Assembly: GCA_903923175.1 (NCBI GenBank)
Contig: CAIXWQ010000408.1
Location: forward strand, 1-34,361
Direction of reading: 5' to 3'
Source of the DNA: an uncultured delta proteobacterium
GTDB lineage: Bacteria; Myxococcota_A; Polyangia; Polyangiales; JADJMO01
Length of the DNA: 34,361 nt
Every line of letters starts with the position of its first letter. Position 1 is the stretch's first letter. The notes below the pieces were generated by a model that was not told where the DNA came from, did no database searches, and saw only the letters and a program-made list of their open reading frames with translations. A program made the translations under genes and the position numbers. Positions 1-34,361 of this stretch are shown piece after piece.

Positions 1-178
1 CACCGCCGGCTTCGCGGGCACGGCCACCGCCGGCTTCGCGGGCACGGCCACCGCCGGCTTCGCGGGCACGGCCACCGCCGGCTTCGCGGGCACGGCCACC
101 GCCGGCGTCAGGGGAACGGCCACCGCCGGCGACTCGGGCACGGCCACCGCCGGCTTCGCGGGCACGGCCACCGCCGGC
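1..178. repeat. 24-bp tandem repeat (coding)
   Basis: Seven complete 24-bp units lie head to tail (1-24, 25-48, 49-72, 73-96, 97-120, 121-144, 145-168), followed by a partial eighth unit. Units 1-4 and 7 are identical. Units 5 and 6 differ only in the middle of the unit. The period is a multiple of three, so the array stays in frame and encodes the octapeptide TAGFAGTA with variants TAGVRGTA and TAGDSGTA. The array is cut by the window start, so its true length is unknown. There are no unique spacers, so it is not a CRISPR array. Confidence 0.97.
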
Positions 179-352
179 GAAGACGGCGCGATCTCCATCC
201 TCTGGTGGGACGGCGCGAAGCAGAAGTACCGCAAGGCCATCGCCATCATCGGCGAGAACGGCATCGCGGCGAACGTCCGCTACCGGCTCGACGCCGAGGG
301 GAAGTTCGTCCGCAACGAGACGCAGCCCGCCGCTGCGAAGGCGGCCGCGTGA
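2..352 (+). CDS. octapeptide-repeat protein, 3' end (partial)
   Basis: The reading frame is open from the window edge to the TGA at 350-352, giving about 116 residues. The first ~57 residues are the tandem octapeptide TAGFAGTA and variants. After the repeats comes a compact C-terminal part containing ISILWWDG, a basic stretch, then GENGIAANVRYRLD and GKFV. From memory, phage proteins with GTATAG-type repeats and the same tail (W/Y-W/Y-D, then VGENGI-x-x-N, then D-x-x-GKFV) are common and have no assigned function; they resemble the DUF7666 group. The short regular repeat suggests a stacked beta structure. The start lies outside the window. The gene overlaps the next one by one base (TGATG), so translation is probably coupled. 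Confidence 0.8.
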   Translation, partial: TAGFAGTATAGFAGTATAGFAGTATAGFAGTATAGVRGTATAGDSGTATAGFAGTATAGEDGAISILWWDGAKQKYRKAIAIIGENGIAANVRYRLDAEGKFVRNETQPAAAKAAA

Positions 353-834
353 TGCACCTCGTACCCGACATCCCGCCGCTCGACCTCGACGCAGACCTGC
401 GCGCCGACGCAGTGCAGTTCTCCGACGCCCTTACGCGCGGTCTCTCCTCCGCAGACGGCGCGGGCTCGCTGCTCCGCGATGTGCACGCTGTGGTCGACGA
501 CCTCGGCGCCGCCATCCGCACGGCGCTCGGCGTCCCCGGCGTGGCGACGCTCGACCAGGGCGGCAACCTGCGCGTGCGCTTCGACGCGGCCAACGTCGCG
601 ACGATCGCGGAGGTGCAGCTCGCGCCGTCCGTGTTCCCCCTCGACGTCATCTGCGAGCGCCGGTCGCAGCGCTGCACCAACCTCGCGTTCTTCAAGAACG
701 CGCTCATCGAGGCGCTCGAGAACCCCGCCGTCGCCGCGCGCATCCGCAACGCCGCGAAGCGCAACGGCCCCGCGCTCAAGGTGGCGCCGAAGTCGTTCAC
801 TGGAGTGCTCACATCGGGAGGCGTGACGGCATGA
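352..834 (+). CDS. hypothetical protein (160 aa)
   Basis: I do not recognise this protein. I chose the ATG at 352 because it overlaps the upstream stop as TGATG; the frame is also open further upstream, but that part is an arginine-rich shadow of the repeat gene. The protein is soluble-looking, with no signal peptide or membrane segment. The N-terminal half is acidic, with many Asp and Leu. The C-terminal third is basic (CERRSQRCTNLAF, then RIRNAAKRNG), which could contact nucleic acid, but that is only a guess. Its stop overlaps the start of the RNA ligase gene as ATGA (831-834), so the two are probably translated together. Confidence 0.72.
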   Translation: MHLVPDIPPLDLDADLRADAVQFSDALTRGLSSADGAGSLLRDVHAVVDDLGAAIRTALGVPGVATLDQGGNLRVRFDAANVATIAEVQLAPSVFPLDVICERRSQRCTNLAFFKNALIEALENPAVAARIRNAAKRNGPALKVAPKSFTGVLTSGGVTA

Positions 835-1832
835 GCGAGTTCCATGTCGAAGTGGTCCGCGTCGGGGAGATTCAGAAGCACCCGAACGCCGACTCGCTCT
901 CGCTGACGATGGTGCACGGCGGCTATCCCGTCGTGTTCCGCACCGGCGACTTCGAGGAAGGCGACCTCGCGGTGTACCTGCCGGTCGACTCCATCGTCCC
1001 CGACGAAGAGCGCTGGGCCTTCCTCGGCGGGCACCGGCGCATTCGCGCGAAGCGGCTCCGCGGCGTCTTCTCGATGGGGATGCTCGCGCAGGTCGACCCC
1101 GCCGAGGGGTGGGACGAGGGCTTCAACGTCGCCGAGGCGATGCGCATCACGAAGTGGGAGGAGACCGAGGAGGAGGCGCCGCGCGGCCCCAACCGCCCGC
1201 GGCAACCTTGCTACGACGGCGACGAGGCCGACCCTGGCCTGTTCCCGACCTACACGGACATCGAGGGGTGGCGTCGCTACAAGTGGGCGCTCGCGGACGG
1301 CGAGGAAGTCTTCATCACCGAGAAGATCCACGGCGAGAACATGCGTGCGATGCACGACGGCTCACGCCTTTGGGTCGGCTCGCGCACCCGCATCAAGCGG
1401 CCCACACACGCGTCGAAGTGGTGGCTCGCGGCGGTCGCGTCCGACCTCGAGCAGAAGCTGCAGGCGTGCCCCGGAATCGCGCTGTACGGCGAGTGCCACG
1501 GCTACACCGGCGGCTTCCCCTACGGCACAGGCAAGCAGCCCACGTTCCGCGTCTTCGACGCCTTCGACACGGCCGCAAGGCGCTACCTCGACCACGAGCA
1601 GCTGCAGGCACTCACGGCGATGCTCGGCCTACCGATGGTCCCGGTGCTCTACCGCGGGCCGTGGTCGACCGACCTCGTCTCGCTCGCCGATGGCGCGTCC
1701 ACGCTCGACGGCTCGCACATCCGCGAGGGCGTCGTCATCCGGCCGGTGTGCGAGCGGTTCGCACTTCGACTCGGTCGCGTCATCCTCAAGATGCACGGCG
1801 AGGCCTTCCTCACACGCAAGGCGGCAGCATGA
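831..1832 (+). CDS. RNA ligase, DraRnl (Rnl5)-like
   Basis: This 333-residue protein has the two-part layout of Deinococcus radiodurans RNA ligase. Residues ~5-90 look like the N-terminal OB-fold domain (HPNADSLSL, then GDLAVYLPVDSIVP, then RAKRLRG). The nucleotidyltransferase domain follows from about residue 135. Motif I is EKIHGEN, with K165 the predicted adenylated lysine; YGECHGY is near motif III, REGVVIRP is motif IV and VILKMHGE is motif V. Ligases of this family use ATP to join 3'-OH and 5'-phosphate ends and prefer a nicked duplex whose 3'-OH strand ends in RNA. In phages such enzymes are usually linked to repair of host-damaged RNA or nicked hybrids. No kinase/phosphatase partner or tRNA gene is visible nearby. 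The gene overlaps both neighbours by 4 nt. Confidence 0.88.
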   Translation: MSEFHVEVVRVGEIQKHPNADSLSLTMVHGGYPVVFRTGDFEEGDLAVYLPVDSIVPDEERWAFLGGHRRIRAKRLRGVFSMGMLAQVDPAEGWDEGFNVAEAMRITKWEETEEEAPRGPNRPRQPCYDGDEADPGLFPTYTDIEGWRRYKWALADGEEVFITEKIHGENMRAMHDGSRLWVGSRTRIKRPTHASKWWLAAVASDLEQKLQACPGIALYGECHGYTGGFPYGTGKQPTFRVFDAFDTAARRYLDHEQLQALTAMLGLPMVPVLYRGPWSTDLVSLADGASTLDGSHIREGVVIRPVCERFALRLGRVILKMHGEAFLTRKAAA

Positions 1833-2005
1833 GGGGCGGCGGCTGCAACAGGGCCGACAGCGGCCGCACGTTCCGCGACCCCCTCGACCAGCTTTCCGGC
1901 GCCCTCGGCATGCTCGTCGCGCTCCTACTCGCGGGGTGCTTCTGGTGGGGCCTCGTCGAGCACGTGCACGGCGTGGGCGCGCCGGAAGTCTGCGTGTCGC
2001 CGTGA
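1829..2005 (+). CDS. small single-pass membrane protein (58 aa)
   Basis: The start codon overlaps the RNA ligase stop as ATGA (1829-1832), and the stop overlaps the next GTG start as GTGA (2002-2005). The peptide has a polar N-terminus of about 20 residues. A hydrophobic stretch follows at ~25-45 (LGMLVALLLAGCFWWGLV) and is long enough to cross the membrane once, then a short tail. The GC motif inside the helix resembles a lipobox, but the position is too far from the N-terminus and too hydrophobic on both sides for a convincing signal peptide. Function is unknown; small one-helix proteins are common between phage genes. Confidence 0.62.
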   Translation: MRGGGCNRADSGRTFRDPLDQLSGALGMLVALLLAGCFWWGLVEHVHGVGAPEVCVSP

Positions 2006-2253
2006 CCGACGACGCCAACAAGCCCGTCGAGCTGCAGCACTGGCTCATCCAGCGCGAGCAGACCCACAAGGACTGCCGAGGCCGCATCATCGAGGACTTC
2101 GACATGGCGACGGGCGAGATCCTGTTCCAGGCGCACGGGCTCTCCTGGTGCGTCCATGCCGAGGGGCGCACCTGCGATGTCGTGCGCGCGTTCGAGGCGC
2201 TCCGCGGCAACGGCGGCACGCTCGCATTCACCTTCGCACCGGAGCCGAAATGA
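2002..2253 (+). CDS. hypothetical protein (83 aa)
   Basis: The gene begins at a GTG that overlaps the preceding stop (GTGA) and ends at a TGA that overlaps the following ATG (ATGA, 2250-2253). The protein is acidic and soluble, with no recognised domain. Features visible are LQHWLIQREQTHKDC in the first half and a mixed alpha/beta-looking region with VHAEGRTCDVVRAFEAL in the second half. The 4-nt overlaps on both sides and GC-rich third codon positions support a real gene. Confidence 0.62.
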   Translation: MTDDANKPVELQHWLIQREQTHKDCRGRIIEDFDMATGEILFQAHGLSWCVHAEGRTCDVVRAFEALRGNGGTLAFTFAPEPK

Positions 2254-3170
2254 CCACCCTCCCCGAGTTCATCACCGACGCCATGGGGCTGCGCGCGTAT
2301 CTCAACGCCATCGTCAGCGAGAACGCCGGGCTGCGCGCCAAGCTGACGGCCTCGCTGGTCGACGCCGATAAGCAGCGCGTCGGGCTGCAGCTCGTGCTGA
2401 CGGATAAGGAACGCGCCGAGCGGCGGTTGGCTGATGCGGAGGCGACCGTCGGGAAGCGCGACACCAGGATCCGCGAGATCGCTGTGGAGCGCGACGAGGC
2501 GGTCGCCGGCATCGAGAAGACGAACGACGTCCTGCGTGGCGTGCGCGACCCCAGCGGCTACCCGCTCTACGACCACGCCGCCGGGCTTCCGCTCCACGAG
2601 CGAGTGGCCGCGGTCGTCGGCGAGATGCGGCGCGTCGTCGCCTCGCGGGCGAAGCTCTCGGGTGACCTCGAAGAGGCGAACATCGCCACGCGCGATGCGG
2701 GCATCCCGGCCGGGACGCTACTGCCCGAGCGCATCCGCTTGCTCGCATCGGAGCGCGACGCCGCCGTCTCGCGCGCTGACATCGCGACCAACTGGATGGG
2801 CCGCTACATCGCCGAAGAGGAGGCCGCCGACGACGCCCTCGACGGGCTACCTGAGACGCTCCGCCCCGCGCCGGGCCCCCTCGACCAGCGCGTGCGCAGC
2901 CTCGCCTCGAAGGTGCGCAACGCCGCCCCGTTCGTGATGGCCGCCGAGCTGCAGCGCGTGAAGCAGGCGCTGGCCAAGGTGAACGAGGAGCGCCGCAACG
3001 CCCCGCACGTCTCCGTCGCGATGGCGCAGGCTGCGATCGCGGACGCTGCCGCCGACGCGCGCCGCAACGCGCTCGACGAGGTCGCGCAGTCGCTCGCGAA
3101 GATGCAGGAGGCGCAGGCGCAAGCCCGCGAGAGCCTCCGCGAGCCGAACAGCGGCAAGTCCTACTCCTGA
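2250..3170 (+). CDS. coiled-coil hypothetical protein (306 aa)
   Basis: I chose the ATG at 2250 because it overlaps the upstream stop. The frame is open further upstream, but that is a shadow of the previous gene. The protein is rich in Ala, Glu, Arg and Leu, and long stretches look like heptad-repeat helices: roughly residues 15-90 (SENAGLRAKL, DKERAERRLADAEA), 120-160 and 225-300. There are no membrane segments or signal peptide, and I recognise no enzymatic motif. It precedes the lipoprotein and terminase genes. Possible roles include a structural, scaffolding or host-interaction protein, but nothing in the sequence decides this. Confidence 0.72.
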   Translation: MTTLPEFITDAMGLRAYLNAIVSENAGLRAKLTASLVDADKQRVGLQLVLTDKERAERRLADAEATVGKRDTRIREIAVERDEAVAGIEKTNDVLRGVRDPSGYPLYDHAAGLPLHERVAAVVGEMRRVVASRAKLSGDLEEANIATRDAGIPAGTLLPERIRLLASERDAAVSRADIATNWMGRYIAEEEAADDALDGLPETLRPAPGPLDQRVRSLASKVRNAAPFVMAAELQRVKQALAKVNEERRNAPHVSVAMAQAAIADAAADARRNALDEVAQSLAKMQEAQAQARESLREPNSGKSYS

Positions 3171-3247
3171 CCGACACCGACGCAACGGAGGGGGCACGCA
3201 TGCTGCGACGCCGCCACCATCGACACCGACACCGAAGGATCGACCTG

Positions 3248-3571
3248 ATGAAGCTCGCCCGCACGCTCCCGTTCCTCGCCCTCGCCGCGCTCACCCTCGG
3301 CTGCATCGACGCGACCGACCCGAACGCGCTCCCCGCCGGTGCGCCGGCCGACACCCCGCCGGCTCCGCAACCGCCGCCCGCCCCGCCGACGCTGCTCGAC
3401 CTCGCGCGCGACGTCATCGCCGCCCACGAGTCCGCTGTCACCGCGACCAACAAGGCCGCGATCGACGCTGCACTCGCGGATGCCTCGCACGAGGCGGCCC
3501 ACGTCGCGCACGACCGACTCGCCAGCACGATCGCCGCCCTCAAGTCCGGCGCCGACTCGGCCAGTGTCTGA
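3248..3571 (+). CDS. small Pro-rich lipoprotein
   Basis: From the ATG at 3248 the protein starts with a classic lipoprotein signal peptide: MKLART, a hydrophobic core, then the lipobox LTLGC with lipidated Cys19. A Pro/Ala-rich linker (residues ~25-47) and an Ala-rich helical domain follow; total 107 residues. GAAGGA at 3234-3239 is well placed for this start. An in-frame ATG at 3200 also has a strong site (GGAGGGGG, 3187-3194) and would add an Arg/His-rich N-region, so both starts may be used. The protein should sit in an envelope membrane facing the periplasm. A short lipoprotein with a Pro-rich linker could be an outer-membrane spanin subunit or a superinfection-exclusion protein. It lies far from the muramidase, so the second is at least as likely. 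Confidence 0.7.
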   Translation: MKLARTLPFLALAALTLGCIDATDPNALPAGAPADTPPAPQPPPAPPTLLDLARDVIAAHESAVTATNKAAIDAALADASHEAAHVAHDRLASTIAALKSGADSASV

Positions 3572-3576
3572 ACCAC

Positions 3577-3612
3577 GCGCGCGCCCTGCCCTCACGGTGG
3601 TGGGGCGCGCGC
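3577..3612 (+). terminator. GC-rich hairpin, possible terminator
   Basis: A perfect 10-bp inverted repeat (GCGCGCGCCC at 3577-3586, GGGCGCGCGC at 3603-3612) with a 16-nt loop fills the gap between the lipoprotein and small terminase genes. No T-tract follows, so it may be an inefficient or factor-assisted terminator, or an RNA processing or stability element at the boundary of the packaging module. Confidence 0.4.
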
Positions 3613-3637
3613 TGCCACATCGAAAGCGAGAGCCCAC

Positions 3638-4114
3638 GTGGGACGCCCGACCAAGCTGACGCCCGAGATTCACGCCGACATCGTCGAGCGCCTCGGCAAC
3701 GGAGAGTTCCGCGAGCAGGCCGCCGCCGCCGCGGGCATCGACTCGTCCACGTTCCGACGCTGGATGATCCGCGCGGAGGAAGGCGAGGAGCCCTACGCGC
3801 AGTTCGCGCAGGACGTCGCCGTCGCCGACGCGAAGGCCGAGGGCGCGTCCGTCGCCGTCATCAAGAGCGCTCAGTACGCGTGCGGCGAGGAGCCCGGCGA
3901 CTGGAAGGCCGCGGCGTGGCTCCTCGAGCACAAGTTCCCGAAGCGCTGGGGTCTCCGCCTGAAGGTCGAAGTGGCCGAGGAGCTGGGCGACTTCCTCGCG
4001 AAGTTGGAGAACAGCCTTGACCCCGAGACTTTCGAGCGCGTCCTCCGCGCCGCGTCTGACGCTGCTGGCCTCGAAGCGGCTGGCGGAGCTGCGCGCGTCG
4101 AGGGCAACCGCTGA
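3638..4114 (+). CDS. terS: terminase small subunit
   Basis: The 158-residue product begins GRPTKLTPEIHADIVERLGN and continues with a helix-turn-helix region (AAAAAGIDSSTFRRWMIRAEEG). This is the usual N-terminus of small terminases and phage terminase-associated HTH proteins, which bind the packaging site and load the large subunit. A middle helical region (DAKAEGASVAVIKSA) and DWKAAAWLLEHKFPKRWG are also typical of this group. The start is GTG at 3638. Its 3' end overlaps the large terminase gene by up to 98 nt, a common arrangement that implies coupled translation. Confidence 0.85.
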   Translation: MGRPTKLTPEIHADIVERLGNGEFREQAAAAAGIDSSTFRRWMIRAEEGEEPYAQFAQDVAVADAKAEGASVAVIKSAQYACGEEPGDWKAAAWLLEHKFPKRWGLRLKVEVAEELGDFLAKLENSLDPETFERVLRAASDAAGLEAAGGAARVEGNR

Positions 4115-5417
4115 CGACGAGGAGGGGCTCCTCGATTTCATCCCGCGGGTGACGCCGTGGTTCGAGAGCCCCTCCCACCTCGGGCCGATCGCCGAGGTCA
4201 TCGAGCGCGCGATCCACGCGCCGCAGAACGTCGCCCTCTCGACGCCGCCGCAGCACGCGAAGACCGAGACGATCTCGCACGCGCTCGTCCACCTCATGCG
4301 GCGGATGCCTCGCAAGCGGCACGTCTACGTCACCTACGAGGCGAACCGCGCGCAGGAGGTCTCTGCAGCCGTCCAGCGCATCGCGCGCGACGCAGGGTTC
4401 AGCGTCGAGGGGACGAAGAGCCGGTGGCGCACGGACACCGGCGCGGCGCTGCTCGCGACCGGCATCGGCGGCCCCCTCACGGGCTACGCGGCCGACGGTG
4501 CGATCATCATCGACGACCCGCACAAGAACCGCGCGGAGGCCGAGAGCGCCACGATCCGCGGCTCCGTCGACGACTGGTTCAAGTCCACCGCGCTGACGCG
4601 CCGACACCCATCCAGCTCCGTCATCGTGGTGCACACACGGTGGCACGAGGACGACCTGATCGGCCGACTCGTGAAGCGTGGGTGGCGGTGGATCAACCTC
4701 CCTGCCATCGACGACCAGGGCTGCGCGCTCTGGCCGAAGCACCGCCCTCGCAGCTTCCTCGACGAGCAGCGCGGCCACCTCGGCGAGTACGAGTGGGCCT
4801 CGCTCTACATGGGGCAGCCGAGGCCGCGTGGTGGCGCCGTCTTCGGTGACGTCCACTTCTTCGAGACGCTGCCCGAGTCGTACCGCATCGCGATCGGCGT
4901 CGACTTCGCCTACACCGCGAAGACCTCGAGCGACTACTCCGTCGCCGTCGTGCTCGCGAAGGGACGCGAGAAGGACTCGCCGCTCTATGTGCTCGAGGTC
5001 GTACGCGAGCAGGTCACCGCGCCGAACTTCGCCGCGACGCTGAAGAAGCTGCGCGAGCGCTACTCGGGCGCGTCGATCTTCTCGTACATCGGCGGCACCG
5101 AGCAGGGCATCGTCGACATGCTCGCGCGGCCCCCGCACGGCGTCGTGGTCACCGCGTGGTCGGCGTCCGGCAAGGGCGACAAGTTCGTGCGCGCGCAGCC
5201 GACCGCCGCGACATGGAACCGCGGGAAGATCCTCGTGCGCCAGGGCGCATCGTGGGCCCCGACGTTCGTCGGCGAGGTCGCCGCGTTCACCGGCGTCAGC
5301 GACGCCTACGACGACGAGGTGGACGCGCTCGTCGCAGCACACGACGCGCTCTCTACGGGAGTGAAGGTCGGCGTGCGCACGTCGGGCGAGCGAATCGACG
5401 TCGCGGCCGGATTCTAG
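4017..5417 (+). CDS. terL: terminase large subunit
   Basis: This is the ATP-driven DNA packaging motor and headful or site-specific nuclease. The ATPase part carries a deviant Walker A, STPPQHAKTE (residues ~75-84, K82), with Ala where most relatives have Gly. Walker B is IIIDDPHK (~163-170, D166/D167), and a coupling motif VVHTRWHEDDL lies at ~204-214. The nuclease (RNase H-like) part begins near IAIGVDFAYT, with D296 the first expected metal ligand, and DEVDALVAAHDA near the end supplies the last acidic residues. Total length of 466 residues is normal. The longest frame starts at a TTG (4017) far inside terS, and the true start could be some codons downstream. Family-conserved sequence begins at about residue 37 (GLLDFIPRVTPWF). 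Confidence 0.92.
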   Translation: MTPRLSSASSAPRLTLLASKRLAELRASRATADDEEGLLDFIPRVTPWFESPSHLGPIAEVIERAIHAPQNVALSTPPQHAKTETISHALVHLMRRMPRKRHVYVTYEANRAQEVSAAVQRIARDAGFSVEGTKSRWRTDTGAALLATGIGGPLTGYAADGAIIIDDPHKNRAEAESATIRGSVDDWFKSTALTRRHPSSSVIVVHTRWHEDDLIGRLVKRGWRWINLPAIDDQGCALWPKHRPRSFLDEQRGHLGEYEWASLYMGQPRPRGGAVFGDVHFFETLPESYRIAIGVDFAYTAKTSSDYSVAVVLAKGREKDSPLYVLEVVREQVTAPNFAATLKKLRERYSGASIFSYIGGTEQGIVDMLARPPHGVVVTAWSASGKGDKFVRAQPTAATWNRGKILVRQGASWAPTFVGEVAAFTGVSDAYDDEVDALVAAHDALSTGVKVGVRTSGERIDVAAGF

Positions 5418-5502
5418 CCACGCGCGCCGCGCGCGAGGCCGGCGACGCGTGCAGCTCGTCCACGCCAAGTGACGGCGAGTGACCTCGCACGAGGTAGGGG
5501 AG

Positions 5503-6996
5503 ATGGGCATCGTCGACAGGGCGATCGACCGCGCGCGCGGTCTCCTTGGCGAACGGGCCATGGCGCTCGCTACGCGTGCGCTCGCCCCTCGCGGCGCTGC
5601 AGGCTCCGGCATCGGTCCGGGGGCGCGACCTCCCGCCAGTATCTGGCGCGAGATTACGACCCCGTCGCCCTACGCCGAGAAGCGCCCCTACACCTTCGGG
5701 CAGAACCTCACCCCCTCGGCCGTGTCGAGCGCGCTCCGCCTCGCCGAGCTGGGCTACATGCAGCGCCTGTCCGACCTCGAGTCGGAGCTGCGCGAGAAGC
5801 TGCCGCACCTCCAGGCCGTCCTTGCCACGCGCGAGCTGGCCATCACGGCGTGCCTCCGTCGCGGCAAGTGGGCCGTGCTCCCCGCGGACATCAAGGGGGC
5901 GCAGAAGACCAAGAAGGCCGCCGACGTCGCCGACTACGTGCGCCGCCGGCTGCAGCGCATGCCCGCGTTCGCCGACAGCGTCGGGCACCTCATGGGCGGC
6001 GTCTACTTCGGGCGCAGCGCCTGCGAGACCTTGTGGGCCCGTGACGCAGACGGCATCTACCCCGCCCGGCTCGTCACCGTTCACCCGCGCCGCCTCTCGT
6101 ACGCGACGAAGCACGACTGGGCGATCCACCTCTACGACGAGACCGGCAACGAGCACGACCCGAGCCTCGGGACGATCCCCGGCCTCGACCTGCGCAACGA
6201 CCCGCGCTCGCGCGACAAGTTCGTCATCCACGAGCCGAAGACCGTCGGCGCCGAGTACCCGACCCGTCAGGGCGTGGGCCGCTCGCTCGTGTTCACGGGC
6301 TGCTTCCTCCGCTGGACCTACGCGGAGTGGATGCAGTTTGCCGAGCAGTTCGCCCGCCCGTGGCGCATCGGCAGCTTCGAGAAGGTCATCGACGACGAGG
6401 ACGACATCTCAGTCCTCGAGACCGCGCTGAAGCAGCTCGGATCCGCAACCACCGCGGTGCTCCCGAGCGGCGCGAAGGTCGAGATCATCACGCCGAAGGG
6501 CGAGCAGAAGACGCACGAGCAGCTGCGCACCGCCTTCAACGCGGAGATCAGCAAGGTCGTCCTCGGGCAGACCAGCACGACCGAGCTGGGCGACACCGGC
6601 AGCTACGCCGCGACGAAGGTCCACGACACCGTGCGGCAGGACATCCTGACCGCAGACGGCGCGTCGATCAGCGAGACCATCACGCGCGACCTCATCGTCC
6701 CGATGGTGCGCCGCACGTTCGGCGCGCTCGTCGCGGAGACGATGTGCCCCCGCTTCGAGCTGATCACGCAGCCCGAGGAGGACCGCGACGCGGAGTTCAC
6801 GCGCTTCCAAGGACTCGCCTCCCTCGGCGTCTCGTTCGACGCCGACGAGTCGCGCGAGCGCTTCACCACCCTCTCGAAGCCGGCCGCCGACGCCGTGCTG
6901 CTGAAGCCGCCGCCGAAGCCCGCGCCCCCGATGCCCCCCGGCGCCCCAAGTGCTGACGCCGCAGGCAACGCCGACAACGCCGACGAGGCTGCCTGA
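5503..6996 (+). CDS. portal protein, Mu gp29-like (DUF935)
   Basis: The product (497 residues from the ATG at 5503) matches the DUF935 portal family of Mu-like phages: PHLQAVLATRELAITA near residue 105-120, FARPWRIGSFE near 285, and VVLGQTSTTELGDTGSYAA near 360-380. Portal proteins form the dodecameric ring through which DNA enters and leaves the head and to which the neck attaches. I prefer ATG 5503 over an in-frame GTG at 5479 because GAGGTAGGGG (5491-5500) is a well-placed ribosome-binding site. The C-terminus is Pro/Ala-rich and looks disordered. The stop overlaps the next start by one base (TGATG). In Mu the next gene would be the F-like minor head protein, which is not present here. Confidence 0.9.
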   Translation: MGIVDRAIDRARGLLGERAMALATRALAPRGAAGSGIGPGARPPASIWREITTPSPYAEKRPYTFGQNLTPSAVSSALRLAELGYMQRLSDLESELREKLPHLQAVLATRELAITACLRRGKWAVLPADIKGAQKTKKAADVADYVRRRLQRMPAFADSVGHLMGGVYFGRSACETLWARDADGIYPARLVTVHPRRLSYATKHDWAIHLYDETGNEHDPSLGTIPGLDLRNDPRSRDKFVIHEPKTVGAEYPTRQGVGRSLVFTGCFLRWTYAEWMQFAEQFARPWRIGSFEKVIDDEDDISVLETALKQLGSATTAVLPSGAKVEIITPKGEQKTHEQLRTAFNAEISKVVLGQTSTTELGDTGSYAATKVHDTVRQDILTADGASISETITRDLIVPMVRRTFGALVAETMCPRFELITQPEEDRDAEFTRFQGLASLGVSFDADESRERFTTLSKPAADAVLLKPPPKPAPPMPPGAPSADAAGNADNADEAA

Positions 6997-8231
6997 TGGA
7001 ACTCTTCCGCCCGATCGACCGCTGCGCCATCCCCGATGAGGTGCGCACGCTGCTCGCGCAGCCGACGCAGGGCGAAGCTCCGACCGCCACGCGCGAGTCG
7101 TGGGTGCAGATCGCGCGCTCCGGCACGTGGAGCGGGCACGCGGCCGGCGAGTTCACCTTCGACTCGAAGGTCTACGAGCAGATCGTCGCGAACTTCCGCG
7201 CCACCGCGAACCAGCTCCCGGTCGACTTCGAGCACGCCGCGGAGATGGGGCCGAAGGACGGCGTCAGCGCGTACGGCGCACCCGCTCAAGCGTGGGTCAC
7301 CGACCTCCGCTACACGACCGACGGGCTCGAGGCGCTCTTCCGATGGACCGACGGCCAGCCCGGTCGCGAGTACGTCCGACAGGGCGCCTACCGCTACACG
7401 AGTCCTGCCGTCTCGTTCAACGCGACCGACCGCAAGACGGCCCAGCGAATCGGCGCGGAGCTGCACAGCGTCGCGCTCACCAACCGGCCATTTCTCGACG
7501 GCATGCGTGCTGTCGCGGCCAAAGACCAGCGCGCGGAAGCGCCTGAGGAGACGACCCGCATGCCCTTCGCCAACGACATCCTCGCCAAGCTGCTCTCGTG
7601 CGACGCGACCGACGACGCCATCACCGCCAAGCTGACGGCCCTCGTCGACGACTCCGCGAAGCTCGTCACGCTCTCCGCGAACGCCGGCAGCGTCCGTGCG
7701 CTCTCGCCCGAGGCGCACGCGATCCACGCGCTCACCTGCAAGTCGCTCGCGCTCCCCGACACCGCCACCGAGGCGGACGTGTCGGCGAAGCTGATGACGC
7801 TCTCGGACCGCGCGAAGCTGGCCGACTCGCTCGAGCCCGAGGTCATCGCGCTCCGCGCATCGATCGCCGCGCACGAGAAGGCCGACGCCGAGGGCGAGGT
7901 CGACTTCATCCTCTCGAACGGCGGCACCTACGGCCGGAAGTTCGAGGCGACCGACCGTGACTCGCTGCTCGCCCTGCGCGCCGCGAATCCGAAGGCCTTC
8001 GGCGCGACGTTCAAGGTCGTGCTCGACGCGCGCAAGCGTGGTGACACGCCGCACCTGTTCTCGCAGGTGACGCCGCCCGCCACTCCTCCGAAGCCCCTGC
8101 CCGAAGGGTCCGACGGCTCCGGCAACGACGTCACGCAGCTCGCCGCGCAGATCGCGAAGGACGAGCAGATCCCCCTCTCGCAGGCCATGAGCCTCGCGCA
8201 CTCGCGCCTGCTCAAGTCCGCCAACACCTGA
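6996..8231 (+). CDS. prohead protease-scaffold, Mu I-like
   Basis: This 411-residue protein matches the Mu I (gp32) group, in which a self-cleaving prohead protease is fused to the scaffold. The protease half (residues ~35-175) contains WSGHAAGEFTFD, LPVDFEHAAEMG, the stretch GAYRYTSPAVSFN, and the hallmark HSVALTNRPFLDGM. His and Ser within these blocks are the likely catalytic residues, but I cannot assign each one. The C-terminal half (~188-411) is Ala/Leu/Asp-rich and helical, as expected of a scaffold. It starts by TGATG overlap with the portal gene. Confidence 0.88.
   Translation: MELFRPIDRCAIPDEVRTLLAQPTQGEAPTATRESWVQIARSGTWSGHAAGEFTFDSKVYEQIVANFRATANQLPVDFEHAAEMGPKDGVSAYGAPAQAWVTDLRYTTDGLEALFRWTDGQPGREYVRQGAYRYTSPAVSFNATDRKTAQRIGAELHSVALTNRPFLDGMRAVAAKDQRAEAPEETTRMPFANDILAKLLSCDATDDAITAKLTALVDDSAKLVTLSANAGSVRALSPEAHAIHALTCKSLALPDTATEADVSAKLMTLSDRAKLADSLEPEVIALRASIAAHEKADAEGEVDFILSNGGTYGRKFEATDRDSLLALRAANPKAFGATFKVVLDARKRGDTPHLFSQVTPPATPPKPLPEGSDGSGNDVTQLAAQIAKDEQIPLSQAMSLAHSRLLKSANT
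7560..8231 (+). CDS. nested scaffold protein (internal start)
   Basis: An in-frame ATG at 7560, just after the protease domain, is preceded at a good distance by GAGGAG (7545-7550). Translation from here would give a 223-residue protein identical to the scaffold half of the protease fusion. Mu (I/Z) and lambda (C/Nu3) make their scaffolds this way from a nested start. The visible ribosome-binding site and its position at the domain boundary support the same strategy here. The nested product itself is inferred, not shown. Confidence 0.68.
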   Translation: MPFANDILAKLLSCDATDDAITAKLTALVDDSAKLVTLSANAGSVRALSPEAHAIHALTCKSLALPDTATEADVSAKLMTLSDRAKLADSLEPEVIALRASIAAHEKADAEGEVDFILSNGGTYGRKFEATDRDSLLALRAANPKAFGATFKVVLDARKRGDTPHLFSQVTPPATPPKPLPEGSDGSGNDVTQLAAQIAKDEQIPLSQAMSLAHSRLLKSANT

Positions 8232-8247
8232 TTCGAAGGAGCACGAC

Positions 8248-8673
8248 ATGGCAGGCAACTCCCCCAGCTGGAAGGTCGATAACGCCGGCATCACGGTCTA
8301 CGCCGTGTCGGCCGTCGCCGCGAACCTCTTCCTCGTCCCCGACGCGACCGCCACCAAGGGCGCGAAGATCCCGGTGACGTCGTCCACCCCGTTCATGCAC
8401 AAGGGCGTCTCGCGGACCGCGATCGCCGCGGGAACCTACGGCACGACCTACTTCGAGCCCGGCTCGACGGTCGTCGTGAAGGCCTCCGGCTCGGTCACCA
8501 AGGGCGATCAGCTCTTCGTCGACTGCAGCGCTGGCAAGGAAGGCCGCGCGAAGACCTACGTGAACTTCGCGACCAACGGCGTCGCCCTGCTCTGCGGCGT
8601 TGCCGAGACTACGGGCGTCGACGGCGACCTGATCGAAGTCCTGCTCACGGTGCCGTCCGCCAAGACCGCGTGA
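8248..8673 (+). CDS. capsid decoration/cement protein (DUF2190-like)
   Basis: A 141-residue, Ala/Val/Thr-rich, beta-looking protein sits between the protease-scaffold and the major capsid gene. Recognisable stretches are TVVVKASGSVTKGDQLFVD, NGVALLCGVAETTGVDGDLIEVLL, which fit the DUF2190 (RecA/RadA-like, now capsid cement) type of small head protein. Such proteins bind the outside of the shell and stabilise it. GAAGGAG (8235-8241) is a clear ribosome-binding site for the ATG at 8248. A terminator follows, so this is the last gene of the promoter-proximal head unit. Family assignment is moderately sure; the decoration role follows from family and position. Confidence 0.72.
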   Translation: MAGNSPSWKVDNAGITVYAVSAVAANLFLVPDATATKGAKIPVTSSTPFMHKGVSRTAIAAGTYGTTYFEPGSTVVVKASGSVTKGDQLFVDCSAGKEGRAKTYVNFATNGVALLCGVAETTGVDGDLIEVLLTVPSAKTA

Positions 8674-8763
8674 TCCATCGCGTGGTGGCGTGGCTCCGAG
8701 AGGGGCCGCCCGCCGCGCGCGCTCGCTCTCCTCCTCGAACCCCACCACTCCAGTCCACCCCCA

Positions 8764-8810
8764 CGAAGGGGCCGCGCGCTCGATGCAGCGCCGGCCCCTT
8801 CGTTCGTTTT
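8764..8810 (+). terminator. intrinsic terminator before major capsid gene
   Basis: The arms CGAAGGGGCC (8764-8773) and GGCCCCTTCG (8793-8802) pair perfectly, with an inner GCGCT/AGCGC stem around a six-base loop, and TTCGTTTT follows directly. It lies in the 174-bp gap between the decoration and major capsid genes. It could reduce read-through from upstream genes or mark the 3' end of a processed mRNA, leaving capsid expression to its own promoter. I could not identify that promoter with confidence. Confidence 0.78.
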
Positions 8811-8847
8811 GCCGCCGCGAACCACCGCAGGCGGAGGAGCCACGCCA

Positions 8848-9960
8848 ATGCTGCTCTCGCGCATCTACGCGCACGCCAAGCGCGAAGACCTCGCGGCGAA
8901 GATCTTCGGCAAGCCCGCCGACGTCGACGTCGACCACTACCTCTCGAAGCAGTTCGCTGCCGCGGAGGCCGAGCAGAAGAAGACGCTGCTCGCGTACTCG
9001 AAGTCCGACGTCCACGTGGACCGCTTCATGCCGAACTTCTCGATCGCGTACCGCGGTCAGGAGACGCTGATCGCGGACCTCGCGCTGCCGATCGTCCCGG
9101 TCGACAACGCGAGCAACAAGTTCGTCGTGTGGGACCGCCGCATGGCGATGGCCATCACCGACGACGAAGTCGGCCCGCTCGGCCGCGTCGGGCAGGTCTA
9201 CCAGGACTTCAGCTCGAGCACCTACACGTGCATCGGCCGCGCGCTGATGTCGCAGGTCGCGAACGACATCCTCGTCAACTCGGACGCGCCGCTCGACCTG
9301 CTCAGCGAGGCCGCGTCGGACGTGCGAGACCGCCTCGCCCGCAACCGCGAGGACCGCGCTGCGTCGCTGATCATGACGGCGGCGAACTACGCTGCGGCCA
9401 ACTCGGTGGCGCTCTCGGGCACCAACCGCTGGGACGTCGTGTCGGGCAGCACCGCCGACCCGATCAGCGACATCATGAACGCGATGGCGAACGTCGGCGT
9501 CGCCGCGCCCATCAACGCGATCGTCATGTCGCTCCCGGTGTGGACGGCGTTCCGCAAGCACCCGAAGGTCGTCGCCGCGCTCGGCGGCTTCGTGCAGTCG
9601 ACCGCTGCAGGCGTGCCCCTCGGCGCCGTCGCGACGGTCGAGGCCGTGCGCCAGTTCTTCGGGCTCGACTACTTCCTGGTCGGCAACGCCAAGAAGGACA
9701 CCGCGAACCCCGGCAACGCGACCGCGGCGTTCAACTTCATCTGGGGCAAGGGCTGCGCGCTGCTCCGCCTCAACCCCGGCGCCGGTATGAACCAGCTGGC
9801 GTTCGCGAAGACGTTCCGCCACCAGCTCCTGAACTTCACGAGCTGGTTCGACCCGAGCCCCGGCGTGAGCGGCGCGACGCTCATCAAGGGCGGGTTCAGC
9901 GACTCCGAGAAGGTGACCGCGGCCGACGCGGGCTACCTGATCGACACGGTGATCAGCTGA
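8848..9960 (+). CDS. major capsid protein
   Basis: A 370-residue protein directly after the protease, scaffold and decoration genes, with the composition and length of an HK97-fold major capsid protein. Visible stretches include HYLSKQFAAAEAEQ in the N-arm, PIVPVDNASNKFVVWDRRMAMAI near 85-110, IGRALMSQVANDILVNSDAP, and an Ala-rich spine helix (DVRDRLARNREDRAASLIM). GLDYFLVGNAKKDTANPG and the C-terminal FRHQLLNFTSWFDPSPGVSG look like the E-loop/P-domain end of Mu-type shell proteins. I chose ATG 8848 because GCGGAGGAG (8831-8839) precedes it; the frame is open a little further upstream without a good site. Confidence 0.87.
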   Translation: MLLSRIYAHAKREDLAAKIFGKPADVDVDHYLSKQFAAAEAEQKKTLLAYSKSDVHVDRFMPNFSIAYRGQETLIADLALPIVPVDNASNKFVVWDRRMAMAITDDEVGPLGRVGQVYQDFSSSTYTCIGRALMSQVANDILVNSDAPLDLLSEAASDVRDRLARNREDRAASLIMTAANYAAANSVALSGTNRWDVVSGSTADPISDIMNAMANVGVAAPINAIVMSLPVWTAFRKHPKVVAALGGFVQSTAAGVPLGAVATVEAVRQFFGLDYFLVGNAKKDTANPGNATAAFNFIWGKGCALLRLNPGAGMNQLAFAKTFRHQLLNFTSWFDPSPGVSGATLIKGGFSDSEKVTAADAGYLIDTVIS

Positions 9961-9962
9961 TC

Positions 9963-10205
9963 ATGGCGCGCAGGCCCGACAGTGCACCGGCCGACAGTGC
10001 CGGCGCCGACGGAGCGAGCGCGCCGCCCGATGCGACGCAGGACGTGGCGGCTCCGGCCGCTGCGCCTGCTCGCAGGGCGATCGCCCTCATGTGCGTGCGC
10101 TTCGGCGACGGTCAGACCGATCTCACGATCGAGGCCGGCGGCGAACTCCCCGAGGCGGCTGCGTCGCAGCTGACCGAGGGCGTGCACTTCCGCTTCGAGG
10201 AGTGA
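9963..10205 (+). CDS. small head-region protein (80 aa)
   Basis: The ATG at 9963 follows two bases after the capsid stop. The first ~37 residues are Ala/Pro/Asp-rich and look disordered. The last ~40 (LMCVRFGDGQTDLTIEAGGE, then a short helix and GVHFRFEE) look like a small compact beta domain. Position between the capsid gene and the DUF1320 gene corresponds to Mu gp35. I cannot confirm homology by eye; a head fibre, head-tail joining or decoration role is possible. Confidence 0.62.
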   Translation: MARRPDSAPADSAGADGASAPPDATQDVAAPAAAPARRAIALMCVRFGDGQTDLTIEAGGELPEAAASQLTEGVHFRFEE

Positions 10206-10211
10206 CCACCG

Positions 10212-10706
10212 ATGACGTGGACCGACACGTACGTGCAGCAGACGGACCTCGAAGTGCGCTTCACCGCGGAGCGCGTGGCGGAGGTCTTCTCTGTGCGTGC
10301 GTCGGACGGATCGACCACGGGTGTCGCTGACGACGCGTCGATGCATGTCGCCGCGCTCGATGCGACCACCGAGGTGAACGAGAAGCTCGCGCCGGTCTAC
10401 GCCACCCCGTTCCTTACGCCACTTCCCGCGTCCGTCGTGGAGATCACCGCGATCATCACGATGTGGCGCGGGATGGTGCGGCGCCCCGAGTTCATCACGG
10501 AGAAGAACTCGAAGCCGTACGAGATGCAGTACCGCGACGCGAGGAAGCGCCTGCAGGAGCTGCACGACGGCACGAGCAAGCTCGACGAACGCTACCGGGC
10601 GGCCAACAGCGGCGGCGCGGTGGTGAACGAGAACGTCGAGACGGCTCGCCCCTTCTACTTCACCGCCAACCCCGACGACGGCTCGGGAGGCATGGGGCAG
10701 TTCTGA
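10212..10706 (+). CDS. DUF1320 head-tail connector, Mu gp36-like
   Basis: The 164-residue product starts TWTDTYVQQTDLEVRF and continues with AERVAEVF, AALDATTEVNEKLAPVYATPF and IITMWRGMVRR. This is the helical pattern of DUF1320 (Mu gp36), a neck or connector protein that attaches below the portal. The C-terminal ~40 residues extend beyond the usual family core and are polar. It is followed by the Mu G-like gene with a one-base overlap (TGATG), as expected for co-translated neck proteins. Confidence 0.82.
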   Translation: MTWTDTYVQQTDLEVRFTAERVAEVFSVRASDGSTTGVADDASMHVAALDATTEVNEKLAPVYATPFLTPLPASVVEITAIITMWRGMVRRPEFITEKNSKPYEMQYRDARKRLQELHDGTSKLDERYRAANSGGAVVNENVETARPFYFTANPDDGSGGMGQF

Positions 10707-11143
10707 TGCCCTGGGACATGAGCGACGTCGACACGAAGGACTACGCGCTCTGCGGCGCGCTCCTCGACATGACGGCGCCGATGCAGCTCTCGACGGAGAT
10801 CGTCGCGGCGGGCATAGACCAGAACTTCGACCGCGAGTCCGCGGCAGGTGACGCGTGGGCCGAACTCGAGGACTCGACGATCGAGGACCGCGAGCGACAC
10901 GGCTACGACGGCGAGCACCCCATCCTCGAGCGCACCCGGCGCCTCCGCGAGGGCGCGAGCGCGTTCCGCGAGGCCACCGCCTCGAGCGCCGCAGTCGGCC
11001 CCGCCGAGGGCGACAAGATCGCCGCATACCACCTCGAAGGCACGAGCCGCATGCCAGCGCGCGACTTCCTCGTGCAGAGCGACCGGACCGAAGACGTCAT
11101 CGAGATCGCGATCCTCGACCACCTCACGCACGCGAGCGGGTAA
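10706..11143 (+). CDS. virion morphogenesis protein, Mu G-like
   Basis: The 145-residue protein carries the signature of the phage virion morphogenesis / tail completion family (Mu G, P2 S): WAELEDSTIEDRERHGYDG, PILERTRRLREG, IAAYHLEGTSRMPARDFL. These proteins close the head-proximal end of the tail or help join it to the head. In Mu this gene lies directly after the F-like head gene; here it has moved behind DUF1320. The start overlaps the previous stop and the next gene follows after three bases. Confidence 0.85.
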   Translation: MPWDMSDVDTKDYALCGALLDMTAPMQLSTEIVAAGIDQNFDRESAAGDAWAELEDSTIEDRERHGYDGEHPILERTRRLREGASAFREATASSAAVGPAEGDKIAAYHLEGTSRMPARDFLVQSDRTEDVIEIAILDHLTHASG

Positions 11144-11146
11144 CCC

Positions 11147-12043
11147 ATGTCGTCGGTTCAGTCCGCGCTCTCCGCGCAGCTGCTCGACCGCGCCGCCGAG
11201 GCGGTGAACGGGCCCGTGCTCGGCGTCGTGACCGCGACGTCCACCGTCGACGGTACGCCGATCAACCGCGGCCAGCTCGGCACGCTCCCCGATGGCCGCG
11301 TCGTCCGGTGCGTGAAGGGCGTGCGCGTCTACTCGATCGGCTCGCCGGTGCTCGTGCGGCTGATGCACCTCTCGCCGACGGTCCCTGCGAAGGGGAACTT
11401 CCTCCCCGTCACGGCCGGTACGGTCGTCACGTGGGGCTCGACGCTCGTTGACTCGGGCGCGCTGAACGTCGTCCCGACGGGCATCGTCGCGACCGGCACC
11501 GTCGCCGCCAACTTCGCCCCCGACACCGGCGCGGCGCTCTCGGCGCTCGTGGAGTTCGAGCAGCTCGGCGTCGATGCCGACGCGTTCAGCTCCGGCGCGC
11601 AGGGCGACACCGCCGCGATCATCATGCCCCCCGACGCTGCGCTGCTGTCCGGGATGGGCAGCGGGCACGCGGGCCGACACGCGGTGATTCAGACGTCGTG
11701 GACGATCCGCGTGAACGTCTCCGGCCTCTCGTCGTCCGCGCTCCGCAGCACGCGCTCGAAAGAGGCGTTCGACGCGCTGTTCAACGCCATCCACGGCTCG
11801 CGCATCGGCTCCGGCCCCGCGTGGTTCACGTCGTGGAAGCTCGCGAAGCCCAGCGGCGCCGTGTCGTCGTGGGAGTTTAAGTTCACGACGAAGCACGTCG
11901 GCCGCGGTCACCCGCTGCAGGCGTGGCCGGCACTCGCTGCGCCCCCCGCGCTCGGCCCCGTCGGCGTCGTTATCCCGTTCAACGTCACGGGGCAGACGCC
12001 GGCTGAGCAGATCGCCGCCGACATCGCCATTCCCACCAGCTGA
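11147..12043 (+). CDS. putative tail terminator/neck protein (gp37 position)
   Basis: I do not recognise this 298-residue protein securely. It lies where Mu-like phages encode the gp37 (DUF1834) tail terminator, between the morphogenesis protein and the DUF2635/sheath pair. It has an N-terminal ~110-residue beta-rich part (DGRVVRCVKGVRVYSIGSPVLVRLMHL) that reads like an OB-fold. The second part from ~150 contains VIQTSWTIRVNVSGLSSSALRSTRSKEAFDAL cut into helix and strand, then a C-terminal beta section. It is longer than the usual ~180 residues, so it may be a fusion or a different neck protein. Confidence 0.6.
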   Translation: MSSVQSALSAQLLDRAAEAVNGPVLGVVTATSTVDGTPINRGQLGTLPDGRVVRCVKGVRVYSIGSPVLVRLMHLSPTVPAKGNFLPVTAGTVVTWGSTLVDSGALNVVPTGIVATGTVAANFAPDTGAALSALVEFEQLGVDADAFSSGAQGDTAAIIMPPDAALLSGMGSGHAGRHAVIQTSWTIRVNVSGLSSSALRSTRSKEAFDALFNAIHGSRIGSGPAWFTSWKLAKPSGAVSSWEFKFTTKHVGRGHPLQAWPALAAPPALGPVGVVIPFNVTGQTPAEQIAADIAIPTS

Positions 12044-12072
12044 CAGCGCGGTCGCCGCGCGCAGGAGAACGC

Positions 12073-12495
12073 ATGCCCAAGGGCTTCCGCGTCGCCCCCG
12101 TCGAGGGGCGCATGATCGTCGATCCGTTCACGATCGGCTCGCAGCATCGTCGCCTCGGGTACTCCCGCACGATCGATGGCGAGACCGTCGACCCGCTCAG
12201 CGGCGAGCGCGTGCCGCGCGTCGTGTGGGCGTGGAATGGCGACACCGAGGTCGTCGTCGAGACCACCGACCAGTACGTCCGCAAGGCCATCGAGTGCGGT
12301 GACCTCGACTACGTCGGCTCCGTCACCATCGGCCCCGCCGGCATCGTCGACGAGCCGCTCGATGCGGCCCTCGTGAAGCGGACGCTCGAGAACGTGAGCG
12401 CGCGCACCGCCGCCGCCCCTCCCGCGAAGGCGCTCGGGCCGTTCCCGACGCTCCCCATCGCAGACCACACCGACACCACCGCTTCGGCGGCCTGA
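12073..12495 (+). CDS. DUF2635-like protein, Mu gp38 position
   Basis: The protein opens PKGFRVAPVEGRMIVDPFT and contains VPRVVWAWNGDTEVVVETTDQYVRKAIECGDL. This corresponds to the short DUF2635 (Mu gp38) pattern: a basic start, a short beta core, then a Tyr-x-Arg-Lys/Arg helix ending in GDL. The family core is ~60-70 residues; this one has insertions and an Ala/Pro-rich tail, for 140 in total. Its role is not known, but it regularly precedes the sheath gene. CAGGAG sits just upstream of the ATG at 12073. Confidence 0.68.
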   Translation: MPKGFRVAPVEGRMIVDPFTIGSQHRRLGYSRTIDGETVDPLSGERVPRVVWAWNGDTEVVVETTDQYVRKAIECGDLDYVGSVTIGPAGIVDEPLDAALVKRTLENVSARTAAAPPAKALGPFPTLPIADHTDTTASAA

Positions 12496-12516
12496 TCCGA
12501 AGGGAGATCCGACACC

Positions 12517-14025
12517 ATGCCGAGCATCTCGACGGGCGCCGCAGGCGTCAGCGTCTACTACAAGCTCCCCAAGGTCATGCTGCAGGTGCTCCTCGGCGCC
12601 GCAGTCGCTAGCGCTGGAGGCCGCGCCCGCAAGCTCCTGCTGATGGGCAACAAGACGTCGGCGGGGACGCTGACGGCCGACACCCAGGTCTACGCGCCCA
12701 CCTCGATCGAGGACGGCGCGGTCGCGGGCGGCACCGGCGCCGAGGTCTCGCTGATGTTCGCCGCCGCGCGCACCGCGGAGCCGAACGTCAGCGCGTACAT
12801 GCTGGCGGTGACCGAGGCGGCCGGCTCGAAGGCGACCGGCACGTTCACCTTCACCGGCACCACGACGACCGGCTCGGGTGACGCGCGGTTCTGGATTCAC
12901 GGCGTGCTCGTCACGCTCGCTGTCTCCGTCGGCCTCACCCCGACGCAGCTCGCCACCGCGCTCGCCTCCGCCATCAACGGCAAGGGCACGTACCTCTGCG
13001 CGACGGCTACGTCCTCGGTCGGCGTCGTGACGGTCACGTACCGCCACAACGGCCTGCGCGGGAACTTCTGCGCCCTCCGCTGCGAGATGGACTCGACGGT
13101 GACCGGCATGACGCTCGCGGCCTCCGCGGCGTACCTCTCGGGCGGCGCCGGCCAGGACGACCTGACCGCCGCACTCGCGACGGCTCAGGCCAGCGTCTAC
13201 CACCGCATCACCCCGGCGAACTTCGACGCGACGGCCCTCGGGCTCGTCAACACGCACGTCGGTTCGATGGGCGGCCCCCTCGTCGGCCGCTACGAGCAGG
13301 TCGTCGCCTGCCTCGACGCGAAGCAGACGCTCGGAACCGCGACCACCATCGCGACGGGCATCAACGACGGCCTGTCGCAGCACCTGTTCTACCCGAACGC
13401 CGAGACGCTCCCGATGGTCACCGCGGCCGCGTGGGCTGCGACCCGCGCCATCGCCGAGGAGGAGCCGTCGGTCAACCTCTCGTCCATGAACATGGACGTG
13501 GTGGACCAGTACCCGGTGGTGCTGCCGCCTCCGCTGCAGTCGTCGTACCTGACCGACTCGCAGGCCGCGGCCGCGCTCGACGTCGGGCTGACCCCCATCC
13601 AGGTCACCGCGAACGGGCACCCGTACATCGCGCGCTCGATCACCACGCACTCGAGGGACAGCGGCGGCAACCCCGACACGCGCGTCCTCGACACGAACAA
13701 CCCGACGGTCACCCAGGCCTTCGCCGAGGAGCTGCAGACCAGCATCCCCGACGAGTTCAAGGCGAAGGTGCTCGTCGACGATCCGGTCGACAGCGACGAC
13801 GAGCTGCCGACCAACGCGACGACGCCGCAGCGCCTCAAGAGCCACTGCGTCGGGCGCGCGTTCGCTTGGGGCAAGGCGGGGCGCCTCACGAACGTCGAGG
13901 CCGACGTCGCGACGTGGGTGTTCTCGCTGGCGCCGAACGCGCCGGGACGCGCGAACGCCACGATGCCGACTCACCCGGCCCCCTGGTTCGTCCAGTTCTC
14001 GGCGCAGATTCGCCAGCTCAGCTGA
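12517..14025 (+). CDS. tail sheath protein, Mu L-like
   Basis: A 502-residue protein in the expected place before the tube gene. It opens PSISTGAAGVSVYYKLPKVM and has KLLLMGNKTSAGTLTADTQVYAPTS, a typical domain 1 of contractile sheaths. The central part (~100-210) has the VGLTPTQLATALASAING helix seen in Mu L relatives. The C-terminal part holds DVGLTPIQVTANGHPYIARSITTHSRDSG cut across a strand-turn-strand, a region that interlocks sheath subunits. This is the polymer that contracts to drive the tube into the cell. AAGGGA precedes the start. Confidence 0.87.
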   Translation: MPSISTGAAGVSVYYKLPKVMLQVLLGAAVASAGGRARKLLLMGNKTSAGTLTADTQVYAPTSIEDGAVAGGTGAEVSLMFAAARTAEPNVSAYMLAVTEAAGSKATGTFTFTGTTTTGSGDARFWIHGVLVTLAVSVGLTPTQLATALASAINGKGTYLCATATSSVGVVTVTYRHNGLRGNFCALRCEMDSTVTGMTLAASAAYLSGGAGQDDLTAALATAQASVYHRITPANFDATALGLVNTHVGSMGGPLVGRYEQVVACLDAKQTLGTATTIATGINDGLSQHLFYPNAETLPMVTAAAWAATRAIAEEEPSVNLSSMNMDVVDQYPVVLPPPLQSSYLTDSQAAAALDVGLTPIQVTANGHPYIARSITTHSRDSGGNPDTRVLDTNNPTVTQAFAEELQTSIPDEFKAKVLVDDPVDSDDELPTNATTPQRLKSHCVGRAFAWGKAGRLTNVEADVATWVFSLAPNAPGRANATMPTHPAPWFVQFSAQIRQLS

Positions 14026-14052
14026 CCGACTCGCCACCACCAACAACCCACT

Positions 14053-14097
14053 CGAAGGGCGCCGCTGCATGACCTGCAGCCGGCGCCCTTCGCGTTT
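14053..14097 (+). terminator. intrinsic terminator after sheath gene
   Basis: Arms CGAAGGGCGCC (14053-14063) and GGCGCCCTTCG (14082-14092) pair over 11 bp. An inner CTGCA/TGCAG stem surrounds a five-base loop, and CGTTT follows. The design (CGAAGG outer arm, GC-rich core, inner stem, short T-run, then a strong ribosome-binding site) is the same as the terminator at 8764. It separates sheath from tube, two proteins that are needed in similar amounts. Confidence 0.72.
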
Positions 14098-14108
14098 CCG
14101 GAGGCTGC

Positions 14109-14486
14109 ATGGCCGACGATTTCGACGAGTTCGGGCGCGGGGATCTCATCTACAAGGGCGGTTCGCTCGGCGAGGCCATCTCGGGCCGCGCGCACCTCGA
14201 GAACGGCAGCAGCATCGTCAAGACGCTGCGGCGCGGCGTCGCGGGCTCGCACAAGGGGTCGCTCGTCGGCACCGTGTCGTTCTCGCAGGCCGTGCTGAAG
14301 GCCGGCATGCGCGAGGACTTCGTGGACCTCATCCTGAAGCAGCGCAAGGCCACCATCACCGCGGTGCTGTCGGACGACGTCCGCATCCAGGTGAAGGGGA
14401 TCATGCAGGGCGGCGACTTCGCGTTCGGCGAGAACTCGATGGTCACCGGGGACTTCGCCATCACCGGCAAGGTCACCAGGGTCTGA
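14109..14486 (+). CDS. tail tube protein, Mu M-like
   Basis: The 125-residue protein lies directly after the sheath and before the tail assembly chaperone, the fixed position of the tube gene. It is small and beta-rich (VGTVSFSQAVLKAGMREDF, then ATITAVLSDDVRIQVKGIMQGGDFA and MVTGDFAITGKVTRV), which matches the single-domain tube fold of contractile tails. GGAGG (14100-14104) is an excellent ribosome-binding site. Its stop overlaps the next start (TGATG at 14484-14488). Confidence 0.83.
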   Translation: MADDFDEFGRGDLIYKGGSLGEAISGRAHLENGSSIVKTLRRGVAGSHKGSLVGTVSFSQAVLKAGMREDFVDLILKQRKATITAVLSDDVRIQVKGIMQGGDFAFGENSMVTGDFAITGKVTRV

Positions 14487-15121
14487 TGGCCAAGCTCGAA
14501 GCACTCAAGCTCGGCAAGACGGCCGGCAAACGCTTCAAGTTCACGCGCAAGACCTCGTCTGGCGAAGCGGTGCCCGTCGAGGTCTTGATCGTGCCGCTCT
14601 CGCCGACCGACATCGACCGGGCGCGCATCGACGCGGAGAACTACTTCGAGTCGCTCCCCGACGCGAAGACGATGCCGCAGGCGACGCGCGACGAGATCGT
14701 CACCGACGCGCGCGAGGTGGAGACGCTCTCGCGGGCGCTCCGCGACGTCGACGCGCCGGAGGACATCTTCGCCGGCCCCGCGGCCATGCGCTCGCTGCTC
14801 ACGACGGCGGAGCTGGGCGTGCTGCTCAAGGCGTACGTCTTCCACCAGGATGACGTTGGCCCGCTGGCGTCGAAGCTCACCCCGGAGCGGTTCAATCAGG
14901 TCGTCGAGGACGTCGCCAAGACGGGTGAACTCGACCCTTTAGTGTTTTTCGACTCGCCCACGCAGAAGGAATGCATCATTTCTATGGCGCGCCTGCTGTG
15001 GAACTCACGGACGGACAGGTCATCTACTACCTCGGACTCCTCCGAGCGAGAGACCGAATCAACGAGCGAGTCCGCTCCGGAGAGAAGCGACGAGTCGAGC
15101 GACGCAACGCCGCCAGCGTAG
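14486..15121 (+). CDS. tail assembly chaperone, zero-frame product
   Basis: This 211-residue protein (if translated without frameshifting) sits between tube and tape measure, where tailed phages encode the chaperone that coats the tape measure during tail assembly. Residues ~25-150 form an alpha/beta domain (VPVEVLIVPLSPTDIDRARIDAE, then helices). After residue 152 the zero-frame C-terminus becomes Ser/Glu/Thr-rich and low in complexity. A canonical -1 slippery heptamer CCCTTTA lies at 14935-14941, and an open -1 frame continues to the tape measure start. So this gene probably makes a short and a longer, frameshifted form. Confidence 0.82.
   Translation: MAKLEALKLGKTAGKRFKFTRKTSSGEAVPVEVLIVPLSPTDIDRARIDAENYFESLPDAKTMPQATRDEIVTDAREVETLSRALRDVDAPEDIFAGPAAMRSLLTTAELGVLLKAYVFHQDDVGPLASKLTPERFNQVVEDVAKTGELDPLVFFDSPTQKECIISMARLLWNSRTDRSSTTSDSSERETESTSESAPERSDESSDATPPA
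14935..14941 (+). other. -1 programmed frameshift site CCCTTTA
   Basis: The heptamer fits X XXY YYZ exactly in the zero frame (gaC CCT TTA). TTA is very rare in this GC-rich genome. After tandem slippage, reading continues AGT GTT TTT CGA in the -1 frame. A second weaker candidate, G TTT TTC at 14944-14950, follows immediately. I see no strong downstream hairpin. Confidence 0.72.
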
Positions 15122-15207
15122 CGAGCAAGCTCCCGCGCGCGAATAGGGCCCAACAGGCCGCGCGTGCGGGCATTGCCGCTCCGAGCACGAAGGGCGCACC
15201 CCGATGA
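14941..15207 (+). CDS. tail assembly chaperone, -1 frame extension
   Basis: The -1 frame is open from the slippery site to the TGA at 15205-15207. That stop overlaps the tape measure ATG as ATGA (15204-15207). The extension contributes 88 residues: MHHFYGAPAVELTDGQVIYY, then LGLLRARDRINERVRSGEKRR and a basic Ala/Arg/Lys-rich end. The Gly-rich/helical, basic extension resembles the T domain of such chaperones, which contacts the tape measure. The full frameshift product would be about 240 residues (152 + 88). The ATG at 14971 could also allow a free-standing 78-residue peptide, but no good ribosome-binding site precedes it. Confidence 0.7.
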   Translation, partial: SVFRLAHAEGMHHFYGAPAVELTDGQVIYYLGLLRARDRINERVRSGEKRRVERRNAASVASKLPRANRAQQAARAGIAAPSTKGAPR

Positions 15208-17738
15208 CCGAACGCAGCCTCGTCTACAAGATCACCGTCCGCGGCCAGGCCGAAGGGGTGAGCGCGATCCGCTCGATCGCGGACGCGGCTGCGCGTGCGT
15301 CACGCGAGGAGGCGAAGGCCGAGCAGGAGACGGCGCGCTCGAAGTCCGCCTCGCGCCGACGCTCGACCGACGACGCGAAGAAGAGCATCGACGAGGAGTC
15401 GAAGCACGCGACGATGCTGTCGCGCCTGAACCAGAAGCTCGAGGCTCAGCGCGCCAAGGACGCCGAGAAGGGCGCCAAGGACCGCGAGAAGGCCGCGGTC
15501 AAGTCGGGCGACAACATCGTCAAGGCGCTCAACAAGGAACTCCGCGAGCACGAGAAGGTCGAGAAGTCGAAGACCAAGCTCACGGAGCGCGAGGCCGCAG
15601 CGCGCGTGAAGGTAGAGACGAAGTCCGCGGACGACATCCGCCGATTCGTCGAGCGCTCGGAGGCTGCCACCGCGCAGCACGCGATGCAGCAGCGCCGGCA
15701 GGCCGCCTCGCAGGCGCAGCGCGACGCACGCCAGTTCGCGCGAGACCGCGCGTTCGAGGAGCGCCGCCTCTACAAGGGGCTCGCAACCGGCGTGTCGGAG
15801 GGCCTCGGTGGCGCGCTGAACTACAGCGCCGGCCTCGTCTCGCGCGGCGCGCGCGGCATCGCGTCCGGCATGGGCCTCGAGCGCGGCTACGACGTGTCCG
15901 ACATCGTCGGCGAGAAGATGCGCGTCGACCAGCTCATGCAGTCGATCTCCATCGAGGCGCGCAACGCCGGCACGTCGTTCGGTGGCGCGGGCTCGTTCGA
16001 CAAGCGGGCGGGCACCGCAAAGCTGGCATCGGTCGCGAAGGACACCGGCTACACGCAGGAGGAACTCGGGGGCGCGCTCGACGCCTACTCCGAGAAGGGC
16101 TCCGGCGCGACGGGCCTCCGCGACCTCGACAAGATCGCGATGCAGTCCCGGGCGATGGGCGCCGACCCGGCGTCGGTCGCGCGGCTGCGCGCGAACCTCG
16201 GCATGCACGGCATGTCCTCCGACGCGCAGGACAGCTTCATCGCGCGCATGCACTTCGTCGGCAAGACGGGCGTGTTTCGTGCGTCCGACATGGCCGCGCA
16301 GTCCGAACAGATGCTCGCGGCGTTCGGGCCCGACATCGAGAAGGGCGGCAACAACTTCCTGGCCTTCGCGAACGAGGCTCGCAAGAGCACCGGCGGCGGC
16401 GCGCAGGCCCGCACCGCGTTCGACTCCGCGCTCGACACGGTCGACAAGAAGCGCTCGAAGATTGAGGCGCTCGGCGTCAAGTACGCGGACGCGAACGGCG
16501 AGAGCCGCGACAAGGTCGAGATCATCAAGGACATCATCGCGGCCGAGGGCGGCGACCGAACGCGGCTCTCGAAAATCTTCGACCCGTCGCGCAGCGGCAA
16601 GGCGATCACGACGCTGGTCGACGCCTACAACGGCAAGAACCCCGCCGTGCCGGGCATGAAGGGGCACGCCGCGATGGACGCGCTCCTCGCGGGCGACGAG
16701 TCGCTCAAGAACGCCAACATGGGCGAGATGCAGAAGGACGCGAACGAGGCGATGTCCTCGCAGTCCGTGCAGGTCGCGAAGGCGATGGAGTCGCTCCGGC
16801 AGAAGATCGGCGAGAAGCTCCTCCCCATCATCGACAGGCTCGTCGAGAAGCTGCCGAAGTTCCTCGAGAGCCTCGACGCCGTCACCGGGTGGATCACCAG
16901 CCACCCCCTCGCGTCCGCGGGCGCGGCGGTCGGCGGGTCGCTGGCCTTCGGGTTCGCGAAGCAGGGGCTGCAGGTCGCCGCGAACAGCGGGGCCCGGTAC
17001 CTGGCCGGCAAGCTCGTGAACACCGTCCCTGGCGCCGGTGGCGTGCTCGGAGGGGCCATCGGGAACGCCATCGCCGGTGCTGGCGGCGGCTCGCCCGTCT
17101 ACGTCACGAACTGGCCGGGCGGCGGCATCGGGGGCGGCCTCAGCCTGCCTGGTGGCGGCGGGGCGCTCGGCGGGGGCGCTCTCTCGGAAGGCGCGCTCGC
17201 GGCGGCCGGGTCGGCGTCGGGCGCTGCCGTCATGGGCACCGCGATCGCGGCGGCTGTGAGCCTCGCGATCATCGCGGCGATCGGCGACGGCGTGGTCAAC
17301 AACCACGACACCTCGGGCAAGCCGAAGGTGAGCCGAGAGGCGACCGAGGAGGACAAGGCCGAACTCGCCGCCGGACGCGCTGCCGAGAAGGAAAAGAAGG
17401 AGACGATCGAGAACACGATCGCCTACGGCACCAACCCCACGGGCGACAACAAGGACGTGTGGAAGGCGGGGCGAGACCTCGACGCCGCGCGCGGGAAGAA
17501 GTGGGCCTACGAGGCGCTCGCCAAGGACGCCGTCGTCGAGACCCGCGAGATGTACGGCCCCGGGCAGGGCGCCAAGGGCAACACCGCGATGTGGGCGCAG
17601 ACGGGCGGCGACGGCTCCGGCGTGGTGGGCAACTTCCACAAGGAGCTGAAGGAGGCGACCAAGGCCATGGAGAACTTCAAGAACGCCGCGCGCGAGGCTA
17701 AGGGCGGCTTCTCGGTGTTCAAGGGGCCGGGCGTCTGA
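15204..17738 (+). CDS. tail tape measure protein
   Basis: This is the longest gene in the window (844 residues), directly after the chaperone. Residues ~25-200 are Lys/Arg/Glu/Ala-rich coiled coil (EEAKAEQETARS, EKAAVKSGDNIVKALNKE). Residues ~260-540 resemble the TP901-type tape measure core, with GYTQEELGGALDAYSEKGSGA and many Gly-rich turns. Hydrophobic and Gly-rich segments lie at ~570-690 (SAGAAVGGSLAFGFA, MGTAIAAAVSLAIIAAIGDG), as expected for the part that helps DNA cross the inner membrane. Tape measure length sets tail length at roughly 0.15 nm per residue, so ~125 nm is a fair guess. It starts by ATGA overlap and ends one base into the next ATG (TGATG). Confidence 0.9.
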   Translation: MTERSLVYKITVRGQAEGVSAIRSIADAAARASREEAKAEQETARSKSASRRRSTDDAKKSIDEESKHATMLSRLNQKLEAQRAKDAEKGAKDREKAAVKSGDNIVKALNKELREHEKVEKSKTKLTEREAAARVKVETKSADDIRRFVERSEAATAQHAMQQRRQAASQAQRDARQFARDRAFEERRLYKGLATGVSEGLGGALNYSAGLVSRGARGIASGMGLERGYDVSDIVGEKMRVDQLMQSISIEARNAGTSFGGAGSFDKRAGTAKLASVAKDTGYTQEELGGALDAYSEKGSGATGLRDLDKIAMQSRAMGADPASVARLRANLGMHGMSSDAQDSFIARMHFVGKTGVFRASDMAAQSEQMLAAFGPDIEKGGNNFLAFANEARKSTGGGAQARTAFDSALDTVDKKRSKIEALGVKYADANGESRDKVEIIKDIIAAEGGDRTRLSKIFDPSRSGKAITTLVDAYNGKNPAVPGMKGHAAMDALLAGDESLKNANMGEMQKDANEAMSSQSVQVAKAMESLRQKIGEKLLPIIDRLVEKLPKFLESLDAVTGWITSHPLASAGAAVGGSLAFGFAKQGLQVAANSGARYLAGKLVNTVPGAGGVLGGAIGNAIAGAGGGSPVYVTNWPGGGIGGGLSLPGGGGALGGGALSEGALAAAGSASGAAVMGTAIAAAVSLAIIAAIGDGVVNNHDTSGKPKVSREATEEDKAELAAGRAAEKEKKETIENTIAYGTNPTGDNKDVWKAGRDLDAARGKKWAYEALAKDAVVETREMYGPGQGAKGNTAMWAQTGGDGSGVVGNFHKELKEATKAMENFKNAAREAKGGFSVFKGPGV

Positions 17739-18160
17739 TGCCGTACTACCGCGCCTACTTCGCATCGCGCGCGCTCGCGGAAGAGGCCGAGTCGGTGGCC
17801 ATCGCCAACATCCGCGCCGACTACGCCGCGATCGCGCTGCTCGACCCCGACATCGCGGGCGGCCTCGCGGTCGCGACGGACGCGCCGACATCGCGCTTCG
17901 AGTGCACGAGCGTCACGCCGCTCCCCGCGGGCGCCGTGCCGGTTGGGACGCAGACGTACAGCACCGTCACGTGGCTCGTGACGACGCCGGACGGCATGCC
18001 GTCGACCTGCAGCTCGATCATGCCGGACACGAACGCACCCGTGGTTGGCGGCATCGAGTACCACGCCGTCGGGGCCCCTCTCGATTGGCAGACGCGGGTC
18101 GCGGCAGCGGGTGACGGGCGCTGGCTCGTCGAGCTGTACACGACGCCGCTGGGGAGCTGA
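17738..18160 (+). CDS. hypothetical tail-region protein (140 aa)
   Basis: I do not recognise this protein. It begins MPYYRAYFASRALAEEAESV with a likely N-terminal helix. A beta-rich domain follows with TYSTVTWLVTTPDG and GRWLVELYTTPLGS, and there are two cysteines. It lies between the tape measure and the Mu N-like gene, an extra gene relative to Mu. TGATG coupling with the tape measure and 2-nt spacing to the next gene place it firmly in the tail operon. A baseplate or tape-measure-associated protein is likely from position alone. Confidence 0.68.
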   Translation: MPYYRAYFASRALAEEAESVAIANIRADYAAIALLDPDIAGGLAVATDAPTSRFECTSVTPLPAGAVPVGTQTYSTVTWLVTTPDGMPSTCSSIMPDTNAPVVGGIEYHAVGAPLDWQTRVAAAGDGRWLVELYTTPLGS

Positions 18161-18162
18161 GC

Positions 18163-19074
18163 ATGGCCGACGAGACCATCTTCGAGACGCTGCAGGAGGG
18201 GAGCTACGACGGCATCGTCATCCCCGTGCAGAGCATCCGGCTCTCGACCGGCACGCGACAGGTGTTCCACGAGTACGTGTTCCGCCCCGGCGCCGACATC
18301 GAGCCGACGGGGCGCGAGCCCGTCACCGGGATGCTGACGGCCACGTACGTGAACGACCTCGAAGACGTGGGCGGCACGAACGACCTGTGGCCGGGCGCTC
18401 TTACCCTGCTGCGATCGCGCGCCCAGGAGCAGAAGGCGGGCCCGCTCGTCATCCCCACGCTCGGCACGCTCCCCTTCGCGTTCATCCACGTGGAGGAGAA
18501 CTACACCGAGGGGCTCGTCGACGGCGCGACCGTGACGATCTCGTTCGCCGAGGACTCGTCTGCGCAGTTCAGCAACCTCGGAGTGAAGAGCGCGCGGTCG
18601 AACCTGTCCGCGGCCGCCGAGAAGGCCGACGCCGCAGTCCCATCGAGCGCGCTCGCCAGCGCCCTGAGCGGCCTCGACGACAACGGCAGCGGCTCGATGT
18701 CGTTCGCCAACGCCGTCGCGAACGTCCTCGGACAGCTCGAGCAGGCGCAGGACAGCATCGCGCGGCCGATCCGCCAGCTGCAGCAGATCGCGCAGGCCGT
18801 CGACGACGTGATCGGTGCGGTCTCGTCGCTGATGTCGCCGAGCAGCTGGGAGGCGTTCGAGGCGCTCCGCGACCTCAAGTCGACGGCGCTCGCCGCGGCC
18901 GACGAGGTCTCGCGCGCGCAGGATCTCAGGAGCTACCGCACGCCCGTGACGACGAACATCGCCGCGATCGCGCTGGCGACGAAGAACACGATCGACGAGC
19001 TGCTCGCGATCAACGTCTTCGAGGACGCGAACGACATCGACGCGAACACCTCGCTGCTCGTCTTCGTTCGCTGA
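18163..19074 (+). CDS. DNA circularisation/baseplate protein, Mu N-like
   Basis: The N-terminal ~125 residues fit the DNA_circ_N pattern found in Mu N and relatives: LQEGSYDGIVIPVQS, a HEYVFRPGADIEPTGRE block, VTGMLTATYVNDL, LTLLRSRAQE, GPLVIPTLGTLPFAFIHVEENYTEG and TVTISFAED (each read separately). The C-terminal half is a long helical region with a hinge. In Mu-like virions this protein belongs to the central baseplate hub that caps the tube; the family name comes from an older proposal about genome circularisation. It is followed by a 55-bp spacer and the hub gene. Confidence 0.8.
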   Translation: MADETIFETLQEGSYDGIVIPVQSIRLSTGTRQVFHEYVFRPGADIEPTGREPVTGMLTATYVNDLEDVGGTNDLWPGALTLLRSRAQEQKAGPLVIPTLGTLPFAFIHVEENYTEGLVDGATVTISFAEDSSAQFSNLGVKSARSNLSAAAEKADAAVPSSALASALSGLDDNGSGSMSFANAVANVLGQLEQAQDSIARPIRQLQQIAQAVDDVIGAVSSLMSPSSWEAFEALRDLKSTALAAADEVSRAQDLRSYRTPVTTNIAAIALATKNTIDELLAINVFEDANDIDANTSLLVFVR

Positions 19075-19129
19075 CCTCGCGACCACCATCCAGCACCGCG
19101 AGCGCCGCACGCGCTCGTGCCGGTGACGT

Positions 19130-20308
19130 ATGCCCATCGACTGGAAGAGCCCGAACGCGACCAACGTCGTGGTCGAGGTCGACGGAGTCGCGTTCGACTT
19201 CTTCCACGACTACCACGTGGGGATCGACCTGCTGAACCCCGGCGGGGAGTTTCACTTCGTCGCGTCGCAGATCGCAGGCAAGCGCGGCGTGCGCGAGAAC
19301 CTTGGGCCGAAGGGGCTCTCTCCCGGCCGCAAGTCCCGCGTGTCCGTCGTCACGCAGTACGCGACGACGCTGCAGCACACGGGCCGCATCTACGACGTCG
19401 TGTACGAGGCGGCGCCGAAGCAGGGCTCGCTCGTGCGCGTCATCGTGCGCGACCACATGCACGCGCTCGTGCAGGCCGACGCGATGCCGAGCCTGTCGCT
19501 CGACAACGCCTCGCTCGCCGACGTCATCAAGGCCGTGGCCGCGCCGTTCGGCTTCTCGTCCGCCAACATCACGATCGACACCGACGCGAGCCGCTCGATC
19601 CTGACCGGCAAGGCCGTCGGTGGCGCCACGCTCTCCGCGCAGGCGCCGGTGGACCTCGAGTCGTACAAGGTCGACCAGGCGCTGCCGAACGCGGGCGAGA
19701 GCGGCTTCGGCTTCATCACGCGGCACGCGCGCCGGTTCGGCCTGCTCGTGTGGGGGACGCCGGACGGGAAGCTCGTCGTCGGCCGCCCGAACTACACGCA
19801 GAAGCCGCTCTACGAGTTCGTGCTGAAGCAGGCGAACAAGGGCATCAACAACAACGTCAAGCACGGCTCGCGGCACCTGTCGTTCGCGCAGCGGCCGAGC
19901 GAGATCCACGTCTACGGCAAGACCTTCGGCGGGGACTTCTCGCGCTCGCACGTGCACGAGGTCGTCTACGACGAGGAGGTTCGCGCAGCGGGCATCTACG
20001 CGCCGATGACGGTCCACGACCACAACGCGCGCGACTCCGCGCAGGCGCGCGAGCGTGGGGCGTACGAGCTGGGGAAGCGGAAGCAGACCAGCGACATCGT
20101 GCAGATGACGATGCGCGGGCACTGCGGCATCGACGGTGCAGTCTACGCGATCGACACCATCGGCAACGTGCAGTTCGACTCCGCCAACGTCGACTCGGGC
20201 ATGTACCTGACCAAGCGCACCTTCATTGGCGCCAAGGCCAACGGCCGCGAGACGACCGTCACGCTCGTGCCGAAGAACTCGATCGTGCTCGGAGAGGGCG
20301 CCCGATGA
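19130..20308 (+). CDS. baseplate hub protein, Mu P (gp44)-like
   Basis: The 392-residue protein corresponds to Mu gp44, a T4 gp27-like trimeric hub that adapts the six-fold tube to the three-fold spike. Visible features are an N-terminal strand-rich domain (NVVVEVDGVAFDFFHDYHVGID), GRIYDVVYEA, VRVIVRDHMHALVQAD, LADVIKAVAAPFG, GESGFGFITRHARRFGLLV and DGKLVVGRPNY. The block ESGFGFITRHARRFGLL is the common late-control/hub signature (usually E.....L...A...G.L). Its stop overlaps the spike gene start as ATGA. Confidence 0.85.
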   Translation: MPIDWKSPNATNVVVEVDGVAFDFFHDYHVGIDLLNPGGEFHFVASQIAGKRGVRENLGPKGLSPGRKSRVSVVTQYATTLQHTGRIYDVVYEAAPKQGSLVRVIVRDHMHALVQADAMPSLSLDNASLADVIKAVAAPFGFSSANITIDTDASRSILTGKAVGGATLSAQAPVDLESYKVDQALPNAGESGFGFITRHARRFGLLVWGTPDGKLVVGRPNYTQKPLYEFVLKQANKGINNNVKHGSRHLSFAQRPSEIHVYGKTFGGDFSRSHVHEVVYDEEVRAAGIYAPMTVHDHNARDSAQARERGAYELGKRKQTSDIVQMTMRGHCGIDGAVYAIDTIGNVQFDSANVDSGMYLTKRTFIGAKANGRETTVTLVPKNSIVLGEGAR

Positions 20309-21087
20309 AGCTCGAATTTGCGACGGCGTACGGGCACCGTTTCACGACGACGAACAAGGCGCTGCAGTTGCAGTGCGTGACCGACGTGACCGGCGGCAAC
20401 GCGAACGCGTCGCGGGGCGCGTACGGCGACTGCATGGTCGGCTCGTGGTGCCTGATCGCCCCGCCGGCTGCGCCCACCGTCGACACGGCCGGCAACGTCA
20501 CATCGGCGTGCGAGGTCGCGGGCGTCCAGGTCGGTGACCAGATCATCGCCCTGGGCCAGCGCGACGTCCGGTGGAGCAAGTTCGGGCAGGACGCGAAGCC
20601 GGGCGAGGTCGCGCTCTTCAACGCGTGGGGCGCGCGGCTCTTCCTCGGGCAGAACGCCATCGCCATCAACGCGCGCGGCGCGTTCATCTCCTTCGACTAC
20701 GCCAACAAGAAGGTCGGGATCGCGGGCTACTCGGCGACGCCGGGCGGGGGCGCGCCCTACTTCACGATGGACACGCTCTCGGCGGGCATGGTCTCCGCGA
20801 CCGGCGGCGCGTCGGTGAACGTGAAGGACGATCAGGCGACGCTGAGCGGCGCGAGCATCTCGCTGAACGGCGGCACCGTCGTCATCGGCACCGGAGCGAC
20901 CGACTTCGTCGCGCTCGCGTCGCTCATCATGGCGGAGCTGAACGTCATCAAGTTCTACCTGAACACGCACTACCACAACGTGCCCGCGCTCGGTGCCAGC
21001 TCCACGCCGTTCATCGTGCTCGTGGGTCCGGCGCCAGCCGCGTACAACCCCGGCCCGGTCGCGTCGACGCGGGCGAAGTGCGCCTAG
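20305..21087 (+). CDS. baseplate spike protein, Mu gp45-like
   Basis: A 260-residue protein directly after the hub gene. The N-terminal ~115 residues would form an OB-like domain. DAKPGEVALFNAWGARLFLG near residues 95-115 matches the spike-family transition (PGE-x-A-h-x-N). Repetitive short strands follow (ISLNGGTVVIG), as in a triple-stranded beta-helix needle, and HYHNVPALG occurs near the C-terminus. His/Asn pairs at spike tips can bind iron in P2 and phi92-type needles, but I cannot show that here. The stop codon lies inside the palindrome CTAG, which also supplies the stop of the convergent lipoprotein gene. Confidence 0.8.
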   Translation: MKLEFATAYGHRFTTTNKALQLQCVTDVTGGNANASRGAYGDCMVGSWCLIAPPAAPTVDTAGNVTSACEVAGVQVGDQIIALGQRDVRWSKFGQDAKPGEVALFNAWGARLFLGQNAIAINARGAFISFDYANKKVGIAGYSATPGGGAPYFTMDTLSAGMVSATGGASVNVKDDQATLSGASISLNGGTVVIGTGATDFVALASLIMAELNVIKFYLNTHYHNVPALGASSTPFIVLVGPAPAAYNPGPVASTRAKCA

Positions 21088-21848
21088 AGCGACGTCGCGA
21101 CGAACGATGACGCCGGTACTTCCTCGAGCGCAGCGAACGTCAGGTTGCTCGGCGTAGACCAGATGTAGAGGCCGGTGGCCAAGGTGCACGCGCCCGCCTG
21201 CATCACGTAGAACGCGCTCGGCGTGCGCACCGAGTGCCCGCGTCGGACGTGCGCGCCGCCAGCCTCGTCGACGATGCCGAGCATGGGCAGGTTGATGTCG
21301 GCGCCAGGCAGGAGCGGAGTGGCCACGAATGTCGCGTCTGGCGAGCACGCCCATCCTGGGTAGGCGACGACGGGCCCGCGCGCGATCGGCAGACACCGGA
21401 GCGAGCCATCAGCGTGGCGCGCGAACGCACACGGCGCTGGCGACACGAGGACGCCAGCCGGCGGGGCCGAGTCGAAGCAGCCCTTGCCAGGCATCCAGTA
21501 CAGGCGCGGCGCCCCCGACTCGCATCGATGCTGCTCGAGCACGAGCGGGTCGGCGGGCGTCTCCGGCGCGACGTCGGGGGTCGCGTCCACAGCACCGGCC
21601 TCGAGCGCGTCCATGGCCGACGCGTCACCGTCGTCGGCAGCCTCGGGCGCAGCATCTGCAGCGACCTCGGCGGGCGCATCGCGACCGCTCGTGTCGGCCG
21701 CAGCCTCGACGTCCGGCGTCGTCGCGGTGTCGGCGATCTGCGCGTCGCCTCCCGTGTCGGGTGCGGCGGCGAAACCTGGCGTGCTGGACGAGCAGCCACC
21801 GAGAGTGACGGCGAGTGACGCGGCGGCGAGCGTTCTACGAGAGAGCAT
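21084..21848 (-). CDS. reverse-strand lipoprotein (cargo/moron gene)
   Basis: This is the only clear minus-strand gene within the tail operon. The product (254 residues from ATG; a GTG three bases upstream is also possible) has a lipoprotein signal peptide MLSRRTLAAASLAVTLGGC with Cys19. An Asp/Ala/Thr/Glu-rich linker follows to about residue 105, then a C-terminal domain with six cysteines, including CAFARHADGSLRCLP and YPGWACSPDA. Myxobacterial surface proteins often have such acidic linkers and a C-x-F-x-x-A-x-DG-x-x-RCLP motif, so the gene looks host-derived. It should be exported and lipid-anchored. Orientation, own promoter candidate and position suggest a lysogenic-conversion or superinfection-exclusion gene, but no function is shown. 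Both this gene and the spike gene stop in CTAG at 21084-21087. Confidence 0.82.
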   Translation of the reverse strand: MLSRRTLAAASLAVTLGGCSSSTPGFAAAPDTGGDAQIADTATTPDVEAAADTSGRDAPAEVAADAAPEAADDGDASAMDALEAGAVDATPDVAPETPADPLVLEQHRCESGAPRLYWMPGKGCFDSAPPAGVLVSPAPCAFARHADGSLRCLPIARGPVVAYPGWACSPDATFVATPLLPGADINLPMLGIVDEAGGAHVRRGHSVRTPSAFYVMQAGACTLATGLYIWSTPSNLTFAALEEVPASSFVATSL

Positions 21849-21857
21849 CACCGCTGA

Positions 21858-21884
21858 ACCTTACCAGGCGCAGCGCTTCGTCAA
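21858..21884 (-). promoter_or_regulatory. possible promoter of the lipoprotein gene
   Basis: On the minus strand TTGACG (21879-21884) is followed, after a 15-bp spacer, by TAAGGT (21858-21863). It ends only about 10 bp before the lipoprotein start at 21848, so the transcript would be nearly leaderless. The -35 match is good, but the spacer is short and the -10 poor. It is offered mainly because a reverse-strand gene in this place needs its own promoter. Confidence 0.3.
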
Positions 21885-21896
21885 GGGGACGCGCCA

Positions 21897-22232
21897 ATGA
21901 GCTGCGGATTCGCGCTGCTGGCGCTGCCCCTCGGGGGGCTCTCTCTTCCTGGCGTCCCGCTCCCCGCTCTGCCGAGCGTGCCAAGCGCGCCGGCCATCCC
22001 GTTTCCTGGCGTCGACCCGCCACCGCCGGCCCTCCCGTCTCCGGTCGCCGGCCTGACGCTGCCTGGCGTGCCGCTGCCGGCGGTCCCTGTGCTCCCGACG
22101 GCGCCGCCCGTCCCTTTCCCCGGCACTGACGTCTCGTCGCTCCTGGGAGCCATTCCGGGGCTCTCGCTGCCCGGCGTGCCGGTGCCCGCGCTCCCTTCCG
22201 TGCCGTCCGTCCCGCCCTGCCCCATCCCATGA
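21897..22232 (+). CDS. Pro/Leu-rich repeat protein
   Basis: An 111-residue protein made almost wholly of Pro, Leu, Val, Ala, Gly and Ser. Imperfect repeats of the form L-x-LPGVPLPALPSVPSAP plus IPFPG occur at about residues 15-40, 52-77 and 89-109. The first residues are MSCGFALLALPLGG and a second Cys lies at the end (PPCPIP). No charged residues except two Asp are present. The stop overlaps the gp46-like start as ATGA (22229-22232), which supports a real gene rather than chance. I do not know the family. Its place between spike and gp25-like wedge suggests a baseplate component, for example an extended polyproline-type element lining or decorating the spike. Confidence 0.65.
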   Translation: MSCGFALLALPLGGLSLPGVPLPALPSVPSAPAIPFPGVDPPPPALPSPVAGLTLPGVPLPAVPVLPTAPPVPFPGTDVSSLLGAIPGLSLPGVPVPALPSVPSVPPCPIP

Positions 22233-22669
22233 GCTTCGGCCTCGACCCCTTCGGCACCGACCCGCTCGGCGCGGTATTCGACGCCACGTCTGCGTCTGCA
22301 GACGTGATCGCGGCGACCGCTGCGCAGTGCCGCGTGCTTGGGCTGAATGGCGACTACGAGCGGGCCGACGACGGCGTGAACCTTCGCGACGCGGACGACC
22401 CCATCGGCGAGGAGGTCTACTTCCGGCTCGCCACGGCGATGGGCTCGTACTCTGGTGACGTGACGCTCGGGAACAGCGTCGCGACGATCAAGGTCGCGAC
22501 GGCGAGTTCGCCGGTGGCCATCCGCGACGCGGCGCTGCGGGCGCTCGAGCCGATGCGCACGCGCGGCGTCATCACGGCGATCACGGTCGACGTCGCGACG
22601 AACACGCAGCAGGGCACCACGCGCGGCGAGTACCGCGTCTCGTACCAGAAGACCGGCGTCCGCCGGTGA
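22229..22669 (+). CDS. baseplate wedge protein, Mu gp46 / gp25-like
   Basis: The 146-residue product is in the gp46 position after the spike. It has the gp25-like core: GDYERADDGVNLRDADDPIGEEVYFRLATAMGSY read in two blocks, then AIRDAALRALEPMRTRGVITAITVDV. The acidic loop followed by a helix and the AL-x-P-x-x-x-x-G-x-I motif are typical of the wedge subunit that starts sheath polymerisation. It has an ATGA overlap with the repeat protein upstream, and the gp47-like gene begins 11 bases downstream. Confidence 0.8.
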   Translation: MSFGLDPFGTDPLGAVFDATSASADVIAATAAQCRVLGLNGDYERADDGVNLRDADDPIGEEVYFRLATAMGSYSGDVTLGNSVATIKVATASSPVAIRDAALRALEPMRTRGVITAITVDVATNTQQGTTRGEYRVSYQKTGVRR

Positions 22670-22679
22670 TTGGGGCACG

Positions 22680-24248
22680 ATGACGACCTCGGAGTTCTAC
22701 ACCCCGACGCGCGACAAGATCGTCGCGGACTACCTGCGGGACATCGCGCTCGAGATCCCCGATGCGGTGACCGGCGACGGCTCCGACTACCTCGCGACGG
22801 GCAACGCCCTCGGCAACGCGCTCCTCCCCATCTACGCGAACGGCGAGTTCAACGCGCGCGAGTCGATGCCGGACCTCGCCACCGACAAGGGCCTGACGCG
22901 CTGGTCGCGCGCGACGGGGATGCCGAAGCTCGGCGAGCAGTTCTCAGAGGGGACCGTCATCGTCAGCGCATCGTTCGGCACGAGCGTGCAGGACGGGCAG
23001 CAGCTGCGGAACCCCGCGACGCGCGCGCTCTACAAGACGGTCGGCGACACGGCGATCTCGCCGATCACGCTGCAGGGCCGCGCGTACGTCGTCGCCCTCG
23101 CGACTGGCCCCGCAAGCGACCTCGTCTCGCCCGCGACGCTCGAGTTCATCTCCGTTCCGCCGGGCGTGTCTCCGACGGCCAGCGTCGAGGCCATCTCCGG
23201 CGGCGCCGCCGCGTGGAGCACGCCCCGCTGGGCGACCGAGATCATGCGCTCGATGCGCGCGCGTGCCGCCGCTGGCAACGTGGCGCACATCCAGGCGCTC
23301 GCGATGGCCGTCCCTGGCGTCGAGCAGGCGTTCGTCTACCCCGCGCTCCGCGGCTCCGGCACGAACGACGTCATTATCACCACGACGGCCGCAGCGGGCA
23401 CGCGCATCGCGGGCCGGTCGTTGCTGATGAAGGTGAGCGCGGCGATCCGCTTCGGCATCCGCTCGCCAGGCGGAGACCTCATTCCCGGGCTGCCGGCGCA
23501 CACGTTCAACCGCACGACCATCTCGGCCGTCATCCAACTTCCGACGAACCTGCTGCTGCGGCTGAAGGCGTCGAAGGCCAACCCGTTCACGGCGTGGCCG
23601 CCCGCTCCGCCGGTGGGCGCTGACCCACTGCTGTACCTCTACACGGTCACCGCATCGACCTCCCCCACGAGCTTCACCGTCGCAGCGCCGGGGGTCGGCG
23701 CCCCCGTGAAGCCCGCTGTCGGAACGACGGTGTGCCTCTTCTTCCCGTCCGTCGGGTTCGTGAAGTCGACGATCACGTCGATCAGCGCGGGCGCTTCGCC
23801 GTGGACGATCACTACCGCGGCGTGGTCTTCGACGCCGAGCGAGACGACCGTCCCTGGCGGCTCCTCGATCATGCCGTGGAGCCCGATGCTCGCGCAGCTC
23901 GTGGCCCCGCACGTGGTCGGCTCTGCGGGGGCATCGGGCATCATCTCCGACTACTTCGCGTCTCTCGGCCCAGGCGAGATGACGCCGCTGCTCGCGGGCG
24001 ACGTCACGCGGCGCTGCCGCTGGCCCCGGCAGAGCGACAAGAACCCTGTGTCGGGCGTCGTCGAGTGGCCCACCGACGTCGGCGGACGGCTCGCCTCGGC
24101 CATCTTCGACGGCACCGATGCGCAGGACGTTTCGGTCGCCGCGATGGCGGGCTCCGTGCTGACGCCGCCGGTCCCGCTGGCCTCGTACATCGGCACGCCG
24201 CCCACCGTTCTGCGGGTGGGGCAGCTGACGGTATCCCCGCTCCCGTGA
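22680..24248 (+). CDS. baseplate J-like protein, Mu gp47
   Basis: A 522-residue protein with the baseplate J (T4 gp6-like) layout. The N-terminal helical part (YLRDIALEIPDAVTGDGSDYLATGNALG, then LTRWSRATGMPKLGEQFSEGTV) is followed by GTSVQDGQQLRNPATRALYKT, the usual 'G-x-x-I-P-x-G' region. The core has MRARAAAGNVAHIQALAMAVPGVEQAFVYPALRGSG, which is the conserved wedge-forming block, and then DVIITTTAAAGTRIAG. A beta-rich insertion lies at ~300-400 before the C-terminal domain. It forms the baseplate ring with the gp46-like protein. Confidence 0.87.
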   Translation: MTTSEFYTPTRDKIVADYLRDIALEIPDAVTGDGSDYLATGNALGNALLPIYANGEFNARESMPDLATDKGLTRWSRATGMPKLGEQFSEGTVIVSASFGTSVQDGQQLRNPATRALYKTVGDTAISPITLQGRAYVVALATGPASDLVSPATLEFISVPPGVSPTASVEAISGGAAAWSTPRWATEIMRSMRARAAAGNVAHIQALAMAVPGVEQAFVYPALRGSGTNDVIITTTAAAGTRIAGRSLLMKVSAAIRFGIRSPGGDLIPGLPAHTFNRTTISAVIQLPTNLLLRLKASKANPFTAWPPAPPVGADPLLYLYTVTASTSPTSFTVAAPGVGAPVKPAVGTTVCLFFPSVGFVKSTITSISAGASPWTITTAAWSSTPSETTVPGGSSIMPWSPMLAQLVAPHVVGSAGASGIISDYFASLGPGEMTPLLAGDVTRRCRWPRQSDKNPVSGVVEWPTDVGGRLASAIFDGTDAQDVSVAAMAGSVLTPPVPLASYIGTPPTVLRVGQLTVSPLP

Positions 24249-24255
24249 GGCACGA

Positions 24256-24696
24256 ATGACGCCCCCGTCTCTCCCGTACTCGCGCCCCACGTCGGACACC
24301 TACGGGCCCGACCTGCAGAACGACGGCCTCGTCACGCGCCCGACCTACGAGTTGGACGCGACGGCGTGGAACCGCGCGAAGGCGGACCTGGCCGCCGCGG
24401 CGCTGATGGTCCACCTCGTGCGCGCTCGCGTCACGAATGCCGGGACCGCCGCCGTCGCCGACGCGACGCCGATCGCGGCTGCGTCGATCACGGCGACGCG
24501 CGTCGGCGCGGGGCACGTGCAGGTCACGATGCCGAACGGCCTCGTGCCGCGGTTCGCCTCGTTCAGCTGCCCCGTCGCCAACACTGTCTGCACCTGGAGC
24601 TACGCGATCGCGGGCCAGGTGATCGACGTCTACACCTTCGTCAGCAGCGGCCCCATCGCGCTGACGGACGTGGACTTCGTGATCGAGGTCTCGTGA
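24256..24696 (+). CDS. hypothetical baseplate-region protein (146 aa)
   Basis: I do not recognise this protein. It starts MTPPSLPYSRPTSDTYGPDL, has one helix (WNRAKADLAAAALMVHLVRARV), then a beta-sandwich-like C-terminal region (VQVTMPNGLVPRFASF, TWSYAIAGQVIDVYTF). It sits between the gp47- and gp48-like genes, where Mu has no gene. Seven bases separate it from the gp47-like stop, and its stop overlaps the next GTG start as GTGA. It is probably a structural baseplate or fibre-attachment protein; this is inferred from position only. Confidence 0.68.
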   Translation: MTPPSLPYSRPTSDTYGPDLQNDGLVTRPTYELDATAWNRAKADLAAAALMVHLVRARVTNAGTAAVADATPIAAASITATRVGAGHVQVTMPNGLVPRFASFSCPVANTVCTWSYAIAGQVIDVYTFVSSGPIALTDVDFVIEVS

Positions 24697-25622
24697 CCGC
24701 GCTCGGCCGATGGGGCGGGATGCCGCTGCGCATGGGCGGCGGGCGCTCCGACGCGCAGGCCATCTACGAGACGCTCCGCGACTCGATGGGCTCGGCGCAC
24801 AGCAAGGACGACTCGACCCTCGGCAACCGCGAGCGGCGCTGCATGGCGCTGGCGCTCGCTCGAGCGAAGGCCCACCAGACGCGCGGCGCGATGCAGTCGC
24901 TCCCTGAGACCGCGACGGACTACCTCCCGCGCTGGGAGCGGTGGCTGCAGGTCCCGGTCGACACGACCTCCCCGATGCACCTCCGACGCGCCGTCTGCAC
25001 GGGCGCGCTCGCCGCCAACCTTCCGCCGACCGAGGACAACATCGCCTCGGCCTGCTCCACCGCGCTCGGCGGCGAGGCGGTGCGCGTGACCACGGGCCGC
25101 GTCCCGGTCGCGCAGATGTGGGCCGCGAGCTTCTACCGGCCTGCGCTGAGCGAAGTCCTCGGCGCCGGGCAGCTCCGCGCGGGGCTCCACTACGTCTACG
25201 GGGTCAACGAGGTCCCGATGGACCCGTCGACCGGCTACGACGTGGCGATCTACGTCGACGACCCGTTGTCGATCACGCTCGCGGCGGACGGCTCGGCGAT
25301 CTCGGTGGGCGGGTACGGAATCCCGCTGACGTTCCGCTACTACATGTCGCACGCACCGGGCTCGACGGATGCCTCGTGGGTCGCGGACGGGAACGGCGAG
25401 CCGATCACGCTCGGCACCTACCCGACCGAGCGGCCCGACCGGAACGCGCAGCACTACGCGATCATCGTCAGCGACACGACGGCCGCGAACGACGCGAGCC
25501 TCGCGAAGCTGCACACGGTGCTCGGCCCGATGCTCCCGGCCGAGGCCACCTACGACGTCATCAGCTCGCAACCGTTCGTGCTCGGGCCCGCAGGCTCGCC
25601 GCTCGGGCGCGGAGGACTCTGA
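24693..25622 (+). CDS. baseplate-fibre linker, Mu gp48 (DUF2313)-like
   Basis: A 309-residue protein starting at GTG 24693. The first ~95 residues hold the gp48-type element SLPETATDYLPRWERWLQVP, matching the 'PxTA-x-x-x-LPxWE-x-x-xGLP' pattern of DUF2313. The region after residue 100 is a longer mixed domain (VRVTTGRVPVAQMWAASFY, DVAIYVDDPLSITLA, QHYAIIVSDTTAAND), well beyond the ~190 residues of Mu gp48. These proteins form the short outer wedge that carries the tail fibres. It is followed after three bases by the first fibre gene. Confidence 0.7.
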   Translation: MTALGRWGGMPLRMGGGRSDAQAIYETLRDSMGSAHSKDDSTLGNRERRCMALALARAKAHQTRGAMQSLPETATDYLPRWERWLQVPVDTTSPMHLRRAVCTGALAANLPPTEDNIASACSTALGGEAVRVTTGRVPVAQMWAASFYRPALSEVLGAGQLRAGLHYVYGVNEVPMDPSTGYDVAIYVDDPLSITLAADGSAISVGGYGIPLTFRYYMSHAPGSTDASWVADGNGEPITLGTYPTERPDRNAQHYAIIVSDTTAANDASLAKLHTVLGPMLPAEATYDVISSQPFVLGPAGSPLGRGGL

Positions 25623-25625
25623 TCC

Positions 25626-26879
25626 ATGGCGACCGGGACCAGCAACCTGAAGTCGGCGCTCGTCTCCGGCTCGACGCTCGCCGCGGAGCAGGTGGACGAC
25701 CTGACGACGCTGCTCGCGCGGGCTGACGACGAGACGATCTACGACCTCTACGACCTCGAGCCGCCCGCGGCCGCGACGTCCACGTTCGTGAACACGGGGT
25801 ACATCCCGCTGCACCCGGGCGCGCTCGTCACCGAGGACGCGTTCTCGCGCCTCGTGTGGATCGCTCCCGCGCGGTGGTGCCGCTCCTCGACGAGCACGAC
25901 GACGCCACGCCGCATCCTGTCGGGCACCGTCGACGCGCTCTCGTCGCTCGCGCTCCCCACGATCGCGCCGGCCGGAAAGTGGCGCATCGAGTTGCTCTAC
26001 GCGCAGCTCACGTACGTCGACGCATCGGAGCCGACAAAGGGCACCTTGGTCACGTACTTCTGGGCGACGTCCCCCGCCGACGCGAACATCGGCTCCCCCG
26101 CGAACGTCGCGACGTTGCCGGCGAACACCTCGACGAGCTGGAACATCCCCGTTCGCTACGTGAAGAACGTGGCGGCCGCGACGCGGACGTACCAGTCCGA
26201 CATCCTCTCGCCGACGCCCACCGCAGCGGGCGGGCTCGATGGCCGGCTTCGGCGGCGCGCTGGCGCTGGCACGATGGACGCGCAGCGCAGCTACTCCTCG
26301 ATCGCGCAGTCGCTCGCGACGCTGGTCGCCGCGAACACGATCACGTCCACGATCACCCCCGCGCGCGTCCACAAGGGCGACGCAGACACCGTGTTCCGGG
26401 TGTTCAAGGTCATTGCCGGCTCGACCGGCGGCACGAGCGGAGCCACCGTCGCCATCGACCTCGACGACACGCGCGACTGGCGCAACGCCGACTTCCTGAC
26501 GCTCTGGAACGTCCCGTTCTACACCGGGTGGGAGTTCGGCGAGGAGCCCACCACGGTCAACACCGCGGCGTCCCGCCAGATGCCGTCGCTGTTCACGTCG
26601 ATCGCCAACATCAGCGGCGCGCTCTTCGTCCAGTTCGGCCAGTCGTTCGAGCCGTGGGGCGGGTCCGGCACGCAGGCGTTCGCCGCGAAGCTCGTCCTCA
26701 ACGACACGCACGGCCTCGCGCAGATCGTGGGCACGCCGTACCTCGCGGCGGGTGACCACGTCGAACTCGTCGTCGACATGACGACCGGCAAGCTGCAGCT
26801 GCAGCGCACCATCGCAGGGTCGTCCACTGGCGTGCCGATCACCGTCTTTCTGTTCGCCGTATTTCCCAACAGCCGCTGA
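25626..26879 (+). CDS. tail fibre-like protein
   Basis: This 417-residue protein begins the fibre block after the gp48-like gene. The N-terminal ~45 residues could be a baseplate-binding segment (LVSGSTLAAEQVDDLTTLL). The rest is Thr/Ser/Ala-rich and beta-looking, with RRILSGTVDALSSLALPTIAPAG, TPARVHKGDADTVFRVFKV and a C-terminal beta domain (HVELVVDMTTGKLQLQRT, VPITVFLFAVFPNS). No enzymatic motif is seen. Its role as a fibre or receptor-binding scaffold is inferred from position and composition. Confidence 0.65.
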   Translation: MATGTSNLKSALVSGSTLAAEQVDDLTTLLARADDETIYDLYDLEPPAAATSTFVNTGYIPLHPGALVTEDAFSRLVWIAPARWCRSSTSTTTPRRILSGTVDALSSLALPTIAPAGKWRIELLYAQLTYVDASEPTKGTLVTYFWATSPADANIGSPANVATLPANTSTSWNIPVRYVKNVAAATRTYQSDILSPTPTAAGGLDGRLRRRAGAGTMDAQRSYSSIAQSLATLVAANTITSTITPARVHKGDADTVFRVFKVIAGSTGGTSGATVAIDLDDTRDWRNADFLTLWNVPFYTGWEFGEEPTTVNTAASRQMPSLFTSIANISGALFVQFGQSFEPWGGSGTQAFAAKLVLNDTHGLAQIVGTPYLAAGDHVELVVDMTTGKLQLQRTIAGSSTGVPITVFLFAVFPNSR

Positions 26880-26893
26880 TCGGAACATCCGCA

Positions 26894-28672
26894 ATGCCCA
26901 ACATGCCGCACGCAAACCCAATCTATGGAGCGTCCGAGGCGTTGAGGATCTCCAACCTCGCACAGACCCTCGACACCTCGACCGGACTTCCCACTCGCGT
27001 GACGTCTGGCCCGGTATACGCACGATGCTGGGGCGATTCTATCACCGAGTCCGTCTCGAACCCGATCGCTGGCAATCCAGGCTATCGCGGCACTCTCCAG
27101 CAGCTAGACCGCACGAGCGGCTACACGCTGCGGATGCTAGGCACTCGCCTAACTGGCTGGGTTCCCGCGAACGCCGCGAGCACGGGGCCCGCAACGTACG
27201 CTCCCGGGTCGTCGCGAAACGAGGGCGTCAGCGGCAACACCATCGAGCAGGTTACTGCTAGGGTGCCGCCCGCCATCGCGACGGAGCTTGCGCGTACGGG
27301 TCGCGTCGCTGACGTCGAGTTCGTCATGGCGGGGACCAACAACTTCGGCGCGGGCGACTCGAACGCGACGATGTGGACGAAGCTCCTCGCGCTCGTCGAC
27401 GCGATCCGAGCGGCCAACGCGACCGGGTGGATCGTTGTCTGCTCGGTGCCCGAGGTGCCTGCATACGCAGCGCTGCGAGCGTCGTACAACGCCGGCATCC
27501 AGGCGAACGTCACGGACCTGCGCGACGCGAAAGTGATCTACCTCGACACCTGCAGCGACTTCACCGACGCCGAGCAGGGCATCACCGCCGGCCCGACCGT
27601 CGATGGCCATCCGAGCCCGCGCGGTCACCAGACCATCGGCTCGCGCATGTACGATTGGTTCCGGTCGATCTACTCGTTGCCGGTCGGCAAGCCGTCTCCT
27701 CGGCCGTTCGTGGCGGGGCTCGCGGGCGGCAGCATCTCGATCACGGAGACGAACTCACAGGTCTACTGGCCGAGCAACCCCGCGACGCTCGCGACGCCGT
27801 TCTCGACGGCCGTTGCTGGGACCAAGCGGGTCCTCATGGGGATCAACTTCCTGCCGACGACGCTCAGCGCCGCGGCACGATCGATCTTCATGTACTCGGA
27901 CTATGGCGCGAACAAGGGCTTCATGGTCGCGGCAAACGCAGACGTTCTGAGCCTCTACATGCCGGGCTCAGGCGGTCCGTTCGCGAGCGGGTACGGCGTG
28001 CTCCGGCGCGGCCTTCGTCAGCGGATCTGGTTCCACTTCGACGACGCAGAGGGCGGGATCGGGACGCTGTTTGCGACGCCTGCGGGCCGCCCCGTCATCG
28101 TCGCTCAGGGCGTGTGCTCGTCGCTGCCGGTGTGGTCGAGCGGGACCGCCGCGGACTACCTGATCGTCGGCGCGGCGAGTGCGAGCATCCTCGCGTATCC
28201 CGGACTGTACGACTCGTTCGAATGCTGCGCGGGTAGCGCCGTCCCACATCTCGACGATCTGCTTCCGTGCTTGGAGGCGAACTACTTCGAGCACGCGGCG
28301 CTCCCCGGTCGCAAGGCGTACCTGCCGCTGAATGAGGGCACGGGCGCCGTGTCCGCCACGGCCGACGCGATGAACGGCACGAACATGGGCGCATCGGTAT
28401 TCGGCGCCGGCGCAGGGTGGGCGTTCCGGCCGAATCCGTGGGACGCGCTCGTCGGCGAGCAGAAGGGCACATTTGTCGTCAACGGCGCGACAGGCGTCGT
28501 CGTCCCGGTCGCCGGCATGGTCGCGGGCGACGAGGCCGACATTCAGATCACGCGCATCGCCACCGGCGGCACGCCTGGCGCGGTGCCGTACGTCGTCTGC
28601 GCGGCGGGTCAGTTCACGGCGACGGGCATCGCGGCGGACACCAGCACGTACGCGTGGCGCTGGCGACCGTGA
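26894..28672 (+). CDS. SGNH-hydrolase tail fibre/tailspike
   Basis: The 592-residue protein carries the blocks of an SGNH/GDSL hydrolase near its N-terminus. Block I is CWGDSITE with Ser49, block II is NEGVSGNTIEQV (G111/G114), block III is MAGTNNFG (G147, N149) and block V is DGHPSPRGH (D237, H239 or H245). Block V has one residue fewer than the usual D-x-x-H-P, so the exact catalytic Asp/His pair is uncertain. Residues ~260-592 are beta-rich with LPLNEGTGAVSATADAMNGT, a laminin-G/ConA-like strand motif. Such enzymes in fibres deacetylate or cleave surface polysaccharide. Third codon positions contain far more A/T than in neighbouring genes, a sign of recent acquisition. Confidence 0.8.
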   Translation: MPNMPHANPIYGASEALRISNLAQTLDTSTGLPTRVTSGPVYARCWGDSITESVSNPIAGNPGYRGTLQQLDRTSGYTLRMLGTRLTGWVPANAASTGPATYAPGSSRNEGVSGNTIEQVTARVPPAIATELARTGRVADVEFVMAGTNNFGAGDSNATMWTKLLALVDAIRAANATGWIVVCSVPEVPAYAALRASYNAGIQANVTDLRDAKVIYLDTCSDFTDAEQGITAGPTVDGHPSPRGHQTIGSRMYDWFRSIYSLPVGKPSPRPFVAGLAGGSISITETNSQVYWPSNPATLATPFSTAVAGTKRVLMGINFLPTTLSAAARSIFMYSDYGANKGFMVAANADVLSLYMPGSGGPFASGYGVLRRGLRQRIWFHFDDAEGGIGTLFATPAGRPVIVAQGVCSSLPVWSSGTAADYLIVGAASASILAYPGLYDSFECCAGSAVPHLDDLLPCLEANYFEHAALPGRKAYLPLNEGTGAVSATADAMNGTNMGASVFGAGAGWAFRPNPWDALVGEQKGTFVVNGATGVVVPVAGMVAGDEADIQITRIATGGTPGAVPYVVCAAGQFTATGIAADTSTYAWRWRP

Positions 28673-28709
28673 CCACCACCGCCCGGCCCGCGGCGGGCTG
28701 GGAGATGAG

Positions 28710-28862
28710 ATGAGCGACGATGCGCCCGACCCGCAGGACACCGTCACGAACCCCCACTACCTAGTCGGGCTCGTGACGGGCGTCCTGCTAGGCAACACGC
28801 CGCTATTCATCTGGTGGGCCAGCACGCACCTGCTCATGTGGTGGCGCTCGCTACCGATCTGA
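28710..28862 (+). CDS. small membrane protein (50 aa)
   Basis: A short gene follows the SGNH fibre after 37 bases. GGGAGATG-type purine sequence precedes the ATG at 28710. The product has an acidic N-terminus (SDDAPDPQDTVTNPHY), then a hydrophobic region at ~18-46 with several Trp (LVGLVTGVLLGNTPLFIWWA, then HLLMWWRSLPI). It would span the membrane once or form a hairpin. A holin or antiholin is possible from size and membrane nature, but it lies inside the fibre block and not next to the muramidase. Confidence 0.58.
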   Translation: MSDDAPDPQDTVTNPHYLVGLVTGVLLGNTPLFIWWASTHLLMWWRSLPI

Positions 28863-28930
28863 CTGAATGCCCGCGCCGAGCGCGAGCCGATTGGCTACTA
28901 CCGCGGGCCGCGTGCTCGCTTGGGTGACGC

Positions 28931-29956
28931 ATGCCTGTTCCCATGATTCTCATCGATGGGCTGCAGCCTCCTCCGCTCGGCAGCAAGGCGAACGGCACGA
29001 AGACGCTGAACGCCAGCTCCGTGATTTCGCTGCAGTCGACGGCGGGGATCGATTCGATCGAGTACCGCCTAGTGACGCCGAGCGGCGCGACTACGTCTTT
29101 GGGCAGCTCCACGCCGTCGCGGCCGTTCACTACGACGCTCGGTCCGTTCGACAAGGCGGGCACGTACCGACTGACGGCGATCGCGAACGCGTCGGCCTCG
29201 CAGACGTCGCAGATCGCCATCACGGTGCTGTCGGCGGTCGCGGGGCTCCGCATCCCCGGGGCGCGCGAGCAGTCGCAGTGGGACCCGGTCAACGGGTGGT
29301 TTCCCGACATCGAGTCGCTCTACCTGTTCGTCGACGGCATGGGCTACGGGCGCACGCCGGGGTACGCCTCGCTCGTCACTCCCCCGCTCGCCTCGACGTT
29401 CACCGCGAACCCGAGCAACGGCGCGGGCGCGTCGCTGGTCGACATCAGCGGCGGCGGGCTGCTGCTCAGCGGCGCGAAGGGCGCCTCCGACGACAGTAAG
29501 AGCGCAGGGTTCTACCGGGCCAAGAGCGGCACGAAGACGCTGACGGTGTGCCTCCGCCACGCACTGACCGACACGGGCGGAGTGGCCGGCGCGAATGCCG
29601 CAGTGGGCCTCTACTTCGGCGAGTCGGCAACGGGTCGAATCAAGACCTTCCGCTCGTTCAGCGGCGCCCTGCCGACGCAGCTCTTCTTCAACTCGTACAC
29701 GAACCCCGTGACTGCGGTCGGCGGCGGCGCGGTGCTTGGCGTTGCGCTCGGTAGCACATATTGGCTGCGGCTCATCGACGACGGCACGAACATCGTCGGC
29801 AGCTTCTCGATGAACGGGAAGAACTGGACGCAGGCGTGCACCGAAGCGCGCGGAACCTTCCTGTCGACCACGCCCGGCGGTGACCGAATGGGGCTCGCCG
29901 TCTTCGGCTTCTCGTCGGCGTTGCAGGCCGAGATTCTCAGCTACTCCGAGACCTGA
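28931..29956 (+). CDS. tail fibre-like protein with ConA/Ig-like domains
   Basis: A 341-residue protein (a second in-frame ATG at 28943 is also possible). Residues ~25-100 look like an Ig-like beta-sandwich (IDSIEYRLVTPSG, PFTTTLGPFDKAGTYRLTAIA). Residues ~150-341 look like a ConA-like jelly roll of the type seen in phage lectin domains: GFYRAKSGTKTLTVCLRHAL, VGLYFGESATGRIKTF, STYWLRLIDDGTNIVGSFSM, then NGKNWTQ and GLAVFGFSS near the end. The SFSMNGKNWT segment is the usual 'Y-S-x-DG-x-x-W' strand-turn of such domains. It is probably a carbohydrate-binding part of the adsorption apparatus. Confidence 0.68.
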   Translation: MPVPMILIDGLQPPPLGSKANGTKTLNASSVISLQSTAGIDSIEYRLVTPSGATTSLGSSTPSRPFTTTLGPFDKAGTYRLTAIANASASQTSQIAITVLSAVAGLRIPGAREQSQWDPVNGWFPDIESLYLFVDGMGYGRTPGYASLVTPPLASTFTANPSNGAGASLVDISGGGLLLSGAKGASDDSKSAGFYRAKSGTKTLTVCLRHALTDTGGVAGANAAVGLYFGESATGRIKTFRSFSGALPTQLFFNSYTNPVTAVGGGAVLGVALGSTYWLRLIDDGTNIVGSFSMNGKNWTQACTEARGTFLSTTPGGDRMGLAVFGFSSALQAEILSYSET

Positions 29957-29979
29957 TCGCGCCACGGCGCGCACGTGAC

Positions 29980-30003
29980 GGCTGCCCCGAAAAGGGTGCG
30001 GCC
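29980..30003 (+). other. hairpin between fibre and lysis cassettes
   Basis: GGCTGCCCC (29980-29988) can pair with GGGTGCGGCC-type sequence at 29994-30003 around a GAAAA loop, with one bulged T. No T-tract follows, so it is a weak terminator at best. It lies just ahead of the lysis cassette. Confidence 0.3.
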
Positions 30004-30015
30004 TGGGAGAGATCC

Positions 30016-30699
30016 ATGCAGCTCGTCGACTCCGCTCGCGCGTTCATCGTCGCGCACCCGTACATCGTCCTCGCCTACTTCGTGACCTTCGTGACGTCGC
30101 TCGCCGTGCGCACGCTGCACGCCGCGAAGTTCGAGGCCTTCGAGAAGGAGCACCCGGTGGTCGGTGGCGCGCTGCACGTCGCGTTCGGGTTCCTGTCGAA
30201 CGCCGACCAGGTGCGGCGCGGCGCGGTGCTCATCCTCGGCGCGCTCGGCGTGAAGCTCCCCGACCCGAAGGCCGACGACCCCGACGAGCCGCCGACCGCG
30301 GGGGCCGTCAACACGTCGCGCCTCTTGCTGGCCGGCGCGACCGCGATGCTCGCGCTGTCGCTCACGACCGGCTGCGGCTCGATGCGTTTCGCCCCCCCGG
30401 TGTCCGCTGGCGGCGTTCCCGGCGCTGCGATCGAGGTGTCGACCCCGGAGCGCTGCTCGCAGCTCGACGACCGCCACACGACCTACGGCATCGTCGCGGC
30501 CGGCGCGGGCGCGGGCGCTGGCGTCACCGGCCTCGCCGCGGGGCTGTCGGCGAACGGGCGGCTCGGCCTCGGCATCGCTGCCTTGGCGGTCGGCATCGTC
30601 TCCGCCGCGACAGCCAAGGGCGCGCAGGACACCGCCGCGACGTTCGTCCGTGAGGGCTGCGGCTCGATGGCCGCGCAGCCGGCGAAGGCGAGCCGCTGA
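30016..30699 (+). CDS. multi-helix membrane protein, holin-like
   Basis: The 227-residue product is membrane-embedded. One segment is at ~12-31 (IVAHPYIVLAYFVTFVTSLAV), a weaker one is at ~69-80 (GAVLILGALGVK), a third is at ~102-119 and a Gly/Ala-rich pair is at ~158-200 (GIVAAGAGAGAGVTGLAAGL, LGIAALAVGIVSAATAKG). The third reads LLLAGATAMLALSLTTGC with Cys120 and looks exactly like a lipoprotein signal peptide, but it lies in the middle of the protein. It opens the cassette with the lipoprotein, cysteine peptidase and muramidase, so a holin role is likely. GGGAGAG precedes the ATG at 30016. Possible alternatives are a fusion of a holin domain with a lipoprotein, or an internal second product. 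Confidence 0.68.
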   Translation: MQLVDSARAFIVAHPYIVLAYFVTFVTSLAVRTLHAAKFEAFEKEHPVVGGALHVAFGFLSNADQVRRGAVLILGALGVKLPDPKADDPDEPPTAGAVNTSRLLLAGATAMLALSLTTGCGSMRFAPPVSAGGVPGAAIEVSTPERCSQLDDRHTTYGIVAAGAGAGAGVTGLAAGLSANGRLGLGIAALAVGIVSAATAKGAQDTAATFVREGCGSMAAQPAKASR

Positions 30700-31016
30700 T
30701 GCGCGCGTTCATCCACACCGCCTACGCGCTCGTGCTGGCGGCGACGCTCGCTGCGGGCGCGACGGTCGGCGTCTCGGCGTGCGCGCCGAAGTGCCAGGGC
30801 TGCGGCGTCGCGCACCCCGAGGAGCCCGTCACCGACGCCGAGGCCGTCACCGCCTGCACCGCGGCGGCAGCGAAGATGGACGAGCTGAAGTGCCGCGAGG
30901 CACGGCCGGACTACCGCGAGTGGTGCACGTACGAGATCGCCAACGGCGTGCCGTTGCGGCCCGTGTGCGTGTCGCACGTGACCGACTGCTCGCAGGTCGA
31001 CGGGGTGTGCCGATGA
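30699..31016 (+). CDS. Cys-rich lipoprotein, spanin candidate
   Basis: The 105-residue protein has a lipoprotein-type signal peptide (MRAFIHTAYALVLAATLAAG, then VGVSAC with Cys28). The mature part is short and cysteine-rich (CAPKCQGCG, then VTACTAAAAKMDELKCREA, WCTYEI, VCVSHVTDCSQVDGVC). It should be exported and held by disulfides. It overlaps the holin-like gene by one base (TGATG) and the peptidase gene by four (ATGA). Lysis-cassette lipoproteins of this size are often outer-membrane spanin subunits, but they seldom have so many cysteines. An alternative is an inhibitor or chaperone for the peptidase encoded immediately downstream. Confidence 0.7.
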   Translation: MRAFIHTAYALVLAATLAAGATVGVSACAPKCQGCGVAHPEEPVTDAEAVTACTAAAAKMDELKCREARPDYREWCTYEIANGVPLRPVCVSHVTDCSQVDGVCR

Positions 31017-31765
31017 CGATCAAGTGCGGGCATCGCGTCTCCGGCACCGATCGCATGGTCGCCGCGTTCGAGCGCTTCGGCGCGCGCGCGGCGCTCCAGG
31101 TCGTGCACGCGGGCGATCGCGTCGAACTCGAGGAGCGCACCCCGATCAAGGATCAGGGCCAGGCCGGCTCGTGCGTCGCGCACGCGGGCTGCACCTCGAT
31201 GGAGCACGTCATGGCGGCGCCCGTGCCGCTCGCGTGCCTCCAGGCCTACTACGACTGCCGCCTGCAGGTCGGCGAGCAGTGCGTCGACGAGGGGTCGTGG
31301 CCGCATGTGTTCGTGCAGGTCGCGAGCAACATCGGCGTGTGCACCGAGGCCGAGTACCCCTACGACCTCGACCAGCTGTTCACGCGCCCCACCGACTTCA
31401 GCTACCAGCGCGCCTACGATCACCGCGTCCTGACGGGCGTGGCGCTCGGCGCAGACTTCGACCCCGTCGACGACGTCGAGCGCTACGTCCGCGCGGACGT
31501 GAAGCCCTTCGGCGGCTGGCCCGTCGACGACGCGTTCCTCGGGTGGACCGGCGACGGCATCTACGACGGCCCGAGCGGACCGAGCCGCGGCGGCCACTCG
31601 ATGGCGGTCGCGGGGCTCGAGGTCCGCAGCGACGGCACCCGCGCGTTCAAGCTGCAGTCCTCGTGGCGGCGCTCGTTCGGCGCGAACGGGTACGTGTGGG
31701 TCTCGGAGAAGTTCTTCCGCCAGGGCAGCGACTTCGCGGCCTTCACGAAGATCGGGGCGCCGTAA
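31013..31765 (+). CDS. papain-like (C1) cysteine peptidase
   Basis: The 250-residue protein has the landmarks of family C1 peptidases. RTPIKDQGQAGSCVAHAG holds the oxyanion Gln (Q48) and nucleophile Cys54; EYPYDL resembles the common C1 YPY segment; GPSRGGHSMAVAGLEV holds His195; and FKLQSSWRRSFGANGYVWV is the last block. In papain this block reads NSW with catalytic-triad Asn; here that position is Ser216, an unusual change. There is no obvious signal peptide or propeptide, so the active enzyme would be made in the cytoplasm and released via the holin. Its place between a lipoprotein and the muramidase suggests a lysis or envelope-protein cleavage role, but defence or anti-host functions are possible. 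Confidence 0.83.
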   Translation: MTIKCGHRVSGTDRMVAAFERFGARAALQVVHAGDRVELEERTPIKDQGQAGSCVAHAGCTSMEHVMAAPVPLACLQAYYDCRLQVGEQCVDEGSWPHVFVQVASNIGVCTEAEYPYDLDQLFTRPTDFSYQRAYDHRVLTGVALGADFDPVDDVERYVRADVKPFGGWPVDDAFLGWTGDGIYDGPSGPSRGGHSMAVAGLEVRSDGTRAFKLQSSWRRSFGANGYVWVSEKFFRQGSDFAAFTKIGAP

Positions 31766-31766
31766 C

Positions 31767-32018
31767 ATGGCGCTCGCCTCGTCCGCCGCCTACGCGTGCC
31801 AGTTCGTCGCCGAGGCGTCCGACTTGCCGCACCTCGCGCGGTGCCTTCGGGCGCATCGCGATGTCGTAGCCGAGTCGGTGTGCGAGGTGCCCGAGAGTCA
31901 TCGCGTTTTCTACGGCCTCGACGAGCTGCTCGTGTCGCACGCCGAGGTAGCTGCCGCGGACCTGGCGGTGCGGATGGAACTCGGGCGCGTGGCGAGCGCG
32001 CATCGGTGGCCGGCATGA
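31767..32018 (+). CDS. hypothetical protein in lysis cassette (83 aa)
   Basis: I do not recognise this protein. It begins one base after the peptidase stop and its own stop overlaps the muramidase start as ATGA (32015-32018). It is small, helical and rich in Ala, Val, Leu and His (HLARCLRAHRDVVAESVCEV, DELLVSHAEVAAADLAVRME), with three cysteines and no membrane segment or signal peptide. Coupled translation with the muramidase suggests a regulatory or accessory role in lysis. Confidence 0.66.
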   Translation: MALASSAAYACQFVAEASDLPHLARCLRAHRDVVAESVCEVPESHRVFYGLDELLVSHAEVAAADLAVRMELGRVASAHRWPA

Positions 32019-32770
32019 GCCCGCCGCGCGACGACGCCGCCACGCTCGACCGCCGCATCCGGCCCCGCTGGCTCCGCGGCTTCGACGTGTCGAAGTTCCA
32101 GCTCGAGATCGACTTCGTCGCGGCGCGCGCGGGCGGCATCCGCTTCGGGTGGATCCGCGAGGGCGAGTCGACGTGGGGCACGCCCGACGATCGATGGCTC
32201 CAGAACTGGCCAGCCTGCCACGCGGCGGGCATCCCCTGCGGGCCGTACCACCCGGTGCACGGCGACGCGCCCGGCCGCGACCAGGCGCGCATCCTCCGCG
32301 ACCGGTGCAAGAACTGGGAGCACGGGCGCGACCTTCGCCCCGCGATCGACCTCGAGACCCGGGGCGGCGCGCCGCTGCACGAGGCCGAGGCGATGGCCGA
32401 GGAGACCGAGCTCCTCTTCGGCGTCGCCCCGATCCTCTACGTGGGGAAATGGTTCGCGCGGGAGATCGGGCTGACGCGCTCGTCGCCGCTCGCGAAGCTC
32501 CTGCTCTGGCTCCCCGCGTACGACACCGCCACGCCGGAACTCCCCGACGCGTGGGACCGCTGGCACGTCTGGCAGTATTCGGGCAACGGGCGCGCGCCCG
32601 GCGTGTCGACCGCGTGCGATCTGAACGTCGTGCGGACGCGCGCTGACCTCGACGAGATCCTCGACGTCTCCGCGATGGGCCCGGCCGAGACGATGCGGTC
32701 GCCGTCGCCAGACGTCGCCACCATCACCGAGGCCGAGCGCGCCGCGCGCGAGCTCGATGGGGTACCGTGA
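32015..32770 (+). CDS. endolysin, GH25 muramidase
   Basis: The protein (251 residues) has the glycoside hydrolase family 25 pattern. GFDVSKFQ near residues 22-29 has the first acidic residue D24, and AIDLET at ~110-115 has D112 and the expected proton donor E114. ILYVGKWFA, then LLLWLPAYD, and WHVWQYSGNGRAPGVS with CDLNV complete the barrel. GH25 enzymes cut the beta-1,4 bond between N-acetylmuramic acid and N-acetylglucosamine in peptidoglycan. No signal peptide is seen, so release depends on a holin. The C-terminal ~30 residues are a short extension and there is no separate cell-wall-binding domain. It overlaps the upstream gene by ATGA and the next by GTGA. Confidence 0.88.
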   Translation: MSPPRDDAATLDRRIRPRWLRGFDVSKFQLEIDFVAARAGGIRFGWIREGESTWGTPDDRWLQNWPACHAAGIPCGPYHPVHGDAPGRDQARILRDRCKNWEHGRDLRPAIDLETRGGAPLHEAEAMAEETELLFGVAPILYVGKWFAREIGLTRSSPLAKLLLWLPAYDTATPELPDAWDRWHVWQYSGNGRAPGVSTACDLNVVRTRADLDEILDVSAMGPAETMRSPSPDVATITEAERAARELDGVP

Positions 32771-33063
32771 AGCTCCGCCCCGTCACCGCCGACGACGGCG
32801 TCGAGCGCGTGCGCTTCGACTGCCCGGGATGCGAGTCCCCGCACGTGCTGCCCGTGACCGGCGCGCGCGCGTGGGGATTCAACGGCGACCACGCCGCGCC
32901 GACGTTCACGCCGTCGATCCTGATCACCTACACGGGCGAGGACGAAGGCTGTCCGGTGCGTGAGGTCTGCCACTCGTTCGTGACGCTCGGCCGCATACAG
33001 TTCCTCGGCGACTGCACCCACGCGCTCGCAGGGCTGACGGTCGACCTGCCGGAGGTCCCGTGA
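32767..33063 (+). CDS. DUF6527-like zinc-binding protein
   Basis: The 98-residue protein starts at GTG 32767 inside the muramidase end. It shows FDCPGCESPH (C19, C22), WGFNGDHAAPTFTPSILI, VCHSFVTLGRIQFLGDCTH (C68, H69, C83, H85) and ALAGLTVDLPE. This matches the DUF6527 family, small proteins of phages and prophages that probably bind a metal through the C-x-x-C and CH positions. The family has no established function and is often mislabelled in databases. It is commonly encoded beside endolysin genes, as here. Confidence 0.8.
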   Translation: MKLRPVTADDGVERVRFDCPGCESPHVLPVTGARAWGFNGDHAAPTFTPSILITYTGEDEGCPVREVCHSFVTLGRIQFLGDCTHALAGLTVDLPEVP

Positions 33064-33275
33064 GACCCGATCCTCGCGCCGAGCCCGACGACGCTCCCGA
33101 CACGCTCCCCGCGCCGCCGCCCGTGCACCCGCGCCACGCGCTCCCGCCGCCGGCGCCGTCGAGGGGGCCCGTCACGCGTCCGAGCTCGCCGCGCGCCCTC
33201 CGCATCGCCGACATCCTCGCGGAGGGCCGGCGCGCCGCCGGGCTGCCCGAGGAGCCAACGCCCGAGGAGCCCTGA
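33060..33275 (+). CDS. small Pro-rich protein (71 aa)
   Basis: Starts at a GTG overlapping the previous stop (GTGA, 33060-33063) and ends by TGATG overlap with the next gene (33273-33277). The N-terminal two thirds are Pro/Ala/Arg-rich and probably disordered. The C-terminus has a helix (LRIADILAEGRRAAGLPEE). No function is recognisable. The tight overlaps support a real gene, although low complexity makes it less certain than its neighbours. Confidence 0.5.
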   Translation: MRPDPRAEPDDAPDTLPAPPPVHPRHALPPPAPSRGPVTRPSSPRALRIADILAEGRRAAGLPEEPTPEEP

Positions 33276-33661
33276 TGCCTGCGCTTGCGACACCTCCCCC
33301 GCTCCGTCTGCTCTCCCCGCTCCCGCCGCCGCAGTCCGACCCGCCGCCGCAGTCCACCGTTCGACCCACCACGCCGGCAGTACTGCCGGAGGGGATCCTC
33401 TCTGTGAGCGACACCGCGCAGATCTACGACCTGCTGACGAAGATGGACGGCAAGCTCGACGGGATGCGCGACGAGCTCGCGAGCGTCGACAAGGGCCAGG
33501 CCATCCTCGAATCGTGGAAGGTCCGGCACGACACCGAGGTCACGCCCGACGTCGAACGCCGGTTGCGAACGCTGGAGGGTGATCGCGCGCGCATGATCGC
33601 GATCGCGGGCGCCATCGGCGCGCTCGCCGGATGGCTCGGCCCACGCCTGTTCGGACACTGA
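33275..33661 (+). CDS. membrane-anchored coiled-coil protein (XhlA-like)
   Basis: The longest form has 128 residues. The first ~40 are Pro-rich. The core (~46-100) is a coiled coil (QIYDLLTKMDGKLDGMRDEL, VERRLRTLEGDRAR). It ends in one membrane helix at ~105-124 (MIAIAGAIGALAGWLGPRLF). This order, helix bundle then C-terminal anchor, is that of haemolysin XhlA-type proteins, which help holins or anchor lysis complexes. An in-frame GTG at 33404 has a strong site, GGAGGGG (33388-33394), and would give an 85-residue protein lacking the Pro-rich part. ATG 33275 also has AGGAG upstream, so two forms are possible. It is the last plus-strand gene before the terminator. Confidence 0.66.
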   Translation: MPALATPPPLRLLSPLPPPQSDPPPQSTVRPTTPAVLPEGILSVSDTAQIYDLLTKMDGKLDGMRDELASVDKGQAILESWKVRHDTEVTPDVERRLRTLEGDRARMIAIAGAIGALAGWLGPRLFGH

Positions 33662-33690
33662 TCGTCCGCGGCGATCTGAAGCCCGCCAAC

Positions 33691-33736
33691 GAAGACGCCC
33701 CCGCCTCGCAAGAGGTCGGGGGCGCTTCGTCGTTTT
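33691..33736 (+). terminator. strong intrinsic terminator of the late operon
   Basis: A long stem is formed by GAAG-A-CGCCCCCG-CCTC (33691-33707) and GAGG-T-CGGGGGCG-CTTC (33712-33728) with a GCAA tetraloop at 33708-33711, followed by GTCGTTTT. It ends the plus-strand late genes and faces the convergent minus-strand genes. The run of seven GC pairs next to a GNRA loop and the T-run make this the strongest terminator in the window. It may work in both directions. Confidence 0.85.
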
Positions 33737-33745
33737 GTGGCTCGC

Positions 33746-33952
33746 TCACGCCGCGCGGTACACCCGCGAGGCCCATCCGTCGTGGCCGCCGAAGCTGTAG
33801 TAGGTGCACCACACCGACGTCGGCTTGCCTGCGTTGTTGCGGCGCATCGCCCGGCGCGCCGTCGTCGGGAACGTCGGATCGATCTTGGCGATCTCCTCGA
33901 CCAGGTACACGCGAACGAGCCGCGTCTGCTCGGCCGACCAGCTGCACGACAC
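33746..33952 (-). CDS. hypothetical protein, convergent strand (C-terminal part)
   Basis: The frame ends at 33746 and reads well: EEIAKIDPTFPTTARRAMRR, NNAGKPTSVWCTYYSFGGHDG, WASRVYRAA. A GTG at 33952 gives 68 residues. The same frame is open and protein-like upstream to a stop at 34052-34054 (TAIFGAGVARAFELHGAIG, then GADGKLEISVSCSW), but has no ATG/GTG/TTG there. Third codon positions are GC-rich throughout. The true N-terminus may therefore be encoded in another frame (34040-34167), with a frameshift or a one-base deletion between. I recognise no family. Confidence 0.58.
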   Translation of the reverse strand: MSCSWSAEQTRLVRVYLVEEIAKIDPTFPTTARRAMRRNNAGKPTSVWCTYYSFGGHDGWASRVYRAA

Positions 33953-34039
33953 GCTGATCTCGAGCTTCCCGTCGGCGCCGATCGCGCCGTGGAGCTCGAA
34001 CGCTCGCGCGACGCCGGCGCCGAAAATAGCCGTATGCGT

Positions 34040-34167
34040 CCGACCGCCGATTCACGGCCGATCAATCGCATGCTGCGCAGGCATTCCGCGTGCGTCCTTT
34101 CCGTGGAGACGCAGGCAGATAGGTGGACACCGGCATCCACGACCACGTTCAGCGGCGTTTCGCTCAT
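34040..34167 (-). other. possible N-terminal part of a frame-split gene
   Basis: From the ATG at 34167 the minus strand reads MSETPLNVVVDAGVHLSACV and continues with STERTHAECLRSMRLIGRES. After about 34040 this frame turns into an Arg/Ser-rich shadow, while the -1 frame becomes the coding one (33746-34051). A -1 shift near 34040 would fuse the two into one protein of roughly 140 residues. The start lies 10 bases after the stop of the upstream minus-strand gene, which fits an operon. It is either a sequencing or natural frameshift, or two separate small genes. Codon use here is less GC-rich than in the rest of the window. Confidence 0.45.
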
Positions 34168-34177
34168 CACAAGAACA

Positions 34178-34339
34178 CTACGCCTCCCCCACCACAACCG
34201 CCCACCGCACGCTCCCCGCCGCCCACCACGCCACCAGCCGCCCCGTCGGCGAGCGCCGCACGTGCAGCTCGAGGGGCGAAGCGGCGAGCAGGACGAGGGC
34301 GCGGGAGCAGTCGTTCGAGGGGATGACGAGCGGGGTCAT
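34178..34339 (-). CDS. hypothetical protein (may extend beyond window)
   Basis: The minus-strand frame ends in TAG at 34178-34180 and is open to the window edge; an ATG at 34339 would give 53 residues (MTPLVIPSNDCSRALVLLAA, then SPLELHVRRSPTGRLVAWWA). The frame stays open upstream of that ATG to the window edge, so the gene could be longer. It looks like a small beta-rich domain without signal peptide. It begins the minus-strand group at the right end, together with the frame-split gene. No family recognised. Confidence 0.5.
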   Translation of the reverse strand: MTPLVIPSNDCSRALVLLAASPLELHVRRSPTGRLVAWWAAGSVRWAVVVGEA

Positions 34340-34361
34340 GCCGAGGGTCGGCAGGAGCGCG

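Follow-up and report, generated by a model that had tools for sequence, protein, structure and literature searches.

The window analysed here is the whole of contig C408 (34,361 bp, 70% GC), one of 1,422 contigs in a 10.7-Mb assembly, and it carries genes for the portal, head protease, tail sheath, tape measure, baseplate and lipase-like fibre of a contractile-tail phage. An RNA ligase homologue is encoded at 831-1829 (phrog_968, E 1.9e-39), and a protein of the fibre region with a lipase-like domain at 26894-28672 (phrog_6102). Omp85 proteins are encoded in the assembly, and the presumed host therefore has an outer membrane, in keeping with the Gram-negative host named by an earlier, sequence-only reading of this DNA.

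A gene run around a papain-like peptidase

Between 30016 and 33661 all genes lie on the + strand and mostly overlap by 1-4 bases, and a strong hairpin follows the last of them. The features of this run are:

30016..30699, +, predicted holin-like transmembrane (TM) segment fused to an internal lipobox (LALSLTTGC) and more hydrophobic stretches (sequence, hydropathy); no Pfam or PHROG match
30699..31016, +, Cys-rich lipoprotein, 105 aa, lipobox ..VGVSAC (HMM and reciprocal search)
31013..31765, +, C1A (xylellain-type) papain-like cysteine peptidase, 250 aa (Pfam, AlphaFold2, Foldseek)
31767..32018, +, 83-aa protein, no family match (Pfam, PHROG), kept in the sister phage
32015..32770, +, GH25 muramidase, the endolysin (PF01183, 72 bits; phrog_291 endolysin, 2.8e-22)
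32767..33063, +, DUF6527 protein (PF20137, 41.9 bits)
33060..33275, +, proline-rich ORF, 71 aa, no Pfam or PHROG match
33275..33661, +, coiled-coil protein with a C-terminal TM segment, weak unknown PHROGs, no Pfam match
33696..33740, +, G+C-rich hairpin followed by a U-rich stretch (folding of 33655-33745, z = -4.3 against shuffles)

The hairpin is likely the terminator of the run. The stop codon of the lipoprotein gene (TGA, 31014-31016) overlaps the peptidase ATG at 31013 by 4 nt, and a single small gene, that of the 83-aa protein, separates the peptidase from the muramidase. Translational coupling of the peptidase to an upstream Cys-rich lipoprotein, one intervening small gene and a lysis-type neighbourhood had all been proposed before, and all are found here. 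The muralytic endolysin of a phage lysis cassette is present as the GH25 enzyme, and holin-like TM segments occur in the products of both 30016-30699 and 33275-33661, neither of which has a family match; the holin-like role of the first is putative and read from architecture, as is, with hydropathy, the XhlA/holin-like label of the second. Analogous fusions lie directly upstream of the peptidase gene at loci L296 (2503-3096) and L297 (2563-3111). No i-spanin-like partner was seen in 30016-33661 and no product matched an Rz/Rz1 PHROG, so that a two-component spanin is not recognisable here although a lipoprotein is present.

A sister contig of 62 kb from IMG/VR (L010) keeps the gene order through the muramidase gene at 86% identity. 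The 83-aa gene has a dN/dS of 0.11 between the two phages. In the TM/lipobox gene (5043-5681 in L010) the lipobox-bearing C-terminal half is conserved and the N-terminal half differs, as if holins had been swapped. Within the run, DNA similarity to sequenced phages (Rhizobium, Pseudomonas and others) is limited to the DUF6527 gene.

The peptidase and its altered triad

The peptidase frame, from the ATG at 31013 to a TAA at 31763-31765, was recovered where the sequence-only reading had placed it. The profile search which that reading had called for matched PF00112 (Peptidase_C1) over residues 43-232 with 46.1 bits (cut-off 20.7) and bore out the assignment to the C1-type papain-like peptidases. 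Structure prediction likewise shows the papain fold that had been claimed: the AlphaFold2 model has a mean pLDDT of 96.6 (66 aligned sequences), and the top solved structure in a Foldseek search is xylellain (3ois, TM 0.74-0.76), with many cathepsins also matching. Furthermore, the profile of the C1 family covers 3ois over its full length (E 1.6e-87). The ORF is thus confirmed as a genuine, xylellain-type member of the C1A papain family.

Its conserved blocks read DQGQAGSC(54)VAHA, GGH(195)SMAVAG and LQS(216)SWRRSFGANGY. Gln48 corresponds to the oxyanion Gln of papain, and Gln48, Cys54 and His195 are invariant among homologues. Fold, profile and these three residues are common to the window peptidase and the short bacterial C1A peptidases represented by xylellain of Xylella fastidiosa (PDB 3OIS), an enzyme whose substrate is unknown (PMC12090721); the window protein differs from xylellain in having Ser for the triad Asn and in sitting in a phage lysis-type run with lipoproteins. 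No signal peptide or propeptide is obvious in its sequence, and it has no tail or head domain.

The Ser that had been noticed at the expected Asn position is Ser216. Among the 240 homologues with a letter at the third-triad column, Asn occurs in 237, Ser in two (the window phage and its sister) and Gly in one (L050), in a collection for which one IMG/VR scan pattern admitted only N or S at this column and a second, independent pattern also supplied loci. The Gly-bearing homologue (L050, 5953-6774) is also paired with the lipoprotein. Family C1A has Asn as its third catalytic residue and the window protein does not; we regard it as a C1A variant with an altered triad, a placement by homology that does not imply activity. 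Ser216 is probably the third residue of a putative Cys-His-Ser triad. Ser occupies this position in other papain-like enzymes, namely the peptidoglycan amidase Tae3, RavD and vasohibin (PMC10318531), which belong to other families of the superfamily; within this C1 type it is confined, among the 240 homologues, to the two phages named. The change from Asn to Ser could reduce activity. A pseudogene or decayed enzyme is nevertheless unlikely: dN/dS between the window and its sister is 0.31, near the 0.29 of the GH25 gene, and the peptidase gene is therefore functional and under purifying selection, with all other catalytic residues kept.

The sequence-only reading had supposed that phage lysis cassettes do not normally contain papain-like proteases, a view that the literature does not support. 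C1A xylellain-type peptidases of Caudoviricetes, acquired horizontally by myo- and siphophages, are already published (PMC10380794); they are of the same type as the window peptidase, and the part of that account considered here mentions neither a lysis context nor a lipoprotein partner. Additionally, the lysis module of the Leptospira TA-TA prophage contains a predicted cysteine protease, called a putative endolysin, beside a holin/antiholin pair (PMC8705779). The window phage and this prophage each have a predicted cysteine protease in a lysis-type module, a likeness of description rather than of compared protease families; unlike the window, the Leptospira module is described with no mention of a GH25 enzyme or a Cys-rich lipoprotein. 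In view of these published genes, the window peptidase does not represent a novel type of enzyme.

A Cys-rich lipoprotein adjoining the peptidase

Relatives of the Cys-rich lipoprotein were found at 17 loci, and a C1 gene adjoins in every confirmed case (about 16 besides the window). The association is reciprocal. Six of the Cys-rich lipoproteins adjoining C1 genes served to build an HMM, which was run on 17,098 ORFs of 248 loci, and its significant further matches, all outside the training set, lay solely beside C1 genes (L180, L184 and L062). A search by the lipoprotein alone returned nine loci, five of them new, with C1 adjoining in 9/9. The HMM also matches L245, a phage contig of a genome in the host's order, in which the C1 stop and the lipoprotein start overlap by four bases, and two more pairs come from host-order genomes (L309 and L310), with C1 cut off at the contig end in both; these three prophage-like contigs carry the pair within the order of the host. 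At L295 the two genes are separated by about 0.44 kb. A weak fourth genome match (G370, E 1.5e-5), where there is no C1, looks spurious.

An overlap of one or four bases joins the pair genes in 10 of the 15 untruncated cases. The lipoprotein gene comes first in the window, L010 and L011, and the C1 gene comes first in the remaining loci. On a quick tree with some long branches, the lipoprotein-paired C1s group together (two changes, against a shuffled mean of 8.7). Sequenced phages and plasmids yielded no relative of the lipoprotein, and sequenced plasmids no relative of C1.

C1 relatives occur in 30 of the 379 sampled genomes of the host phylum, and at loci L269-L288 their frames span about 340-690 aa, with C-terminal extensions and without a lipoprotein partner. 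Host-genome copies were considered as relatives of the pair and rejected, the 20 host-phylum genes encoding long, C-terminally extended proteins with no such lipoprotein nearby; among the C1 forms compared with them, only the short, phage-like ones carry the lipoprotein. Our literature search, limited to open-licence papers, found no account of the pair, and it is the lipoprotein partner, rather than the peptidase, that looks new.

The lipoprotein model has a mean pLDDT of 73, rising to about 90 in a helical Cys-rich domain, and Foldseek matched it to no known fold. The small helical domain, predicted to be disulfide-rich, recalls enzyme-inhibitor pairs, as do the obligate pairing and the coupled translation, and the lipoprotein might be an inhibitor or immunity partner that shields the envelope until lysis, rather than an anchor. 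We consider this highly improbable, as the fold matches no known inhibitor and the mature domain would be periplasmic while the peptidase would stay in the cytoplasm until lysis.

Genomic context and a possible role in lysis

Phages of Gram-negative hosts must get through the inner membrane, the peptidoglycan and the outer membrane. The outer-membrane step is known chiefly from spanins, and many phages, especially those of poorly studied hosts, have no recognisable ones.

The pair frequently lies in a lysis context, and the muralytic enzyme near it belongs to several families: GH25 in the window and L010, Amidase_2 in L050 and L290, SLT in L065 and Glucosaminidase in L309. At L296, where a weak lysozyme-like match lies nearby, most of the window's cassette is present, comprising a TM/lipobox fusion, C1, the lipoprotein, DUF6527 (PF20137, 35.3 bits) and the lysozyme-like gene. 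L310 has a lysozyme-like ORF judged by eye and confirmed by no library, and L245, L295 and L297 have only holin-like TM genes near the pair. The pair is constant while the family of the glycan-cutting enzyme varies, and it therefore most likely performs a step other than glycan cutting.

About six of the 17 loci (L011, L033, L062, L180, L184 and L291) have the pair away from any recognisable lysis gene. At three of them (L033, L180 and L291) an integrase is close by, which would accord with an accessory gene that is expressed independently, and at L011 the pair belongs to a jumbo phage. These stand-alone units on the + strand beside an integrase, together with the jumbo-phage case, would suit the main rival to a lytic role, in which an envelope lipoprotein and a peptidase form a lysogenic-conversion or superinfection-exclusion cassette that changes or strips off a surface receptor or keeps a second phage out, and that in some phages came to lie near lysis genes by chance shuffling of modules. 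Phage lipoproteins often exclude superinfection, a general precedent for such a cassette. We nonetheless judge it unlikely: in the window, L010, L050, L065, L290, L296 and L309 the pair is part of a late-type run together with genes for muralytic and holin-like products, and the peptidase, which has no export signal, would depend on a holin for access to the envelope.

Among phages at large the IMG/VR scan gave at least 230 confirmed C1 relatives. Of 130 distinct IMG/VR loci, 56 have a small TM gene no more than three genes from C1, where random genes taken from those loci give 35.9 +/- 3.1; a lipoprotein is the immediate neighbour in eight, compared with 1.2 expected, by a strict lipobox rule that missed some lipoproteins. 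Of the 17 contigs that bear a lysin, 8 have it within 4 kb of C1, where 3.4 are expected (P 0.006); without the sister phage L010 the figures are 7 observed and 3.2 expected (P 0.02). In about half of these contigs the lysin is far off. On these neighbour counts the C1 family leans to lysis regions and is not confined there. The idea that C1 relatives always occupy lysis cassettes accordingly finds no support, given both the lysin distances and the stand-alone pairs. GH25 is not the usual partner either: the co-occurrence survey that the earlier reading had called for found it in 3/50 contigs, which rules it out as a fixed partner. Wide PHROGs/Pfam tallies were too diffuse (terminase, portal, methylase) to single out one neighbour family, and the targeted TM, lipoprotein and lysin tests were needed. 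In Streptomyces phage Sycamore (L093, 4668-5300) C1 lies within a tRNA array, far from lysis genes.

The C1 genes of jumbo phages and of several IMG/VR contigs are found among DNA-metabolism or structural genes, and tail-fibre genes are immediately upstream in the window, as might be expected of a virion or injected protease, or of a cytoplasmic host-takeover protease unrelated to lysis. Such a function is very unlikely in view of the conserved lipoprotein coupling, the holin-like neighbours and the fact that the protein has neither a tail nor a head domain.

The link of C1 to lysis is supported more broadly than the sequence-only reading knew. Besides the pair's position beside several muralytic families, C1 directly follows the GH25 endolysin in Thermoanaerobacterium phage THSA-485A, and an annotated 753-aa endolysin of Alicyclobacillus phage MMB025 (L090, 5923-8184) unites C1, an Rv2525c glycoside-hydrolase-like domain and PG_binding_1. 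In MW202426 a distance of 2 kb separates C1 from the genes for XhlA and endolysin. Both the THSA-485A adjacency and the MMB025 fusion would also accord with a second endolysin, in which C1 would hydrolyse the peptide bonds within peptidoglycan, like the NlpC/P60 and CHAP domains that share its fold, and so would the putative-endolysin label of the Leptospira protease (PMC8705779) and the Cys-His-Ser triad of the amidase Tae3 (PMC10318531). This is distinctly unlikely, however, since in sequence and fold the peptidase is nearest to the proteases xylellain and cathepsins rather than to NlpC/P60 or CHAP, several kinds of muralytic enzyme are already there, and the lipoprotein partner would be left unexplained.

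The reading that we prefer, and consider about evenly poised between right and wrong, is that a holin-released peptidase and outer-membrane lipoproteins open the Gram-negative envelope, helping or replacing spanins; its localisation, complex, substrate and timing are what we infer. The C1 peptidase and the Cys-rich lipoprotein would form a conserved functional unit, to which many phages may add a second lipoprotein or a holin-lipoprotein fusion upstream. Having no signal peptide, the peptidase would gather in the cytoplasm like the GH25 enzyme and pass into the periplasm once the holin had breached the inner membrane. The lipoprotein would be exported by Sec, probably sorted to the outer membrane, and would there hold the peptidase or aim it. 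The pair could then sever links made of protein, for example outer-membrane proteins or peptidoglycan-tied lipoproteins, while the muramidase cuts glycan, and would serve as an enzymatic helper of spanins or as their substitute. Two-component spanins (Rz/Rz1) likewise place a small outer-membrane lipoprotein in lysis cassettes of phages of Gram-negative hosts; the partner in the window is instead an enzyme, and neither an i-spanin architecture nor a membrane-fusion design was seen.

More tentatively, and with doubt outweighing confidence, the pair may represent a new class of phage lysis factor, a proteolytic system of two components that depends on a holin. In phages whose Gram-negative hosts have large genomes it would replace spanins by cutting proteins that belong to the outer membrane or are linked to the wall, and this lineage would carry a Cys-His-Ser variant of it. 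If so, a protease-lipoprotein pair that moves with varied muralytic enzymes would be a concrete candidate for the missing outer-membrane step, and would provide a function for some of the xylellain-type peptidases that are widespread in phage genomes.
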